This document shows, one piece after another, positions 1 through 64,000 of a stretch of 64,000 bases of DNA. Numbering within the stretch: position 1 is the stretch's first letter; each line of letters begins with the position of its first letter. The notes under the pieces were generated by a model, which was not told where the DNA came from, made no database searches, and saw only the letters and a program-made list of their open reading frames with translations. The position numbers and the translations under genes were made by a program. The DNA is from Thiobacillus denitrificans DSM 12475 (lineage in GTDB: Bacteria > Pseudomonadota > Gammaproteobacteria > Burkholderiales > Thiobacillaceae). Location: assembly GCF_000376425.1 (NCBI RefSeq), contig NZ_AQWL01000002.1:1-64000 (forward strand), read 5' to 3'.

Positions 1-230
1 GATGCTAAAGCACGCGATATTTCTTCGCGTTCAGCTAATGTCAGCGTCAAGCTCGATCGGTGTCGTGGCGCCGGGCTTATCCCGCCGGTCTCAGCCAGTA
101 TGCGTTGTATGGATGAGTGGTTTCGATCAAACAACTGGGCGATCTGTTGAAGGGACTCCCCTTTCCTCCAACGTTCCCACATCAAGGCTTTCTGGCTTTC
201 CGTGTAATAGATCCGAGGTCTTCGTTTCAT
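1..230 (-). CDS. IS30-family transposase, N-terminal fragment (continues beyond window)
   Basis: Translating the minus strand from the ATG at 230 gives MKRRPRIYYTESQKALMWER and onward, about 76 residues before the window edge. This is the basic helix-turn-helix N-terminus of IS30 transposases: a W-x-x-W-x-x-G-x-S-x-x-x-I-A pattern with a second helix ending in SSIQRIL. An AAGGAG ribosome-binding site lies 8 bases upstream of the ATG. The catalytic DDE domain should lie left of the window. Nothing in the visible part is broken. Confidence 0.8.
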   Translation of the reverse strand, partial: MKRRPRIYYTESQKALMWERWRKGESLQQIAQLFDRNHSSIQRILAETGGISPAPRHRSSLTLTLAEREEISRALA

Positions 231-288
231 CTGCAACACTCCTTCTGCTTACGCAGTCTCTAGTGTGTTGCATCCACCGGTTGAATCC
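1..288 (-). mobile_element. IS30-family insertion sequence, one end only (runs off the left edge)
   Basis: The stretch holds the 5' part of an IS30-type transposase gene. At its right boundary is a sequence resembling IS30-family terminal repeats (an ACCGGTTGAAT core near 277-287). To the right, the reading frame of a different protein begins abruptly. The exact end is uncertain by several bases because the other terminal repeat and the target duplication lie outside the window. The family call rests on the transposase N-terminus. Confidence 0.7.
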
Positions 289-534
289 GCCGAAGTTCTC
301 CCGACACTCCTGAATCGCAACGATGTCGAACCAGTTAATCACTTCAGCGATGAGGGAGAGATCCTGGTCTCGGCGATGCTGGGCGCCGAGATTGGCGATG
401 TTCCATGTGGCAACGAGGAGTTTTCCCGCCTGCCGTTTTGGAATCCGGCGCGTTTTCTTGTGCTTCCGAAGCCAGCCCACCTCACCGGCAACGGCGTAAT
501 CGAACGCGAATTTCGGCTTCGGAAAAACAGGCAT
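288..534 (-). pseudogene. Endonuclease/exonuclease/phosphatase (DNase I-like) family protein, truncated by the IS element
   Basis: The frame from the ATG at 534 begins MPVFPKPKFAFDY and reaches the family's first conserved block, ATWNIANLG, followed by FDIVAIQECREN, where the N and E are metal-site residues. After about 81 codons the frame runs into the IS30 end and reads only IS sequence, stopping at 127. A full member is roughly 250-300 residues, so about two thirds is missing here; the rest may lie beyond the element. An upstream frame (704 to about 570) has a hydrophobic leader-like segment, but in a different frame. I chose 534 because homologues I know begin with a similar MP-x-FPKP start. 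The substrate is unknown. Confidence 0.65.
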
Positions 535-790
535 GTTCGATACCCCGGAAATTTGCCGCACATGCACTGCGCCGCCAGTGCGAGCGGGCCAAGATTAGCG
601 ATACACCCTAACAAGATAGCCAATATCCAAATGAAAACATCCCGGAACACCAGCACAGCACCAAAGGATACTGAATCGGCTTCGCGCAGTTCGATGTCGA
701 ACACAGCTCACGCTATCGATGTCAGACGTTCTGCTACGGAAAGTCACGACGATCATGCGAGCAGGTTACGGCCGCAGACGGTCCCGTTTC

Positions 791-2374
791 CTACAGCAGC
801 CACTCGATCGGAAGGCAGGACAGAATGCGGATTCCCCAGCGCTGGAACGTGCTGGTACCCGGCTCGGTCGCGTGGATAACGGTTCCATCCGGCCCCTGCT
901 CGCGCCAGTTGAGGCGGCCATCGTCCGTGAGCGCCACTTCATAGGCGCGCATGGGAATGTCGGTTTCGAACGCGCGGGAGACGGCGGCGGCAAGCCGGGG
1001 GCTCTCGATGACGAAGCCGAGCTCGGTGTTGAGGTGTATCGAGCGCGGATCGAAGTTGAACGAGCCGATGAACAGCCTGTGGTTGTCGACCGTGAAGGTC
1101 TTGGCGTGCAGGATCGATCCGCTGGATCGCAGCACATGGCCTTTGGCGCTGCCGCTGCCGCCTGAGCCGGCACCGACGAGCTTGCGGCGTGGCCGCTCGT
1201 TCCCTTCCGGGCCGCGCATTTCGAACAGGCGGATGCCGGCGCGCAGCAGGGCTTTGCGGCGTTCGGCATAGCCCGCATGGACGATCCACACATCCGTCGC
1301 TGCGAAGGCATTGGTGAAGATGGAGACATCCACGCCGCTCGCCGCAAGTCCCGAAAAGGCCTCGGCGCCGGCGCGGGTGGGCACAAAATAGCCGGAGATC
1401 AGCCGTACCTCGCGTTCGGGTCTGCCGATGGCCTCGTGCAGCGCGGTAGCCAGCAGCTTTTCCTTGTCGATGTCGCCGAGACCCTTGGCAGGATCGTCGC
1501 TGATCATGCGGATCGCCGCCCATTCGAATGGCAGCGATCCGGCGACCATCTGCTCGATGAACGGAAGCGCGCGGATCGCTTCCATATAGACGCGGGCAGC
1601 CGGGTCGCGCTCGACCAGCGAGGTCTGGCGGGCAAGGGCCTTTAGATCCCCGGCCGGCAGGATCCTGTCTGCGGGATAAGCAGACAGGCTCGACCAGTAG
1701 CGGTCGAAGTCGCGCGAGACGTCCTCCACGACCGGGCCGATCGCGAGCACGTCCATATCGGAGAACAGCGCTTCGTCGCGGGCGCCGAAATACTCGTCGC
1801 CGATGTTGCGGCCGCCGATGATCGTCGCCTGGTTGTCGGCAGTGAAGCTCTTGTTGTGCATCCGGCGATTGAGGCGCGGAAAATCGGTCAGATAACCGAC
1901 CAGCTTGGGATGCCGCACGACAAACTGGTTGAACAGGCGGATTTCGATATTGGGATGCAGGTCCAGCGCGGCCAGCACCGGATCGAGACCGGCGATGCCG
2001 TTGTCGTCAAGCAGCATGCGGACCCGCACGCCGCGATCGGCCGCCTCGTGCATGGCCTCCAGCATCAGGGTTCCGGACAGGTCGCCTTGCCAGATATAGT
2101 ATTGAATATCGAGGCTGCGAACCGCTGCGCGCGCGAGCAGGACGCGGGCGGCAAAGGCTTCGCGCCCGTTCGCCAGCATATGGACGCCGGATCGGCCCGG
2201 ATGCTCCGTGCATGCACTCGCGGTCCCGCGCCCCAACGGGGTATCCCCGGTATCGGTCAAGTAGACCGACGGCGCGCGCGGGTCGAGCGGAGGCAGGGGA
2301 TGGCGCAGCCTGGTCACGATCCCTGCGGTGATCAGAAAAAGGAATAGCGCGCCGATAAACTGGAGCAGCAGCAT
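791..2374 (-). CDS. Phospholipase D family protein, ClsC-like cardiolipin synthase
   Basis: The 527-residue protein has one N-terminal membrane segment (residues 2-21) and two HKD phosphodiesterase motifs: H173-x-K175-(x4)-D180 followed by GGRN, and H423-x-K425-(x4)-D430 followed by GSFNFDPRS. The pair defines the phospholipase D superfamily. The length and the long insertion between motifs match ClsC/YmdC-type cardiolipin synthases, which condense phosphatidylglycerol with phosphatidylethanolamine at the inner membrane. Substrate specificity cannot be read from sequence. A GAGGAAG ribosome-binding site precedes the ATG. A 48-codon ORF lies 26 bases upstream. Several members of this superfamily are generic, so the cardiolipin role is an inference. 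Confidence 0.8.
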   Translation of the reverse strand: MLLLQFIGALFLFLITAGIVTRLRHPLPPLDPRAPSVYLTDTGDTPLGRGTASACTEHPGRSGVHMLANGREAFAARVLLARAAVRSLDIQYYIWQGDLSGTLMLEAMHEAADRGVRVRMLLDDNGIAGLDPVLAALDLHPNIEIRLFNQFVVRHPKLVGYLTDFPRLNRRMHNKSFTADNQATIIGGRNIGDEYFGARDEALFSDMDVLAIGPVVEDVSRDFDRYWSSLSAYPADRILPAGDLKALARQTSLVERDPAARVYMEAIRALPFIEQMVAGSLPFEWAAIRMISDDPAKGLGDIDKEKLLATALHEAIGRPEREVRLISGYFVPTRAGAEAFSGLAASGVDVSIFTNAFAATDVWIVHAGYAERRKALLRAGIRLFEMRGPEGNERPRRKLVGAGSGGSGSAKGHVLRSSGSILHAKTFTVDNHRLFIGSFNFDPRSIHLNTELGFVIESPRLAAAVSRAFETDIPMRAYEVALTDDGRLNWREQGPDGTVIHATEPGTSTFQRWGIRILSCLPIEWLL

Positions 2375-2400
2375 CCGCTTCCTCGTGTCCCGGGATCGGC

Positions 2401-2547
2401 TTAACGCCGCCCCGGCCTGTGCAGGCCGGGCGCGAGCAGGACGGGAAAGATGCCCTGCAACAGCAAGCGGACAGCGGCGGCGATGGCGAGGAAGGCGGTG
2501 CCGGTCGGGATCGGGTCCGGTCCGGCCGTCTTGCCCGGGTTCGTCAT
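2401..2547 (-). CDS. Small single-span membrane protein, possible leader of the ClsC-like gene
   Basis: A 48-codon ORF starts at the ATG at 2547 (MTNPGKTAGPDP) and ends at the TAA at 2401. Residues 17-40 are continuously hydrophobic and would form one membrane helix, followed by a short basic tail (HRPGRR). It lies on the same strand as the phospholipase D gene with 26 bases between them. A GGAAG sits about 11 bases upstream of the ATG, which is slightly far. I do not recognise a family. Its size means chance cannot be excluded. Confidence 0.35.
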   Translation of the reverse strand: MTNPGKTAGPDPIPTGTAFLAIAAAVRLLLQGIFPVLLAPGLHRPGRR

Positions 2548-2823
2548 GGTCGGGTTTCTTCCGTTTTCCTCATCGCATCAATGCCTGGTCAATGACCATA
2601 TCGATGATCTTTTTTTCCACCCATCTCGCCACGCGCATGGAATGGCTGACCGGCCTTCTTCCCTCACCGCCACCACACGGCCATTATTTCGCAGGAAGCG
2701 GTGTAGGAGCGGAATAACGGCTAATCTATTGATTCCACAAAGAGAGGCGCGCCACTATTTTAACCTCCTGACAGCGTGCGCCGCGTGTCCAGGAGCGCGT
2801 CACGCGTTCGCCATGAGGCCAGC

Positions 2824-5670
2824 ATGAGATCACAATCGACCCGGGTCAGCGCGTCACCTCGCGATGTCAGCCCACCGCCCGCACCCGGCGATCCGTCCAC
2901 GCAGGATGCCGACGAAGTCGCCCGGATCCTGGGGGCCGACCTCGAGAACGGCCTGAGCACCGGCGAGGCGGCCCGCCGCCTCGCCCAGGATGGGCCGAAC
3001 GCGCTGCGCGCGGCACCCCCGATCCCACGCTGGCGGCGCATCCTGGCCCAGTTCCAGGACCCGTTGATTTACCTGCTGCTGGCGGCGATCGCCATCTCGC
3101 TGGTCGCCTGGCTGATCGAGGGCCGCATCGGCTGGCCGGTCGACGCGATCGTGATCGGGGTCATCGTGGCGATGAACGGCCTGCTTGGCTATGTGCAGGA
3201 AGCCAAGGCGCGCGACGCGGTGGCTGCGCTGGCGCGAATGACCGCGGTCACCTCGGCGGTGCTGCGCGACGGCCAGCTGCAGCGGATCCCGAGCGTGCAA
3301 CTGGTGCGCGGCGACCTGCTCGTGCTCGGTGAAGGCGACGCCGTCGGCGCCGATGCGCGACTGATTCAGGCGGCATCGCTGCGCGTGCAGGAGGCCTCGC
3401 TGACCGGCGAGAGCGAGGCCGTGCTGAAGGACGCCGCGACCCTGCCCGGCCCGGCAGCGCTCGGCGACCGGCTCGACATGGTGTTCAAGGGCACGGCCGT
3501 TGCACAGGGCAGCGGCCGCGCGGTGGTCACCGCAACCGGTATGGCCAGCCAGATGGGCGCGATCGCCGAGATGCTCGACGCCACCGAAGCAGAGTCGACG
3601 CCGCTGCAGAAGGAGGTCGCCAGGATCGGACGCATGCTCGGCATCGGCGTCGTCGTCATTGCGCTGATCGTCGTCGCAACGGTGTTCCTGGTCTTCGAGG
3701 TGCGCAGCGCCGCCGACGTCATCAACGTGCTGCTGCTCGGCGTCTCGCTGGCCGTGGCCGCGGTGCCCGAGGGGCTGCCGGCGATCCTGTCGGTGGTGCT
3801 CGCACTCGGCGTGCAACGAATGTCGCAGCGCAACGCGATCGTCAAGAACCTGTCGTCGGTCGAAACGCTGGGCTCGGCCTCGGTCATCTGCTCCGACAAG
3901 ACCGGCACCCTGACACGCTCGGAGATGACGATCGAGCGGTTGATGACCGCCTCGGGCACAGCCCGCATCACCGGCGTCGGCTACGTGCCGCAGGGCAGTG
4001 TCGAGGTCGACGGCGCAGCGCTGCAGGACGAAGCGCTGCGTGCTGAGGCGATCCTCGTGCTGAGCGGCGGCAGCCTGGCCGGCAATGCCCAGTTGCAGCA
4101 GACGAGCGACGGCGACTGGGTGATCCAGGGCGATCCGACCGAGGCGGCCTTCCTCGTCGCCGAACGCAAGCTCGGCGTGCACGCGCAGCGCGAACGGCGT
4201 TTCGAGCGCATCGGCGAGATTCCGTTCACCTCCGAACGCAAGATGATGTCCACCATCGAAGTGGACCACGAGCACGGCGACGAACGCATGCTGATTGCCA
4301 AGGGCGCCCCCGACGTGCTGCTGGAACGCTGCACGCACGCGCGCGTCGGCATGGACGTGGTGGCACTCGACGCCGCGCTGCGCCAGCGCATCCTGGCCGA
4401 CGTCGACGCGCTCACCGACGCCGCGCTGCGCACGTTGGCGGTCGCTTACCGTCCGCTGCGTGCCGACGAGGGCACCGGTTCACAAGACCTCGCGCAGATC
4501 GAACGCGACCTCGTCTTTGCCGGCACCGTCGGCATCATCGACCCGCCGCGCGAGGAAGCGGCACAGGCCATCGCCGAGGCTCACCGCGCCGGCATTCGCG
4601 TGATCATGATCACCGGCGATCACCCGCGCACGGCGGCGCGGATCGCCGCCGATCTCGGCATCGTCGAAGCCGGTGCGGCTGCGCTGACCGGGACCGATCT
4701 CGACAAGCTCGACGAAGCGGGCTTTGCCGAAGCGGTGCGCAGCACCTCGGTGTTCGCCCGCGTGGCGCCGGCCCACAAGCTGCGCATCGTCGACGCGCTG
4801 CAGGCCGACGGCAACGTCGTCGCGATGACCGGCGACGGCGTCAACGACGCGCCGGCATTGAAGTCGGCCGACATTGGCGTGGCGATGGGCGTCGCCGGCA
4901 CCGAGGTCACCAAGGAAGCCGCGCGGATGATCCTCGCCGACGACAACTTCGCGACGATCGTGCACGCCGTGCGCGAGGGGCGCGCCATCTTCGACAACAT
5001 CCGGAAGTTTCTGCGTTACCTGTTGTCGTCGAACATGGGAGAAGTGCTGACCGTGTTCCTCGGCGTCGTGCTGGCCGGCGTGATCGGCCTCAGCGGGCCG
5101 GATTCCGGCGGTGCCGTGGTGCTGCCGCTGCTGGCCACGCAGATCCTGTGGATCAACCTGATCACCGACTCCGGCCCCGCGCTGGCCATGGGCGTTGATC
5201 CCGAGACCGAGGATGTCATGGCGCGCAAGCCGCGCCCGCCGCAGCAACGGGTCATCGACGGCCGGATGTGGGCCGGAGTGCTGGAGATCGGTGCGGTGAT
5301 GGCGCTGGTCACGCTGCTGACGCTCGACCTGTACCTGCCGGGGGGGCTGATCGAAGGCACGCACGAGTTGGCCAATGCGCGCACCGCCGCGTTCACGACG
5401 CTGGTCTTCGCGCAGCTGTTCAACTGCTTCAACGCCCGCTCCGAATCGGTCAGCGCGTTCCGCCACCTGTTCGTCAACCCGTGGCTTTGGGGCGCGATCG
5501 CGCTGTCGGTCGTGCTGCAGGTGGCCGTCGTCCATGTCGGTTTCCTGAACACCGCGTTCGGCACGGTGCCGCTGACGCCCGACCAATGGCTGGTCTGCGT
5601 GGCGATGGCCAGCGTGGTACTCTGGTTCGAGGAACTGCGCAAGCTGGCGGCGCGGGTATTCGGCTGGTAG
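2824..5670 (+). CDS. Cation-transporting P-type ATPase, type II (probable Ca2+ pump)
   Basis: The 948-residue protein from ATG 2824 has the full P-type plan: cation-ATPase N-domain, actuator TGES at T194, M4 PEGLP at P315, phosphorylation site DKTGT at D358, hinge GDGVND near G670, and C-terminal helices including WINLITD. PEGLP in M4 with an N and D in M6 matches SERCA/PMCA-type Ca2+ ATPases, so ATP-driven Ca2+ (or Mn2+) export is the best guess. An in-frame GTG at 2776 could extend it by 16 residues. I prefer 2824 because a GAGG lies about 6 bases upstream and the extension is not family-like. It is a lone gene followed by a strong terminator. Confidence 0.85.
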   Translation: MRSQSTRVSASPRDVSPPPAPGDPSTQDADEVARILGADLENGLSTGEAARRLAQDGPNALRAAPPIPRWRRILAQFQDPLIYLLLAAIAISLVAWLIEGRIGWPVDAIVIGVIVAMNGLLGYVQEAKARDAVAALARMTAVTSAVLRDGQLQRIPSVQLVRGDLLVLGEGDAVGADARLIQAASLRVQEASLTGESEAVLKDAATLPGPAALGDRLDMVFKGTAVAQGSGRAVVTATGMASQMGAIAEMLDATEAESTPLQKEVARIGRMLGIGVVVIALIVVATVFLVFEVRSAADVINVLLLGVSLAVAAVPEGLPAILSVVLALGVQRMSQRNAIVKNLSSVETLGSASVICSDKTGTLTRSEMTIERLMTASGTARITGVGYVPQGSVEVDGAALQDEALRAEAILVLSGGSLAGNAQLQQTSDGDWVIQGDPTEAAFLVAERKLGVHAQRERRFERIGEIPFTSERKMMSTIEVDHEHGDERMLIAKGAPDVLLERCTHARVGMDVVALDAALRQRILADVDALTDAALRTLAVAYRPLRADEGTGSQDLAQIERDLVFAGTVGIIDPPREEAAQAIAEAHRAGIRVIMITGDHPRTAARIAADLGIVEAGAAALTGTDLDKLDEAGFAEAVRSTSVFARVAPAHKLRIVDALQADGNVVAMTGDGVNDAPALKSADIGVAMGVAGTEVTKEAARMILADDNFATIVHAVREGRAIFDNIRKFLRYLLSSNMGEVLTVFLGVVLAGVIGLSGPDSGGAVVLPLLATQILWINLITDSGPALAMGVDPETEDVMARKPRPPQQRVIDGRMWAGVLEIGAVMALVTLLTLDLYLPGGLIEGTHELANARTAAFTTLVFAQLFNCFNARSESVSAFRHLFVNPWLWGAIALSVVLQVAVVHVGFLNTAFGTVPLTPDQWLVCVAMASVVLWFEELRKLAARVFGW

Positions 5671-5755
5671 CGGGAAGTCAAGGGCGAAGCCGAACCCGCC
5701 GCGTCACCGCCGAACGCAGCGGCCGGTTTCTCTGCCCACGAGAACCAGGCCACAC

Positions 5756-5792
5756 ACATGCAAAAGCCCGGCATGGCCGGGCTTTTGCATGT
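5756..5792. terminator. Bidirectional rho-independent terminator
   Basis: A perfect inverted repeat has 17-bp arms (ACATGCAAAAGCCCGGC) and a 3-base loop. The A and T runs inside the arms provide a U-tract in both directions. It sits between the convergent P-type ATPase and PhnD-rhodanese genes and should end both transcripts. Confidence 0.85.
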
Positions 5793-5804
5793 TCAATGGG
5801 GAAG

Positions 5805-6947
5805 CTAGTTTTTCTTTGATTCAACCGCCAGCCCCGCTTCCTTCCACTCCGGGAAGCCGCCGCGGAACCAGTAGACATTTTTCCAGCCGGCCTGGATCGC
5901 CATGGTGGCGGACTTGTAGCTCTTCCAGCAGATGGTGCCGTCGCAATACATCATGAAGGGGGCATTCTTGTCCTTCGGCAGCCTGTTCAGTGCGAACTGG
6001 TCGTCCGCCGGGTCGAAACCGACTTCCTTGGCGCTGCCTTCATTGTAAGGAACGGAAATGGCGCCGGGAACATGGGCGGTTTCGTATTCTTCTTTCACCC
6101 GCACGTCGTAAACCGGCGTTTGTTTGGCAATCAGTGCCTGGGCCTCGGCAGCGCTGATGATCTTGGCACCGGGCAGGCTGGTGGGCGTGGTATTCAGCAT
6201 CGAGGCGACGCTTTTGAAATCGGCCCTGGTGGCGGTGGAGAGCGCGAGATTGAGGCTGTTGCCTTTCTGCAGGGTGGCGGCCAGCTTTTGCTGGGCGCCT
6301 GCCGATACGGTTTCAGGCTGTATGGTCAGCGCGCGCAGCGGCACCGATGCGCCAGTGAAAACGATGCGCCCGCCGTTGGCCGCAGTCCAGGTTTTGGCTT
6401 CCTCGGCGGAGGCGACCGCCAGGTCATAGCGGCCAAGCTTCAGCCCGTACAGCGGAGCCTCGGCCATGCGATGAAATTTGATTTCGGCAAAGTCGCTTTT
6501 GGCCAGTCCGCGGCTGTTGATCTCGCTGCGCGCCATGCTGCCCATCAGTGATTCGTAATCGGGAACGCCCAGTCTGGCGCGCGATTTGGCGCCCAGCGTA
6601 CCTTTGTAATCCGGGCCCGACACGAACGCGGCGGCGATCGTCGCGTTGGATTTGAGTATGGGCTCGAACTTGAATTTGCTGACGTTGGCGATCACTTGGG
6701 CGGGGCCGAACACCATGTCCAGCGTGCCGTCCTTGGCGTGCTTGATGGCGGCAAAGCCGCGCGTGTAATACTGCAGCCGGACCGGCTGGCCGAGCGCCCG
6801 TTCGACTTCGTTGGTGAAGGCGCGGTAGCGCTGGGTGGTATTGAAATCGGTGATCGATTCGTTTTGATCGAGCACCACGCCGAGCGTGAGCGGTGCGGCC
6901 TGGACAACAGCCGAGACCAGGAACAGGGACAGGATGGCTAAACGCAT
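5805..6947 (-). CDS. Exported PhnD-like binding domain fused to a rhodanese domain
   Basis: The 380-residue protein starts with a cleavable signal peptide (MRLAILSLFLVSAVVQA). Residues 20 to about 240 form a PhnD/TauA-type periplasmic ligand-binding domain (TLGVVLDQN near the start, then a DMVFGPAQV strand). From about 260 to the end it is a rhodanese domain with a candidate active-site loop, C335-DGTI-C340-WKS. Rhodaneses move sulfane sulfur; PhnD-type domains bind phosphonates, sulfonates or other small oxyanions. No permease or ATPase genes are next to it, so it may be a periplasmic sensor or sulfur carrier, not a transporter subunit. The ATG at 6947 has GGAG six bases upstream; the GTG at 6959 is less likely. 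Confidence 0.75.
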   Translation of the reverse strand: MRLAILSLFLVSAVVQAAPLTLGVVLDQNESITDFNTTQRYRAFTNEVERALGQPVRLQYYTRGFAAIKHAKDGTLDMVFGPAQVIANVSKFKFEPILKSNATIAAAFVSGPDYKGTLGAKSRARLGVPDYESLMGSMARSEINSRGLAKSDFAEIKFHRMAEAPLYGLKLGRYDLAVASAEEAKTWTAANGGRIVFTGASVPLRALTIQPETVSAGAQQKLAATLQKGNSLNLALSTATRADFKSVASMLNTTPTSLPGAKIISAAEAQALIAKQTPVYDVRVKEEYETAHVPGAISVPYNEGSAKEVGFDPADDQFALNRLPKDKNAPFMMYCDGTICWKSYKSATMAIQAGWKNVYWFRGGFPEWKEAGLAVESKKN

Positions 6948-7008
6948 GGTCGTCTCCACGGGATGACGTGGAGTTTAACGGCCAGCCCTATGGAAAGTTT
7001 AATTGCAG

Positions 7009-7401
7009 CTACGCGGGGATATTGGCTCGCCAGCGCTGCAAGGTGGCGCGCAACAGGTCTTCCTGTACCGGCAGCGTCAATGCGGCATCGATGCGCAGGC
7101 GGGCGCTGACTTTATCGAGCACGACCTGATGTGCCGTTTCGTAAAAAACCAGGATACGGGTGCCGGGCGCGCTTTGCACCGCGGCCAGCAGGGATTCGAG
7201 GTTGGACAGACGGTCGCGGAAATCCGTCTGGTGGTAAAAATCCGCCACGATGACCGCGGGCGGATTTTTGCGCACCAGGCTGATGGCCTTGCGCTCCGAC
7301 CACTCGGCGACGACCGTGTAACCCAGCTCCTGATACAGTTTTTTGTAGCCGGCCGTGCCGATGAAGGCGTTGACCATGAGCAGCACGGGCGAGCTGCTCA
7401 T
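7009..7401 (-). CDS. Degenerate response-regulator receiver-like protein downstream of topA
   Basis: The 130-residue protein has the alternating strand/helix pattern of a CheY-like receiver: PVLLMVNAF first strand, AVIVADF third strand (candidate phospho-acceptor D in VADF), RILVFYE fourth strand, DAALTLPVQ fifth. The acidic pair normally following the first strand is missing (VNAF) and the usual K-P of the last strand is L-P, so phosphorylation is doubtful. It overlaps the topA stop by 4 bases and so is translationally coupled to it. No output domain is present. The function is unknown. Confidence 0.6.
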   Translation of the reverse strand: MSSSPVLLMVNAFIGTAGYKKLYQELGYTVVAEWSERKAISLVRKNPPAVIVADFYHQTDFRDRLSNLESLLAAVQSAPGTRILVFYETAHQVVLDKVSARLRIDAALTLPVQEDLLRATLQRWRANIPA

Positions 7402-9977
7402 GCGGCTGGTTTTTTGCTGGCAGGCTTCCTGGCGGTGGCAGGTTTGGCGGGCGCCTTTTTGGTTGTTGCCTTTTTCGCTGCGGGTTTTTTCGCTTCCGCC
7501 GCTTCTGCGGGCTTTTCCTTCTTCTTCACCGCGGGTTTGGCCGCGGCCTTTTTCGCTGGCTTCCTGGCCGGGCCCTTGGCCACGCGTGTGGCGATCAGCG
7601 CAAGCGCCTCATCCAGCGTGATCTCCTCCGGCGTGAGGTCCTTCGGCAGCGTGGCGTTGGTGCTGCCGTGCTTGACGTAGGGGCCGTAGCGGCCGCTGCG
7701 CACCGTGATGTCCTTGCCGTCGTCCGGATGCGGGCCCAGGGTTTTGAGCACCGAGGCGGCGGAGTCGGCGCCGCGCGGGGCGCGTTCCATCGCCAGCACT
7801 TCGAGCGCCCGTGGCAGATCGATTTCGTACACGCTGTCGGTCTTGGGGATCGACTTGAACTTGCCGTCGTGCAGCAGATAGGGGCCGAAGCGGCCGTTGT
7901 TGGCGACGATCGGCAGGCCGGTGGCCGGGTGGTGTCCCACTTCGCGCGGCAGCGAGAGGAATTTCAGCGCCAGTTCGAGCGTCGCATTCTCCAGCGGGAT
8001 GTCCTTCGGCCACGAGGCGCGGCGCGGTTTCGGTGCCTTCTTGTCTTCCGGCATCTCGCCGATCTGCACGTAGGGGCCGAAGCGGCCGGACAGCAGCTTG
8101 ACGTCGAGGCCGGAAGCCGGATCCTGGCCGAGAATATTGTCGCCCTCGGCGGTGGCCGCATGCAGCGGCCGCGTGTAGTCGCATTCCGGGTAGCCGGAGC
8201 AGCCGATGAACAGCCCGCGCTTGCTCGCCTGCATGAACAGCGGCTTGCCGCACTTGGGGCAGGCCTCCAGGATCGGGCAGCCGCGTTCGACGTCCTGCTT
8301 GGCCTTCAACTCGCCGTCGAACTCCTTCCAGAATTCGCCGAGGAGGCGCGACCATACGCGCTTGCCGTTGGAGACGTCGTCGAGCTTGTCCTCCAGCTTG
8401 GCGGTGAAGTCGTAATCGACGTAATGGGTGAAATGACGGGTCAGGAAGCAGTTGACCAGACGGCCGATATCGGTCGGCTGAAATCGCTTCTTTTCCAGTA
8501 CCACGTATTCGCGATCCTGCAGGGTGGAAATGATGCTGGCGTAGGTGGAAGGCCGGCCGATGCCATACTCCTCCAGCGCCTTCACCAGCGATGCCTCGGT
8601 GTAACGCGGCGGTGGCTGGGTGAAATGCTGCTCACCGTAAAGACGGTCGACCGGCAGGGTTTCGCCTTCGGTCAACGCCGGCAGTTTCGATTCTTCTTCG
8701 TCTTCGTCATCCTGGTACACCGCGAGAAAGCCGGCGAATGCCAGCGTCTGCCCGGTGGCGCGGAAGGTGCCCTCACCCACCGTGATGTCGGCGGCGACGG
8801 TGTCGAACTGCGCCGGCGCCATCTGGCAGGCGACAGTGCGCTTCCAGATCAGCTCGTAGAGCCTCGCCTGGTCGTGCGAAAGGAACGACTTCACCGCTTC
8901 CGGTGTGCGCATGACCGCGGTCGGACGCACCGCCTCGTGGGCTTCCTGTGCGTTCTTGGTCTTGGCCTTGTAGTGGAGCGCGGTCGGCGGCAGGAATTCC
9001 TTGTCGAAGTTGGCGCTCACATACTTGCGGAGATCGGTAATCGCTTCCTGTGCCAGATTCACCGAGTCGGTACGCATGTAGGTGATGAGACCGACCGGGC
9101 CTTCGCCCAGATCGATCCCTTCGTATAGCTGCTGCGCGGTGCGCATCACGCGGTCGGTGGTCATGCCGAGCTGGCGCACGCCGGCCTGCTGCAGCGTCGA
9201 GGTGGTGAACGGCGCGCCGGGGTGGCGGGCGCGGCGTTTCTTTTCGATGCGCATCACCGTGGCATCGCGGCCTTCCAGTGTCGCCAGCCATTCCTTGCTG
9301 CGTGCCTCGTGCCCGACCGTGAACTGTTCGAGTTTTTCGCCCTTGAAATGGGTGAGCTTGGCGGTGAAGGGCTGCGCGCCCTTGTGGCTGTCGAGGTGAA
9401 GCGTCCAGTACTCGCGTGGCACGAAGGCTTCGATTTCCTCTTCGCGCTCGACGATCATCCGCAATGCGGGGGACTGCACGCGGCCGGCGCTCAAGCCCGG
9501 GCTGATCTTGCGCCACAGCAGCGGCGACAGGTTGAAGCCGACCAGATAATCCAGCGCGCGGCGGGCCTGCTGCGCGTCGACCAGATCGGATGCGATCTCG
9601 CGCGGATTGCGCACGGCGTCCTGGACGGCGGATTCGGTGATCTCGTAGAACGCTACCCGTTTCATCGGGGTCTTGACCTTGCGTTCCTTGAGGATTTCGC
9701 TGATGTGCCAGGAAATCGCCTCGCCTTCCCTATCCGGGTCGGTGGCCAGCAGTACTTCGTCGGCTTTTTTGGCGGCCTTGACGATGGCATCGACGTGCTT
9801 GGCGTTGCGTTCGATGATCTGGTATTTCATGCTGAAGCTTTCGGTGTCGACCGCACCGGTTTTCGGCTCCAGGTCGCGCACGTGGCCGTAGCTGGCGAGA
9901 ATTTCGTAGTCGGCGCCGAGGTATTTCTTCAGCGTTTTGGATTTCGACGGCGATTCGACGATGACAAGCTTGGACAT
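7398..9977 (-). CDS. topA: DNA topoisomerase I (type IA)
   Basis: The 859-residue enzyme relaxes negative supercoils by single-strand passage. It has the N-terminal Toprim domain (VIVESPSKSKT; DPDREGEAISWH), the catalytic Y300 in GLITYMRTDS, and one Cys4 zinc finger (CPKC, then CSGYPEC). Several C-terminal repeat modules with a GRFGPY motif follow, then a long Lys/Ala/Pro tail. The GRFGPY repeats and basic tail replace some zinc fingers of the E. coli form, as in many betaproteobacteria. It is preceded by smg with an 11-base gap in the dprA-smg-topA operon. Confidence 0.97.
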   Translation of the reverse strand: MSKLVIVESPSKSKTLKKYLGADYEILASYGHVRDLEPKTGAVDTESFSMKYQIIERNAKHVDAIVKAAKKADEVLLATDPDREGEAISWHISEILKERKVKTPMKRVAFYEITESAVQDAVRNPREIASDLVDAQQARRALDYLVGFNLSPLLWRKISPGLSAGRVQSPALRMIVEREEEIEAFVPREYWTLHLDSHKGAQPFTAKLTHFKGEKLEQFTVGHEARSKEWLATLEGRDATVMRIEKKRRARHPGAPFTTSTLQQAGVRQLGMTTDRVMRTAQQLYEGIDLGEGPVGLITYMRTDSVNLAQEAITDLRKYVSANFDKEFLPPTALHYKAKTKNAQEAHEAVRPTAVMRTPEAVKSFLSHDQARLYELIWKRTVACQMAPAQFDTVAADITVGEGTFRATGQTLAFAGFLAVYQDDEDEEESKLPALTEGETLPVDRLYGEQHFTQPPPRYTEASLVKALEEYGIGRPSTYASIISTLQDREYVVLEKKRFQPTDIGRLVNCFLTRHFTHYVDYDFTAKLEDKLDDVSNGKRVWSRLLGEFWKEFDGELKAKQDVERGCPILEACPKCGKPLFMQASKRGLFIGCSGYPECDYTRPLHAATAEGDNILGQDPASGLDVKLLSGRFGPYVQIGEMPEDKKAPKPRRASWPKDIPLENATLELALKFLSLPREVGHHPATGLPIVANNGRFGPYLLHDGKFKSIPKTDSVYEIDLPRALEVLAMERAPRGADSAASVLKTLGPHPDDGKDITVRSGRYGPYVKHGSTNATLPKDLTPEEITLDEALALIATRVAKGPARKPAKKAAAKPAVKKKEKPAEAAEAKKPAAKKATTKKAPAKPATARKPASKKPAA

Positions 9978-9988
9978 GGTTATTTAAT

Positions 9989-10435
9989 TCAGTGTAAACG
10001 TCCTGGCTCGTGGTTCAGCAGCATGTCTTCCAGGTGGGTGAAATGTTCGATCAGCCCGCGGCTCCACAGCACGATCAGCGTCATCCAGCGCACATGGTCC
10101 GGCTCGATATCCTCGCCGCCCAGCGCCATCAGGCCGGAAATCACCCATTCGCGCGATTCGGGGTCGAGGATTTCGGCATTGACCAGATAGGCCAGTTCGG
10201 CGCGACAGGCGTCGTTCAGTCGCTCCAGTTCTTCCGGCGCGTAATGGCGGTCATACGCCAGGGCCAGCCGTTCGTGGCTGGCGCTGCTGGCCAGATTGGC
10301 ATACCAGTCGAGCGCGGCGTTGATGTCGGCTTCCTCGAAGCCGGCGGCGAACAGGCGCTTTTCCAGCGCGTCGCGATCGGGCGCCAGCTCCGCCATGCGG
10401 AAGCTTTCATACAGGTAAACCAGGATGTCGAGCAT
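9989..10435 (-). CDS. smg: Smg protein (DUF494)
   Basis: Starting at the ATG at 10435 (MLDILVYLYESF) the protein is 148 residues, the normal length for Smg/DUF494. The family has an N-terminal LVYLYE motif, a central YANL segment and a C-terminal ALGG…W..LIVLW block; all are visible. An in-frame start further upstream (10498) would overlap dprA and lacks homology. Smg sits between dprA and topA in most beta- and gammaproteobacteria. Its molecular role is not established, although the neighbourhood suggests DNA metabolism. Confidence 0.93.
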   Translation of the reverse strand: MLDILVYLYESFRMAELAPDRDALEKRLFAAGFEEADINAALDWYANLASSASHERLALAYDRHYAPEELERLNDACRAELAYLVNAEILDPESREWVISGLMALGGEDIEPDHVRWMTLIVLWSRGLIEHFTHLEDMLLNHEPGRLH

Positions 10436-10439
10436 AGTG

Positions 10440-11513
10440 TCAGTGGATTTTTTGGTAGCGCCCGCCGGGCAGGGAGGCAATCCGCCCATCCAGTTCAAGC
10501 GTCAACAGCTTCGCTGAAAGCGCATCCAGCGTCAACCCGGTTCTTTGTGTCAGCGCGTCCAGGCTGGCCGGCGCTCCGTCGAGCGCATCCAGTACCGGAT
10601 CGGACAGGGTTTCCGGCGGCACCCGCGAGCGGGGTGGGGCCAGCCGCTGCTGCCAAGCCAGTTCGTCGAGAATATCGGCGGCCGATTCGACCAGCTTGGC
10701 GCCCTGCTTGATCAGTGCATGGCAGCCGCGCGCCAGCGGCGAATGGATGGAACCGGGAATGGCAAACACTTCGCGCCCCTGTTCGGTGGCGACCCGCGCG
10801 GTGATCAGCGAGCCGCTGTCGGGCGCCGCCTCCACCACCAGCACGCCGCGGGAGAGGCCGCTGATCAGCCGGTTGCGGCGCGGGAAATGGCCCGGCAGCG
10901 GCGGCGTGCCGAGCGGAAACTCCGACACGATCAGGCCGTTTTCGGCCAGCTGGTGCGCCAGCGCCTTGTTGCGCGCCGGATAAATGCGGTCGAGCCCGGT
11001 GCCGATGACGGCGACGCTCGATCCTGCGCCCGCCAGCCCACCGCGATGGGCCGCCGCGTCGATGCCGAGCGCCAGCCCGCTGACGATGGTAAGCCCGGCG
11101 TCGGACAGCGCATGGGCAAAGGCTTCGGCGTCGCGCACCCCCTGCGGCGTGGCGTTGCGGCTGCCGACGATGCCGAGGCCGGGCTGGCTCAATAGGGCGC
11201 GTCGTCCCTTGCAAAACAGCAGCGCGGGCGGATCGGCGATTTCCAGCAGGCTCTTCGGGTAGTCCTCGTCGGCCAGCGTCATCAGGCTGTTGCCCGGCTG
11301 GTCGAGCCAGGCATGGGCAGCGTCAAGCTGCACGGCGTCGGGTTCGGCCAACAGCGCGTCGCATTGGGCGGAGGAAAGATGCGCCGTCAGTGCCGTGCGG
11401 CCGGATGCCAAAACGGCCTCCGGAGAACCGAAGGCCGTCAGCAGGCGGAGCAGGCTGGTGTTGCCGACACCGGGGGCGAGGGCGAGGCGCAGCCAGAGGT
11501 CGAGCGCGTTCAA
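10440..11513 (-). CDS. dprA: DNA processing protein DprA (natural-transformation RecA loader)
   Basis: The 357-residue protein contains an N-terminal SAM-like domain, the extended Rossmann fold (VGSRNATPQG; SGLALGIDAAAH; RNRLISGLS) and a C-terminal winged-helix domain from about residue 295. DprA binds incoming single-stranded DNA and loads RecA. The start overlaps the stop of the LysM gene by 4 bases, and the stop is 4 bases before smg, so these genes are one transcription unit. Presence of dprA alone does not prove competence. Confidence 0.95.
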   Translation of the reverse strand: MNALDLWLRLALAPGVGNTSLLRLLTAFGSPEAVLASGRTALTAHLSSAQCDALLAEPDAVQLDAAHAWLDQPGNSLMTLADEDYPKSLLEIADPPALLFCKGRRALLSQPGLGIVGSRNATPQGVRDAEAFAHALSDAGLTIVSGLALGIDAAAHRGGLAGAGSSVAVIGTGLDRIYPARNKALAHQLAENGLIVSEFPLGTPPLPGHFPRRNRLISGLSRGVLVVEAAPDSGSLITARVATEQGREVFAIPGSIHSPLARGCHALIKQGAKLVESAADILDELAWQQRLAPPRSRVPPETLSDPVLDALDGAPASLDALTQRTGLTLDALSAKLLTLELDGRIASLPGGRYQKIH

Positions 11514-12790
11514 TCAGGGTTTTTCACGGTATCGAGCAGGTAGACCGGGCGTTCGGATTGCATGATCAGTGCGTAGGACACGTGATCGAACACGCGGTAC
11601 ACCATGACGAGGCCAGTGCGGGAGTCCGGGAGCTGGGTGGCGCCGGCTTGGGCTTTGTCGACGCAGCTGCGGTCGTACACTTCCTTGGGGTCGAAGAACT
11701 GGTCAAAGCTCACTTTCTTGCCGGGTTTCAGGCAACCCACGTCCATGTAGGCCCAGGGCCCGGGCTGGACTTCCGCGGCGGGGCAGTCCTGCATGACCTT
11801 GCCGGGCTCATAAGGCTGGTCGAAGCTGATTTTTTCACCTGGTTTGACGCAGCCGGAATCGAGAAAGACCCAGCGCTGGCGGCCGCCCGCATGCTTGTCC
11901 GTCTTGACCAGTTTTCCTGCGCGATATACCGCCAGTACGTGACCGGGTTCGAGACCGTCCTGCGCGCCGCGGTTGATCACCACCGTCTGATAGCGCCCGG
12001 AGTTGGATGTTTCTTCAGCGCCGTAGGCGGAAATCACCTTGCCGGAAACCGGTTTTTCCGGCGAATGCGGCACGAATTCGAACACGGTGCTTTCCTGCGC
12101 CGGCAAGAGCTTGTCCTTGGCGAAGATCTCTTGCGTCACCCGCTTGAGCTGCAGTTTTTGCGGGTTACCGGCGACCAGCGTCTCGGCATCGCCCAAAAAC
12201 ACGGCCTCATAGCCCAGTAGCGCCCCATTGTCGGGGTTGGTCAAGGCTTGTCCCTTGCGGTAAACCTGCCAATTGCGGTTTGCGGAACCATCGCTCGTAG
12301 CGTACACCGTGTCGCCCATCGTCATGATGACGCGTTCTTCATTGGTGCCGAGGATCTGCTGTGCGTTGCTCAGCTGGTCTTCGCTGACCAGCAACGGCTG
12401 TTTCAGAAAGGCATGGATCGCCGTGATGGGAATCGCCGGAATGGCATTGTCGCCGAGCGCGCTTGCGCGCGCGCCGGGCGACAGCCTGATCGTCTGCATG
12501 CCATTTTTGCCGCCCTTGACCAGCGTCAGGCGCGGCTCCTTGCCGCTGCGGTCGAGCACGACCAGGTCGCCCGGATAAATCCAGTGCGGATTCTTGATTT
12601 CCGCGCGGTTCAGCTTCCAGATCTGCGGCCAGCGCCACGGATCCTTGAGAAACTTGCCGGAGATATCCCACAGCGTGTCGCCTTTGACCACGACGTATTT
12701 GTCCGGCGCGTTGTCCTGCAATTTAAGGGTATCGGCCAGCGTGGGAGCGACGGCCAGCAGCAGGGCAAGAGAAACAACGAGTTGACGCAC
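11510..12790 (-). CDS. Exported LysM peptidoglycan-binding protein
   Basis: The 426-residue protein has a signal peptide (MRQLVVSLALLLAVAPTLA) followed at residues 32-80 by one LysM domain (YVVVKGDTLWDISGKFL). The remaining ~340 residues show no enzymatic motif I recognise. They include repeated tracts with paired Cys (DSGCVKPGEKISFDQ, then DVGCLKPGKKVSFDQ), suggesting a duplicated small module. Proteins of this type commonly precede dprA in betaproteobacteria and probably act at the cell wall. It is the first gene of the lysM-dprA-smg-topA-pseudoreceiver operon and is divergent from def. Confidence 0.85.
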   Translation of the reverse strand: MRQLVVSLALLLAVAPTLADTLKLQDNAPDKYVVVKGDTLWDISGKFLKDPWRWPQIWKLNRAEIKNPHWIYPGDLVVLDRSGKEPRLTLVKGGKNGMQTIRLSPGARASALGDNAIPAIPITAIHAFLKQPLLVSEDQLSNAQQILGTNEERVIMTMGDTVYATSDGSANRNWQVYRKGQALTNPDNGALLGYEAVFLGDAETLVAGNPQKLQLKRVTQEIFAKDKLLPAQESTVFEFVPHSPEKPVSGKVISAYGAEETSNSGRYQTVVINRGAQDGLEPGHVLAVYRAGKLVKTDKHAGGRQRWVFLDSGCVKPGEKISFDQPYEPGKVMQDCPAAEVQPGPWAYMDVGCLKPGKKVSFDQFFDPKEVYDRSCVDKAQAGATQLPDSRTGLVMVYRVFDHVSYALIMQSERPVYLLDTVKNPD

Positions 12791-12811
12791 GGGGAACCCT
12801 CCATTTAGACC

Positions 12812-12841
12812 TTGTCTAATTTTCTGCGTTGAAAATATACT
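12812..12841 (+). promoter_or_regulatory. Candidate sigma-70 promoter for def-fmt-rsmB
   Basis: TTGTCT at 12812-12817 and TATACT at 12836-12841 are separated by 18 bases, a good sigma-70 match. They lie in the divergent gap about 110 bases upstream of the def start codon. The pattern alone is the evidence. Confidence 0.4.
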
Positions 12842-12950
12842 GTGCGCCTAACTTACGGCTATCCGCCGTCTTATATTTAGGGTTGCTGGCGTCCGAGTGC
12901 GGATTTTGCATCAAAGTGTGCCTCCAGTCCCTTCATTCGTAAAGCTTTTT

Positions 12951-13484
12951 ATGGCCAGACTCGACATTTTGCATTACCCCGATGCGCGCCTGCACACCGT
13001 CGCCAAGCCGGTGCAGGCGGTGGATGCACGCATCCGCAAGCTGATCGACGACATGGCCGAGACCATGTATGCCGCTCCCGGCATTGGCCTGGCCGCCACC
13101 CAGGTCAACGTTCACGAACGCGTCGTCGTCATCGATATTTCCGAAACCCACGACGAACTGCGCGTGTTCATCAATCCCGAAATCGTCGCGCAGTCCGGAC
13201 GTGAAGAAAGCGAAGAAGGCTGCCTGTCGGTGCCGGGCATTTTCGACAAGGTGGAGCGCGCCGAGCGCGTCACCGTCCGCGCGCTCGATCGCGACGGCAA
13301 GCTGTTCGAGATCGAGGCCGAGGGCCTGCTGGCGGTGTGCATCCAGCACGAAATGGATCACCTGATGGGCAAGGTCTTTGTCGACTATCTGTCCAATCTC
13401 AAACGCAATCGCATCAAGGCCAAGCTGGCCAAACAGGCGCGCGAGCACCGCCCCGACGCCGCGCCCGTGCGCGCGTCGCTTTGA
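12951..13484 (+). CDS. def: Peptide deformylase
   Basis: The 177-residue enzyme removes the formyl group from nascent N-terminal methionine using Fe2+ or Zn2+. All three signature motifs are present: GIGLAATQ from about residue 44, EGCLSVP with metal ligand C91, and HEMDH with ligands H133 and H137 and catalytic E134. I chose the ATG at 12951 ([11 protein letters not shown]), which matches the family's usual start; the frame is open back to 12897 but that part is not family-like. fmt begins 10 bases after the stop, the classical def-fmt pair. Confidence 0.96.
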
Positions 13485-13494
13485 GCCGTTCCCC

Positions 13495-14442
13495 GTGCGC
13501 ATTGTTTTTGCCGGAACCCCGCCGTTTGCGGCGGCAGCCCTGAACGCCCTGGCAGATGCCGGGCACGACATCGTCCTGGTGCTGACCCAGCCTGACCGTC
13601 CGGCCGGACGCGGCATGAAATTGGCCGCCAGCGTCGTCAAGCAGGCGGCACTGGCACGCGGCCTGCCGGTCGCGCAGCCCGCCAACCTGAAACCGCCCCA
13701 TTCTCTGGACGAACTACGTGCGGCGCATGCCGACATCATGGTCGTCGCGGCCTACGGACTGATCCTGCCGCAGGCCGTGTTGGACCTGCCGCGTTTCGGC
13801 TGCCTCAATATCCACGCCTCGCTGCTGCCGCGCTGGCGTGGTGCGGCGCCGATCCAGCGCGCGATTCTGGCGGGCGACACGGAAACCGGCATCACCATCA
13901 TGCAAATGGACGCCGGCCTCGACACCGGCGCGATGCTGATGAAAACGGTGGTGCCGATCCTTGAAACCGACACCGCAACCAGCCTGCATGACACCCTGGC
14001 CGCGGCTGGAGCCAGCGCCATCGTCGAGGCGCTGGCGCACTACCCTGCGCTGGTGCCGCAGCCGCAGGACGACGCGCAGGCCACCTACGCCGCCAAACTC
14101 GGCAAGGAAGAAGCCAGGCTGGACTGGCGCCAGCCGGCCGACCTGCTGGCACGTGCCGTGCGCGCCTACAATCCGGCCCCCGGCGCGTGGACGTTGCTGG
14201 ACGGCGAGCCGCTGAAAATCTGGGCGGCGCACGCCGGCACCGATCCATTGCGTGCCAGCGCAGGTGGAAACGCGTATGTGCCGGGTGAGGTGCTGCGCGC
14301 CGGAGCGGACCAGCTGGTCGTCGCCTGCGGCAGCGGAACGCTGGCCTTGCAGGTGGTCCAGCCGGCAGGCGGCAAACGGATGAGTGCCGCCGCCTTTCTC
14401 GCCGGCCGCCCGCTGCCGCCCGGAATCCGGCTCGGCGCCTGA
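13495..14442 (+). CDS. fmt: Methionyl-tRNA formyltransferase
   Basis: The 315-residue enzyme transfers a formyl group from 10-formyl-tetrahydrofolate to initiator Met-tRNA. The start is the GTG at 13495 ([13 protein letters not shown]), 10 bases after def. The catalytic region contains N105 and H107 in [17 protein letters not shown] and the downstream aspartate in [12 protein letters not shown]-terminal OB-like domain follows from about residue 205. It is co-transcribed with def and probably rsmB. Confidence 0.96.
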
Positions 14443-14550
14443 AGTCGAATCGCGCGCCGGGTGCCTGCGCGACCCTGATATCATCCGCCGCTCGATGCGG
14501 TGGCCGGAATCCCATGAATCAACCGATGATGAAGCGGGGCGTTTTTCCCC

Positions 14551-15807
14551 ATGCGTAAGCTGCAAAAACTCGCCGCCGGCGCGCTCGAGGAGGTGCTCGC
14601 AGGTACGGCGCTGCACCAGGTGTTGCCGCGGTGCCTGCAGCATCTGCACACACCGGGCGAACGCGGCGCGCTGCAGGACATCGTGTATGGCAGCCTGCGC
14701 CAGCTGGGCCGCCTCGACGCCTGGCTGGCGGCGCTGCTCGAACGTCCTCTGACCGATCCGCAACTGGGCTGGCTGCTGCGCGTGGCGCTGTATCAGCTGG
14801 CCTACACCCGTGCTCCCGCCCATGCCGTGGTGCACAACGCCGTCACCGCGGCGGGCCAGGGCTGGCGACGCGGCCTCGCCAATGCGGTGCTGCGCAATTT
14901 TCAGCGCCGCCGCGCCGACCTGGAAAAAATCGCCGACGACCAGCCGTCCGCGCGCTGGTCGCACCCCGACTGGTGGATTGCGAAGCTGCAAACCGAATAT
15001 CCGGACCAATGGCAGGGCATGCTCGAAGCCAGCCTGTTGCATCCGCCGTTCACCCTGCGCGTCAATCGCCGCCACGGCGATGTCGCCAGCTATCTTCGGC
15101 GCCTGAACCAAGCCGGGATGCCGGCGCATCAAACCGGCCCGGACGCGGTCACTCTCGACCGCGCGGTGCCGGTGCACAGCCTGCCCGGCTTCGACCAGGG
15201 CGACGTGTCGGTGCAGGATGCCGGCGCACAGTGGGCGGCGCGCCTGCTCGATGCGCAGCCTGGCGAACGGGTACTCGACGCCTGCGCGGCACCTGGCGGC
15301 AAGAGCGGCCATATCCTGGAACGCGCCGACGTGGTGCTGACGGCGCTCGACGTGGATGCGGCGCGGCTGGCACGAGTGCACGAAAATCTCGACCGCCTGC
15401 ATCTGCATGCAACGCGGGTCGAAGGCGATGCGGCGCAGCCCGCCGCCTGGTGGGACGGCCGGCCGTTCGACCGCATCCTGGCCGACGTGCCGTGCAGCGC
15501 CTCCGGCGTGGTGCGCCGCAATCCCGACATCAAGTGGCTGCGCCGTCCCGGCGACATCGCTCAATTTGCCGCGCAGCAGGCCGTTATGCTGGAAGCACTC
15601 TGGCGGCTGCTGGCCCGCGGTGGTACATTGCTTTACGCCACCTGTTCGATATTCGATGAAGAAAACGACGGGCAAGTGCGAGCGTTCCTGGCGCGCCATA
15701 TAAAAGACGCCGAACGTTGCCCGCTTCCTCAACCCTTGACCGATGGGGCGCTGCTGCCCGATGCCGAGCACGATGGTTTCTTTTACGCCCTGCTGCGCAA
15801 GACGTGA
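14551..15807 (+). CDS. rsmB: 16S rRNA (cytosine-967-C5)-methyltransferase RsmB (Sun)
   Basis: The 418-residue protein has an N-terminal NusB-like helical domain (about 1-135), then a SAM-dependent m5C RNA methyltransferase domain. SAM-binding motif I is DACAAPGGKSGH. Motif IV is ADVPCSASG with C315, and the nucleophile motif is YATCSIF with C365. It modifies C967 of 16S rRNA in the 30S subunit. It completes the def-fmt-rsmB group; its end overlaps the N-terminal region of the DUF4390 gene. Confidence 0.95.
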   Translation: MRKLQKLAAGALEEVLAGTALHQVLPRCLQHLHTPGERGALQDIVYGSLRQLGRLDAWLAALLERPLTDPQLGWLLRVALYQLAYTRAPAHAVVHNAVTAAGQGWRRGLANAVLRNFQRRRADLEKIADDQPSARWSHPDWWIAKLQTEYPDQWQGMLEASLLHPPFTLRVNRRHGDVASYLRRLNQAGMPAHQTGPDAVTLDRAVPVHSLPGFDQGDVSVQDAGAQWAARLLDAQPGERVLDACAAPGGKSGHILERADVVLTALDVDAARLARVHENLDRLHLHATRVEGDAAQPAAWWDGRPFDRILADVPCSASGVVRRNPDIKWLRRPGDIAQFAAQQAVMLEALWRLLARGGTLLYATCSIFDEENDGQVRAFLARHIKDAERCPLPQPLTDGALLPDAEHDGFFYALLRKT

Positions 15808-16396
15808 CCCGGCTTTTCGATGGCTGGCCGCCCTGTTGCTGGGCGGCTGGCTGATCGTCGCGGGTGGCGCGCTGGCGAGCGACAAAAGCACCGTCAAACA
15901 GGCGGGCATCCGCGCCACTTCGCAAGGCTATCTGCTGGATGCGGATGTCGACATCGTGCTCAACCGCACCCTGGAAGACGCGCTCAGCAAGGGGATCAAC
16001 CTGTATTTTCTGCTGGAACTGGAACTGACCCGTCCGCGCGACTGGTGGCTGGACGAAGACATCGCCGAACCGGTGCGCAAACTGCGGATTTATTACCACC
16101 TGTTGCTGCGCCGCTATGTCGTCGAAATCGGCTACACCACCCGGACCGTCGCGACCCTGGGCGAAGCCCTGGCCCTGCTAGGGAAGGTCGACGACTGGCA
16201 GGTGCTGGAACGCGGCGCCCTGAAGACCGGGCGTCGCTACGACGCCCGTCTACGCCTGCGTCTCGATACCGCGCAACTGCCCAAGCCGCTCTCCATCGGC
16301 GCGGTCACCAGCGACAATTGGGAACTGGCGACGCCCTGGTACGGCTGGTCGTTCGAGGCTCCCGCCGCGCCCGCTTCCCCGCCGTCCTTGCCCTGA
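15773..16396 (+). CDS. Exported DUF4390 protein
   Basis: From the ATG at 15773 the protein is 207 residues with a signal or anchor segment (WLAALLLGGWLIVAGGALA), then a beta-rich DUF4390 domain starting about residue 36 (ADVDIVLNRTLEDAL). The domain always precedes ntrY-type histidine kinases in betaproteobacteria, but its function is not known. The start is uncertain: the frame is open back to 15743, inside rsmB, and non-ATG starts nearer the hydrophobic segment are possible. The stop shares one base with the ntrY ATG, implying translational coupling. Confidence 0.85.
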   Translation: MVSFTPCCARRDPAFRWLAALLLGGWLIVAGGALASDKSTVKQAGIRATSQGYLLDADVDIVLNRTLEDALSKGINLYFLLELELTRPRDWWLDEDIAEPVRKLRIYYHLLLRRYVVEIGYTTRTVATLGEALALLGKVDDWQVLERGALKTGRRYDARLRLRLDTAQLPKPLSIGAVTSDNWELATPWYGWSFEAPAAPASPPSLP

Positions 16397-18531
16397 TGCG
16401 CAGTCTGATTGCCGCCGCCCTGATCATGGGCATCGTGCTGCTATCCCTGCTGTTCTATGCCAGCGGCGACAGCAGCGCATTCTCCGACTCCCTGCCCAGC
16501 CTGTTCATCGGTGGCGGCGTGCTGGGCACGGCGCTGCTGGTGCTGCTGGGGTGGCGCATGTGGTGGCTGCAAAAGCGCATCCGCCGTGGCGTGTTCGGCG
16601 CCAAGCTCACGCTCAAGCTGCTGCTGATGTTCGGCGTCGTCGCCCTGCTGCCCGGCCTGGTGGTGTATGGCGCCTCGGTGTTCTTCCTCAACCGGTCGAT
16701 CGAAACCTGGTTCGACGTGCGGGTCGACAACGCGCTGGCCTCCGGCGTCAACCTCGGCCAGGCCGCGCTCGACGACCTGCTGCGCGAGCAGGACAAAAAA
16801 GCCCAGCGGATGGCGCTGGCCTTGTCGGACGAAGGCATGGGCTCGATCATCACCAGCCTTTCCACCCTGCGTGAACAAAGCGCGGTGCAGGAGCTGACCC
16901 TGTTCGACGAACGCGGTGGCGTCATTGCCCACGTCAGCGGCGAGCGCGGCACCCTGCTGCCGGTGCTGCCCGAGCGCAGCGTGCTGTGGCAGGTTAGGCA
17001 GCAGCAGCCCTACAGCCGGATCGAGGAAGTGGCCGACCGCGGGCTCGTCATGCACGTCATCGTGCCGGTATACACCAGCACGCTGACCGGCGAAACGCGC
17101 GTGCTGCAACTGGTGCAGCCGGTGCCGGCCGGCCTGGCACGCGATGCGCAGGCAGTGCAGCTGGCGTATCAGGAATACCAGCAGATCGCGGTGTCGCGAC
17201 TGGGGCTGAAGCGCATCTACGGCGTCGCGCTCACCCTCACCCTGATGCTGGCCTTGCTGATGACCCTGGTGATCGCGTATCTGCTGTCGGAACGCCTCGG
17301 CGCGCCGCTGCGCACGCTGGCACGCGGCACTCGCGCCGTGGCCAAAGGCGATTTTTCGCAGATGCCGTCGGTGAAGAGCCGCGACGAGCTGGGTGTGCTG
17401 ATCCAGTCGTTCAACCGCATGACCCGCCAGCTGTCCGACGCCCGCGAACAGGTCGCGCAGAACCACCAGCAGACCGAGCAGGCCAAGGCCTTTCTCGAGC
17501 GCGTGCTGGCCAACCTGTCGTCCGGCGTGGTGGTGCTGGACGAAGCGCTGCAGGTGCGCACCATGAACAGCGCGGCGGCGCAGATTCTGGGGGTGCACGC
17601 ATCGGCGCTGGATGCCCAGCCGCTTGCCGCACTGGGTCGGGCGGGCGAGGCGCTGCACGGGTTTGGCGCGACGGTGGCGGCGCGTTTCGGCGAGCATGAC
17701 GGCGAATGGCAGGAGCAGATCGATTACGCCGGGCCCGGCGGCAGCCAGTCGCTGCTGCTGCGCGGCACCCGCCTGCCGTCGGGTGTCGAGCGCGGCTATG
17801 TGCTGGTGTTCGACGACGTCACCAAGCTGATCGACGCCGAACGCAACGCCGCCTGGAGCGAGGTGGCGCGGCGGCTGGCGCACGAGATCAAGAACCCGCT
17901 CACCCCGATCCAGCTGTCGGCCGAGCGCATCGCGCGCAAGCTCGACGGCCGGCTGCAGCCGGCGGACGCCGAGTTCCTGGCGCGCGCCACGCAAACCATC
18001 GTCAGCCAGGTTGCCGCGATGAAAAGCATGGTGGACGCGTTTGCCGGCTATGCGCGGATGCCGCGCGCCAGACTCGAACCGCTCGATCTGAATGCGCTGG
18101 TGCACGAAGTGCTGGCGCTCTACGATGCCAGAGCGCTGGGCCTGCAGCTGCACCTCGACGCCGACTCGCCGCGGATTGCGGGCGACTCCACATTATTGCG
18201 TCAGGTAATACATAATCTGTTGCAAAATGCGCAGGATGCGCTGGCCGGCCACCCCGCACCGCGGGTCGAGGTTGGCACGCACCTTCTTGATAGCAATGCA
18301 GTTTGTTTGACCGTAACGGACAATGGAGCCGGGTTTCCGGAACATCTGATGACGCGGCTGTTCGAGCCATATGCAACCACCAAGGCCAAGGGGACGGGCC
18401 TGGGCCTGGCCATCGTCAAAAAGATCGTGGAAGAGCACCACGGCAAAATCCAGATCGAAAACATCAAATCGGGCGGTGCCGCCATCCGCATTGCATTGCC
18501 CATTTTTGCGGTAGCCGGGGAGAACACGTGA
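16396..18531 (+). CDS. ntrY: NtrY-type sensor histidine kinase
   Basis: The 711-residue inner-membrane kinase has two or three N-terminal membrane helices (about 5-22, 34-52, 71-95), a periplasmic sensor region, and another helix near 275-296. HAMP (about 297-350) and PAS (about 370-480) domains follow. Next come a HisKA domain with phospho-acceptor H496 in LAHEIKNPLTPIQ and a HATPase domain (NLLQNAQDAL; GTGLGLAIVKK). This order is diagnostic for NtrY. Its partner ntrX overlaps its stop. NtrYX systems respond to nitrogen or redox conditions; the actual signal here is not shown by sequence. Confidence 0.92.
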   Translation: MRSLIAAALIMGIVLLSLLFYASGDSSAFSDSLPSLFIGGGVLGTALLVLLGWRMWWLQKRIRRGVFGAKLTLKLLLMFGVVALLPGLVVYGASVFFLNRSIETWFDVRVDNALASGVNLGQAALDDLLREQDKKAQRMALALSDEGMGSIITSLSTLREQSAVQELTLFDERGGVIAHVSGERGTLLPVLPERSVLWQVRQQQPYSRIEEVADRGLVMHVIVPVYTSTLTGETRVLQLVQPVPAGLARDAQAVQLAYQEYQQIAVSRLGLKRIYGVALTLTLMLALLMTLVIAYLLSERLGAPLRTLARGTRAVAKGDFSQMPSVKSRDELGVLIQSFNRMTRQLSDAREQVAQNHQQTEQAKAFLERVLANLSSGVVVLDEALQVRTMNSAAAQILGVHASALDAQPLAALGRAGEALHGFGATVAARFGEHDGEWQEQIDYAGPGGSQSLLLRGTRLPSGVERGYVLVFDDVTKLIDAERNAAWSEVARRLAHEIKNPLTPIQLSAERIARKLDGRLQPADAEFLARATQTIVSQVAAMKSMVDAFAGYARMPRARLEPLDLNALVHEVLALYDARALGLQLHLDADSPRIAGDSTLLRQVIHNLLQNAQDALAGHPAPRVEVGTHLLDSNAVCLTVTDNGAGFPEHLMTRLFEPYATTKAKGTGLGLAIVKKIVEEHHGKIQIENIKSGGAAIRIALPIFAVAGENT

Positions 18532-19802
18532 GCGGGCATATTCTCGTCGTCGACGACGAAGTGGGCATTCGTGAATTGCTGTCGGAAATCCTTACCGACG
18601 AAGGCTACGACGTGCATCTGGCGGAAAATGCCGAGGCGGCACGCGCCTTTCGCATCCTGCGGCGTCCGGACCTGGTTCTGCTGGACATCTGGATGCCCGA
18701 TACCGACGGCGTGACGCTGCTGAAGGAATGGGCGGGAGGTGGCCAGCTCACCATGCCAGTGGTGATGATGTCCGGTCATGGCACCATCGATACCGCGGTT
18801 GAAGCCACCCGGCTTGGCGCCACCGATTTTCTGGAAAAACCGGTGGCGCTGGCCAAGCTGATCGATACCGTCAGCAAGGCGATCAAGCGCGGCGCGTCCC
18901 TCCCCCGGCGCACGCCCGGCATGGATTTGTCAGCGCTCGGGCGCAGCCCGCTGATCCTCGAACTGAAAAAACGCCTTACTCAGATCGCCGGCAACACCGC
19001 GCCGGTCCTGTTGCAGGGCGAGCCCGGCAGCGGCTTTGAAATCTGCGCGCATTTTCTGCATCAGCCCGCCAGCGCGTGGGTCGAGATCAAGGATCGCGCG
19101 CGCCTGGTGTCCGAGCCGCTCGGTTTTGTCGAAGCGCTCGGCAATGGCACCCTCTACCTGCCCGAGGTATGCGAGCTGGCGCGCCTGGAGCAAAAAGGCC
19201 TGGGGCTGCTGCTCGACCGCATCGAGGGCAGCGGTGCGCGCTTGGTATGCGCCAGCAGCCGTAGCCTCGACGCCATGGTCGCCGCCGGCGAATTCGACAG
19301 CCGCCTGTTTTACCGCCTGTCCAGTCTCGCCATCCAGCTGCCGCCACTGCGCGATCACCGCGAGGATGTGCCCGATATTGCCAACTTCATGCTGGCGCAA
19401 CTGGTGGAAGAAGGCGTCAGCCCGGTACGGCGGCTGACCACGCCGGCCCTGAACCAGCTGCGCAATTTCGACTGGCCGGGCAATCTGCCGCAGCTCAGCA
19501 ATGTGGTGCGCACCCTGGCGGTTACCACACTGGCGAATGAAATCGACGCCGCCGAGGTCAACCGTGTGCTCGCCCCGATGAAACTGTCCGCGCCGGCGGT
19601 GGCGCACGGCATTCCGCTCGACATCCCGCTGCGCGAGGCGCGCGATGCCTTTGAGCGCATGTATTTCGAACATCTGATCCAGAAAGAGGGCGGTAGCATG
19701 ACGCGGGTTGCCGACAAGTCCGGACTGGAGCGCACCCACCTCTATCGCAAGCTGAAGCAGCTGAATATCCGGCATGGGCGGCGGCTGGATGAAGAGTTGT
19801 AA
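18528..19802 (+). CDS. ntrX: NtrX-like response regulator with a degenerate AAA+ domain
   Basis: The protein starts at GTG 18528, overlapping ntrY by 4 bases, and is 424 residues. The receiver is intact: D9/D10, phospho-acceptor D53, S82, K104. The central domain resembles a sigma-54 activator but is stripped: Walker A reads GEPGSGFE (164-171) where G-x-x-G-x-G-K-E is expected. Walker B reads GTLYLPEV where LFLDE is expected. Only about 20 residues separate the two, so the GAFTGA loop is absent. The C-terminal Fis-type HTH is intact (GLERTHLYRKLKQLNI). It should bind DNA but neither hydrolyse ATP nor activate sigma-54. Confidence 0.9.
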   Translation: MSGHILVVDDEVGIRELLSEILTDEGYDVHLAENAEAARAFRILRRPDLVLLDIWMPDTDGVTLLKEWAGGGQLTMPVVMMSGHGTIDTAVEATRLGATDFLEKPVALAKLIDTVSKAIKRGASLPRRTPGMDLSALGRSPLILELKKRLTQIAGNTAPVLLQGEPGSGFEICAHFLHQPASAWVEIKDRARLVSEPLGFVEALGNGTLYLPEVCELARLEQKGLGLLLDRIEGSGARLVCASSRSLDAMVAAGEFDSRLFYRLSSLAIQLPPLRDHREDVPDIANFMLAQLVEEGVSPVRRLTTPALNQLRNFDWPGNLPQLSNVVRTLAVTTLANEIDAAEVNRVLAPMKLSAPAVAHGIPLDIPLREARDAFERMYFEHLIQKEGGSMTRVADKSGLERTHLYRKLKQLNIRHGRRLDEEL

Positions 19803-19817
19803 GCGCAGGGCCGGCGC

Positions 19818-21191
19818 GTGAAAATCATCATCCTCGGTGCCGGCCAGGTCGGCTCCAACCTGGCTGAAAGCCTGGTTGCCGAAGACAACGACATCACTGT
19901 CGTCGACCTCGATATCTCGCGTCTGGCGCTGCTTCAGGACCGCTTCGACCTGCGCACCGTGCGTGGCCACGCGGCGCACCCCTCGGTCCTGAAGCAGGCG
20001 GGCGCCGAGGACGCCGACATGCTGGTCGCCGTCACGCAGAGCGACGAAACCAATCTGGTGGCATGCCGCATCGCGTCTACCCTGTTCAACCTCCCCACGC
20101 GCATTGCGCGTATCCGTTCCAGCGATTTCATGGGGCAGGAAGCGGACTTTCTGGCCGAGCATTTCGGGGTCGACGACGTCATCAGCCCCGAACAGGAGGT
20201 GACCGACACCCTGCGTCGCCTGATCGAGCACCCCGAGGCGCTGCAGGTGCTCGACTTTGCCGGGGGCAAAGTGCGGCTGGTGGCGGTGCGCTCCTATCAC
20301 GGCGGCCCCCTGATGGGACACGAGCTGCAGGACATCAAGCGCCACATGCCGGATGTCGATTGCCGGATCCCGGCGATCTACCGGCGCGACCGCGGCATCG
20401 TGCCGGAGGGAACCACGGTCATCGAGCCGGGCGACGAAGTATTTTTCCTGGCGCGCCGTGAGGACATCCCTTCGGTGATGCGCGAACTGCGCCGCATGGA
20501 GCGGCCGGTCAAGCGTGTGATGATCGCCGGCGGCGGCAACATCGGACGGCGGCTGGCGGCCGCGCTGGAACGCAACTACGAGGTCAAGCTGATCGACCAC
20601 AACAAGGCCACCTGCACGCTGCTGGCCGAGCAGTTGCACCGTGCCCTGGTACTGCAAGGCGACGCCACCGACGAGGCATTGCTGGAGCAGGAAAACATCG
20701 GGTCGATGGACGTGTTCTGCGCGCTCACCAACGACGACGAGGACAACATCATGTCCGCCCTGCTGGCCAAGCGCATGGGCGCGCAGCGGGTGATCGCCCT
20801 GATCAACCGCTCGGCCTACGTCAATCTGGTGCAGGGCGGCGAGATCGACATCGCCATTTCGCCGGCGCAGGCCACGGTCGGCCCGCTGCTGTCGAAGATC
20901 CGACGCGGCGACATGGCGGCGGTACATTCGTTGCGGCGCGGCGCGGCCGAAGTGCTCGAGGTCGTCATCCACGGCGACCTCAAAACCTCGAAGGTAGTGG
21001 GACGCCGCATCGGTGATGTGGCCCTGCCCGAAGGGGCGGCGATTGCCGCCATCATCCGCGGCGAGGAAGTGCTGATCGCCCACCACGACACCCTGATCGA
21101 GACAGAGGACCACCTCATCGTGTTTGCGCTCAACAAGCGCATCATCCCCAAGGTGGAAAAGCTGTTCCAGGTCGGCTTCGGGTTTTTCTGA
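19818..21191 (+). CDS. trkA: Trk K+ uptake system NAD-binding subunit TrkA
   Basis: The 457-residue cytoplasmic protein has two tandem RCK units. Each has a Rossmann NAD-binding site (GAGQVGSNLAE at the N-terminus; AGGGNIGRRLAAALE near residue 238) and a TrkA-C domain. It gates the membrane channel TrkH encoded 150 bases downstream. It starts at GTG 19818, 15 bases after ntrX, suggesting that ntrYX and trkAH share a transcript. This order is conserved in related betaproteobacteria. Confidence 0.96.
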   Translation: MKIIILGAGQVGSNLAESLVAEDNDITVVDLDISRLALLQDRFDLRTVRGHAAHPSVLKQAGAEDADMLVAVTQSDETNLVACRIASTLFNLPTRIARIRSSDFMGQEADFLAEHFGVDDVISPEQEVTDTLRRLIEHPEALQVLDFAGGKVRLVAVRSYHGGPLMGHELQDIKRHMPDVDCRIPAIYRRDRGIVPEGTTVIEPGDEVFFLARREDIPSVMRELRRMERPVKRVMIAGGGNIGRRLAAALERNYEVKLIDHNKATCTLLAEQLHRALVLQGDATDEALLEQENIGSMDVFCALTNDDEDNIMSALLAKRMGAQRVIALINRSAYVNLVQGGEIDIAISPAQATVGPLLSKIRRGDMAAVHSLRRGAAEVLEVVIHGDLKTSKVVGRRIGDVALPEGAAIAAIIRGEEVLIAHHDTLIETEDHLIVFALNKRIIPKVEKLFQVGFGFF

Positions 21192-21341
21192 ATGCCGCCT
21201 AAATGCCGTCCGACGCCCGCCCGCACCTGGATGAGTGCGGTTCTTCCCCATCACGCGGCCATGCGGCGGCGTTCCGGCGTGTCTGAGGGGATGCGCTGGT
21301 AACATCGCGCGCATGCCGATTCCGGTTTGGCGGAACGTTCA

Positions 21342-22799
21342 ATGTCACAGATACTGCCTGTCGTCCACATCCTGTCGAAAGTGCTGATGCTGTTTGCATT
21401 TGCCTTTCTGCTGCCGCTGGGCGTTTCCACTGCGCTGGCCGATGGCGCGCAGTTCGCATACAAGCAGGCCATTCTGGCAGCATTCCTCTCCGGGGCGGGG
21501 CTCTGGCTACTGTCGCGTCGCGGCAAACGCGAACTGCAAACACGCGACGGCTTCCTGCTGGTGGCGATGATCTGGACCGTGCTGCCGGTGTTTTCGACGA
21601 TCCCGCTGCTGGCCTACATGCCGGAACTCAGCTTCACCGATGCCTATTTCGAAGCCGTCTCGGGGTTGACCGCGACGGGCGCCACCGTGCTCACGGGGCT
21701 GGACATGCTGCCGCCTTCGATCAATATCTGGCGTACCGAAATGCACTGGCTGGGCGGCATGGGCGTGATCGTGCTGGTCGTGGCCGTACTGCCGATGCTG
21801 GGGGTCGGCGGACGGCAGATGTTCAAGGCGGAAACGCCGACACCGATGAAGGACAGCAAGCTCACGCCGCGCATGGCCGAAACCGCCAAGGGGCTGTGGC
21901 AGGTCTACGTTCTGGTCACGCTGATGTGTATGGGTGCGTTATGGACGGGCGGCATGAGCTGGATCGACGCGGTGGTGCATGGCTTCAGCGTGATGGGGCT
22001 GGGCGGCATGTCGTCGCACGACGCCAGCCTAGGGTATTTCGATTCCGTGCTGCTCGAAATCATTATCATGGTGTTCGCGCTGATCGCAGGCATCAGCTTT
22101 TCCACCCACTTCATGGCTTTGCGCACCCGCAGCCTGCTGGCCTACCGCCACGATGCGGAAATTCGCTGGTACTTTGCGATATTGGGCGCCAGCATTGCCG
22201 GCGTCACCGGCTACCTGTGGCTCAAGGGCGTTTATCCTGAACTGCCGGAAGCCCTGCGCTACGTTTCGTTCAACACCATTTCGGTGGCCACCACGCTCGG
22301 ATTTTCCAACACCGATTACAACGCCTGGCCGTATTTCGCGCCCCTGTGGATGCTGTTTCTGTCGAGTTTCTGCGCCAGTTCCAGTTCTACCGGCGGCGGC
22401 ATCAAAATGATGCGCGCCATGCTGCTCTGGAAGCAGCTTTACCGCGAACTGGTCAAGCTGGTGCATCCCAACGCCGAAATCCACACCAAGATCGGCACCC
22501 ATGCGGTGCCCAACAAGATCATCTATGCCGTGCTGGCGTTCTTCTTCGTCTATATTGCCTGCATCGTCGTCTTCACGTTTCTGCTGTCCGCATCCGGACT
22601 CGACATCTTCTCCGCCCTGACCGCCGTCGTTGCCATGATCAACAACACCGGCCCGGGCCTGGGCCAGGTTGGCCCCGCCAGCAACTTCGCCGCGCTGAAC
22701 GATTTCCAGATCTGGGTGTGCTGCTTTGCCATGCTGCTCGGGCGGCTGGAATTGTTCACCCTTTTGGTGGTGTTGACCCCGGCGTTCTGGAGGAAGTGA
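21342..22799 (+). CDS. trkH: Trk K+ transporter membrane subunit TrkH
   Basis: The 485-residue inner-membrane protein starts at ATG 21342 (MSQILPVVHILSK). About ten hydrophobic helices are visible, with the four pore-loop signatures of the Trk/Ktr superfamily: SGLTATGA, HGFSVMGLGGMS, SVATTLGFS and INNTGPGLG. It forms the K+ translocation path and works with TrkA. The stop overlaps the start of a TPR protein by one base. Confidence 0.96.
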   Translation: MSQILPVVHILSKVLMLFAFAFLLPLGVSTALADGAQFAYKQAILAAFLSGAGLWLLSRRGKRELQTRDGFLLVAMIWTVLPVFSTIPLLAYMPELSFTDAYFEAVSGLTATGATVLTGLDMLPPSINIWRTEMHWLGGMGVIVLVVAVLPMLGVGGRQMFKAETPTPMKDSKLTPRMAETAKGLWQVYVLVTLMCMGALWTGGMSWIDAVVHGFSVMGLGGMSSHDASLGYFDSVLLEIIIMVFALIAGISFSTHFMALRTRSLLAYRHDAEIRWYFAILGASIAGVTGYLWLKGVYPELPEALRYVSFNTISVATTLGFSNTDYNAWPYFAPLWMLFLSSFCASSSSTGGGIKMMRAMLLWKQLYRELVKLVHPNAEIHTKIGTHAVPNKIIYAVLAFFFVYIACIVVFTFLLSASGLDIFSALTAVVAMINNTGPGLGQVGPASNFAALNDFQIWVCCFAMLLGRLELFTLLVVLTPAFWRK

Positions 22800-23122
22800 T
22801 GTCTGCCATCGACAATTTCGAAGCCATGCTGACGCAAGGGCGCGACAATGCCCTGCTGCGGTTTTCGCTGGGCAACGAATACCTCAAGCAGGGCGACGCC
22901 GCTCGTGCCGCCGAACACCTGCGGCGCGCGGTCGAACACGACCCGCAGTATTCCGCCGCCTGGAAACTGCTGGGCAAGGCGCTTACCGACAGCGAAGCCT
23001 GGAGCGATGCGCTGGCTGCGTATCGGCAGGGCATCGCGGTGGCGGAGGCGCGCGGCGACAAGCAGGCAGCCAAGGAGATGGGCGTATTTGCACGGCGAAT
23101 CGAGAAGCAGCTGCAAGACTGA
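22799..23122 (+). CDS. Small TPR-repeat protein
   Basis: The 107-residue soluble protein contains about two TPR repeats (LLRFSLGNEYLKQGDAARA; AWKLLGKALTDSEAWSDAL), a protein-protein interaction scaffold. It starts one base before the end of trkH, preceded by GAGGAAG, so is translated with it. No partner is identified. Small TPR proteins of this type are often next to trk genes in related genomes. Confidence 0.85.
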   Translation: MSAIDNFEAMLTQGRDNALLRFSLGNEYLKQGDAARAAEHLRRAVEHDPQYSAAWKLLGKALTDSEAWSDALAAYRQGIAVAEARGDKQAAKEMGVFARRIEKQLQD

Positions 23123-23206
23123 AACCGCTGCGTGTCCGCGAGTGTGCCCGACGGGAGTTTCCGGCTTGAGTTAGAATCCGGCGATCAACTTTTTCAGGAG
23201 CAGCAA

Positions 23207-23482
23207 ATGACACGGATGGTGAATTGTGTGAAGCTTGGGCGCGAAGCCGAGGGCCTGGCCTTCCAGCCGGTGCCGGGCGATCTGGGCAAGAAGATTTTCG
23301 AGAACGTGTCGAAAGAGGCCTGGGCGGGCTGGCAGCGCCACCAGACCATGCTGATCAACGAAAACCGCCTCAATCTGGCCGACCCGCAGGCACGCGGCTA
23401 TTTGACGGAACAGATGGAGCGCTACTTCTTCGGCGGCGGCAATGTCGACGCTGCCGCAGGCTACGTGCCGCCTGCCAGGTAG
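23207..23482 (+). CDS. yggX: Probable Fe(2+)-trafficking protein (YggX family)
   Basis: The 91-residue protein starts at ATG 23207 ([17 protein letters not shown]), with AGGAG about 8 bases upstream. The family features are present: conserved C7, the LGREAEGL segment, W[13 protein letters not shown] and the C-terminal MERYFFGG. YggX helps protect and supply iron for Fe-S clusters under oxidative stress. It is the last gene of the plus-strand run before a strong terminator. Confidence 0.96.
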
Positions 23483-23491
23483 GCACCGCAC

Positions 23492-23537
23492 GCCCCCATG
23501 CAAACGGGCTCCCGCGGGAGCCCGTTTGCATGGGGGC
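23492..23537. terminator. Bidirectional terminator, perfect 46-bp palindrome
   Basis: A continuous perfect palindrome with 23-bp arms is centred between 23514 and 23515. It lies between the convergent yggX and phoU genes, 9 bases from each stop codon. It has no long external U-tract, so it could act by blocking readthrough in both directions or protect both 3' ends. Confidence 0.8.
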
Positions 23538-23546
23538 GACTGAAAA

Positions 23547-24248
23547 CTACAGCACTTCCTTCTCGATCTCCTCCAGCGAGGTGTGGCGCACGTCCTTGCC
23601 CTTGACCATGTAGACCACGTACTCCGACATGTTCTTGGCATGGTCGCCCATCCGCTCGATCGCCTTGGTGACGAACAGGATGTCGATGAAAACCGAAATG
23701 GTGCGCGGGTCTTCCATCATGAAGGTGATGAGGTGGCGCAGGTTGAGGCGGAACTCCTCGTCCACCGACTGATCCTGGCGCGCGATTTCCACCGCCAGGG
23801 TAGCGTCCAGGCGGGCAAAGCCGTCGAGCGCCTTGCGCAGCATGTCGAGCACCAGGTCGGCCATGTACTTGACCTCGCTGAAGCGCGGCAGGCTGATGCG
23901 CTCGGACTGGTGGATCAGCCGGGACATGCGTGCGATCTTGGCGGCTTCGTCGCCGATGCGTTCGAGGTCGGTGATAGTCTTCACCACCATCATCACCATG
24001 CGCAGGTCGGACGCTGTAGGCTGGCGGCGCGCGATGATATGGGTGCAGTCCTCGTCGATGGCGACTTCCAGCGCATTGACGGTGTGGTCATTGGCCTCCA
24101 CCTGGCTGGCCAGTTTCAGGTCGCCATTGACGAGTGCTTCGATCGCGTTGATGATCTGTTCTTCGACCAGGCCGCCCATCTTCAGCACATTGGCACGCAC
24201 GGCTTCCAGCTCGGTGTCAAACTGCTTGTAGGTGTGTTCAGTTAGCAT
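23547..24248 (-). CDS. phoU: Phosphate transport system regulatory protein PhoU
   Basis: The 233-residue cytoplasmic helical protein has the two-fold PhoU repeat, each with the metal-binding E/D-x-x-x-D pattern (TDLERIGDEAAKIARM and TKAIERMGDHAKNMSEYV). It normally links the Pst phosphate transporter to the PhoR kinase to silence the Pho regulon when phosphate is ample. No pst or phoBR genes are adjacent here, so its partners are elsewhere. Confidence 0.96.
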   Translation of the reverse strand: MLTEHTYKQFDTELEAVRANVLKMGGLVEEQIINAIEALVNGDLKLASQVEANDHTVNALEVAIDEDCTHIIARRQPTASDLRMVMMVVKTITDLERIGDEAAKIARMSRLIHQSERISLPRFSEVKYMADLVLDMLRKALDGFARLDATLAVEIARQDQSVDEEFRLNLRHLITFMMEDPRTISVFIDILFVTKAIERMGDHAKNMSEYVVYMVKGKDVRHTSLEEIEKEVL

Positions 24249-24330
24249 CGTGTAGACCCTCCAGTCATTCGCTTCTAATTATAGGTCCCGCATAGGCCCT
24301 GCATTGTGACCATTGCATGTACGGCAGGTT

Positions 24331-24735
24331 TCACCGGGTGCTGAAGGGCAGCGCGTAACGCGTCCCGTCGATGTCGAGATACAGCACCCAGTCGTGCCGT
24401 CCGCTGACGCACGCAGGCAAGGTCACTTTCGCGCCAAACGCACCGCCCGGGACTGGGCGCAGAGCATAGCGGTTAAAGCCCATGTCCATGTCGCTCATCT
24501 GCAGTTCCGCGCTGATCCGGCCGACACCCGGCGCGCGGACGCTCAGTTCGAAAGTCTCCAGCGGCACCGGCTGCGACGAAAAACGCAGCTGTGCGGGTGT
24601 GCCGCGGTGGTCGAACGTGCAGCCGGCGAGCGGGTCGGTGCAGCTCACCACCACCGCTGCGGCCGGCCGCTTCAGCCAATAGCCGGCCGCTGCGATAGCC
24701 GCCAGCACGACAACCAGTATCAGCGCCCGCTTCAT
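24331..24735 (-). CDS. Small exported or anchored protein, unknown function, Met-rich strand
   Basis: The 134-residue protein begins with a hydrophobic segment ([20 protein letters not shown]). A beta-sandwich-like domain follows with two Cys near residues 32 and 39 and a third later, and the motif [13 protein letters not shown]. Closely spaced Met/Asp residues on a predicted strand are reminiscent of FixH/YtkA-type periplasmic copper proteins, but the similarity is weak. It overlaps the Nudix-ThiE fusion by 4 bases and is the last gene of a three-gene unit. I cannot assign a function. Confidence 0.6.
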
Positions 24736-25730
24736 GTCCAGGCGCCCCGCAGCAGCGCCACACCGTGCGCGCCGTGCGACTGTGCCAGCGCCACGTCGTG
24801 GCGCTCCAGCCCGCCCAGCCCGTACACCGGGATCGGACTGGCGGCGGCCAGCTCGGCAAACCGGCCCCAGCCGAGCGTGGCCGCGCCCGGATGGGTGAGC
24901 GTGGGTAGCACCGGCGACAGCAGCGCAAAATCGGCCCCGATCGCGGCGGCATGCGCCAGCTCGGCGTCGTCGTGGCATGACACGCCAACCCATGCGCAAT
25001 CAGGGCGCGTGGTCAATGCGGCGGCAGCGGCCGAATCCAGATGCACACCGTCGGCGCCAGCTGCACGCGCCAGTTCCGGGCTGCCGTTGACCAGCACGCG
25101 CGCGCCATGCAGATGGGCGCGGCGCACGGTCGCCTGCGCGAGTTGCAGGCGCGTGTCTTGCGGCAGCGTCTTGTCGCGCAGTTGGATCAGCCGCAGGCCA
25201 TTATGCAGGGCGACATCCAGCCGCGCCAGGAAGGTGTCGACGCCGAGCGATTCGGCGTGTGAAATCCCCAGCAGCGGCGGTAGCGACAGCGCCTTCAGGA
25301 TCGGAAAATTGGCGGGCAGCAGCGGCGTCACCTCGACCGCGTCGGGCAACTGCCAGGAAAAAACCTGCCCTTCGTGCGGATGCGGTGCGCCCTGCCATTC
25401 GAACACGCGGAAAAAATTCAGCCGTACCGTGGCATGCGGATACTCGAACACCCGGGTGATCCAGCGGCAGGCGCGCTCGATCGCGATGCCGAGTTCCTCG
25501 TGCAGTTCGCGGGCGAGCGCGGCCTCCAGCGTTTCGCCCGGCTCCACCTTGCCGCCGGGAAATTCCCAGTAGCCCGCATAGACCTTGCCCGGCGGCCGCT
25601 GCGCCAGCAGCACCCGCGAGGGGTACGCCGGTGGGTGCCCCGCTGCTGCGCCGCGACCCTCCCGCAGCACGCGGCCGTCGGGCTGGGTCAGCACCGCCGC
25701 GACGACTTCCGTGATGGGCGGCTGACTCAT
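24732..25730 (-). CDS. Nudix hydrolase fused to a ThiE/TenI-like domain
   Basis: The 332-residue protein starts at ATG 25730, overlapping the upstream ATPase gene by 4 bases. Residues 1-135 are a MutT-type Nudix domain with a complete Nudix box (G59 to about I82, containing REL-x-EEL). Residues from about 145 are a TIM barrel of the thiamine-phosphate-synthase/TenI family ([32 protein letters not shown]). The usual ThiE IND is VNG here, so true thiamine synthesis is doubtful. The Nudix half likely cleans 8-oxo-dGTP or a related nucleotide. This fusion is known in beta- and gammaproteobacteria. Confidence 0.88.
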
Positions 25731-26566
25731 TGCTTTCCCGCCCAGTCGCGTGCGAACTGCCACGCCACCCGGCCGTTGCGTGCGCCGCGTCCGAGCGACC
25801 ACTGCAGCGCGGCGCGCCCGAACGCTTCGTCCGGCGTTGCGCCAAGGCGCTCGGCCCAGTGTCGGGCAATAGCCAGATAGGTATCCTGGTCCATGCCATG
25901 GAACGCCACCCACAACCCGAAACGATCGGACAGCGAAACCTTTTCCTCGGTCGCCTCGCCCGGATGCACCTCGCCGCCGAGGTGCCGGGTTTCCAGGTTT
26001 TCCGCCATGTATTCCGGCATCAGGTGGCGGCGGTTGCTGGTGGCGTAGATCAGCACGTTGTCGCTCGGCCCCGCCAGCGAGCCGTCGAGCGCGGCCTTCA
26101 GGCTGGCGTAGCCGGCTTCGTGCTCGGCGAAAGTCAGGTCGTCGATGAAGACGATGAAGCGATAGTCGGCATCCGCCAGCAGCTCGAACAGGTCCGGCAG
26201 GCTCGGCAGCCCGGCCTTGTCGACCTCGATCAGGCGCAGCCCCTTCGCCGCGTATTTGGCGTGCACCGCCTTCACCAGCGAGGACTTGCCGCAGCCACGC
26301 GCGCCGGTCAGCAGCACGTTGTTGGCGGGCCTGCCGACGACGAACTGGCGCGTGTTGGCGTCCACCCGCTGCTTCTGCTCGTCGATCGCCAGCAGGTCTT
26401 TCAATGCCGCCCGCTGCGGGTGCAGGATCGGCTTCAGGCCGCCAGCCTGCGCCGACCAGCGCGCGGCGCGCACGTTTTTCCAGTCCAGCCCCGGTGCGGC
26501 GGCTGGGGTGTCGAGGCGGTCGAGCAGGCGTTCGATGCGGGGCAGGAGGGCGGCGAAATCGGTCAT
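25727..26566 (-). CDS. AAA-type ATP-binding protein (DUF815)
   Basis: The 279-residue cytoplasmic P-loop protein has Walker A GARGCGKS (88-95), Walker [11 protein letters not shown] and a sensor-like [13 protein letters not shown]. It matches the DUF815 family of small AAA ATPases, whose cellular role is not established. It is first in a unit with the Nudix-ThiE fusion and the Met-rich exported protein, each overlapping by 4 bases. Confidence 0.88.
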
Positions 26567-26701
26567 GCGGGGATTCTAGCCGCTTAGGAAAAATTTAGGT
26601 TTTCGCTAGCAAAGACTTATCAACGGGCGCCTGGCAATCCGCCTAAGCTGCCGGTCGCTCGGCGCATCGTGCGTCCCGCAACGAAACAGGAGAGCATTGC
26701 C

Positions 26702-27199
26702 ATGAAGACAACTTTGAAAATCGCAGGCGCGCTGCTTGCCGGCTGGGCCGGGCTGGCAGGGGCGCAGCCGCCCGCCGGCGACGCCGACATCCGCCACGGC
26801 CGCTATCTGATCCAGACCTCGGGCTGCAACGATTGCCATACCGCCGGCTACATGCAGAAAAACGGCCAGGTGCCCGAGGCCGAATGGTTGACTGGCGACG
26901 CGATGGGCTGGCAGGGGCCGTGGGGCACGACTTATGCCGCCAATCTGCGCCTGCTGTTCCAGCAAGTGGACGAGCAGGCCTGGCTGGCGCGTGCACGCCA
27001 GCCGATGCGGCCGCCGATGCCGTCGCCGTCGCTGCGCGCCATGAGCGATGCCGACCTCAAGGCGATCTACCGCTACGTGCGCAGCCTCGGCGTGAAGGGT
27101 TCGCCCGCGCCCGCCTACGTGCCGCCCGGCGGCAAGGTGGCGACGCCGTATTTTGACTTCACGCCGAAGAACCTGCCGCCGATGGCCAGCCAGCGCTAG
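26702..27199 (+). CDS. Small exported c-type cytochrome
   Basis: The 165-residue protein starts at ATG 26702 (MKTTLKIAGALLAG), preceded by AGGAG. It has a signal peptide ending near AGA-Q and one haem-binding C42-ND-C45-H46. Candidate distal Met ligands lie in MRPPMPS, and DADLKAIYRYVRSLG is the typical C-terminal helix of class I cytochromes c. It is a periplasmic electron carrier with unknown partner. The neighbour on the opposite strand converges to within a few bases. Confidence 0.88.
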   Translation: MKTTLKIAGALLAGWAGLAGAQPPAGDADIRHGRYLIQTSGCNDCHTAGYMQKNGQVPEAEWLTGDAMGWQGPWGTTYAANLRLLFQQVDEQAWLARARQPMRPPMPSPSLRAMSDADLKAIYRYVRSLGVKGSPAPAYVPPGGKVATPYFDFTPKNLPPMASQR

Positions 27200-28506
27200 C
27201 TCATCGCGTGCAAGGCCAGAGGGTGGTCCAGCACCAGGCGAAAGCGGCCGCGCCCGGTCTTTTCCAGCGCGATGGCCGGGCAGCGTTCGGCGAGTCGGCG
27301 TTGCAGCAGGATCAGCCGGGTTTCCAGGTTGTCGCCGCCGTCGGGCAGCGGCAGGCGCCGGTCGCGGCGCAGTTCGCGGTTGCAGAAATCGCGGCGGCCG
27401 CTTTGTGCGTGTTCGTTGAGCAGCGTCCACAGAATGCTGCCGGCGACGCCCTTAATGAGGTAGTCATTGTCGATGAACACGCTGTGGTCATCGGGAAAGT
27501 AGCGCACTGCGAGCAACGCGCCGGTGGGGGCTGGCGTGGCCGTGGCCGGCAGGGGCTCGGCATCGTCCGGCAGGGCCGCCAGCTGCGCGACCAGCGCGGC
27601 GAGGTGGCGGCCATAGATCGCCAGCGCGTCCTCGTCAGCGTGGCTGAAAAAGGCATCGTGTTCGCTTTCGGCGTAGAGCACGCCCAGCAGGCGGTCGGCG
27701 TGCATGAGTGGCACCGCGATCTGGCTGTGCGGTTCGGCCAGCACCGGCAACGGGATGCGCGGCTCGTTCGTCGCGGCCGTGCGCAGCACCGCATGGTAGG
27801 CGTAATCGCCGGTGCGGTGATTGATGCGAACGAGAATCCGCTCATGCGCCGCCATGCCGATGATGCCCTTGCCCAGCGCCACCTCGGCGCCGATTCCGGA
27901 ATGGCCGTAACCCTGGCTTGCCAGGGTGTAGAGCGACGAGCCGGTCTCGTCCAGCATCATCAGGAGTGCGTGGCGGATGCCGAAGCCGGGCGTGAGCGCG
28001 GCGAGCGCACGGTCGGCCAGTTGTGCAAGTTCGTCGCACGCGCCCAGATGGTCGAGGGTGCGGCGCAGGCGCAGTAGCGCATCGGGCGGTGGCGGCGCGG
28101 GCGGCAGGCGGGGATCGACCGCCTCGATGTCGAGCACCCGGTAGATATCCGCGCCGCGCAGCACGAACACCTTGCCCATGCCGCTTTGCGTGGCGATGCC
28201 GGCAAGCTGCGCCTTCATGTACTGGAAAAGTGGTCCGCCGGTCTCGGTGCGCAAGTACTGCACGCGCAGACGGTAGTGGCGAAAGCTGCCCGGCTCGACC
28301 ACCTGCACCTGCGCGTAAGGGTGCGCGAGAACGTTCTCACGCGTCTTGCTGAAAAACTGGTACGACAGCGCCACGTGTTCGGTGTCGACGTAATGTACCT
28401 GCGAGGCGTAGGCCACGTTGGGGGTGCCGTCCGGTGCGCAGGTGGCGATCACGGCGGGAATCGCGCCGTCGAGGCAGGCGCGCAGCGACTCCAGCGCGGG
28501 CTTCAT
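27196..28506 (-). CDS. Flavin split-barrel / GAF / winged-helix regulator-like protein
   Basis: The 436-residue protein starts at ATG 28506. Residues 1-130 are a pyridoxamine-phosphate-oxidase-like FMN split barrel (PAVIATCAPDGTPNVAYAS). Residues about 150-305 are a GAF domain (RHALLMMLDETGSSLYTLAS; IAVPLMHADRLLGVLYAES). The last 90 residues (FIDNDYLIKGVAGSILWTLL; RLILLQRRLAERCP) look like a winged helix. That suggests a one-component sensor coupling a flavin or small-molecule signal to DNA binding. It overlaps a second split-barrel gene by 4 bases. The domain calls for the barrel and GAF are firm; the DNA-binding call is inference. Confidence 0.78.
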   Translation of the reverse strand: MKPALESLRACLDGAIPAVIATCAPDGTPNVAYASQVHYVDTEHVALSYQFFSKTRENVLAHPYAQVQVVEPGSFRHYRLRVQYLRTETGGPLFQYMKAQLAGIATQSGMGKVFVLRGADIYRVLDIEAVDPRLPPAPPPPDALLRLRRTLDHLGACDELAQLADRALAALTPGFGIRHALLMMLDETGSSLYTLASQGYGHSGIGAEVALGKGIIGMAAHERILVRINHRTGDYAYHAVLRTAATNEPRIPLPVLAEPHSQIAVPLMHADRLLGVLYAESEHDAFFSHADEDALAIYGRHLAALVAQLAALPDDAEPLPATATPAPTGALLAVRYFPDDHSVFIDNDYLIKGVAGSILWTLLNEHAQSGRRDFCNRELRRDRRLPLPDGGDNLETRLILLQRRLAERCPAIALEKTGRGRFRLVLDHPLALHAMS

Positions 28507-28988
28507 GCCACCGCCAGCACGTGGCCGGCAGCCGGGCCGGGGGTCTGGTCGAAGACGATTTCCGGGGCGAAGCGCAGCGCCGCCAGATCGCCAGCCGCCA
28601 TCAATGCAGCCAGGCCGCGCACCAGTTCGTCGCCGTAGCCCAGTGCGCCGAGTTCGCTGCCGAATGCGGCCGCGTAGCGCGCATGGCAGGCATGGTGCGC
28701 CGAGTTCGGCGCCACGCGTGTTGCACATGAGGCCTTGAGCTGCAGCGTCGCATGCGTTGCCGGATGGCTGAACACCGCCGCGATGCCGCTGCCGGCGTCC
28801 AGTGCGTCCAGCACCTCGCGTCCGCGCCCGGCCGCGAGCAGCACCGTCAGCGCGCGCCGGTCGCGCGCCACCAGTGCGCCCTGCGCCCGGCATACGCAGG
28901 GCCAGCCGTCGCGCCCGACCGCACCGACATTGATCGACAGTGGACCCTGCAGAAAGGCGGCCTGTTCGGCGCTGAGCCGGATGCTCAT
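28503..28988 (-). CDS. Pyridoxamine 5'-phosphate oxidase-like FMN-binding protein
   Basis: The 161-residue protein is a split-barrel family member (RLSAEQAAFLQGPLSINVGAV at the start, then PCVCRAQGALV). Such proteins bind FMN, F420 or haem; the specific ligand here cannot be read. It contains several Cys/His in CATRVAPNSAHHACHARY, an unusual cluster that could bind a metal or haem. It is translationally coupled to the GAF regulator downstream and ends 4 bases after argJ in the same orientation. Confidence 0.75.
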   Translation of the reverse strand: MSIRLSAEQAAFLQGPLSINVGAVGRDGWPCVCRAQGALVARDRRALTVLLAAGRGREVLDALDAGSGIAAVFSHPATHATLQLKASCATRVAPNSAHHACHARYAAAFGSELGALGYGDELVRGLAALMAAGDLAALRFAPEIVFDQTPGPAAGHVLAVA

Positions 28989-28992
28989 GGCA

Positions 28993-30219
28993 TCAGGTAC
29001 GGTATTCCGCGTTGATCTTCACGTAGTCGTACGAAAAATCGCAGGTCCACACTGTGGCGTTCGCATGGCCACGGTTCAGCACCACGCGCACGATGATGTC
29101 GGCTTCCTTCATCACGGCTGCGCCCTGCGCTTCGGTATAGCTTGCCGCGCGGCCGCCCCGCTCCGCCACCAGCACGTCACCCAGGTAAACCTGCAAGGCG
29201 TTGACGTCGAGGTCGGTTACGCCCGCATAGCCGATGGCGGCAAGGATGCGCCCGAGATTGGGGTCGCTGGCGAAAAAGGCGGTCTTGACCAGCGGCGAAC
29301 GCGCGATGGCGTAGGCGATCTGCTTGCACTCGGCACGGTCGCGGCCGCCTTCGACCGCCACAGTGATGAACTTGGTTGCGCCCTCGCCGTCGCGCGCCAT
29401 CGCCTGCGCCAAGCCGATGGCCACCTCGCTCAAGGCGGCTTTCAGCGCGGCGTAGTCGGCGCCAGCCGGGTCGGCGATTTCGGCATTGCCGGCCTGGCCG
29501 GTGGCGATCAGGATGAAGCTGTCGTTGGTCGAGGTGTCGCCGTCGACGGTAACGCAGTTGAACGACACGTCGGCCACCTCCTTCACCAGCTGCGGCATCA
29601 GGCCAGGCGCGATCGCCGCGTCGGTCGCCACGTAGCCGAGCATGGTCGCCATGTTGGGGTGGATCATGCCGGAGCCCTTGGCGATGCCGGTGATCGTAAC
29701 CGTGCTGCCGCCGACCTGTACCTGACGCGAGACGCCCTTGGCGACGATGTCGGTGGTCATGATCGCGTGCGCGGCCTCGCTCCAGTGGTCCGGCGCGAGG
29801 TCGGCCTGGGCGGCGGGCAGTGCAGTCAGGATCTTGTCGACTGGCAGCGGTTCCAGGATCACTCCGGTGGAAAACGGCAGCACATTTTTGGCCGCGCACC
29901 CCATCAACCGTGCCACTGCCTCGCAAGTCAGGCGCGCGCGCGCGAGCCCTTCATCGCCGGTCCCGGCGTTGGCGTTGCCGGTGTTGATCACCAGCGCGCG
30001 GATGGCGCCGGCAGCGAGATGCTGTTTGCAGACGGCGACCGGCGCGGCGCAGAAGCGGTTTTGCGTGAACACCCCGGCCACCCGGGAGCCGGGCGCCAAC
30101 TCGATCAGCGTGATGTCACGGCGCCCGGGTTTCTTGATGCCGGCGGACGCAATGCCGAGGCGCATGCCGGCAACCGGCAACAGGGAGGCAGGATCGGGGG
30201 CGGTGAGGTTGACGGGCAT
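28993..30219 (-). CDS. argJ: Bifunctional ornithine acetyltransferase / N-acetylglutamate synthase ArgJ
   Basis: The 408-residue protein recycles the acetyl group from N-acetylornithine to glutamate in arginine synthesis. It is made as a precursor that self-cleaves before the nucleophile T192 in [10 protein letters not shown], giving alpha and beta chains. The [10 protein letters not shown] context and the C-terminal [10 protein letters not shown] are family hallmarks. It is followed after 4 bases by the flavin-barrel pair, so transcription may continue. Confidence 0.97.
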
Positions 30220-30284
30220 GGCGGCAGACTGGAACGGAAAGCCGCCATTTTATGCCGCACGAGCGGCAAATGGCGGGTGCGGAT

Positions 30285-30524
30285 TTACTGCGTACGCCCC
30301 AGCAGCCAGTTCATGACACGGCGAAATCCGGGCCGCCACGGCCATACCGGGTCGAGCTCGATCGAACGCGCCAGTGCCGCCAGCGCAATCAGCGCAAACA
30401 CGGAAAACAGCAGTTGCGAGACGAGTTGGCGCGGCGTGAGCATGCCGAGCGGCAGGTCTAGAAAGCCGGGAACATAAAACAGGCTGGCAAACGCCGCGAA
30501 AAGGAAAGCCGGGCCAAGATACAT
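30285..30524 (-). CDS. Small two-helix membrane protein, unknown
   Basis: The 79-residue protein is mostly hydrophobic: helix 1 at residues 3-18 (LGPAFLFAAFASLFYV), a short loop, helix 2 about 36-54 (SQLLFSVFALIALAALA), and a basic C-terminus. No family is recognised. It is in the same orientation as argJ, 65 bases upstream of it. Confidence 0.55.
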   Translation of the reverse strand: MYLGPAFLFAAFASLFYVPGFLDLPLGMLTPRQLVSQLLFSVFALIALAALARSIELDPVWPWRPGFRRVMNWLLGRTQ

Positions 30525-30657
30525 GATGTCCGCAGTTTGAGTCGTTGTGCAGGGACATTCAGCAAGTGCTGTGCCAGATAAATAAAGGCCAACAAAAACA
30601 ATATGGTGGGATGTCTATCTCATCCGGCCGGCCACGCAATGTAAATTAATTCGACGG

Positions 30658-30996
30658 CTATTTGTCGAGTGGCGAGGCAGCGAGCTTGCGCAGGATTTCA
30701 TGCGACAGCGAATAAAACTGCGGCGTGGGACCGAGGTCTTCGTAGATCGGGTCGCCATAGTCGTCTTCGGCGATGATGCGGCTGCCGGGAATGTAGGGCA
30801 TGGCCACCTCCAGCTCGTCGAGGGCGGCACGGATCAGGTCGGCCATCAACTGGGAGTCGCTGCGCCCAGGGTACATGACGTGCAGGGCTTCCACCCGCGC
30901 CGCGTCGCGTAACGGCAAATGGACGGCATAGGCACGCACGTCCGCACGCGCATGCCCCTCCTTGCCCCAGCGTTGAATCAATTCGGCGATGCGCAT
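30658..30996 (-). CDS. Conserved small protein, sometimes labelled pilin assembly protein
   Basis: Starting at ATG 30996 (MRIAELIQRWGKEG) the protein is 112 residues. The segment LPLRDAARVEALHVMYPGRSDSQLMADLI resembles a short ribbon-helix-helix-like unit, followed by an acidic stretch (EDDYGDPIYEDLG). I recall homologues in Pseudomonas and betaproteobacteria carrying the label 'pilin assembly protein', for which I know no experimental support. No pilus genes are nearby. Function is unknown. Confidence 0.7.
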   Translation of the reverse strand: MRIAELIQRWGKEGHARADVRAYAVHLPLRDAARVEALHVMYPGRSDSQLMADLIRAALDELEVAMPYIPGSRIIAEDDYGDPIYEDLGPTPQFYSLSHEILRKLAASPLDK

Positions 30997-31058
30997 GAGC
31001 TTTCCCCTGCCTGCAATGTTTTTGTTATAGCAAAGCCATCCGCAAGACAAAGCCGGAT

Positions 31059-31658
31059 TCAGCCTGTGCGTCGCCACACCAGGATGCGATTGTTCGCCGG
31101 CATGGCGATGTCCTGATGCAGGATCAGCCCCTGTGCGAGCGCCAGCGCATCCAGCGCTTCGAAGTCGCGCACGCCAGAGGCGGGGTCACGCGCTTTCAGC
31201 CAGGCGTCGAAACGGGCATTGCTCTCCGAGGTGAAAGCGCCGCCGTAGTTGAACGGGCCATACACCGCCAGCACACCGTCCGGTTCGAGCACCTCGCCTA
31301 CGCCTTCGAAGAAGTATTCCACCTCGGGCCAACTCATGATGTGCAGGGTATTGGCCGAAAACACCGCATCGTAGCGCCCGCTGCGCCAGCCGGCCTGGCT
31401 GACGTCGAGCGTGATCGGCGGCAGCACGTTGGGCAGCGCCGCCTCATCGAGCCATTGCCGGATGCCGGGATGATGCGGCGGCACGTCGGCGGTCTGCCAG
31501 CGCAGATGCGGCAGTTCGGCGCCGAAATACACCGCGTGCTGGCCGGTGCCGCTGCCGATTTCCAGCACCTGGCTGCAGTCGGCAAACACCTCGCGCAGCA
31601 CCGTCAGGATCGGGTCGCGGTTCTGCACGCAGGATTCGGCAAAGGGTTTGTCGGACAT
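31059..31658 (-). CDS. DUF938 SAM-dependent methyltransferase-like protein
   Basis: The 199-residue protein starts at ATG 31658 (MSDKPFAESCVQNRDPIL). SAM-binding motif I is VLEIGSGTGQHAVYF, with a post-I acidic region TADVPPHH and motif IV DAVFSANTLHI. This matches DUF938, a methyltransferase fold with unknown substrate. Its ATG lies just before the end of the AddA-like helicase gene on the same strand (2-base gap), so it is the distal gene of that unit. Confidence 0.88.
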   Translation of the reverse strand: MSDKPFAESCVQNRDPILTVLREVFADCSQVLEIGSGTGQHAVYFGAELPHLRWQTADVPPHHPGIRQWLDEAALPNVLPPITLDVSQAGWRSGRYDAVFSANTLHIMSWPEVEYFFEGVGEVLEPDGVLAVYGPFNYGGAFTSESNARFDAWLKARDPASGVRDFEALDALALAQGLILHQDIAMPANNRILVWRRTG

Positions 31659-31660
31659 GT

Positions 31661-34600
31661 TCAGGCCTCCATTTGAATCAGCCGGCCGTCGGCCAGCAGC
31701 ACGGCAGCATGTAGCGGCCGGCCCGGATACAGCGCCGCCAGCAGGGCACGATAGCCCGCCAGCTGGGGCCGATGGCGTTCGGCCAGTTGCGTGTCCGGCA
31801 GCTTGCGGCTGTCGTCGCCGGTTTTGTAGTCGATCAGCCATACCGCATCGTCGAATTCCACCACGCGGTCGAGCCGCTGCATCCGGCCGTCGGCATCCAG
31901 CAGCGCCAGCTCGTTGTGCGCGCGCCGGTACAGCGCGGGATCGAAGAAGCGCGCCAGGTGCGGCTGCGCCAGCAGGGCGCGGGCATCCGCCTCGATCCTG
32001 GCAAGCCCGGCCGCCACCCCCAGCTGCATCGCCAGCGCGGGCAGGTCGCGCGGCGCTCCCGGCGGCGCATGGTGTTCGAGGCAGGCATGGAACAGCTCGC
32101 CACTGGCCGCTGCCGGGCTGGCGGGCACAGGGGCAAGCCGCTGCCCCACGGCGAGGGCGACGATGCGCGGTGTCACCGCTGTCACGCGGGGTGCGTCGGC
32201 AGCGGCGGCCGGTGGCAGGTCGGCGGGCAGGGCCAGGTTCTGCCAGGCCGCCTCGACCCGCTGCAGCCAGACGTTTTTGCCGGCAGCACCGCTGACGATC
32301 AGCCCCTGCTCGGCACGGGTGAGCGCCACATACAGCAGGTTGTCGGACTCGCGCTGCGCCAGCGCCGCCTCCTCGGCAAACCAGCGTTCCCGCCAGGCCC
32401 CCCGCTCGTCCTGTTTGCCGAACAGCGAAAAATGCTCGGGCCGCGCGGCTTCGGGCGGCCACGGCGCCAGCACGCCATGGCTGTCGCCGCGCGCGTGGTC
32501 GCTGCCGCCGAGCAGCCAGACGATCGGCGCCTCCAGCCCCTTGGCGCCGTGGATGGTCAGCAGCCGCACCGCGTTTTCGCCGTCGGCGGCCAGCCCTTCG
32601 CCGGGTGCGGCGTCGGCGTCGTCGACGAGCGAGGCCAGTTCGCGGATGAAACCGGCCAGCGTCGGGTAGCGGCCGGCACCCTGCGTCAAGGCCAGTTGCA
32701 TGAAGGCGCGCAGGTTGGCGGCAACCTGCGGACGCTGTGCGGGCGGCACGGCGGCGGCGTAGCGTGCCTCGACATCGGCTTCGAAATAAATGCGGTCGAG
32801 CAGGTCGTGCACCGGCAGCGTGCCGACGCGGGCGCGCCAGCCGGTCAAAAGCCGTGCCGCGCGCGCGAGGGCCGGCGGACAGTCCGGTTGCCCGGCCAGC
32901 GCGGTCAGGCGTTCCCAGCCGCACGGCCCGTCAGGACCGAACACCCCCGGCAAATCGGCGTCGCTGCAGCCGAAGATCGGGCTTTTCAGTGTGTGCGCCA
33001 GCTTCAGATCGGCGTGCGGCAGCAGCAGTGCTTCGAGCAGCGCGATCACGTCCTGCGCTTCCAGCGCATGCAGCAGGCCGCCGCGGCGCGAGGTGATGAA
33101 AGGGATGCCAGCCGCTTCCAGCGCGCGCTCGTACAGATGCAGGTGGGTGCGCTTGCGCACCAGCGCCATCACATCGCCGGGGCGCGCCGGGCGGCTGTTT
33201 CCAGCCCGCCCGTCCGTCACGCCCCACTGCCCCAGCACCTCGTCGCGCAATACGCGGGCAAAGGCCTGCGCCTCGACGTGCACCGCGCGGTCGTCGGCCT
33301 CCGGTTGCGGCGTGGTGAGGGGGTTGCGCATACGATTCCCCACGTGGCCGGAGGCGGTGTAGTGGACCGGAGTCGCCTCGTGGGGCAATCCGTCGACAGC
33401 AGCGGATGCCGTTTTTTCCACCTGCACCGGCAGGCAGCGCAGCGCGCCCGGGCGATGGTCGTTTTCCGGGGCGTGGCGGTGCGCGGCAAAGCCATCCATG
33501 TCCGCGAATACCGGATTGATCGCCTGCACTACCGCAGGCGACAGCCGCCGCGTCATGGTGGCGCTGAAATGCGGCGCATCGAAATGCGTGTGCAAAAAAT
33601 CCGCCGCCGCGCTGAACACCCGCGCTTCGCCGCGGCGGAAGCGGTAAATCGCCTGTTTCGGATCGCCCACCATGAATACGGTCATTGCGCTGTCCGCCGC
33701 GCGTGCCTCGGTCAGCCAGGTGGAAAGTGCCTGCCATTGCAGCGGATTGGTGTCCTGGAATTCGTCGAGCAGCAGGTGGCGGTAGCGCGCATCCAGCTTC
33801 AGTGCCAGGGCCGGCGCGTGCGCCTCGCTGGCGAGCAACCGGCAGGCCAGCCATTCGGCATCGGCGAAGTCGATCACCCCCTGCTGCGCCTTGGCGTCCT
33901 GATAGCCGGCGAGCAGCGCATGCCCGAGCCGCAGGCCGTGGCGGTTGAGGTTCCAGATGCAGATGTCGGTCTGGATCGCGACGATGGTTTCGAGCGCGCT
34001 TTCCAGCGCGTCGAGGTCGCGCAGATAGGCGTCGAGTTCGGCGCCGAGCGCTTTTTCCAGCTCCCTGGTTGCTTGTTTCTTGCGCCGCTGACCCGCCGTC
34101 ATCAGGCGCGTCATCAACACGCCATGCGCGGCTTCCGGCGCCAGCGTCAGCGTGGCGAGAATATCCCGCGCGCGCTCGGACTCGGTCTTCGAACCTTTTT
34201 CCAGCACATGGCCCACCCGCTTTACCCGTGCCACCTTTAGTTCGTCGGCCCAGAAAGCCGCCACCGGATCGGTCTCCAGATCGGGGTACAGCGCCGGTCG
34301 CAACTGTTCCAGCGCATAGCCCACCGCATCGGGCTGGCCGTCGGTATAGGCCCACCACTCCGCCCGCGCCTGCAGGAAATGTGAAAGCAGGGCGTGCAGG
34401 TTGTGCTCGCCGATCGCGTCCAGCAAGGCCAGCAGCGCAGCGCCCTGCGGCGACTCTTCCGCTGCCCACTGTGAAAGCAGGCGGTCGCGTACCTCGTTCT
34501 GCACCTGCTTCTCGCGCTCCAGCAGTGGCGCCCCCCACGGCAGCCCGGCTTCCAGCGGCGCACGTTTCAGCAGATCGAGAAACCAGCCATGGAAAGTCGT

Positions 34601-34951
34601 CACCGTCGGCCCCGGCTGCGCCGTCAGCACCGCTTCCAGCAGGCCGCGCGCGCGCGGCAGCAACACCTCGATCTCGTCTTCCGGCACTTCGCGCGCACGC
34701 AGGAATGCGCGCACCGTCGTGTCATCCTCCAGCGCCAGCACCCGCAGCCATTCGTGCAGCCGGTCCGTCATCTCCTGCGCCGCCTTGCGCGTGAAGGTGA
34801 TCGCCAGCAACTCCGAAGGCGCCGCCCCCGACAGCAACAGGCGAATCATGCGCGACACCAAGAGCCAGGTCTTGCCGCTGCCGGCGCAGGCTTCGACCAC
34901 TACCGAGCGGGCGGGGGAGAGGGCGATGGCGGGATCGAGAGATATAGTCAT
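31661..34951 (-). CDS. UvrD-family helicase-nuclease, AddA-like
   Basis: The 1096-residue protein has superfamily 1A helicase motifs: Walker A ACAGSGKT (21-28), ITFTRKAAQEM (motif Ia), LLLDEFQDTN (Walker B), VGDPKQAIYRFR (motif III), HGAKGLEAPIV (motif V) and YVALTRAEQGL (motif VI). A RecB-type nuclease signature (VWLIDYKTGDD) lies near the C-terminus. With the PD-(D/E)XK protein upstream this matches AddAB double-strand-break resection, in place of RecBCD. The two genes are separated by a 580-base stretch holding a relic ORF. Confidence 0.92.
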   Translation of the reverse strand: MTISLDPAIALSPARSVVVEACAGSGKTWLLVSRMIRLLLSGAAPSELLAITFTRKAAQEMTDRLHEWLRVLALEDDTTVRAFLRAREVPEDEIEVLLPRARGLLEAVLTAQPGPTVTTFHGWFLDLLKRAPLEAGLPWGAPLLEREKQVQNEVRDRLLSQWAAEESPQGAALLALLDAIGEHNLHALLSHFLQARAEWWAYTDGQPDAVGYALEQLRPALYPDLETDPVAAFWADELKVARVKRVGHVLEKGSKTESERARDILATLTLAPEAAHGVLMTRLMTAGQRRKKQATRELEKALGAELDAYLRDLDALESALETIVAIQTDICIWNLNRHGLRLGHALLAGYQDAKAQQGVIDFADAEWLACRLLASEAHAPALALKLDARYRHLLLDEFQDTNPLQWQALSTWLTEARAADSAMTVFMVGDPKQAIYRFRRGEARVFSAAADFLHTHFDAPHFSATMTRRLSPAVVQAINPVFADMDGFAAHRHAPENDHRPGALRCLPVQVEKTASAAVDGLPHEATPVHYTASGHVGNRMRNPLTTPQPEADDRAVHVEAQAFARVLRDEVLGQWGVTDGRAGNSRPARPGDVMALVRKRTHLHLYERALEAAGIPFITSRRGGLLHALEAQDVIALLEALLLPHADLKLAHTLKSPIFGCSDADLPGVFGPDGPCGWERLTALAGQPDCPPALARAARLLTGWRARVGTLPVHDLLDRIYFEADVEARYAAAVPPAQRPQVAANLRAFMQLALTQGAGRYPTLAGFIRELASLVDDADAAPGEGLAADGENAVRLLTIHGAKGLEAPIVWLLGGSDHARGDSHGVLAPWPPEAARPEHFSLFGKQDERGAWRERWFAEEAALAQRESDNLLYVALTRAEQGLIVSGAAGKNVWLQRVEAAWQNLALPADLPPAAAADAPRVTAVTPRIVALAVGQRLAPVPASPAAASGELFHACLEHHAPPGAPRDLPALAMQLGVAAGLARIEADARALLAQPHLARFFDPALYRRAHNELALLDADGRMQRLDRVVEFDDAVWLIDYKTGDDSRKLPDTQLAERHRPQLAGYRALLAALYPGRPLHAAVLLADGRLIQMEA

Positions 34952-35071
34952 GTGCGGCCCGAAAGCATTATCTTGAATACCACCTAACCGCAGTTTTCGG
35001 GGAGAAGGCGATACTCGTTAAGCGGACCAGCACTTCTCATCTAAAAATATTTCGACCAAGCTCACGACACG

Positions 35072-35475
35072 ATGACAAAAGCTGTGCTGACAACCAAGGT
35101 TTCGCCGGTCTACGATGACCTGCCGGAGAATAGATATCGCTTCCCCCAAGCGTATCTCAATCAGATTAAGAAAGCAGTTGGTGATTGGATTATCTATTAT
35201 CAGCCGCGCCGTTCTACGGATGAGCTTTCGGGTAGCGGGGGCCAGATAGCGTGCGAAATGAAATCGCGCTATCCGGTATGGTTCATTGGATGTTTGATCG
35301 CGGCTTGATTTCGATTGATGATGATTTCAGTTTGCTACTCGCGAAAGATCGACTTCCCGATACGGCAGTGCGCCTATTTAACGCGAATATGAAATTATTG
35401 CTGCCTGGGCGAGTTGAATTGAGACCCCATCGCCAATTTCTGGCTTATCACCGTCAGAATATCTTCAAGGGGTAA
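35072..35475 (+). pseudogene. Relic of an HNH restriction-endonuclease-like gene (internally deleted)
   Basis: Two short overlapping frames are the two ends of one protein. From 35072 the reading MTKAVLTTKVSPVYDDLPEN continues for about 56 residues to GSGG near 35242. From about 35251, in another frame, ALSGMVHWMFDRGLISIDD runs to HRQNIFKG at 35475. I recognise these as the N- and C-termini of a family of roughly 300-residue HNH endonucleases. The central part, including the His-Asn-His core, is deleted, with a frameshift at the junction. The stretch is AT-richer than its surroundings and lies between addA-like and addB-like genes on the opposite strand. Confidence 0.6.
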
Positions 35476-35531
35476 TCAGCTTTTCAGATCAGCCGTTCGG
35501 CGGTTTTGCCCTCTACTTTGCAGAGTAGCGG

Positions 35532-38210
35532 CTAATCTCTAGTGACTTCATCTGACTCGCCCCACATCCCTTTCCTGCACAACCCCCGCGCCTCGCAGTA
35601 CTGGCAGACGCTGTCGATTCCCGATGCGGGCAGCGCCGCGCCTGCGGCGATGGCTTCGAGCAGTTCGGGCAGGCGACGGCTGATGGCGTCAACGTCGGTT
35701 TCGCCGTCGAGTTCGAGCGGGGCGATAGGGGCTTCGTTGATCGGCAGGTAGGCGGCGGCGGCGTCGGCAAGCCAGGCGTAGAAGGGCAGCTGGACGGCTT
35801 CGGCGGGATCCTTGAGTTTCTTCTTCAGGCCTTGCGCGGCGCCGGTCTTGTAGTCGATGACGTAGCGTGCATCGCCCTTGGTATCGACGCGGTCGGTGCG
35901 GCCATGCAGGGTGATTTCGCCGAGGCCCGCCACCGTCCGGGTTGCTGCGAAATCGGTTTCGCCCGACTGGTAGCGCCAGCCTTGTGCTGCGTGCGCCAGC
36001 CAGGCGTCGATGTATGCAGGCTGCAGGACATCCCAGCGGGCGCGCCAGGCGGCGGCCGTCCAGGCAGGCAGCGCGGCGAATTCGCTGGCGGAGAGTTCGT
36101 TCAGCCGGATCAGCGCGGCGTCGCGTTCGAGTGGCGGATCGCTGTCGTGGAAGCGCTTGAGGATGCGGTGCAGCGCATTGCCGTAATCGCTCTTGTCGAG
36201 CGCTTCGTCGGCCTCGTCGAGTTCCCGGATGCCGAGCACGTTTTTGACGAAAAACCGGTAGGGGCAGTCGAGCAGGGTTTGATACGCCGTGGGTGAATAA
36301 CGGCGGGGCAACTGCGTGGCGGCAACTGTCGGCGCGGGCTGCGCGCTGGCGCCGGGCAACGGGCTGGGGCGGGCGGGCGGTTCGCCGCTGGCCTGTTCGG
36401 GCAGGGCGCCGCCCCATGCGGCCAGATGCAAAGCCTGCAGCCGCAAGACCAGTTGCGAGGCGGGGTTGGGTTCGTCGTCGTTCCATGCCTGCCAGCTCAG
36501 CAGTGCAGGCCCCTGGGTCAATAGCGGAATCAGGTCGGAGGTGGCGGCTTCGGCCTCGATGGCGGCGGTGGGCAGGCCGAGTTGCGCGCGGGTGGCCTGG
36601 CTGAACAGGCCGGGTGCGGGACGTGCGGGCAGGCGGCGGGCGTCGGCGCCAATCACCGCGACCGCGTCGAACAAGCGCCCACGCGCAGCGGGCAGCGAGG
36701 TCAGCACGATGGGGCTGGCGATGCGGACATCGATGAAGCTGGCCGACTCCAGCGCCAGATTGAGCCAGCGCCGCCATTCGGCGAAGCGGTATTTTTCGCC
36801 GTCGTCGGCCAGATCGCGGCGCAGGGCGTCGAGTGTAGCGAGTAGGCTGGCGCCGGCGGCGTCCATCTGGAGCGGCGCGGTGGCGTCCAGTTTGTCGAGG
36901 CTGTCGACGAGGCGGGTGAGCCAGACTGCCAGGGGCGCGCGGCTTTGGGGGAAGCCTTGCCGGGCGTTGAACAATGCGGCAAGCCAGGGCGGCAGCGCGC
37001 CGAATTGCGCATGCGCCAGCCGCTGGACATCGGCCATGCCTTGCGCCACCCCCTGCCGCCGCAGCGCGAGTTCGAGCTGCAGCACCTGGTCCTGCCGCGC
37101 TGCGAACTCGTCCAGCAGGAAAGGCGACTTCAGCAGGTCGAGCAATTCGATATGCGGGAAGTCGTGCGCGACGCATTCCAGCCAGCGATCGATCACGGCG
37201 GCAGCGGCGGTGGTCGACAGCGTCCAGCCGGTTTCGTCGGCGACCAGCACGTCTGTGCGTTCGAGCAGCGCACGCACCCGGCGCGCGGTTTCGCGGTCGA
37301 GCGCGATCAGCGCGATAGCGCGTTTTCCGGCGTGCAATTGGGTGGTCACCCAGGCGGCGACGGCGCGCGCCTCGGCTTCCAGGTGCGGCGCCGGACACAG
37401 CGTCAGGCGCGGGTGCAGGGGAGAGCGGGGGTGAACGGCCGCCAGCATGGCGGCGCGTTCGCGCAGCGGCGGCGCGGTTTTCTGCCAGGCCTGATGCAGG
37501 GTGAATGCCACGCCGTCGGCGGCCTCGACGGCGGGTTCGAACAGCGTGACGGGCGCATGTTCGGCACAGCGGCCGAGAAATTGCCGTTCGATGGCGGTCA
37601 GCGTTCCCAGCGCGTAGCCATAAATGGGCTGCGGCGCGGACCGGCATTGCTCAAGCAGCTGGTCGAGCGCGCGCGCATAGTGCGCCTGCGGGTCGCTGCC
37701 GTCGTTGTTGAGCGCTTGCCATACTGCCTCGATCAGCGCGGTTTCGCGGTCGGACGCAGCGGCATGTAGCGCGCGGATGCGCGATCCGATGGTGGCGCCC
37801 AGCCGGGCGGCGGAAAGTTCGTCGGCCAGCTGCAGCAACTCGCTGGTGAGCGCCCATCGGTCGACCGCACCCAGCCAGTCGATAGTGCGCAGCACGCCGT
37901 GCAGCCGCGCCAGCCTCCGCGCATGCGGTTCGGCGCGGCCGCCAGCCATGCTTGTGCCCTGCAGGGTACTTGTGCCCTGCAGGGTACTTTCGGCCCAGGT
38001 TTTCAGCGGGGTGATGCGCGGCGGGATCAGGGCGGGCAGGCCGGCAGCCTGCGCCAGCGCGCGGGCGAAATCCTGTCCGGCACGGTGGTTGGGGACGAGC
38101 ACCGTCGGTCCGGAGAGGTCGGGCAGGCGGTCGGAGTAGCGGTCGAGCAGGGTGCAGGCGGCGGCGTGCGCCATGGACGGGCCGCCCAGACGTATCGTTG
38201 CGACGTCCAC
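35532..38210 (-). CDS. PD-(D/E)XK nuclease, AddB-like
   Basis: The 892-residue protein has a helicase-like but degenerate N-terminus and a C-terminal RecB-family nuclease (RYVIDYKTGAAQG). An iron-sulfur cysteine set is present: one Cys in LLDCPYRFF and three in CQYCEARGLC near the end, the AddB arrangement. It is the partner of the AddA-like helicase 580 bases downstream. An 18-bp tandem duplication near its N-terminus repeats the hexapeptide TLQGTS in frame. The start at ATG 38210 gives the family-like VLVPNHRAGQDFARA region near residue 38. Confidence 0.9.
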   Translation of the reverse strand: MDVATIRLGGPSMAHAAACTLLDRYSDRLPDLSGPTVLVPNHRAGQDFARALAQAAGLPALIPPRITPLKTWAESTLQGTSTLQGTSMAGGRAEPHARRLARLHGVLRTIDWLGAVDRWALTSELLQLADELSAARLGATIGSRIRALHAAASDRETALIEAVWQALNNDGSDPQAHYARALDQLLEQCRSAPQPIYGYALGTLTAIERQFLGRCAEHAPVTLFEPAVEAADGVAFTLHQAWQKTAPPLRERAAMLAAVHPRSPLHPRLTLCPAPHLEAEARAVAAWVTTQLHAGKRAIALIALDRETARRVRALLERTDVLVADETGWTLSTTAAAAVIDRWLECVAHDFPHIELLDLLKSPFLLDEFAARQDQVLQLELALRRQGVAQGMADVQRLAHAQFGALPPWLAALFNARQGFPQSRAPLAVWLTRLVDSLDKLDATAPLQMDAAGASLLATLDALRRDLADDGEKYRFAEWRRWLNLALESASFIDVRIASPIVLTSLPAARGRLFDAVAVIGADARRLPARPAPGLFSQATRAQLGLPTAAIEAEAATSDLIPLLTQGPALLSWQAWNDDEPNPASQLVLRLQALHLAAWGGALPEQASGEPPARPSPLPGASAQPAPTVAATQLPRRYSPTAYQTLLDCPYRFFVKNVLGIRELDEADEALDKSDYGNALHRILKRFHDSDPPLERDAALIRLNELSASEFAALPAWTAAAWRARWDVLQPAYIDAWLAHAAQGWRYQSGETDFAATRTVAGLGEITLHGRTDRVDTKGDARYVIDYKTGAAQGLKKKLKDPAEAVQLPFYAWLADAAAAYLPINEAPIAPLELDGETDVDAISRRLPELLEAIAAGAALPASGIDSVCQYCEARGLCRKGMWGESDEVTRD
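37953..37988. repeat. 18-bp perfect tandem duplication inside the addB-like gene
   Basis: TGTGCCCTGCAGGGTACT occurs twice back to back (37953-37970 and 37971-37988). Because the unit is a multiple of three it keeps the frame and duplicates TLQGTS in the protein. Each copy contains the palindrome CCCTGCAGGG. It looks like a recent slippage or replication duplication. Confidence 0.9.
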
Positions 38211-38289
38211 CGGGGTTAATCTGACGACGGTCGCTGGATGCGCCCGCCCGGCGGGCGGCGCGGGGCGCAGTCAACTGCGGTTGTTCGGC

Positions 38290-38613
38290 TCAACGTTCCA
38301 GATGCTGGCGCTTGTCCTTGACGCCGGCCCACTCGTCGGCGTCGGGCAGCGGGTCCTTGCGCTCGATGATGACTTTCCACTCCTTGGCAAGTTCGGCATT
38401 GAGCGCGATGTAGGCACGCTGGTCGTCCGGCACGTCATCCTCGGCATAGATGGCCTCGACCGGGCATTCGGCCACGCACAGGGTGCAGTCGATACACTCC
38501 TCGGGGTCGATGACGAGGAAATTGGGGCCTTCATGGAAGCAGTCCACCGGACAGACATCGACACAATCGGTGTATTTGCACTTCACACAGGCGTCGGCTA
38601 CAACGTAGGTCAT
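38290..38613 (-). CDS. fdxA: 7Fe ferredoxin FdxA
   Basis: The 107-residue electron carrier has the 3Fe-4S plus 4Fe-4S pattern: C9, C17 and C21-P with an additional C12, and the second motif C40-x2-C43-x2-C46-x3-C50-P. Length and the C-terminal extension match the Azotobacter FdI/FdxA group common in proteobacteria. It is monocistronic and divergent from trxA. Its partner is unknown; it probably donates electrons at low potential. Confidence 0.95.
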
Positions 38614-38772
38614 TCGTATTTACCCTGATGATTTGAGAAATGCCCGGATGCTTGCAGGCGGCAATTTTGATGTAGCATATCGCCACAAAACCGATTTTTC
38701 CAGCATTACCACCTCCCAAACCGTCCAGGCCGCATTCGGCCAACCGCGTACTTCAACATAGGAGCCTCACCG

Positions 38773-39099
38773 ATGAGCGAGCATGTTCATTACATATCCG
38801 ACGATTCCTTCGAACAGGAAGTCCTGCAGGCGGGCGTGCCCGTGCTGGTGGATTACTGGGCAGACTGGTGCGGCCCCTGCAAGATGATCTCGCCGATCCT
38901 CGACGAAGTGGCCAAGGAATATTCCGGCAAGCTCAAGGTGTGCAAGCTCAATATCGATGAAAACCAGGCCACCCCGCCCAAGTTCGGCATCCGCGGCATT
39001 CCCACCCTGATGATCTTCAAGAACGGCAATGTCGAGGCGACCAAGGTCGGCGCCTTGTCCAAGTCGCAACTCACCGCTTTCGTCGACAGCAACATCTAA
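38773..39099 (+). CDS. trxA: Thioredoxin 1
   Basis: The 108-residue cytoplasmic protein has the active site W32-C33-G-P-C36 and the cis-proline region [11 protein letters not shown], a full-length canonical thioredoxin. It reduces protein disulfides. An AGGAG sits about 8 bases before the ATG. rho lies 110 bases downstream in the same orientation, the usual trxA-rho order. Confidence 0.97.
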
Positions 39100-39209
39100 T
39101 AAACGTCCTACCGGACGGCGCATCCGCGCGTCGCCTTACCGCAGTGTCGTCCGGCTTCTCCCCTCCTTCGCGTCCGGCTCTTTCAAGCGAGCCCACTCAG
39201 GCCCTTTCC

Positions 39210-40469
<1,260 letters not shown>

Positions 40470-40545
40470 CCCATGCGGCTTGCGCATCATGCGCTGTTCC
40501 GCTACAATCCCGCGTTCTCCGAATTCAACCCGTTAAGGAATTGCC

Positions 40546-40752
40546 ATGAAATCCGGCATTCACCCCGATTACAAGGAAGTCGCCGTGACCTGCTCCTGCG
40601 GCAGCACGTTCAAAACCCGCTCCACGCTGGGTAAGGAAGTCCTGCGCGTGGAAGTCTGCGCGGCCTGCCATCCTTTCTACACCGGCAAGCAGAAGATCGT
40701 CGACACGGCCGGCCGTGTCGAGAAATTCCGCCAGCGCTATGGCATGAAGTAA
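40546..40752 (+). CDS. rpmE: 50S ribosomal protein L31
   Basis: The 68-residue protein is the zinc-binding form of L31, with ligands C16, C18, C38 and C41 (TCSCG and [11 protein letters not shown]). It bridges the ribosomal subunits and can serve as a zinc reserve. It is followed by a clear terminator, closing the trxA-rho-rpmE group. Confidence 0.97.
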
Positions 40753-40783
40753 GCCGGTTGGCACGGTGTGCAGGATGCGACTG

Positions 40784-40805
40784 AAAGCGGCTTCGGCCGC
40801 TTTTT
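40784..40805 (+). terminator. Rho-independent terminator after rpmE
   Basis: An AAAGCGGC stem, TTCG tetraloop and GCCGCTTT stem are followed by further T residues (five in total to 40805). It lies 31 bases after the rpmE stop and before the M48 protease gene. Confidence 0.9.
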
Positions 40806-40864
40806 GCGTTCTGGCGGCGACACGACGGTATCATTGAAGACTCCCCGATCAGGATGAGGCAAAC

Positions 40865-42316
40865 GTGACTCCCCGAGCTTTCCGCCGTATCGCAATGACC
40901 GTTCTCGGCGCGCTGGCGCTGACGCACTGCGCGCAAAATCCGGTGACGGGCGGCAAGGACTTCGTGCTGATGTCGGAGCAGCAGGAAGTCCAGATGGGTG
41001 CGCAGGCACACCAGGATGTGCTGAAGGAATACGCGGCACTGGACAATCCGGCGCTGCAGGCCTACGTCGACGAGGTCGGCCAGCGGCTGGCGAAAAAAAG
41101 CCACCGACCGGATCTGTCATGGCACTTCACCGTGGTCGACAGCCCTGACGTCAACGCCTTCGCCCTACCGGGCGGCTATGTCTACATCACCCGCGGCATC
41201 ATGGCCTATCTGAATTCCGAGGCCGAGCTGGCAGGGGTGGTGGGGCATGAAATCGGCCATGTCACCGCGCGCCACGGGGTACGCCAGCAAAGCGCGTCCA
41301 CCGCGGCAGGGCTGGGCGCGGTGCTGGGCTCGATTCTGGTGCCAGGGATGAACAATCAGGCGGGTGCATCGCTATTGCAAACGCTGGCGCAGGCCTGGAC
41401 CGCCGGCTACGGGCGCGAGCACGAACTGGAATCCGACCGCCTCGGCGCCGAATACCTGGCCAGGAGCGGCTACAACCCGCAGGCAATGATCGAGGTCATC
41501 GGCGCGCTGAAAAACCAGGAGCTGTTTGCCGCCGAACAGGCCAAGCGCGGCGGCCATCAGCCGCGCACCTATCATGGCACTTTCGACACCCACCCAAGCA
41601 ACGATGCGCGCCTGCAGCAGGTGGTGGGCGAGGCAAACAAGTACAGCGTCGCCAATCCGCGCGACGGCCGCAACGATTTCCTGCAGAAAATGGCCGGCGT
41701 GTATTTTGGCGACAGCCCCGGCCAGGGCGTGATCCGCAACAATGCCCTGTTGCATGAAAAACTCGGGCTGGCGCTACAGTTTCCGCCCGGCTGGCAGGTA
41801 CGTAATCGCCCCGACCGGGTGGTGGCGACGAGCCCCCAGGGCGATGCGATGATCGAGCTGCAGCAGGGGCCGAAAAACGATAAACCGCTGGAGACGCTGC
41901 AGAAAGGACTCAAGCTGGATGCCGGCGCGCGTTACGACAGCGGCAATCTCGGCGGCCACCCGGCCGCATTCGCGGCGGGTGCGCAGCAGGGCAAACCGGT
42001 AGTGGTGGCGGCGGTGGTGTTCAACGGCACGCAGTACCTGATCGCAGGCATGGCCAAGGACCGGCCCACGTACGACCGCGAGCGCAGCGCCCTGCGCGCG
42101 GCGATCAACAGCTTCCACGCGCTTGGCGCGACGGAGCGGCAGGCGGCGCGGCCCTATGTGCTGCGCCTGCTGACGGCGCAATCCGGTACCACGATGGCTG
42201 CTCTGGCGCGGCAGTCGCCACTGGGTAGCGACGCCGAAAGCCAGTTGCGTCTGCTGAACGATCTCTACCCCGGCGGCGAGCCCCAACCGGGACAGCTCCT
42301 CAAAATTGTTCAATAA
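40865..42316 (+). CDS. M48 family metalloprotease lipoprotein (BepA/YfgC-like)
   Basis: The 483-residue protein starts at GTG 40865 with a GAGG 6 bases upstream. A lipoprotein signal with lipobox LTHC puts it at the outer-membrane inner face. The zinc protease motif is H128-E-x-x-H132 (GHEIGHVTARHG), with a downstream glutamate ligand in HELESDRLGAEYL. The last ~60 residues (PYVLRLLTAQSGTTMAALAR) resemble a LysM-like or substrate-binding tail and replace the TPR domain of BepA. Members degrade or chaperone outer-membrane proteins. It overlaps the next gene by 11 bases. Confidence 0.88.
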   Translation: MTPRAFRRIAMTVLGALALTHCAQNPVTGGKDFVLMSEQQEVQMGAQAHQDVLKEYAALDNPALQAYVDEVGQRLAKKSHRPDLSWHFTVVDSPDVNAFALPGGYVYITRGIMAYLNSEAELAGVVGHEIGHVTARHGVRQQSASTAAGLGAVLGSILVPGMNNQAGASLLQTLAQAWTAGYGREHELESDRLGAEYLARSGYNPQAMIEVIGALKNQELFAAEQAKRGGHQPRTYHGTFDTHPSNDARLQQVVGEANKYSVANPRDGRNDFLQKMAGVYFGDSPGQGVIRNNALLHEKLGLALQFPPGWQVRNRPDRVVATSPQGDAMIELQQGPKNDKPLETLQKGLKLDAGARYDSGNLGGHPAAFAAGAQQGKPVVVAAVVFNGTQYLIAGMAKDRPTYDRERSALRAAINSFHALGATERQAARPYVLRLLTAQSGTTMAALARQSPLGSDAESQLRLLNDLYPGGEPQPGQLLKIVQ

Positions 42317-43868
42317 GCGCCTGATCACGCCTCAGCTCGGGCTGTTGCTGCTGTGTGCGGCCTGGCTGGTGCCGGGACTGGTGGGGCATGCGCCGTGGAA
42401 AGGCGGCGACGGCGATCATTTCGTCCGGCTGTGGCTGCTGCTGCAAAGCGGGACTGCGCCCCAGGCCGCCCCGGCTACGCCGCCCCTGTATTACTGGGTT
42501 GCCGCCGCAACCGCCTGGCTCACTTCGTCCGTCCTGGATTTGGCCGATGGCGCGCGCCTGGCTTCGGGCCTGTTCATCGCGCTGGCGCTGTTTTTTGTGG
42601 CACGCACGGCGCGCGTGCTCTACGGCGCCGAGACAGGCTGGGCGGCGGTGCTCATCTTGCTGGGTTGCGTGGGCCTGCTGGTGCGCGGCCATGAGCTCAA
42701 CGCCTATACCGCCCAGTTTGCCGCCGCTGCCGTGATGCTGTACGGCATTGCCAGCCTGCCGCAGAATGCCCGCAGCGGCTGGGTATTGGGGGGCGGCGCG
42801 GTCTTGATGCTGCTGGCCGGCGGCGCGGCGGAAGCCTTGCTGTTTCTGTTGCTGGCGGCATTGATGCCGCTGTTGCTGACGGAGTACCGCAGTCCGGCGA
42901 CGCGCCGTTCGCTGGCCTGGGGCGTGGGCGGCGCGCTGCTGTTCGGCGCAGCCTGGCTGGCCTTTCTGGCAACGCAGCATATTCCATTGATGCGCGCATT
43001 CAATCTGCAGCGCTGGCTGGGCAGCGACAGCCTGCGGCCGGGCTATTATCCCGGCATCCTCGGCTGGTACGCCTGGCCGGCATGGCCGCTGGCGGCGTGG
43101 GCGGTATACCGGGAACGGCGGCAATGGCGTACGCCGGGCATGGTGCTGCCAGTCGCGGCGCTGGCGGGCTTGCTCGGCCTGTACGCCCTGGCGGCCGATC
43201 CCGATGAGGAGCAAGGTCTTATCCTGCTGTTGCCGCTGGCGCTACTGGGTGCCGCCGGACTGTTCACGCTGCGGCGTGGCGCGGCCAACGCCTTGCTGTG
43301 GTTTGCGGTCATGCTGTTCGGCTTTATCGGACTGCTGTTCTGGATCTACTGGAGCGCGCACGATCTCGGCAGCCCGGCGCGGCTGGCCACGCGGCTCGGC
43401 AAGCTGGGGATGACCCATGTCGGCGAGTTGCGTCCATGGGCATTGGCGCTGGGCATTGCCGTCACCCTGGCCTGGATCGTCTTTCTGGCGCGCCTTCAGC
43501 GTTCGCCGCTGCGGCCCATGCTGGCATGGACCGCCGGCATGACCTTCATCTGGACGCTGTTGATGGCCTTGTTTCTGATGCCGCTCGACCGCCGCCTGAG
43601 TTATGTCGGCGTGGGCGAAGCGCTGGCTGCGCGGGTGCCGCAAACCGCCTGCGTCCAGACCTATCAGGTGCGCAGCCAGCAGCGTCTGCTGCTTGCCTAT
43701 CACAGCGGACGCCTGCTTGCCCCGGCCGATATCGGATGCGACTGGCTGCTGGTGGAAACCCGGCGCCGCGAGGCCGAGCCGCATGTCCCGGACGTCTGGG
43801 TCAAGCAGTGGGAAGGCGCGCGCCCCGGCGACCGTTCGGACCGCTTTCATCTGTATGTCCGCCGCTAG
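42306..43868 (+). CDS. ArnT/PMT-type membrane glycosyltransferase-like protein
   Basis: The 520-residue protein has about 11-12 hydrophobic helices. The loop after the first helix holds an acidic pair (APWKGGDGDHF), the region where GT-C glycosyltransferases keep the catalytic Asp. PPLYYWVAAA follows, as in ArnT-type enzymes (PPLYYW). These transfer sugars from polyprenyl-phosphate carriers at the periplasmic face. The start is a TTG at 42306, overlapping the protease gene. Acceptor and donor are unknown. Confidence 0.75.
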   Translation: MFNKRLITPQLGLLLLCAAWLVPGLVGHAPWKGGDGDHFVRLWLLLQSGTAPQAAPATPPLYYWVAAATAWLTSSVLDLADGARLASGLFIALALFFVARTARVLYGAETGWAAVLILLGCVGLLVRGHELNAYTAQFAAAAVMLYGIASLPQNARSGWVLGGGAVLMLLAGGAAEALLFLLLAALMPLLLTEYRSPATRRSLAWGVGGALLFGAAWLAFLATQHIPLMRAFNLQRWLGSDSLRPGYYPGILGWYAWPAWPLAAWAVYRERRQWRTPGMVLPVAALAGLLGLYALAADPDEEQGLILLLPLALLGAAGLFTLRRGAANALLWFAVMLFGFIGLLFWIYWSAHDLGSPARLATRLGKLGMTHVGELRPWALALGIAVTLAWIVFLARLQRSPLRPMLAWTAGMTFIWTLLMALFLMPLDRRLSYVGVGEALAARVPQTACVQTYQVRSQQRLLLAYHSGRLLAPADIGCDWLLVETRRREAEPHVPDVWVKQWEGARPGDRSDRFHLYVRR

Positions 43869-44442
43869 AGGACGGGGAACGGCGCGCGTGGCCGCCGTCA
43901 TTCTGGCGGGGGGGCAAGGCCGCCGCATGGGCGGAGCCGACAAGGGGCTGATCGAATACCGGGGACGCCCGCTGGTCGAATGGGCGCTCGCCACGCTCGC
44001 CCCGCAGGTCGACGCGCTCATGATCAGCGCTAATCGCAATGCCGGGCGTTACGCGGCTTATGGCCACCGCGTGCTGGCCGATACCCTGCCCGACTTTCCC
44101 GGCCCGCTGGCGGGCGTGCTGGCGGCGCTACAGGCGGTGGAGGCGGACTGGCTGGTGGTGGTGCCGTGCGATACGCCGCATCTGCCAGCCGATTTGGTGA
44201 TCCGCCTGCTGGGCGCGGCGCAGCTGGAAAGCGTGCCGCTGGCGGTGGCGGAAGACGGCGCGCGCGTGCACCACACCTGCTTCATCGTGCGCACCGATCA
44301 GCGCGCGAATCTGGCCGCGTTTCTCGCGCGTGGCGAGCGCGCGGTGCGTCACTGGCAGGCAGGACTGGCTTCGACGACAGTACGTTTCGACCCTGCCGGG
44401 TTCGCCAATTTCAACCAGCCCGACGATCTTCAGCCCGGCTAG
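43855..44442 (+). CDS. mobA: Molybdenum cofactor guanylyltransferase MobA
   Basis: The 195-residue enzyme attaches GMP to molybdopterin for DMSO-reductase-type enzymes. The nucleotide-binding signature is ILAGGQGRRMGGADKGL (residues about 16-32), with the metal-binding D in VVVPCDTPHL. The ATG at 43855 overlaps the preceding gene; an internal GTG (43888) is an alternative start. It converges 4 bases into the MBL gene. Its presence implies molybdoenzymes elsewhere in the genome. Confidence 0.93.
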   Translation: MSAARGRGTARVAAVILAGGQGRRMGGADKGLIEYRGRPLVEWALATLAPQVDALMISANRNAGRYAAYGHRVLADTLPDFPGPLAGVLAALQAVEADWLVVVPCDTPHLPADLVIRLLGAAQLESVPLAVAEDGARVHHTCFIVRTDQRANLAAFLARGERAVRHWQAGLASTTVRFDPAGFANFNQPDDLQPG

Positions 44443-45188
44443 CCTTGCCGGCTCTCGGCGATCTGCGCGCAATACTGTTGCAAATGCTCCGGCACGCCGG
44501 GCGGGCAGGTGCCGCAGTCGCGGTTGCCGGGAACGGCGTAGTCGATGAACTTGGGGTAGGCAAGCTGCAGTCCGTTCATCAGCGCAACGAAATCCTCCAG
44601 CGTGCGGTCGCCGCCGAGACGTGGATTGCGCGCCTTTTCCTGGCCGATGGTGCTGATCCGGCGCTGTTCGTAGTCGTGCGCCGGATAGACCAGGGTGTCG
44701 TCGTCGTAGGCAAACAGCTTGCCGCGCACCGAGTGGTACAGCGCGGCCGCATCGCCGCTCTGGAAGTCGGTGCGTCCGCAGGCTTCGATCAGCAGCGCGT
44801 CGCCGGTGTAGAGCCGGCCGGCGTGGGCGAAGGCGAAGTGGTTGTCGGTATGGCCGGGCGTGTGGATCGGCGTCAGTTCGATCGAGCCCATCTTGAACGG
44901 CGTGCCGTCTACGATGCCGATGTCGGTGCACGGCAGTGCATCGAGCGCGGGGCCGGCGATGCGGCTGCCGGCAATCGCTTTCAGCTTCTTCGCCGAAGTG
45001 ATGTGGTCGGCGTGGATGTGCGTCTCCACCGTGTAGGCAAGCTTCAGCCCCAGCTTGTCGATTTCACCGAGGTCGCGCTCCCAGGTCGGCAGCACCGGGT
45101 CGATCAGCAGCGCCTGGCCGGTTTCCTCGCAGCCGAGCAGATAGGTATAGGTGCTGGAAACGGATTCGAACAGTTGCTTGAAAATCAT
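44439..45188 (-). CDS. MBL-fold hydrolase, ETHE1-like persulfide (sulfur) dioxygenase
   Basis: The 249-residue enzyme has H57-I-H59-A-D61-H62, H113, D130 and H170, the metallo-beta-lactamase ligand set. The ETHE1 block GRTDFQSGD (138-146) typifies mononuclear iron glutathione-persulfide dioxygenases more than glyoxalase II. The predicted reaction oxidises glutathione persulfide to sulfite and glutathione. It is the last gene of the six-gene minus-strand run with glcDEF, 22 bases after glcF. If the operon is real, an alternative hydrolase role in C2 metabolism should be considered. Confidence 0.85.
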   Translation of the reverse strand: MIFKQLFESVSSTYTYLLGCEETGQALLIDPVLPTWERDLGEIDKLGLKLAYTVETHIHADHITSAKKLKAIAGSRIAGPALDALPCTDIGIVDGTPFKMGSIELTPIHTPGHTDNHFAFAHAGRLYTGDALLIEACGRTDFQSGDAAALYHSVRGKLFAYDDDTLVYPAHDYEQRRISTIGQEKARNPRLGGDRTLEDFVALMNGLQLAYPKFIDYAVPGNRDCGTCPPGVPEHLQQYCAQIAESRQG

Positions 45189-45210
45189 GGCGTGTCTCCT
45201 TGAGGGGTAT

Positions 45211-46440
45211 TCAGGATGCGGCCTGCGCCTCGTCCAGAAGTTCCACCCAGTGTTTTACCGGGATGCGGCTTCCCGATTGCAGATGCGTCAGGCAGCCGAT
45301 GTTGGCGGTGACGATTAGCTCGGGCTCCCCCGCCGTCAGATTACCGAGCTTGCGGGTTTTCAGCTGGCCTGCGATCTCGGGCTGCAGGATCGAGTACGTA
45401 CCGGCCGAGCCGCAGCAGAGGTGCTTTTCCGCGACCGGCGTGAGTTCGAAGCCGGCGTCGCTGAGCAGCGCTTCGACGCCGCCCGTGAGCTTCTGCCCAT
45501 GCTGCAGGGTGCACGGCGGATGGTAGGCGATGCGTTGCGACGCCGGCTTCGTGGCGAGATCCTTCAGTGCGTTGCGCTCGGCGCCGAGAATTTCCGAGAT
45601 GTCCTGTGTCGCGGCGGAGACGCGCGCGGCCTTTTCCGCATAGGCGGCGTCATGCCGCAGCAGCCAGCCGTAGTCCTTCACCATCACCCCGCAGCCGGAG
45701 GCGGTCATCACGATGGCTTCGACGCCCGTGTCGAGGTGCGGAATCCAGGCGTCGATGTTGCGCCGTGCGGCAGCGAGACCCGCGTCGGTGTCGTTGAGAT
45801 GGTGCGCCAGCGCGCCGCAGCAGCCGGCCTCGTTCGTGGCGACGAGCGAGATGCCGATGCGGTCGAGCACGCGCGCGGCGGCGGTGTTGATGTTGGGCTT
45901 GAGGCCGGGCTGCACGCAGCCTTGCAAGACCAGCATGCGGCGTTGATGGCGCGGTGCGGGCCACATGCCGGCGTGCTCGGCGGGCGGAATCCGCGCCTTC
46001 AGAAAACCCGGCATCAGGCCGCTCAGGCTCTGCCCGAGCCTGAGCGTGCTGTTGAACAGCAGGGAGGTGCCGAGGCCGGTCTTCAGCACCGCGCGCGTGG
46101 CGTTTTCGAGGGGGCTGCGGCCGACCTTCTCCTCGACGAGGTGGCGGCCGATGTCGAGCAGCTTGCCGTATTCCACGCCCGACGGGCAGGTGGTCTCGCA
46201 GTTGCGGCAGGTCAGGCAGCGGTCGAGATGGAGTTGGGTCTTCGCCGTCGGCGTCGCACCTTCGAGCACCTGCTTCATCAGGTAGATGCGGCCGCGCGGC
46301 GAATCGAGTTCGTTGCCGAGCACCTGGTAGGTGGGACAGGTGGCAAGGCAGAAGCCGCAATGCACGCAGCTGCGCAGAATGCGCTCGGCGACCTCGCCCT
46401 CGGGGGTGTTACGGAAGGAATCGGCGAGATGGGTCTGCAT
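45211..46440 (-). CDS. glcF: Glycolate oxidase iron-sulfur subunit GlcF
   Basis: The 409-residue protein has two 4Fe-4S motifs near the N-terminus (CVHCGFCLATCPTY; CLTCRNCETTCPSG) and CCG-type cysteine-rich domains in the C-terminal half (NEAGCCGALAHH; EKHLCCGSAG). It passes electrons from the flavin subunits to the respiratory chain. It starts one base after the end of glcE, so the three subunits are made together. Confidence 0.95.
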   Translation of the reverse strand: MQTHLADSFRNTPEGEVAERILRSCVHCGFCLATCPTYQVLGNELDSPRGRIYLMKQVLEGATPTAKTQLHLDRCLTCRNCETTCPSGVEYGKLLDIGRHLVEEKVGRSPLENATRAVLKTGLGTSLLFNSTLRLGQSLSGLMPGFLKARIPPAEHAGMWPAPRHQRRMLVLQGCVQPGLKPNINTAAARVLDRIGISLVATNEAGCCGALAHHLNDTDAGLAAARRNIDAWIPHLDTGVEAIVMTASGCGVMVKDYGWLLRHDAAYAEKAARVSAATQDISEILGAERNALKDLATKPASQRIAYHPPCTLQHGQKLTGGVEALLSDAGFELTPVAEKHLCCGSAGTYSILQPEIAGQLKTRKLGNLTAGEPELIVTANIGCLTHLQSGSRIPVKHWVELLDEAQAAS

Positions 46441-46441
46441 G

Positions 46442-47488
46442 TCAGAAATCGGGATGCATCCGGCCGCGGTTGAAGAGGCCCTTGGGATCGAAGCGCTGCT
46501 TGAGGGCGCGGTGCAGCGTCAGCATCGCCGGGGCGAGCGGGGTGAACACGCCGTCGGGCGGTGCGTCGCCGCGGAACAGGGTGGCGTGGCCGCCGGCGGT
46601 CTGCGCTGCCGCGCGCAGCGCGGCGGCGGGCCGCTCCGAGGCCAGCCAGCGCACCGCGCCGCCCCACTCGACCCACAGCGCGTCGCCCAGCTTCAGCGGC
46701 GGGGTGGTCGGCTTGACCGCCAGCCGCCACAGCGGACGCTTGTCGAAGAAGGGCGTGGCCTGGTCGCGCAGGCGCTGCCAGAACGCGGCGGCGTCATTCA
46801 GCGGATCGCCGCCGAGTTTGGCCTGTGCGGCGTGCACCGCGGAGGCCGCGCCCGACAGTCGCACGGTCAGCAGGCCGGCGTGCCATGAGCTCGCCGACAG
46901 CGGCAGCGGCTGGCCGGCCCACTGGTTCATTCGCAGAATCGCCGCGGCTTCGTCGAGTTCGAATTGCAGCGTGGTTTCCGTCGCCGGTTGCGGCAGCACC
47001 TTGAGCGAGATTTCGGTGATCAGGCCGAGCGTGCCGAGTGCGCCGACCATCAGGCGCGACACGTCGTAGCCGGCGACGTTCTTGATCACCTGGCCGCCGA
47101 AGCGCAGCGGCTGGCCGGTGCCGTCGATGATGCGCACGCCGAGCACGAAGTCGCGCGCAGCGCCGGCGTGAGGCCGGCGCGGGCCGGACAGCCCGGCGGC
47201 GATGCTGCCGCCGAGCGTGGCCGCTCCACCGAAGTGCGGTGGCTCGAACGCCAGCATCTGGTTCTGTTCGGCGAGCAGGGCCTCGATCTCGGTGAGCGGG
47301 GTGCCGGCGCGAGCGGTCAGCACCAGCTCCTTCGGCTGATAGTCGACGACGCCGGTGAGCGTGCGAGTGCTCAGGATTTCTCCTTCATCGGTGTTGCCAT
47401 AGAAGGCCTTGCTGCCCCCGCCCTGGAGGATGAGCGGGGTGCTTTCGGCGTGGGCTGCGCGGATGCGCTCGATGAAGACGTCGAGCAT
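46442..47488 (-). CDS. glcE: Glycolate oxidase FAD-binding subunit GlcE
   Basis: The 348-residue protein starts at ATG 47488 (MLDVFIERIRAA). FAD-binding type 4 features are visible: ILQGGGSKAFYG at the start, then LGGSIAAGLSGPRR and VIKNVAGYDVSRLM. It is shorter than GlcD and lacks its full C-terminal domain, as expected. Its ATG shares a base with the glcD stop, so the two are translationally coupled. Confidence 0.93.
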   Translation of the reverse strand: MLDVFIERIRAAHAESTPLILQGGGSKAFYGNTDEGEILSTRTLTGVVDYQPKELVLTARAGTPLTEIEALLAEQNQMLAFEPPHFGGAATLGGSIAAGLSGPRRPHAGAARDFVLGVRIIDGTGQPLRFGGQVIKNVAGYDVSRLMVGALGTLGLITEISLKVLPQPATETTLQFELDEAAAILRMNQWAGQPLPLSASSWHAGLLTVRLSGAASAVHAAQAKLGGDPLNDAAAFWQRLRDQATPFFDKRPLWRLAVKPTTPPLKLGDALWVEWGGAVRWLASERPAAALRAAAQTAGGHATLFRGDAPPDGVFTPLAPAMLTLHRALKQRFDPKGLFNRGRMHPDF

Positions 47489-48942
47489 CAGAACCTCGGC
47501 AGCTCGGGGTGCGGCAGCCGGCCGGCGTGGACGTGCATCGCGCCCCACTCGGCGCAGCGGTGCAGCTCGGGCACCGCCTTGCCGGGGTTGAGCAGGGTGT
47601 CGGGATCGAACGCCGCCTTCACCTCGTGGAAGCGGGTGAGCTCGGGGGGGGCGAACTGCGCGCACATCTGCCTGATTTTCTCCAGGCCGACGCCGTGCTC
47701 GCCGGTGATGGTGCCGCCGGCCTCGACGCACAGTTCGAGAATCCTGCCGCCGAAGTCTTCGGCCTTCTGCAATTCGCCCGCCTGGTTGGCGTCGAACAGG
47801 ATCAGCGGGTGCAGGTTGCCGTCGCCGGCGTGGAACACGTTGGCCACACGCAGGCCGAATTCATCGCTCATTTCGCTGATGCGTTTCAGCACGTGCGGCA
47901 GCTGCGCGCGCGGGATGGTGCCGTCCATGCAGTAGTAGTCGGGCGCAAGGCGGCCGACGGCAGGGAACGCGGCCTTGCGCCCGGCCCAGAATTTTAGGCG
48001 TTGCTCCTCGCTGTCGGCGGTGCGGATTTCGGTCGCGCCGGAGGCTTCGAGCACCTGGCGCACGGTGTAGATGTCGGCCGACACTTCCTCGTTGACGCCG
48101 TCGACCTCGCACAGCAGCAGCGCCTCGCAATCGAGCGGGTAGCCGGCGTGGACGAAGGCCTCGGCGGCCCTGATCGCAAGGCGGTCCATCATTTCCAGCC
48201 CGGCCGGAATCACCCCGGCGGCAATGATGTTGCCGACCGCCGCACCGGCCTTCGCCACGTCGTCGAAGGCCGCCAACACCACCTGCGCGCGTTCGGGGCG
48301 CGGCAGCAGCTTGACGGTGACCTCGGTGATCACCGCCAGCATCCCTTCCGATCCGGTCAACAGCGCCAGCAGGTCGTAGCCGGGGGCATCGAGCGCGTCG
48401 CTGCCGATTTCGAGCACGTCGCCCGCGATCGTCAGCGCGCGCAGCTTCATGATGTTGTGCACGGTGAGGCCGTATTTCAGGCAGTGCACGCCGCCCGAGT
48501 TCTCGGCGACGTTGCCGCCGATCGAGCAGGCGATCTGCGACGAGGGGTCGGGCGCGTAGTAGAGGCCGTGCGGCGCGACGGCCTCCGAGATCGCGAGGTT
48601 GCGCACGCCGGGCTCGACGACCGCGGTGCGGGCGAGCGGGTCGATGGCCTTGACGCGGTTGAGTTTCGCCAGCACCAGCAGCACCGCGCCGTCGACCGGC
48701 AAGGCGCCTGCGGCAAGGCCGGTGCCGGCGCCGCGTGCCACCACCGCGACCCGGTTTTCATGGCACAGCTGCAGCACCGCCGCCACCTGCGCCTCGTTCT
48801 CCGGCAACGCCACTACGTCGGGGACGTTGCGGTAGGCGGCGAGCCCGTCCGACTCGAAGGGCACGAGATCCTCGCGCTCGTTGAGGACGCAGTGTGCCGG
48901 CAGGACGCTGCGCAGCTTGGACAGGAAGGCGGGGCTCAGCAT
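47488..48942 (-). CDS. glcD: Glycolate oxidase FAD-linked subunit GlcD
   Basis: The 484-residue flavoprotein has an FAD-binding type 4 domain (VAVVARGAGTGLAAGALP; IGGNVAENSGGVHCLKYG) and a C-terminal FAD oxidase domain ending in GEHGVGLEKIRQM. With GlcE and GlcF it oxidises glycolate (or D-lactate) to the 2-oxo acid and feeds the quinone pool. In an autotroph the substrate is probably glycolate from RuBisCO oxygenation. The kinase gene lies 19 bases upstream. Confidence 0.95.
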   Translation of the reverse strand: MLSPAFLSKLRSVLPAHCVLNEREDLVPFESDGLAAYRNVPDVVALPENEAQVAAVLQLCHENRVAVVARGAGTGLAAGALPVDGAVLLVLAKLNRVKAIDPLARTAVVEPGVRNLAISEAVAPHGLYYAPDPSSQIACSIGGNVAENSGGVHCLKYGLTVHNIMKLRALTIAGDVLEIGSDALDAPGYDLLALLTGSEGMLAVITEVTVKLLPRPERAQVVLAAFDDVAKAGAAVGNIIAAGVIPAGLEMMDRLAIRAAEAFVHAGYPLDCEALLLCEVDGVNEEVSADIYTVRQVLEASGATEIRTADSEEQRLKFWAGRKAAFPAVGRLAPDYYCMDGTIPRAQLPHVLKRISEMSDEFGLRVANVFHAGDGNLHPLILFDANQAGELQKAEDFGGRILELCVEAGGTITGEHGVGLEKIRQMCAQFAPPELTRFHEVKAAFDPDTLLNPGKAVPELHRCAEWGAMHVHAGRLPHPELPRF

Positions 48943-48961
48943 GCGGGGGCGGGGCTAGGAT

Positions 48962-50296
48962 TCAGGTTGCGAGTTTAGCCGGGCTTGCCTGCGCGCGCGA
49001 GGGCGCCAGCCGCCGGTAGGCTTCTGCCAGCGCGCCGTCGCCGCCGACGTTGCCGGGGAAGATCACCACCGGCAGCTGCGGCAGGCGATGGTCGGCCGGC
49101 GTCTGCACCACGGTGACGCCGGGCAGGATCTGCCCCAGCACCCGCGAGGTGATGAGTTCGAGCCCGGTCGACAGCACGTCGTTGGAAGTGATGCCGCCCT
49201 TGCTGATGAGGAAACCCAGCGTCCCGGGCAGCCGCTTTACTACATCCATCAGCGTCGCGGACACCGCTTCGCCGAAGGCCAGGCGCTCGGCGATGCTGGC
49301 GAACTGCAGTTCGCTGCGGCTGGTGAACACCACCGGGGTCAGGCCCTTTGCATGGGCGTGGACGATGCTCGCGGTGAGTTCGTCTACCGCGGCGGCACGC
49401 CCGGCCGGCAAGCGGGTGACGTCGAGCGGCAGACCGACCACGCCGCGCTCTTTCAAGAGCTGCGTCAGCTGCGCCGTGGTTTTCGCCACGTGCGAGCCGA
49501 CCACGACCGCACCGGGCCGGCCGTCGCGCACCAGGCTGGCGAAGGCCTCGGCCGCCACCGGCTGCGATGGCAGCTTCGCCAGCGCGGTCAGCAGTGAGGC
49601 GGCGCTGCGGAACAAGAGGCGCTTGCCATCCGCCGCCGCCTTCAGCACGGCGTCGGCGAAGCTGCGGTAGTCGTCGGGCGATTCGCCGTCGACCACGCCG
49701 ATCGCGTTGTTTGCGAGCGACGCGAGCCAGATGCCCGCCTTGCCGGCGCGCAGGTCGGTCAGCGTGAGGCGCGCCACATCCTTCGCGGCGACGCGGCCGG
49801 CGGTCTTCTCGGCGACGTAGTCGGGCAGGAATGCAGTCGTGTAGCCGAACACCGAGTCGCGCGCGAACTCGGTCTCGTGCGTCGGTACTGGCGTGCCGTC
49901 GACGACGAGGTAGTGGGTGCTGTCGCGGGTGATGCGTCCGCCTTCGAAGAACGCCGGGGTGAGCAGCGTCGCGTCGAACGGTCCGAGCACCTCGTTCATC
50001 ACGTCGGTCTCCACCGGATAGTGGCCGCGTAGGGTCGAGTCGGAACGTGATACGAACAGCACCGGCCCGGCGTAGTCGGCCAGCGCCGCCTTGAGATTGA
50101 TGCACACCTCGCGGGTGATTTCAGCCGCGCGCGTTGCGTCCATGCCGCGCGTGTTGGTCAGAACGAAAAACAGCGGCGCGGCATCAGCCAGCGCCGTCTT
50201 CAGCGTGGCGACGTCCCAGCGCGTCAGCAGCAGGCAGGAATGCACGGTCTGCGATCCGGTGGGGTCGTCGTCGAGAACGATGATTTTCGGGTTCAT
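48962..50296 (-). CDS. Four-carbon acid sugar kinase family protein (DUF1537)
   Basis: The 444-residue protein has the DUF1537 N-terminal domain (IIVLDDDPTGSQTVHS; RSDSTLRGHYPVETDV) and the C-terminal nucleotide-binding domain (LGFLISKGGITSNDVLS). Characterised relatives phosphorylate D-threonate, D-erythronate or 3-oxo-tetronates. No dehydrogenase or decarboxylase partner of those pathways is beside it; the neighbours are a TPP enzyme and glycolate oxidase. The substrate is therefore open. It is 53 bases after the TPP gene and 19 before glcD. Confidence 0.88.
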   Translation of the reverse strand: MNPKIIVLDDDPTGSQTVHSCLLLTRWDVATLKTALADAAPLFFVLTNTRGMDATRAAEITREVCINLKAALADYAGPVLFVSRSDSTLRGHYPVETDVMNEVLGPFDATLLTPAFFEGGRITRDSTHYLVVDGTPVPTHETEFARDSVFGYTTAFLPDYVAEKTAGRVAAKDVARLTLTDLRAGKAGIWLASLANNAIGVVDGESPDDYRSFADAVLKAAADGKRLLFRSAASLLTALAKLPSQPVAAEAFASLVRDGRPGAVVVGSHVAKTTAQLTQLLKERGVVGLPLDVTRLPAGRAAAVDELTASIVHAHAKGLTPVVFTSRSELQFASIAERLAFGEAVSATLMDVVKRLPGTLGFLISKGGITSNDVLSTGLELITSRVLGQILPGVTVVQTPADHRLPQLPVVIFPGNVGGDGALAEAYRRLAPSRAQASPAKLAT

Positions 50297-50349
50297 GGTG
50301 TTGACCTTTCATGTCCGCGAATGCGCGGGCGCGCATTCGCGGAGAGCTT

Positions 50350-52575
50350 TCAAGCTACCGCCTGCTCCAGCATCGCCAGCGCCCGCTCGTGCATCGCCTG
50401 AGCGTTCATGCCGTTGAAGTCGAACAGCTGCTGCGGGTTGGCGGTGGTCTCGCCGCGCTTCCAGCAGAAGACGTCGCGCTCGCGTGCCTGGCTGCGCAGC
50501 AGCACCGGTTCGAGCGGCGCAGACGGCCCGCCGCTGACGCCGAGCAGCACGTCACCGTGGAACATGGCCTTGAAGGCGGCGTCATCCATGAAGCAGCCGT
50601 CGGGCTCGGACACGCTGTCCCACAGCACGTCGCCCGGACGATAGAGGCGGCGCGGGTTGACCACGGCGACGATGCGCGAGCCGATGCCGGCTTCGGCCAG
50701 CTTGTCGGCGGCGGCGAACACCGGTTGCAGCACCATGTCGCCGGTGACGGCGAACACGACGGTGTGCGAGCCCTTGGTTTCGCGCAGCACCATTGCGCCG
50801 TCGTCGATCGCCTGGCGGCTTTGCGCCATCGTCGCGTGGATCGGCAACGGTGACTTCGACGCAGTGATGACGATGCCCTTGTTGTGCTGCTTCAAGGCCC
50901 AGTCGTAGCTCGCCTGGATCATGTTGGCATCGACCGGGAACAGCGGGTAGACGTTGCCGTTGCGCATCATCGCGGCGAAGTAGCTTTCGATTTCGGGGCG
51001 CTGGTGGGTCCAGCCGTTGCGGCCCTGCTCGAGCGCGCCGGCGGTGAACAGGCACACCGTCGCCGGGGTCGGGCGGCGCAGCTCGGCCATCGCCTGCGTC
51101 ACCGTCTGCCAGATCGGCAGGCCGTTGATGGCGAAGGATTCGTAGCTGCACCACAGGCTGCGCCCGCCGAACAGCGCGATACCCACCGCGAGGCCGGCGC
51201 AGGCGTCCTCGTTGAGCGGCTCGTAGACCTGGCCGGACGGGCCCTGGAAGTAGAGGTCGTCGGCGGTCGGGTGGCGGATCGTCAGCGCCTTGTTGATGTT
51301 GGCCATGCCCGAGGCTTCGTTGCCGTCGGCGTTGGTGACGACGAACAGCGGATCGCGCTTGCCGACCTCGCCAACCACGTGGCCGAAGGCGGTGGTCGGG
51401 ATGTGGTTTTCGCCGACGGCGAATTCATTCAGCGGCAGGCCGTCGAGGCTAGGCAGATCGCGAACGCTCTCGGTCACCGCGACCTTTGCGGCGGGGCCGC
51501 CGCCGGCGTGACGGAAGTTTTCGCGCGTCACCTTCCACGCCTGGATCGGCAGCGCGCGGCGCTGCAGACCGCCCTTCACGTCGTCGGAGTCGAGCGTGTG
51601 GTGGGCGTAGAGGTTGTGCGACTTGGCGCCGGTGGCATGCACGCCGGCGCCCTTCAGCTGCTTGACGATGAGGCAGGCGCGGCGACCGGACAGCGCACTC
51701 CTGGCGGCAGCGTCGGCCGCCTTGAGGATGGCGCCGGTGAAGGCCATGCGCGCGGCGAAACCGAAGGTGGTGCTGTCCACATAGACCGGGGCGTCGTCCG
51801 TGTCGGCGAATTCGCGGGCGTCGACCAGATGGACTTCATCGAATCCATGCGCGCGCCAGTAGGCGGCCATGCGGCCGTTATCCCACAGCGACACCATGCT
51901 GTGATGCTCCTGTGAATAGCCGTTCCACACCAGCACCGGCAAGTAGTTGGTAACGTCTGGATACGCGGTGGCGAAATGCTGGAACGCGCTCATGATGTAG
52001 GGTTCGCCGAGGCCGCCGTCGCCGATGGTGACGGGAAACAGCTTGTCGCGGTGCAGGTAGGCGCCGGCCATGGCGAAATGCTGGCCCTGGCCCAGCGGGC
52101 CGGCGGGCGCCAGCAGGCCGGGGATCGCGCCCGACAGGTGACCCAGGAGGCCGTGGCGCTCGCGGAAGCGCGCGCGCATCTCGGCCACGCTGTGGATGCC
52201 CATGGCTTCCAGCGAGGTATCGAGAAACATCGCCGAATAGAAACCGGGTGCGTGGTGGCCCACCTCGGTCACCATGTTGCGGTGGCCCAGCAGATGCAGT
52301 GCGGCGACCGCATCGGCGCTGGAGGCGAAGCCGCCGGGATGGCCGGACGACTTGCTGCCGGTGACCTGCAGCGTCAGGTAGCGCAACGCGTCAGCGGCAA
52401 GCAGGGTCTGGTAGATGGACGCTTCGCTGGTGGCGTCGGGCAGCGCGGGCTGGCCGGGTCCGAGGAGCGGGGCGACCCCCAGACGCTCGATTTCCGGGAA
52501 ACCGTCGGCGAAATACTGGATGCCTTCGCAGAAGGCGGGCAGGGTCTCGGGGGCGGACTGCATCTGGGCGCTCAT
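50350..52575 (-). CDS. Transketolase-fold thiamine diphosphate enzyme (transketolase/phosphoketolase relative)
   Basis: The 741-residue protein starts at ATG 52575 ([12 protein letters not shown]) with AGGA upstream. The transketolase N-domain is visible ([20 protein letters not shown]). Next is the TPP-binding [20 protein letters not shown] with the closing [10 protein letters not shown]. Then come a pyrimidine-binding domain ([18 protein letters not shown]) and a C-terminal domain ([17 protein letters not shown]). It is neither a standard transketolase nor a canonical phosphoketolase; I recall relatives annotated as 'xylulose 5-phosphate 3-epimerase' without clear support. It leads the operon and is divergent from the IclR gene. 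Confidence 0.8.
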
Positions 52576-52601
52576 GGCACATCCTTTCACAATATGAAAT
52601 T

Positions 52602-52620
52602 GTTTCGCGCTATGCGAAAC
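52602..52620. promoter_or_regulatory. Candidate IclR-type operator in the divergent control region
   Basis: GTTTCGC and GCGAAAC are perfect inverted arms around GCTAT, between the IclR-family gene and the TPP gene, 27 bases before the latter's ATG. IclR regulators bind such short palindromes. A second, weaker inverted repeat (TCAC-ATCGC-GTGA) lies at 52656-52668 near the iclR-side start. Occupancy is inferred. Confidence 0.5.
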
Positions 52621-52682
52621 GATGGACGTATTGAAGCAGTAAACTGTCCATAATTTCACATCGCGTGATAAATTTTCACTTT

Positions 52683-53447
52683 ATGAAAAACGCCAGCTCC
52701 TCGATCCAGGTCCTCGACCGCGCCATGGCGCTGGTCGGCATTCTTTCCCGCGCACCCGGGCCGATCGGTCTGACCCGCCTCGCCGGCGAGGCCGGGCTGC
52801 ACACCGCCAGCGCACACCGCATCCTCGGCGCATTGATGGCGCACGGCCTGGTCGAAAAAACCGGTGCCGGCGAATACGATCTGGGCGTGCGCTGGTTGGA
52901 AGTGGGCAATCGCTTGCGCGCCCGGCTGAACATCCGTCAGGTGGCGATGCCATTCATGCAAAAACTTGCTGAACTGACCGGCGAGACAGTCAACCTGATC
53001 GTACGGCGCGGCGACGAGGCGGTCTATGTCGAGCGCGTATCGGGCGGCCAGACCCTGATCCAGGTGGTGCAGGTGGTCGGTGCGCATGCACCCCTGCACG
53101 TCACCGCAGTGGGCAAGATATTCCTTGCCGAGGACAGCGCCAGCGGCGTGATGGGCTATGCCGAGCGCACCGGCTTGCCGGCCTACACCACGAACACGCT
53201 GACTTCACTGGAGCGGCTCAGCGCCGAACTGGGCACGATCCGCCGCGAGCGCCTGGCCTACGATCGCGAGGAGGCCGAGCTGGGGGTGGCGTGCATCGGC
53301 GCGCCGATCCGCGATGCCGAAGGCAAGCTGATTGCCGGCTTGTCGATCTCGGCGCCGGCCGAGCGTCACAAGGCGGGCTGGGCCGAGGCGCTGCAACAGG
53401 CGGCGGCACAGACTGGCGCCGCGCTGGGTTATCTGGCTGAAGCCTGA
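52683..53447 (+). CDS. IclR-family transcriptional regulator
   Basis: The 254-residue protein starts at ATG 52683 (MKNASSSIQVLDRAMAL). It has an N-terminal winged helix (GLTRLAGEAGLHTASAHRIL, about residues 30-50) and a C-terminal IclR effector domain (VYVERVSGG; HVTAVGKIFLAED; GVACIGAPIRD). It is transcribed away from the TPP-kinase-glcDEF-MBL run and probably controls it. The effector may be glyoxylate, glycolate or a related acid, by analogy with IclR and AllR. A GTG at 52665 is a less likely start. Confidence 0.9.
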   Translation: MKNASSSIQVLDRAMALVGILSRAPGPIGLTRLAGEAGLHTASAHRILGALMAHGLVEKTGAGEYDLGVRWLEVGNRLRARLNIRQVAMPFMQKLAELTGETVNLIVRRGDEAVYVERVSGGQTLIQVVQVVGAHAPLHVTAVGKIFLAEDSASGVMGYAERTGLPAYTTNTLTSLERLSAELGTIRRERLAYDREEAELGVACIGAPIRDAEGKLIAGLSISAPAERHKAGWAEALQQAAAQTGAALGYLAEA

Positions 53448-53703
53448 GTATCGCCGCGTTACGCCGCACCCCGGTGTCGGGTATTTTTACAGTTCGCACA
53501 GGAATTGCGGCTGCCAGACTCCAGGTGACGCAAGTATCTGGATTAAGCCTCTGTAATAAAAGCGATTCATGCTTTGCGTCGAACCATGGCATGCAAGCTG
53601 CTTTAGTCGCTACGGCTTGCCAGCCCCGATGCTGCCAGTATCCCGGCAGCGCCAGCCCGGTTCGCGACAATAAAATCCTAAGACAGGCAAGAAAGCGGAA
53701 AAC

Positions 53704-54294
53704 ATGAACTCAAACCTGCGTATCGCCGGCATGGTCCTCATGCTGGCCTGCGGCATAAGCCCGGCTCAGGCCGCCTATATGGAATCGGGCGACGCCTCGA
53801 ATTTTCTCGCGGCGGCCCAAATGGCGACGGACGCGGTGATACAGGGCAACATCACTGAAGCCGATGAAGGCGATGTCTACAAGGTCGTGTTCGGAACCGG
53901 CGGCACCCTGTCGATCGGTACCGCCGGTTCGATCGACGCGCAGATCGGCCTGTTCGATGCGGGCTTCAATGCGCTGGCCGGGGATGACGATTCCGGTAGC
54001 GACCTCAACGCCTTCCTGAGCTACGCAATCAACGCCGGCACCTATTACATCGGCATTGGCGACTTCGCCATGCTTGCAATCAATACCGGCAACCAGGCGT
54101 GGCTCATGGACGGTCTGGCGCCCGCCGGCTTCGGCGCGGTGTCGTATATCGACAACCAGACCTCGATCATGACAGGCGACTACACGCTGTCGCTGTCCAT
54201 GCAGCCGCTCAACCCGGTGCCCGAACCCGCCAGCCTCGCCCTGCTTGGGGCCGGCCTGGCCGGCCTCGGCATGTTACGCCGCAAGGCAGGCTGA
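53704..54294 (+). CDS. PEP-CTERM sorting-signal secreted protein with pre-peptidase-like domain
   Basis: The 196-residue protein has a signal peptide (MNSNLRIAGMVLMLACGISPAQA) and a beta-rich domain. That domain resembles bacterial pre-peptidase C-terminal modules (DVYKVVFGTGGTLSIGTAG; AGTYYIGIG). The C-terminus is a PEP-CTERM signal: VPEP, the hydrophobic SLALLGAGLAGLGML, then RRK. The exosortase EpsH/XrtA system processes such tails, so that machinery should exist elsewhere in the genome. It is a lone gene with its own terminator. The 256 bases before it hold no ORF. Confidence 0.9.
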   Translation: MNSNLRIAGMVLMLACGISPAQAAYMESGDASNFLAAAQMATDAVIQGNITEADEGDVYKVVFGTGGTLSIGTAGSIDAQIGLFDAGFNALAGDDDSGSDLNAFLSYAINAGTYYIGIGDFAMLAINTGNQAWLMDGLAPAGFGAVSYIDNQTSIMTGDYTLSLSMQPLNPVPEPASLALLGAGLAGLGMLRRKAG

Positions 54295-54334
54295 ATCCGG
54301 TGCTGCGGCTGTCAGCGCGGCGGCCGCGACGGAA

Positions 54335-54368
54335 GCAACAAAGCCCGCAATTTGGCGGGCTTTGTTGC
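54335..54368 (+). terminator. Terminator after the PEP-CTERM gene
   Basis: Perfect 14-bp arms (GCAACAAAGCCCGC) surround a 6-base loop, with T-rich sequence inside the second arm. It lies 40 bases past the PEP-CTERM stop. Confidence 0.85.
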
Positions 54369-54499
54369 ATGGGGCAATCCGTCTGCGCCCATGGCCGCAG
54401 CCGATCCGAAACGGTGACCGCAGGCGGCCGAATGCCCGGGACGAATCATTTCAACTGCGGGCGCTTGCCCAGGAACGCTTTTCTTGGCACTGTGCCGCC

Positions 54500-55525
54500 A
54501 TGATCGCTGTCCCCGTATCTTCGCCCGCCACCCGCTACCAGTTCGCCGCCTGGCTGATGATGGCAGCCGGGTTGCTGCTCGTCCTGCAGCTGCACTTGCT
54601 GCCGGCGCTGCTGGCGGGTCTGCTGGTGGCGCAACTGGTGCATTTGCTGGCGCCGCGTTTTGTCATTGGCCGTCTCGACCACATCTGGGCCAAGGTGCTG
54701 GTGGTGTCGCTCATCACCCTGATCGTGCTGGGCGTGCTGGGCGGGTTTATCGCGGGGGCGATCCTGTATCTGCGCACCGAAGGCGGGCTGGCCGGGCTGC
54801 TGAAGAAAATGGCCGAGATCATCGAAAATTCGCGTGAACTGCTGCCGCTGTGGGCGGCCGAGTGGATGCCGCAGGGCGACGAGTCGGTGATCCGCGCAGG
54901 GCTGGTCGAATGGCTGCGCACCCATGCGCAGGATATTCGCAAGCTCAGCGGCGACGCCGGCCGCGGGGTGCTCCACTTCATCATCGGCCTGGTCATCGGC
55001 AGCTTCGTTGCATTGCGCGAAGCACGCCCGCATCAGGCGCTGGCACCGCTGGCGCAAGCCATGGCCGAACGGGTGAACCGCCTGGGCGAGGCGTTTCGCC
55101 GGGTGGTGTTTGCGCAGATGCGCATCTCGGCGCTCAATGCGCTGCTGACCGCGGCTTACCTGCTGCTGGTGCTGCCGGCGTTCGGGGTGCACTTACCTTT
55201 CACCAAAACCATGATCGTCGTCACCTTCATCGTCGGTCTGCTGCCGGTGCTGGGCAACCTCATTTCCAATACGATCATCGTCGTCATTTCGCTATCGCAT
55301 TCGCTGCACGTTGCGGCGGCTTCACTGGCGTTTCTGGTCATCATCCACAAGCTCGAATATTTCGTGAATGCCCGTATCATCGGCGGCCAGATCCAGGCGC
55401 GCGCATGGGAGCTGCTGATTGCCATGCTGGTGATGGAGGCGGCCTTCGGCGTGCAGGGCGTCATCGCCGCGCCGATCATCTATGCGTATATCAAAAAAGA
55501 ATTATCCGACCGGGAGCTCATCTAA
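54500..55525 (+). CDS. AI-2E family (PerM-like) membrane protein
   Basis: The 341-residue inner-membrane protein starts at ATG 54500 (MIAVPVSSPATRYQ). About seven or eight helices are visible, with a long soluble loop around residues 95-160 and the C-terminal conserved RIIGGQIQARAWELLIAMLV. Family members have been linked to autoinducer, Na+ or general permease roles; the substrate is not known here. The stop overlaps the next ACT-protein ATG by one base. Confidence 0.88.
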   Translation: MIAVPVSSPATRYQFAAWLMMAAGLLLVLQLHLLPALLAGLLVAQLVHLLAPRFVIGRLDHIWAKVLVVSLITLIVLGVLGGFIAGAILYLRTEGGLAGLLKKMAEIIENSRELLPLWAAEWMPQGDESVIRAGLVEWLRTHAQDIRKLSGDAGRGVLHFIIGLVIGSFVALREARPHQALAPLAQAMAERVNRLGEAFRRVVFAQMRISALNALLTAAYLLLVLPAFGVHLPFTKTMIVVTFIVGLLPVLGNLISNTIIVVISLSHSLHVAAASLAFLVIIHKLEYFVNARIIGGQIQARAWELLIAMLVMEAAFGVQGVIAAPIIYAYIKKELSDRELI

Positions 55526-56064
55526 TGTCCAACGACACCGAATCACTCGTCATCACCGCCAGCGGGGAAGACAAACTTGGCCTGGTGGAGGGATTCACCC
55601 GCCGCATTTCGGACAGCGGCTGCAATATCGAGGAGTCGCGGATGGCCGCGCTGGGTGGGCGTTTCGCGCTGCTGATGCGTGTTTCTGGCAGCTGGGACGC
55701 GCTGGCCAAACTGGAAGCGCGGCTTCCCGCCGTCGCCGAAGAGCTGGGTCTCTCGCTCACCCAGCAGCGCACCCGCCCCACGCGGGCCGACAAGCCGCTG
55801 ATTCCCTACACCGTCGAAGTCGCCGCGCTCGACCAGCCCGGCATCGTCAACAGCCTCGCCAATTTCTTCGCGCGGCTGCACATCAACATCGAAGCGCTCG
55901 ACACTGAAACCTACCCTGCCCCGCACACCGGCGCGCCGATGTTCGCCGTCCACATGACGCTGGGCATTCCCGCCGACGCCCACATTGCCACCCTGCGCGG
56001 CGATTTTCTGGATTACTGCGATGACCAGAATCTGGATGCGACCTTCGAGCCGGTGCGGATATGA
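55525..56064 (+). CDS. GcvR-like tandem ACT-domain regulatory protein
   Basis: The 179-residue protein has two ACT domains: residues about 6-82 (LVITASGEDKLGLVEGFTRR) and about 94-176 (YTVEVAALDQPGIVNSLANF). This is the GcvR arrangement, an amino-acid-sensing antagonist of GcvA in E. coli glycine cleavage control. No gcvA or gcv genes are adjacent, so the regulated target is uncertain. It is translationally coupled to the AI-2E gene. Confidence 0.85.
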   Translation: MSNDTESLVITASGEDKLGLVEGFTRRISDSGCNIEESRMAALGGRFALLMRVSGSWDALAKLEARLPAVAEELGLSLTQQRTRPTRADKPLIPYTVEVAALDQPGIVNSLANFFARLHINIEALDTETYPAPHTGAPMFAVHMTLGIPADAHIATLRGDFLDYCDDQNLDATFEPVRI

Positions 56065-56125
56065 CGCAGCACGCGGCGTCTGCGGGCGCGTCTGCGGTAC
56101 CGCCACCCACAACCTTGTCGCCTGA

Positions 56126-57091
56126 TTATTCGCGCTCGCTGGCGTCGAGTTCGATGTAGAACATCGGCACCGCATCGTCCGCTTGGCTCCTGCGCGGCAG
56201 GCCGCGCACCAGGGCGGCTTCCACGCGCGCGGCCTGCAAGGCGGCGCGGTCGATGACGGCGGGATACAGGCGGCAGTGTTTTTCGATCAGTTCGGCCTGG
56301 CGGCAGGCGCAGGTTTCGAGCGCGCCGCGGGTGGCGGCGTCGAGGTGCGGTAGCAGCAGCATCCAGGGTGCCTGCCAGGCATGGTAGTCATGCACCAGCC
56401 GGGTGTGGGCGGTATCCATACCGGCGGTAGCGATGAACAGCGGCGGGAAGGCGTCGGCCTCCAGCACGCGCCCGTGCAGGGCATCGCCGCCTTGCCTTGT
56501 GTGCAGCCCCAGCCCGGCACCGTCGTCCGAGCGGCGGAACCACTGTGCCACGCCGCTGGCGAGACTGTTCACATAACCCGTCAGATACCCACCAGCGGAC
56601 TCGTCGAGCCCGGCAATCGCCGTGCTCTGGAAGCGTTCCTGCGCGGCCATGCCGGCGCGCCAGTCGAGCGGCGGTTTGGTGTCGGTTTCGCTGTCGGCGC
56701 ATACGCTGTGCAGCAGTGCCAGCGGCTGGTCGTGGCGGTCGAGCAGCCAGAGCTCGAATTGATCGCGAAAGGCGAACGGCACCGCACGATACATCTTGAG
56801 CAGGTGCTCGTAGACCACCGCGCCCATGTCTTCCAGCCGCTTGAAATCGTCCGACGGGTACAGCGGCCCGCGCTTCAGCCCCGTTTCCACCGACCAGTGG
56901 CCATAGCGGATGTCGGAAATCTGCGCCCGCCGTCCGGCGCGTCCCAGGCCGTCGAGCAGCGCGTCGTTGGCGACATAGATATCCCACTCGATGCCGTCGG
57001 TGGTGACCGCCTCGGCCGAGCGGTAGCGAATGACGTGCACCACCCCGCGAAACGGGTTGAGCAGGCGTTGAGCGTAGCATTCGATCTGCAT
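56126..57091 (-). CDS. Conserved hypothetical protein
   Basis: The 321-residue protein starts at ATG 57091 (MQIECYAQRLLNPFRG). It is soluble with no signal peptide or recognised domain. The first third is beta-rich (VVHVIRYRSAEAVTTDGIEWD; DIRYGHWSVETGLKRG) and the rest is helical with several Trp/Tyr-rich segments (HDYHAWQAPWMLLL). A single Cys pair (CACRQAE) is present. It is 16 bases after DUF502 in the same orientation, so probably co-transcribed with it. I do not recognise its function. Confidence 0.7.
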   Translation of the reverse strand: MQIECYAQRLLNPFRGVVHVIRYRSAEAVTTDGIEWDIYVANDALLDGLGRAGRRAQISDIRYGHWSVETGLKRGPLYPSDDFKRLEDMGAVVYEHLLKMYRAVPFAFRDQFELWLLDRHDQPLALLHSVCADSETDTKPPLDWRAGMAAQERFQSTAIAGLDESAGGYLTGYVNSLASGVAQWFRRSDDGAGLGLHTRQGGDALHGRVLEADAFPPLFIATAGMDTAHTRLVHDYHAWQAPWMLLLPHLDAATRGALETCACRQAELIEKHCRLYPAVIDRAALQAARVEAALVRGLPRRSQADDAVPMFYIELDASERE

Positions 57092-57107
57092 GCGGCCCGG
57101 CCCCGTC

Positions 57108-57749
57108 TCAGTTGGTGTCGCCGCCCGGTTGTGGCGGCACGGCGACGGACGCATCCTTGCTGCGGGTGCCCTCCATCCAGGCAAACAGCGACCAGCGCAT
57201 CGCTTCTTCCACCGACATGTCGATCGGCCGCACCCAGTCGCGCGGCACGAAAACCGTGTAGCCGCCGATCATGTAGCCCATCGGCAGATAGACCGCGACC
57301 CGGTCGCCCTGCAGGAAACCGGCAGGCAGGTCGTCGACGTGCTGGCGCGTGACCAGCCCCACCACCTCGAGCGACTGCCCGGGCATCCTGAGGATCACCA
57401 CCATCTGCTGGGTGCCCTTTTCGCGCTGGGGGGAAAAGTAATCGGCAAAGCTCTTGAACGAGGAATAGATGCTTTTCACCACCGGCAGGTTGGTGAAAGG
57501 CAGCTCGACCAGCGACAGCAGCCTGCCCACGCCACGCTGCGATACCAGGAAACCAAGCAGGAATATACCGAAGACTCCCAGCAGCAGGCCCATCCCCGGC
57601 AGGTAGTATTCGCCGATGAACGGCCGGACCAATTGCATGGCCAACATCTCGCTCCAGCGCAGGAAAACATAAAGCAGATAGGCTGTCAGCCCGAGGGGCA
57701 AGGCGGTGATCAGGCCGCGAAAAAAATATTGATAGAGCTGTTTGGTCAA
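57108..57749 (-). CDS. DUF502 membrane protein
   Basis: The 213-residue inner-membrane protein has two N-terminal helices (about 9-30 and 49-70) and the family signature region TNLPVVKSIYSSFKSFADYF and MGYMIGGYTVFVPRDWVRPI. DUF502 proteins are widespread in proteobacteria, with no established role. It is upstream of and co-directional with the unrecognised conserved protein. Confidence 0.9.
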   Translation of the reverse strand: MTKQLYQYFFRGLITALPLGLTAYLLYVFLRWSEMLAMQLVRPFIGEYYLPGMGLLLGVFGIFLLGFLVSQRGVGRLLSLVELPFTNLPVVKSIYSSFKSFADYFSPQREKGTQQMVVILRMPGQSLEVVGLVTRQHVDDLPAGFLQGDRVAVYLPMGYMIGGYTVFVPRDWVRPIDMSVEEAMRWSLFAWMEGTRSKDASVAVPPQPGGDTN

Positions 57750-57847
57750 TTCTGAACCTCGCTAATGTTCCTGAAACCTTGTTGCTTTAGCATAACAGCG
57801 GGGAGTGGCTAGAATTCCCGCACGTGTTCATTCCCTGGAGAAGCCCC

Positions 57848-58429
57848 ATGAAAGCCCCTGCCCTGCTCGCGTTTGCCTTGCCCGCGCTGCTTGCCGGTTG
57901 TGCCAGCGGCCCCAGCGCCGAAGAACAGGCTGCCTTGGTGGCGGACGCGCGCAAGGCCACTGCTGCGCTGACGCAAAAGCTCGGCGGTGAACTGAAAGCG
58001 GCGCTTGGTGAAAAGGGCGCGGAGGGGGCGATCGGCGTATGCAAGGAGCGCGCGCCGCAGATCGCGGCCGAGGTATCGAGGCAATTTGGTCTGCAGGCCA
58101 CGCGCGTCAGTCCGAAAAACCGCAATCCGGCCGCCGTGCCCGACGCGTGGGAGGCCGAGGCCCAGGCCGGGCTGGAAAAACGGCTGGCCGCGGGGGAAAA
58201 ACCCGAGACGCTCGACACCTGGCAAATCGTCGGCACGCCGACTGGCAAGCAGTTCCGCTACGCCAAGGCGCTGCCGGTGCTGCCGTTGTGCCTGACATGC
58301 CACGGCGACCCGGCCGCGATTCCCGCTGGCGTGAAAGCGCGCCTTGCCGCAGATTACCCGCTCGACAAGGCCACGGGCTATGCCCCCGGCATGGTGCGCG
58401 GCATCGTCTCGATCAAGCGCCCGCTGTAA
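57848..58429 (+). CDS. DUF3365 (Tll0287-like) haem-binding lipoprotein
   Basis: The 193-residue protein starts at ATG 57848 after a GGAGAAG. It has a lipoprotein signal with lipobox LAGC and a DUF3365 domain with one c-type haem motif CLTCHGDP near residue 150. DUF3365 domains are periplasmic haem sensors or electron carriers. The next gene on the same strand encodes an EAL/HDOD protein and starts 96 bases later, so a signalling link is possible but unproven. Confidence 0.85.
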   Translation: MKAPALLAFALPALLAGCASGPSAEEQAALVADARKATAALTQKLGGELKAALGEKGAEGAIGVCKERAPQIAAEVSRQFGLQATRVSPKNRNPAAVPDAWEAEAQAGLEKRLAAGEKPETLDTWQIVGTPTGKQFRYAKALPVLPLCLTCHGDPAAIPAGVKARLAADYPLDKATGYAPGMVRGIVSIKRPL

Positions 58430-58525
58430 ACCGGCCGGCAAAATTTGCGTGAACGGGCTTCAGTCCTGCGCGGCGCCGCCGATAATTATGCTGATGCGCC
58501 CAAGCTTGTCGTGGAGGAATGTAGC

Positions 58526-59869
58526 GTGCTGAATCGTCTTGTCGGAATGTGGTCGGGGGGCCGGGATAATGCAACACCGCCGCCGGGTGCCGTGCCGTCC
58601 GCACCGGAGCCGGCAGCCAGGCCGGTGGCCAAAGCGCCTTCAGTGATGCGTCGCGAGGCCATGCTGGGCCGCGACCAGAAGGTGGCGGCTTACACCTTCA
58701 TGTTGCGCCGCGCGCCGGATGACCAGCGCGATATGGCTCTGCCCGACATGCAGCGGCTCTACGACGAAACCTTGCTCGGCAACCTGCAGCGCATGGATAT
58801 CGCGCGCCTGCTGGGGCAACGCCTGGCATTTGTGCCGGTTGTGCCGGCCAGCCTGTCGCTTCCGCTGATCGATACCTGGCCCGCTGCCGGTACGGTGTGG
58901 GCTCTGAAGATTGACGGCCAGACCCCGATCGACGATTCCCTGCTTGCCCGGCTGGCCGAGCTGAAGGCGCGCGGATTCGGTTTCGCCCTGCATGCCGACA
59001 TGGCGGTGGGGGCCGGGCGGCATGCGCTGTTGCAGCTTGCGGATTATGTGCTGATGGACGTCGGTAGCGAGGACATTCCTGCCATCACCGCGCAAATGGC
59101 CGCGGTGTCCAAGGTGGCGGCCGGAAAACGCTTTGTGGCGACCGAGGTGCAAACGCTGGAAGCATTCCATATGTGCCACAAGCTGCAGTTCGCCCTGTTC
59201 ATGGGGCCTTTCATCACCCGCCGCGAAACGCTCGACACCCCGGTCATGGGGCCGTCACGCGCCAAGGTGCTGGACCTGATGAACCGGGTGCGTACCGGCG
59301 CCGAGCAGCCTGAGCTGGCCGGGCACTTCCGCCAGGATCCGGCGTTGTCGGTGCGCCTGCTGCGCTACGTCAACTCCCCCGGCATGGGCTTGATGAGCAA
59401 AATCGGCGGCATCGAGCAGGCGCTGATGGTGATGGGGCAGGACAAGCTCTATCGCTGGTTGACGCTGATCCTGTTTACCGGCGGCCAGACCCAGGAACTC
59501 GATCAGGCGGTGCTGGAGAATGCCCTGGTGCGCGGCCGGGTGGCCGAGCAGCTGGCCGGGCGGGCGCTGTTCGCCAAGGCGCGCGATGAGATTTTCGTCG
59601 CCGGGCTGTTTTCGCTGCTCGACGTGGTGATGCGCATGCCGATGGAGCAGGTGTTGAAGCAGATCAGCCTGCCCGCCGAAATCACCGAGGCCATCGTCTC
59701 GCAGCGCGGGCCGTATGCGCCTTATCTGGCGCTGGCGGTTGCCTGCGAACAGGACGACCAGAGCAGCCTCGAAGCCCTGGCCGGGCAGATCGGCCGCGAC
59801 GTGGCCGACATCAACACCGTGCACATGGATGCGCTGCTGTGGGCGCAACAACTGTCCGCCGACGTATGA
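58526..59869 (+). CDS. EAL-like / HDOD domain signalling protein (YuxH-type)
   Basis: The 447-residue protein starts at GTG 58526, with a strong GGAGGA 7 bases before it. After a Pro/Ala-rich linker, residues about 65-245 are a degenerate EAL domain: the EAL motif itself and catalytic acids are not seen, so phosphodiesterase activity is unlikely. Residues about 250-430 are an HDOD domain (QDPALSVRLLRYVNSPGMGL; GIEQALMVMGQDKL). This EAL-HDOD plan is that of YuxH/CdgJ-type proteins affecting motility and c-di-GMP signalling. Confidence 0.85.
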   Translation: MLNRLVGMWSGGRDNATPPPGAVPSAPEPAARPVAKAPSVMRREAMLGRDQKVAAYTFMLRRAPDDQRDMALPDMQRLYDETLLGNLQRMDIARLLGQRLAFVPVVPASLSLPLIDTWPAAGTVWALKIDGQTPIDDSLLARLAELKARGFGFALHADMAVGAGRHALLQLADYVLMDVGSEDIPAITAQMAAVSKVAAGKRFVATEVQTLEAFHMCHKLQFALFMGPFITRRETLDTPVMGPSRAKVLDLMNRVRTGAEQPELAGHFRQDPALSVRLLRYVNSPGMGLMSKIGGIEQALMVMGQDKLYRWLTLILFTGGQTQELDQAVLENALVRGRVAEQLAGRALFAKARDEIFVAGLFSLLDVVMRMPMEQVLKQISLPAEITEAIVSQRGPYAPYLALAVACEQDDQSSLEALAGQIGRDVADINTVHMDALLWAQQLSADV

Positions 59870-59877
59870 GCTGAACA

Positions 59878-60156
59878 ATGGCGGCCGTTTCCGGCGTCGC
59901 CGCCGCGTGGTGTGTCTACATGCTGCGCTGCGCCGACGGCTCGCTCTACACTGGCATCACCACCGACCCTGCGCGCCGCGTCGCCGAACACAACGGCGCC
60001 GGCGGGTCGGGCGCACGCTATACCCGCAGCCGCCGCCCGGTGCGGCTGGTCTACGTCGAAGCCGCAGCCAACCGCGCCGAAGCGGCGCGGCGCGAAGCGG
60101 CGATCAAGCAGCTGGATCGCGCAGGCAAGCTGGCGTTGTGTGGGCCGGGCGTATAG
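59878..60156 (+). CDS. GIY-YIG nuclease family protein (UPF0213/YhbQ)
   Basis: The 92-residue protein holds a minimal GIY-YIG domain: C-V-Y-M-L-R-C-A-D-G-S-L-Y-T-G-I, then the conserved R (ARRVAEHN) and a distal E (VEAAANRAEAARREA). The length matches YhbQ-type stand-alone proteins. The nuclease target is unknown. It starts 8 bases after the HDOD gene. Confidence 0.9.
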   Translation: MAAVSGVAAAWCVYMLRCADGSLYTGITTDPARRVAEHNGAGGSGARYTRSRRPVRLVYVEAAANRAEAARREAAIKQLDRAGKLALCGPGV

Positions 60157-60171
60157 GCCTTCCTGTCCGTT

Positions 60172-61092
60172 TCAGGTGTCATTCATGCTGTTCAGGCGAG
60201 CTTGGAAGTGCGGAATGGCCGCTTCCATCGCGCGCCGCCCGGCGTCGATGGCGATGCTGGCACGGTGAAATTCCATCAACCCCAGGTTTGCGAGCAGCGG
60301 CGTCACCATCACGTCCGCCGGGTCGCCGGCCAGCCGGCTGCGGGTAATCAGCACCTGCATGATGTTGATGCTGCTCGCCAGCACGTCGAGCATGGCCGGC
60401 GGTCTGGATCCGTTGTCGGAATTGAGGCCGAGTTGCGACATGCCGGTCTGGATGCGCGCCATCACGCTGTCGGCCAGATTTTCGGGGTCTGTCCTGGCGC
60501 GCTTGCGCACTGCGGTGGCGGGCCGGGGCTTGAGGTGACGGCCCAGCAGGTCGGCGTTCAGATCCACCGCAATCACCAGGTCGGCCCCCATCGCCCGGCA
60601 CAGCGACACCGGCACTGGATTGACCAGGCCGCCGTCGACCAGCAAGCTGCCGTCGCGTTGCGCCGGGGTGAACAGTCCGGGCAGCGCGATCGAGGCGCGT
60701 ACCGCGTTCGACACCCCGCCCTCGCGCAGCCATACTTCGCGGCCGCGCCGCAGGTCGGTGGCGACGGCACCGAACGGGCGCGCCAGTTCACGGAAGTCGC
60801 GATCGACGAAGTGGCTGCGGAAGAATTCGATCAGCTTGTCGCCCTTGATCAGCCCGCCGCCGAGCGAAAAATCGAGAAAGCTCACCACGGTCTGTACGCG
60901 CAGGCTGCGTACCCAGCTCTCCAGCCGGTCGAGTTCGCCGCCCACGTAGGCGGCGCCTACCAGCGCGCCGATCGAGGTGCCGCAGACCAGATCGGGCTCG
61001 ATGCCGGCGTCGGCCAGCGCGCGGATGACGCCGATGTGCGCCCAGCCGCGCGCCGAGCCGCCGCCGAGAGCGAGGCCGATGCGCGGGCTCAT
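60172..61092 (-). CDS. Patatin-like phospholipase, RssA family
   Basis: The 306-residue protein starts at ATG 61092 (MSPRIGLALGGGSARG). It has the oxyanion GGGSARG, the nucleophile S40 in GTSIG and the catalytic D153 in DGGLVNP, a complete Ser-Asp dyad. It is a predicted lipid acyl hydrolase of the RssA/YchK type; the substrate is unknown. The start overlaps the stop of the exported DsrE-like gene by 4 bases. Confidence 0.92.
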   Translation of the reverse strand: MSPRIGLALGGGSARGWAHIGVIRALADAGIEPDLVCGTSIGALVGAAYVGGELDRLESWVRSLRVQTVVSFLDFSLGGGLIKGDKLIEFFRSHFVDRDFRELARPFGAVATDLRRGREVWLREGGVSNAVRASIALPGLFTPAQRDGSLLVDGGLVNPVPVSLCRAMGADLVIAVDLNADLLGRHLKPRPATAVRKRARTDPENLADSVMARIQTGMSQLGLNSDNGSRPPAMLDVLASSINIMQVLITRSRLAGDPADVMVTPLLANLGLMEFHRASIAIDAGRRAMEAAIPHFQARLNSMNDT

Positions 61093-61571
61093 TTCAGCGC
61101 TGCCGCCCGCGGCACCACCAGTCGCACATAATCCAGCGCTTCGTAATTGCGGATTTGCGCCGGCCCCTCCGGCGCCACATCGACATACGCTGGAAAGGCC
61201 TCCGGCGCCACACCGCGCCAGCCGGCATACGTTTCGCACACATGCAGCGGGATGCCTTCGTCGCGCACCAGGCTCTCGGCCAGTTGGTGCGCCGTCGCGT
61301 TGTCTTCGCGTTGCGCGGTTTGCAGCGCGAACATTTCCTGTCCGTGGGCCACCAGCGCCATCGGCATGCCGGGAAAGCGCGCCTTCAGCCGCTGCGCGGC
61401 CTGCTTGACCCAGGGTAGCGCGTGATCGAGCGCCTGCGGGTCGCGGTCGGCGATTTCGAACACCACCCCGGGCGGTGGCGCGGTGCGCGCCAGCAGGGCA
61501 TCGAGCGTTGCCGCCGAGGTGGCGGGCAGGCAGGCCAGGATGGCTAGGACAGACAACAGAAAACGCAGCAT
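61089..61571 (-). CDS. Exported DsrE-like protein
   Basis: The 160-residue protein has a signal peptide (MLRFLLSVLAILACLPATSA). A DsrE/DsrF-type fold follows (VVFEIADRDPQALDHALPWV; MPMALVAHGQEMFAL; YVDVAPEGPAQI). A Cys lies in PLHVCETYAGWRG, the usual sulfur-carrier position. Cytoplasmic DsrE proteins carry sulfur in sulfur oxidation; an exported form suggests a periplasmic thiol or sulfur role. It is upstream of and coupled to the patatin gene. Confidence 0.8.
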   Translation of the reverse strand: MLRFLLSVLAILACLPATSAATLDALLARTAPPPGVVFEIADRDPQALDHALPWVKQAAQRLKARFPGMPMALVAHGQEMFALQTAQREDNATAHQLAESLVRDEGIPLHVCETYAGWRGVAPEAFPAYVDVAPEGPAQIRNYEALDYVRLVVPRAAALK

Positions 61572-61692
61572 TCAGAATCCTTTCCTGGAGAGTCGAGCAG
61601 GTTGCCTGCGCCGACAAGCGCAGCCCGCCCATTGTCGGCCAGGTGCGCCGAAAAATGTAGCTGGGCGATGCTGGCCTGCCGGACGAGGGCCG

Positions 61693-61713
61693 GCCGCGCT
61701 CATGCAGCGCGGC
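61693..61713 (-). terminator. Possible hairpin at the nrdJ 3' end
   Basis: GCCGCGCT and AGCGCGGC form perfect 8-bp arms with a 5-base loop, immediately after the ribonucleotide reductase stop codon on the minus strand. There is no T-run, so it may only stabilise the transcript or act with Rho. Confidence 0.3.
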
Positions 61714-63450
61714 TTAATCCGCTTCGCGTTCGAGGCTGCAGCACTGAACCTGGCTGCCTGTAGGTGGCTGGCTCAGGATGGCGCCGGTGACTGGATTGGG
61801 GCGGAATACGGTGCAGCCCTTGAGGCCGAGCGCGTGCGCCTGGCGGTAGAGATCCTCGAAGCGCTCGAAGGGGGTCTCGGCGGCGACATTGATGGTCTTG
61901 GAGATCGCGTTGTCGACCAAAGGCTGCAGCGCGGCCTGCATCTGCAGGTGGGCGAGCGGATCGACCTGGCGCGCCTCGATCAGGGCCGGCGGGGTGCCGG
62001 CTCCGCCCCGCTGCTGCCACAGCTGGCAGGCGTAATCGACCACGCGATGGGTACGATAGGCGCCGTCGCTTCCCAGCACGCGGCGCTCGGCCGCGGCCGC
62101 GAAAACCGGCTCGATGCCGCTGGAAATGTTGTTGGCCAGCAGGCTGATGGTGCCGGCCGGGGCGATCGCCAACAGATGACTGTTGCGGATGCCGTGCGCG
62201 GCGATGGCGGCGCGAATATCGGCCGGCAGGCGGGCGGCGAAGCCGCTGGCCAGAAACGGCTCGGCGTCGAATTCCGGGAAGGCGCCCTTCTCGCGCGCCA
62301 GCTCGATCGATGCGCGATAGGCGGCATCGCGGACCGTCTGCATCGCGTGCGCCGCCAGCGTGCGTGCAGCCGCGCTGTCGTAGCGCAGGCCGAGCAGCAC
62401 CAGCGCGTCCGCCAGCCCGGTGATGCCCAGCCCGATGCGCCGCTTGCGGTGCGCTTCCTCTGCCTGCGCCGGCAGCGGATAGCGCGAGACCTCGATGACG
62501 TCGTCGAGAAAGCGCACCGCGAGCGTCGCCGCGGCGGCCAGTGCGTCCGGGTCGAGCCGGGCATCGGCGGCGAACGGCGACACCACGAACGCCGCAAGGT
62601 TGAGCGAGCCGAGGTCGCAGGCGCCGTAGGGCGGCAGCGGAATTTCGCCGCAGGGATTGGTGGCGGTGAGCGTTTCGCGGTCGGCCAGCGTGTTGTCGCG
62701 GTTGATGGCGTCGACGAACAGCACGCCCGGTTCGGCGGTGTCGTAGGCCGCGCGCAGGATGCGCTGCCACAGTTCGCGCGCCTTCAGCGTGCGCGCGTTC
62801 GCGAGGCCGGGAAACACCAGCGGCCAGTCGCGGTCGCCCGCCACCGCCGCCATGAAAGCGTCGCTGATCTGCACCGACAGGTTGAAATGGCGCAGCACCA
62901 CGGGATCGCGCTTGGCGTCGACGAAGGTCTCGATGTCCGGGTGATCGCAGCGCAGCGTCGCCATCATCGCGCCGCGCCGCGCGCCGGTCGACAGCATGGT
63001 GGCGCACATGGCGTCCCAGATGTGCATGAACGACACCGGGCCGGAGGCGATGCTGCCGGTGGCGGCAGCCACCATGCCGGCCGGACGCAGGGTGGAAAAA
63101 TCGTAGCCCACCCCGCCGCCGTGCTGCATGGTGAGCGCGCCTTCCTTCAGCGCCTCGAAAATGCTTTCCAGGTCGTCGGCGATCCCGCCCATCACGAAGC
63201 AGTTGAGCAGCGTCACCCGGTGGCCGCTGCCGGCGCCGGCGAGAATGCGCCCGCCAGGCAGGAAGCGGAAATTCTCCAGCAGCGCGAGAAAGCGCTCGGC
63301 CCAGGCCTCACGTTCGCGGCTTTCCGCCGCTGCAATCGCCACCGCCACGCGCTGCCAGCTGGCGCGGATGCCGGCTTCGCCCGGCGCGCGATAGCGGGTC
63401 TCCCAGATGTGGCGGGAGATTTCCATGCTGAAGGGGGCGAATGTGCTCAT
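61714..63450 (-). CDS. nrdJ: Adenosylcobalamin-dependent (class II) ribonucleotide reductase
   Basis: The 578-residue enzyme makes deoxyribonucleotides using adenosylcobalamin, without oxygen dependence. It has the N-terminal redox Cys C84 in LLNCFVMG and the glycyl-barrel motif NPCGEIPL with thiyl C267 and E269. TNPCG is preceded by DRETLTA, and AKRRIGLGITG and APAGTISLLANN lie in the barrel. The tail ends with the redox pair CC in QCCSLEREAD. It is shorter than many NrdJ proteins and lacks an ATP-cone at the N-terminus. It is divergent from the SrkA-like kinase gene. Confidence 0.92.
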   Translation of the reverse strand: MSTFAPFSMEISRHIWETRYRAPGEAGIRASWQRVAVAIAAAESREREAWAERFLALLENFRFLPGGRILAGAGSGHRVTLLNCFVMGGIADDLESIFEALKEGALTMQHGGGVGYDFSTLRPAGMVAAATGSIASGPVSFMHIWDAMCATMLSTGARRGAMMATLRCDHPDIETFVDAKRDPVVLRHFNLSVQISDAFMAAVAGDRDWPLVFPGLANARTLKARELWQRILRAAYDTAEPGVLFVDAINRDNTLADRETLTATNPCGEIPLPPYGACDLGSLNLAAFVVSPFAADARLDPDALAAAATLAVRFLDDVIEVSRYPLPAQAEEAHRKRRIGLGITGLADALVLLGLRYDSAAARTLAAHAMQTVRDAAYRASIELAREKGAFPEFDAEPFLASGFAARLPADIRAAIAAHGIRNSHLLAIAPAGTISLLANNISSGIEPVFAAAAERRVLGSDGAYRTHRVVDYACQLWQQRGGAGTPPALIEARQVDPLAHLQMQAALQPLVDNAISKTINVAAETPFERFEDLYRQAHALGLKGCTVFRPNPVTGAILSQPPTGSQVQCCSLEREAD

Positions 63451-63528
63451 GCGGCGGCGATGGAAGCGGCGTTTGAGGCATTATCTGTCTACGTTCGTCT
63501 ATTGAGCATAGCCGCTTTGCCCCTTCCC

Positions 63529-64000
63529 ATGATGGTTTCGCCCCACCCCTATTCCGCGCTGACGCCAGACTGCGCGCTCGATGCGCTCGACAGCACCGGC
63601 TTGCACGCGGATGGCCGCCTGCTGGCCTTGAATAGCTACGAGAACCGCGTCTACCAGATGGGCGTCGAGGATGCCGCCCCGGTGGTGGTCAAGTTCTACC
63701 GGCCGGAACGCTGGAGCGATGCCGCGATCCTGGAGGAACACGCGTACACGATCGAACTCGCCGCGCGCGAAATTCCGGTGGTGGCGCCGCTGTCATTGAA
63801 TGGCGCCACCCTGCATGCCCATGCCGGTTTCCGCTTCGCGGTGTACCCGAAGCAGGGCGGGCGCATGCCCGAATTCGATCGGGCCGGCACCCTGCAGCGG
63901 ATGGGACGCTTCCTCGGACGCATTCACGCGGTGGGCACGCAGACGGATTTTTCACATCGCCCGGCACTCGATCTCGAAACCTTCGGCTATGCGTCGCGTG
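63529..64000 (+). CDS. srkA: SrkA/YihE-family stress response kinase, partial (cut by right edge)
   Basis: From ATG 63529 the frame stays open to the end of the window (157 codons): MMVSPHPYSALTPDCALDAL, then the diagnostic LNSYENRVYQMG, VVVKFYRPERWSDAAILEEH and FAVYPKQGGRMPE. This is the N-lobe of the SrkA/YihE Ser/Thr kinase, which protects against stress-induced death. ATG 63532 is an equally possible start. The catalytic lobe lies beyond the window. Confidence 0.9.
   Translation, partial: MMVSPHPYSALTPDCALDALDSTGLHADGRLLALNSYENRVYQMGVEDAAPVVVKFYRPERWSDAAILEEHAYTIELAAREIPVVAPLSLNGATLHAHAGFRFAVYPKQGGRMPEFDRAGTLQRMGRFLGRIHAVGTQTDFSHRPALDLETFGYASR

Follow-up and report, generated by a model that had tools for sequence, protein, structure and literature searches.

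Why should a TPP enzyme and a DUF1537 acid-sugar kinase be encoded together with glycolate dehydrogenase? This question is raised by a locus of Thiobacillus denitrificans DSM 12475, situated in a window of 64,000 nucleotides (the whole stretch of DNA analysed). Our results indicate that the cluster probably recycles glycolate from carbon fixation.

Organization and conservation of the locus

Six minus-strand genes are closely packed, as originally predicted, with successive gaps of 53 and 19 bases, a 1-base overlap and gaps of 1 and 22 bases. They start with the gene for the TPP enzyme (50350-52575), a proposed glyoxylate ketolase from a family without characterised member, followed by the kinase gene (SBD_N/NBD_C; 48962-50296), whose product forms its own subfamily and would be of the 3-oxotetronate type. 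Next come the glycolate dehydrogenase subunits GlcD (47488-48942) and GlcE (46442-47488), the iron-sulfur subunit GlcF (45211-46440) and an MBL protein (44439-45188). GlcE and GlcF scored well above their NCBIfam cut-offs (525.5 bits for 284 and 667.1 bits for 333, respectively); GlcD stayed under those of two models (818.7 bits for 897 in NF008408, 541.8 for 567.9 in the second). An IclR-family gene occupies the plus strand opposite the TPP gene (52665-53447, stop side at 53447). The predicted distance of about 100 bases was measured as 89 bases with a GTG start at 52665, or 107 with the more likely ATG at 52683.

The arrangement recurs far beyond chance. Two sets of proteobacterial loci were surveyed, counting only loci whose contig extends far enough; the first, taken from the best 80 of at least 550 matches, is biased to close relatives. 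The kinase gene lay immediately downstream of the TPP gene in every case (33/33 and 22/22), GlcD was adjacent in 29/32 and 12/21 loci, and a divergent IclR gene was present in 28/33 and 19/21. GlcDEF and the divergent IclR are thus the usual proteobacterial additions to the TPP enzyme-kinase pair. The MBL gene occurred in only 10/24 and 0/14 loci, so that the six-gene order was seen only in Thiobacillus-type loci and the inclusion of this gene in a conserved regulon was rejected; what survives of the predicted six-gene regulon is a widespread order of five genes plus IclR. The original prediction had also left the place of the MBL protein in the pathway unexplained. Judged by its match to human ETHE1 (4chl, 7.4e-56, residues 2-230), to which it is similar over most of its chain, this protein is an ETHE1-type persulfide dioxygenase homologue. 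Being of this type and missing from many relatives' loci, it needs no pathway role and probably has none; its gene is a lineage-specific extra.

The TPP enzyme and its partner kinase

The TPP enzyme forms a separate family of putative function, nearest to phosphoketolase and then to transketolase; its description as a non-canonical transketolase-fold enzyme was borne out. Its best NCBIfam scores were far under the cut-offs for both phosphoketolases (89.6 bits for 777) and transketolases (49.8 for 488). At the Pfam level, PF03894 (XFP, 42.8) and PF02779, a domain shared with transketolase (36.2), exceeded their gathering scores of 22 and 27, and PF09364 (XFP_N, 22.8) fell slightly under 23.7. 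VIA-align comparison of the predicted structure placed the fold nearest to phosphoketolase and close enough to be assigned to it. Gcl-type carboligases were absent among the 50 matches listed in this comparison, which is uninformative either way. The N-terminal signature GPLGQG is transketolase-like, phosphoketolases displaying EGGELGY at that position. The GEDGPTHQ motif of the organism's own transketolase corresponds to GRNGWTHQ in the family, where the motif, GRNGWTHQR in its extended form, is invariant (102/102 rows, 101 distinct). Since the Asp of the transketolase motif touches the C2 hydroxyl of the acceptor, the Arg520-Asn521 found here would suit a carboxylate.

The kinase matched SBD_N and NBD_C at 178.1 and 124.3 bits (gathering scores 25 and 28.3), and its motifs DDPTGSQ and DSTLRG were invariant in 22 rows. 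It scored only 69.6 bits with the D-threonate kinase model NF047819 (cut-off 450) and was not closely similar to E. coli YgbK (hhalign probability 93.7, 24% identity).

The two proteins form a pair, in Proteobacteria and cyanobacteria alike. In the class survey, the kinase was present in all 21 genomes encoding the TPP enzyme (the copy of G208 being cut by a contig end) and, at 54% identity or more, in only two of the 253 genomes devoid of it (G233 and, partially, G170; Fisher 1.8e-29). Among 194 sampled cyanobacterial genomes, 70 encoded the enzyme and 69 of these the kinase; the remaining 124 included three with a full-length kinase (at least 54%) and one, G459, with short fragments (53-61%), giving a Fisher value of 1e-47. 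Queries covering 40 of 46 cyanobacterial loci likewise recovered the kinase in 40/40 genomes, split into pieces in G288 and G306. This near-perfect pairing fits an intermediate common to these two enzymes alone.

The two cyanobacterial genes are mostly unlinked. No metabolic theme emerged from the gene clusters that recur beside the TPP gene (inspected by eye in eight representatives) or beside the kinase gene; L069, L070 and L109 were exceptions. In the enzyme tree, Proteobacteria formed one clade (SH-aLRT 99), weakly adjoined by the cyanobacterium Cyanaurora (87); in the kinase tree, both groups were separate (100/100). A link with mobile elements was discarded: none of 41 pattern matches on viral contigs was a relative, and 166 plasmid records included no relative with more than 60% identity or with 80% query coverage. 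A search of the open-licence literature, a weak negative, listed no paper that connects this TPP enzyme to a DUF1537 kinase or to the metabolism of glycolate.

The IclR regulator and its putative operators

The best NCBIfam match of the regulator was BhcR (NF045644), at 169.1 bits for a cut-off of 350. Residues D212, C222, S239 and S241 of E. coli IclR, which bind glyoxylate in that protein, were kept in 46/46 rows (45 distinct). Two copies of the palindrome TTTCR-N5-YGAAA were observed in the iclR-TPP region, a pattern shared by 44/49 homologous regions against 0.04 in shuffles. The first (TTTCACAATATGAAA, 52585-52599) lies 9 bases before the start codon of the TPP gene and is a proposed IclR operator; the second (TTTCACTTTATGAAA, 52674-52688) overlaps the iclR ATG and, from its position, is proposed to serve autoregulation. 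The regulator would bind both, with glyoxylate or a related 2-oxo acid as its effector. The clean inverted repeat initially noticed here does exist (52599-52623; arms ATTGTTTCGC at 52599-52608 and GCGAAACGAT at 52614-52623, 5-base spacer), but it is not the pattern conserved in relatives.

The palindrome did not reveal additional regulon members. Two of its four matches in the T. denitrificans genome were at this locus and two, GC-rich, elsewhere; nine other genomes displayed one to seven matches, against zero to four for the reversed control pattern, without clear excess in G081, G172, G021 and G602. Since counts in these four hardly differed from the control and G132 had seven matches elsewhere and none in its own iclR-TPP region, matches elsewhere are mostly due to chance and such candidates were rejected. 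Eight stretches around further sites contained none of the eight query proteins. Of the sites concerned, two were inspected, one near a ribonucleotide reductase-like gene and the other near unrelated genes.

Autotrophy, the glyoxylate gap and aldolase genes

Genomes encoding the TPP enzyme almost always carried RuBisCO (20/21, against 122/253 of those without the enzyme in the class survey). None of the 21 had a Gcl above the TIGR01504 cut-off (best match in T. denitrificans 342.6 bits, for 711.2) and only four had malate synthase, which was not found in T. denitrificans either. The prediction had hesitated between phosphoglycolate and sugar-acid salvage; RuBisCO co-occurrence, GlcDEF linkage, the IclR residues and this Gcl/malate synthase gap point to the phosphoglycolate side. 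It is likely that, in Calvin-cycle bacteria, the TPP enzyme and the kinase process glyoxylate derived from GlcDEF.

Several loci also linked the pair to aldolases. In cyanobacterial contig L069, genes for GlcE-like and GlcF-like proteins (both under cut-off) were followed in a row by the TPP gene and by that of a class I FBP aldolase (above cut-off). In L102, the immediate downstream neighbour of the kinase gene was a class II ketose-bisphosphate-aldolase-family gene; the same was true of G263, where the two genes share an ATGA overlap, and G132 retained a broken remnant. Immediately behind iclR, L085 and L155 carried class II aldolase-like genes that are more remotely related (34-36%).

Proposed pathway and rival explanations

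The best explanation, quite possible if short of probable, is an IclR-controlled glycolate salvage leading through 3-oxotetronate to DHAP. Glycolate would arise from RuBisCO's 2-phosphoglycolate, some relatives perhaps importing it as well, and its oxidation to glyoxylate by GlcDEF is strongly suggested at the family level. The TPP enzyme would then move a two-carbon ketol from a sugar phosphate of the Calvin cycle, xylulose 5-phosphate (Xu5P) or fructose 6-phosphate (F6P), to glyoxylate, yielding 3-oxotetronate and an aldose phosphate; this exact reaction is put forward tentatively. The DUF1537 kinase, judging from its family, would produce 3-oxotetronate 4-phosphate, a beta-keto acid that could be decarboxylated to DHAP by an enzyme of the DHAP-enolate or Schiff-base type, either a linked dedicated aldolase-family protein or perhaps the cell's own FBP aldolase. 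The net equation, glyoxylate + Xu5P + ATP -> GAP + DHAP + CO2 + ADP, is balanced in atoms, and such a route would do without NAD(P)H, an amino donor and folate.

GlcDEF linkage and the absence of Gcl above cut-off from all 21 genomes would also be compatible with a glycerate pathway by non-orthologous replacement, which we regard as rather unlikely. The TPP enzyme would then be a transketolase/phosphoketolase-fold glyoxylate carboligase converting two glyoxylate into tartronate semialdehyde and CO2, a reductase would provide glycerate, and the DUF1537 protein would be a glycerate kinase forming 3-phosphoglycerate. A tartronate semialdehyde reductase gene was indeed found near the operon in 6/101 loci: L053 (376 for a TIGR01505 cut-off of 340.75), L056, L090 (336.5, slightly under), L096, L100 and L148 (after GlcF). 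Hydroxypyruvate-reductase-like 2-hydroxyacid dehydrogenases accompanied it in L053 and L056, with a 37% relative in L164. Yet the remaining 95 loci, many of which are short or cyanobacterial, showed no such reductase, the aldolase genes are left unexplained, and known Gcl belongs to a different branch of TPP enzymes. It would moreover be odd for a glycerate kinase, an enzyme of general use, to accompany the TPP enzyme almost without exception.

The fold described above would suit a divergent phosphoketolase that turns Xu5P or F6P into acetyl phosphate, the kinase acting in an independent acid-sugar step. This is improbable, given phosphoketolase scores well short of every model cut-off, GPLGQG in place of EGGELGY and the presence in the same genome of another ORF (791 aa) that is phosphoketolase-like; kinase and GlcDEF linkage would also go unexplained. 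Less probable still is an operon for breaking down a C4 acid taken up from outside (threonate, erythronate), with GlcDEF as a broad 2-hydroxyacid dehydrogenase. DUF1537 kinases do work in threonate/erythronate-type pathways (PMC10971088), and TRAP transporter DctP genes occurred in 4/101 loci, while L164, a fifth locus, had a relative of DctM. However, the system is tied to RuBisCO-bearing genomes and cyanobacteria, the operon in the window contains no transporter gene, and GlcE and GlcF match glycolate oxidase models above cut-off.

Comparison with known systems

Like the glycerate pathway and malate cycle of Cupriavidus necator, salvage through 3-oxotetronate would begin with glycolate dehydrogenase and its product glyoxylate in a bacterium that runs the Calvin cycle. 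Phosphoglycolate salvage there employs either Gcl with tartronate semialdehyde reductase and glycerate kinase or else malate synthase (PMC7486775). In contrast, genomes with the TPP enzyme had no Gcl above cut-off and 17 of the 21 no malate synthase, an enzyme listed in table 1 of the same source for 63% of 1,890 non-cyanobacterial RuBisCO-group genomes and 2% of 536 cyanobacteria. With a module of two enzymes that goes along with RuBisCO and glycolate dehydrogenase, the way in which chemolithoautotrophs lacking Gcl and malate synthase dispose of glyoxylate becomes directly testable on two purified proteins. Somewhat more speculatively than the scheme for this locus, chemolithoautotrophs and many cyanobacteria might share an undescribed photorespiratory salvage in which a new TPP family converts glyoxylate and a Calvin-cycle sugar phosphate into 3-oxotetronate, to be phosphorylated by a dedicated DUF1537 kinase and decarboxylated to DHAP. 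If true, this would be a new natural photorespiration bypass that brings carbon back as triose phosphate while consuming neither reductant nor nitrogen, with a potential use in engineering.

The TPP enzyme differs from phosphoketolase (XFP) and transketolase by scores below all NCBIfam cut-offs, mixed signatures and its invariant GRNGWTHQR. The regulator shares family and four effector-site residues with BhcR, IclR and AllR, but differs by its sub-cut-off BhcR score and its operon. E. coli YgbK and YgbL, named in RefSeq 'putative' 3-oxotetronate kinase and 3-oxotetronate-4-phosphate decarboxylase, likewise combine a DUF1537 kinase with a decarboxylase giving DHAP, through the intermediate proposed here; this decarboxylase belongs to a class II aldolase family. 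Besides the low kinase identity, the window operon has no YgbL-type gene, and 3-oxotetronate would come from the TPP enzyme, whereas in E. coli it is the product of threonate oxidation. In yeast methanol assimilation, dihydroxyacetone synthase moves a ketol from Xu5P to a small aldehyde, DHA kinase acts next and DHAP is the end product. The proposed route resembles this xylulose-monophosphate route with glyoxylate replacing formaldehyde, but would involve another kinase family and an additional decarboxylation.

Gene organization and intergenic palindromes

As originally predicted, six genes were co-directional and closely spaced on the minus strand: the TPP enzyme (proposed glyoxylate ketolase, 50350-52575), the DUF1537 acid-sugar kinase (48962-50296), the glycolate dehydrogenase subunits GlcD (47488-48942), GlcE (46442-47488) and GlcF (45211-46440), and an MBL protein (44439-45188). 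The successive gaps measured 53, 19, -1, 1 and 22 bases. Both kinase domains were supported by Pfam and NCBIfam. GlcE and GlcF scored above cut-off and GlcD under its NCBIfam cut-off, while the MBL protein was an ETHE1-type persulfide dioxygenase homologue. The closest relatives, among the best 80 of at least 550 matches, occurred in Thiobacillus-type genomes. By eye, a MobA-like (molybdenum cofactor guanylyltransferase-like) orf (43868-44442) is convergent with the MBL gene; the related locus L051 has a comparable orf on the far side of GlcF. In one lineage, a glutathione S-transferase gene separates GlcE from GlcF (L057:9329-10048, L067:16536-17195, L144:10925-11584), which parallels the glutathione-linked ETHE1-type gene appended in Thiobacillus, perhaps by coincidence.

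The opposing gene (start at 52665 or 52683) belongs to the IclR family, its best model, BhcR, being sub-threshold. Residues D212, C222, S239 and S241 (E. coli IclR numbering), which bind glyoxylate in E. coli IclR, were conserved in all 46 aligned rows (45 distinct). The palindrome TTTCR-N5-YGAAA occurred in 44 of 49 iclR-TPP intergenic regions (67 minus identical ones, near relatives, mainly Thiobacillus, being over-represented); 300 mononucleotide shuffles yielded 0.04 on average. In the window, one site was located 9 bases 5' of the TPP start and the other over the iclR ATG; no third match was found within the 64 kb, and the whole genome contained four. The inverted repeat noticed earlier was recovered between these two sites. 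An orf located 3' of iclR (53704-54294) displayed, by eye, a C-terminal PEP-CTERM-like sorting motif, VPEPASLALLGAGLAGLGMLRRK.

Association of the TPP enzyme with the kinase

The kinase gene was immediately 3' of the TPP gene in 33/33 proteobacterial loci of the named collection (34 minus one whose contig ends too early; best 80 of at least 550 matches, biased to close relatives) and in 22/22 survey loci, the two sets possibly sharing species. All 21 class-survey genomes with the TPP enzyme (TPP+) encoded the kinase, G208 in a partial copy at a contig end. Among the 253 genomes without it (TPP-), kinase matches were recorded in G233 (61%) and G170 (a 57% fragment), with 40-42% relatives in G111 and G228. 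The TPP enzyme itself occurred in 3 of 299 genomes of a wider sample of the phylum.

In cyanobacteria both genes were mostly apart (adjacent in 2/43 loci). The kinase was nevertheless present in 40/40 genomes checked (40 of 46 loci; fragmented in G288 and G306) and, among 194 sampled genomes, in 69/70 TPP+ ones, G443 having none. The 124 TPP- genomes included three with a full-length kinase at 57-62%, 15 with a diverged one (38-49%), G459 with short fragments and G478 with a 30% match; the Fisher tests of co-occurrence, in the class survey and in cyanobacteria alike, ignore kinship among genomes. The genomes with diverged kinases (G348, G370, G395, G419, G426, G449, G451, G453, G473, G475, G477, G481, G487, G493 and G501) measured 1.6-3.4 Mb.

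The kinase accompanied the TPP enzyme everywhere, and the same form was rare without it; this pairing suggests that it acts on the product of this enzyme. Yet, the diverged kinases of TPP- cyanobacteria show that the DUF1537 family can work without the TPP enzyme, which weakens the mechanism proposed below, as does the distance of the kinase from the DUF1537 members compared. In Candidatus Cyanaurora (L070:12172-14073), TPP, kinase and HAD-IA hydrolase (DREG-2 family) genes were consecutive with overlapping ends; the hydrolase, incomplete at the contig end, is possibly a pathway phosphatase.

Relation to glycolate and carbon fixation

GlcD was adjacent in 29/32 named proteobacterial loci (best 80 of at least 550 matches) and 12/21 survey loci, and G602, from another class, displayed the same gene order with GlcD (L165). 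RuBisCO (PF00016, weaker matches possibly including RuBisCO-like proteins) was detected in 20/21 TPP+ against 122/253 other genomes, the exception, G033, being 86% complete. Gcl above cut-off was recorded in 0/21 TPP+ and 4/253 other genomes; missing Gcl is thus no distinguishing mark of TPP+ genomes (Fisher p = 1), but the genome of the window lacks the usual glyoxylate enzyme. Malate synthase was not found in 17 of the 21 TPP+ genomes, the only ones counted.

Among 101 loci scanned, malate synthase was encoded nearby in L145 and L056, TRAP DctP in L145, L148, L153 and L157, and tartronate semialdehyde reductase in six loci from three lineages; a malic enzyme gene was linked in L160. These linked genes point the same way, towards glycolate and carbon fixation. 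In L145 (5933-8396), malate synthase immediately follows the kinase and precedes a cysteine-rich CCG-domain protein, LutA-like by eye. Cyanobacterial locus L069 (6418-12538) carried in a row, on one strand, GlcE-like (149.7 bits, cut-off 284), GlcF-like (331.5, cut-off 333) and TPP enzyme genes, followed by one for a class I FBP aldolase that scored 644.6 (cut-off 327). Against this tie, excerpts of an enrichment study describe glycolate oxidase as rare and slightly depleted among non-cyanobacterial Calvin-cycle genomes (PMC7895386).

Proposed route and alternatives

The TPP enzyme would transfer a ketol unit onto glyoxylate, yielding 3-oxotetronate, the substrate after which RefSeq names YgbK, a putative kinase of the DUF1537 family. 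The phosphate ester formed by the kinase would be a beta-keto acid, whose decarboxylation would give the enolate of DHAP. Aldolases, which handle DHAP, recurred in these operons. In two genomes, L102 and G263 (ATGA overlap in the latter), a class II aldolase gene was found immediately 3' of the kinase. These genes belong to a class II ketose-bisphosphate-aldolase subfamily (L102:13625-14497, under every equivalog cut-off matched, and L149:6579-7419), and a third genome kept a broken remnant (G132 C1:1946697-1946921). Less similar class II aldolase-like genes (34-36% to that of L102) were located immediately behind iclR, on its strand, in L085 (8169-8891) and L155 (8547-9284), and the class I aldolase followed the TPP enzyme in L069. 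This linkage is better evidence for DHAP as the product than for a decarboxylase role, since an aldolase would also be useful just for condensing the two triose phosphates formed.

Alternatively, the TPP enzyme could make tartronate semialdehyde, with the kinase as a glycerate kinase. The linked reductase genes are expected from such a product and weaken the 3-oxotetronate route, although this reading is rather unlikely. It is still less probable that the TPP enzyme is a phosphoketolase, the family to which its fold is nearest. For the 3-oxotetronate route, atoms balanced by computation; compared with the glycerate pathway, it would dispense with NAD(P)H up to refixation, yet cost 3 additional ATP for every 2 glycolate once the lost CO2 is refixed.

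Comparison with known systems

No description of the TPP enzyme/DUF1537 kinase pair was found in open-licence literature. Synechocystis sll0529, which may or may not belong to the TPP enzyme's family, is presented in excerpts of one paper as a putative second phosphoketolase with activity still to be verified (PMC7744508); excerpts of another report a slr0453/sll0529 double deletion, and that loss of the phosphoketolase pathway did not affect growth in that study's setting (PMC9034593). Salvage pathways are known as a kind, and the proposed route would be a variant of them; if the ketolase step is true, the novelty would extend to its central reaction.
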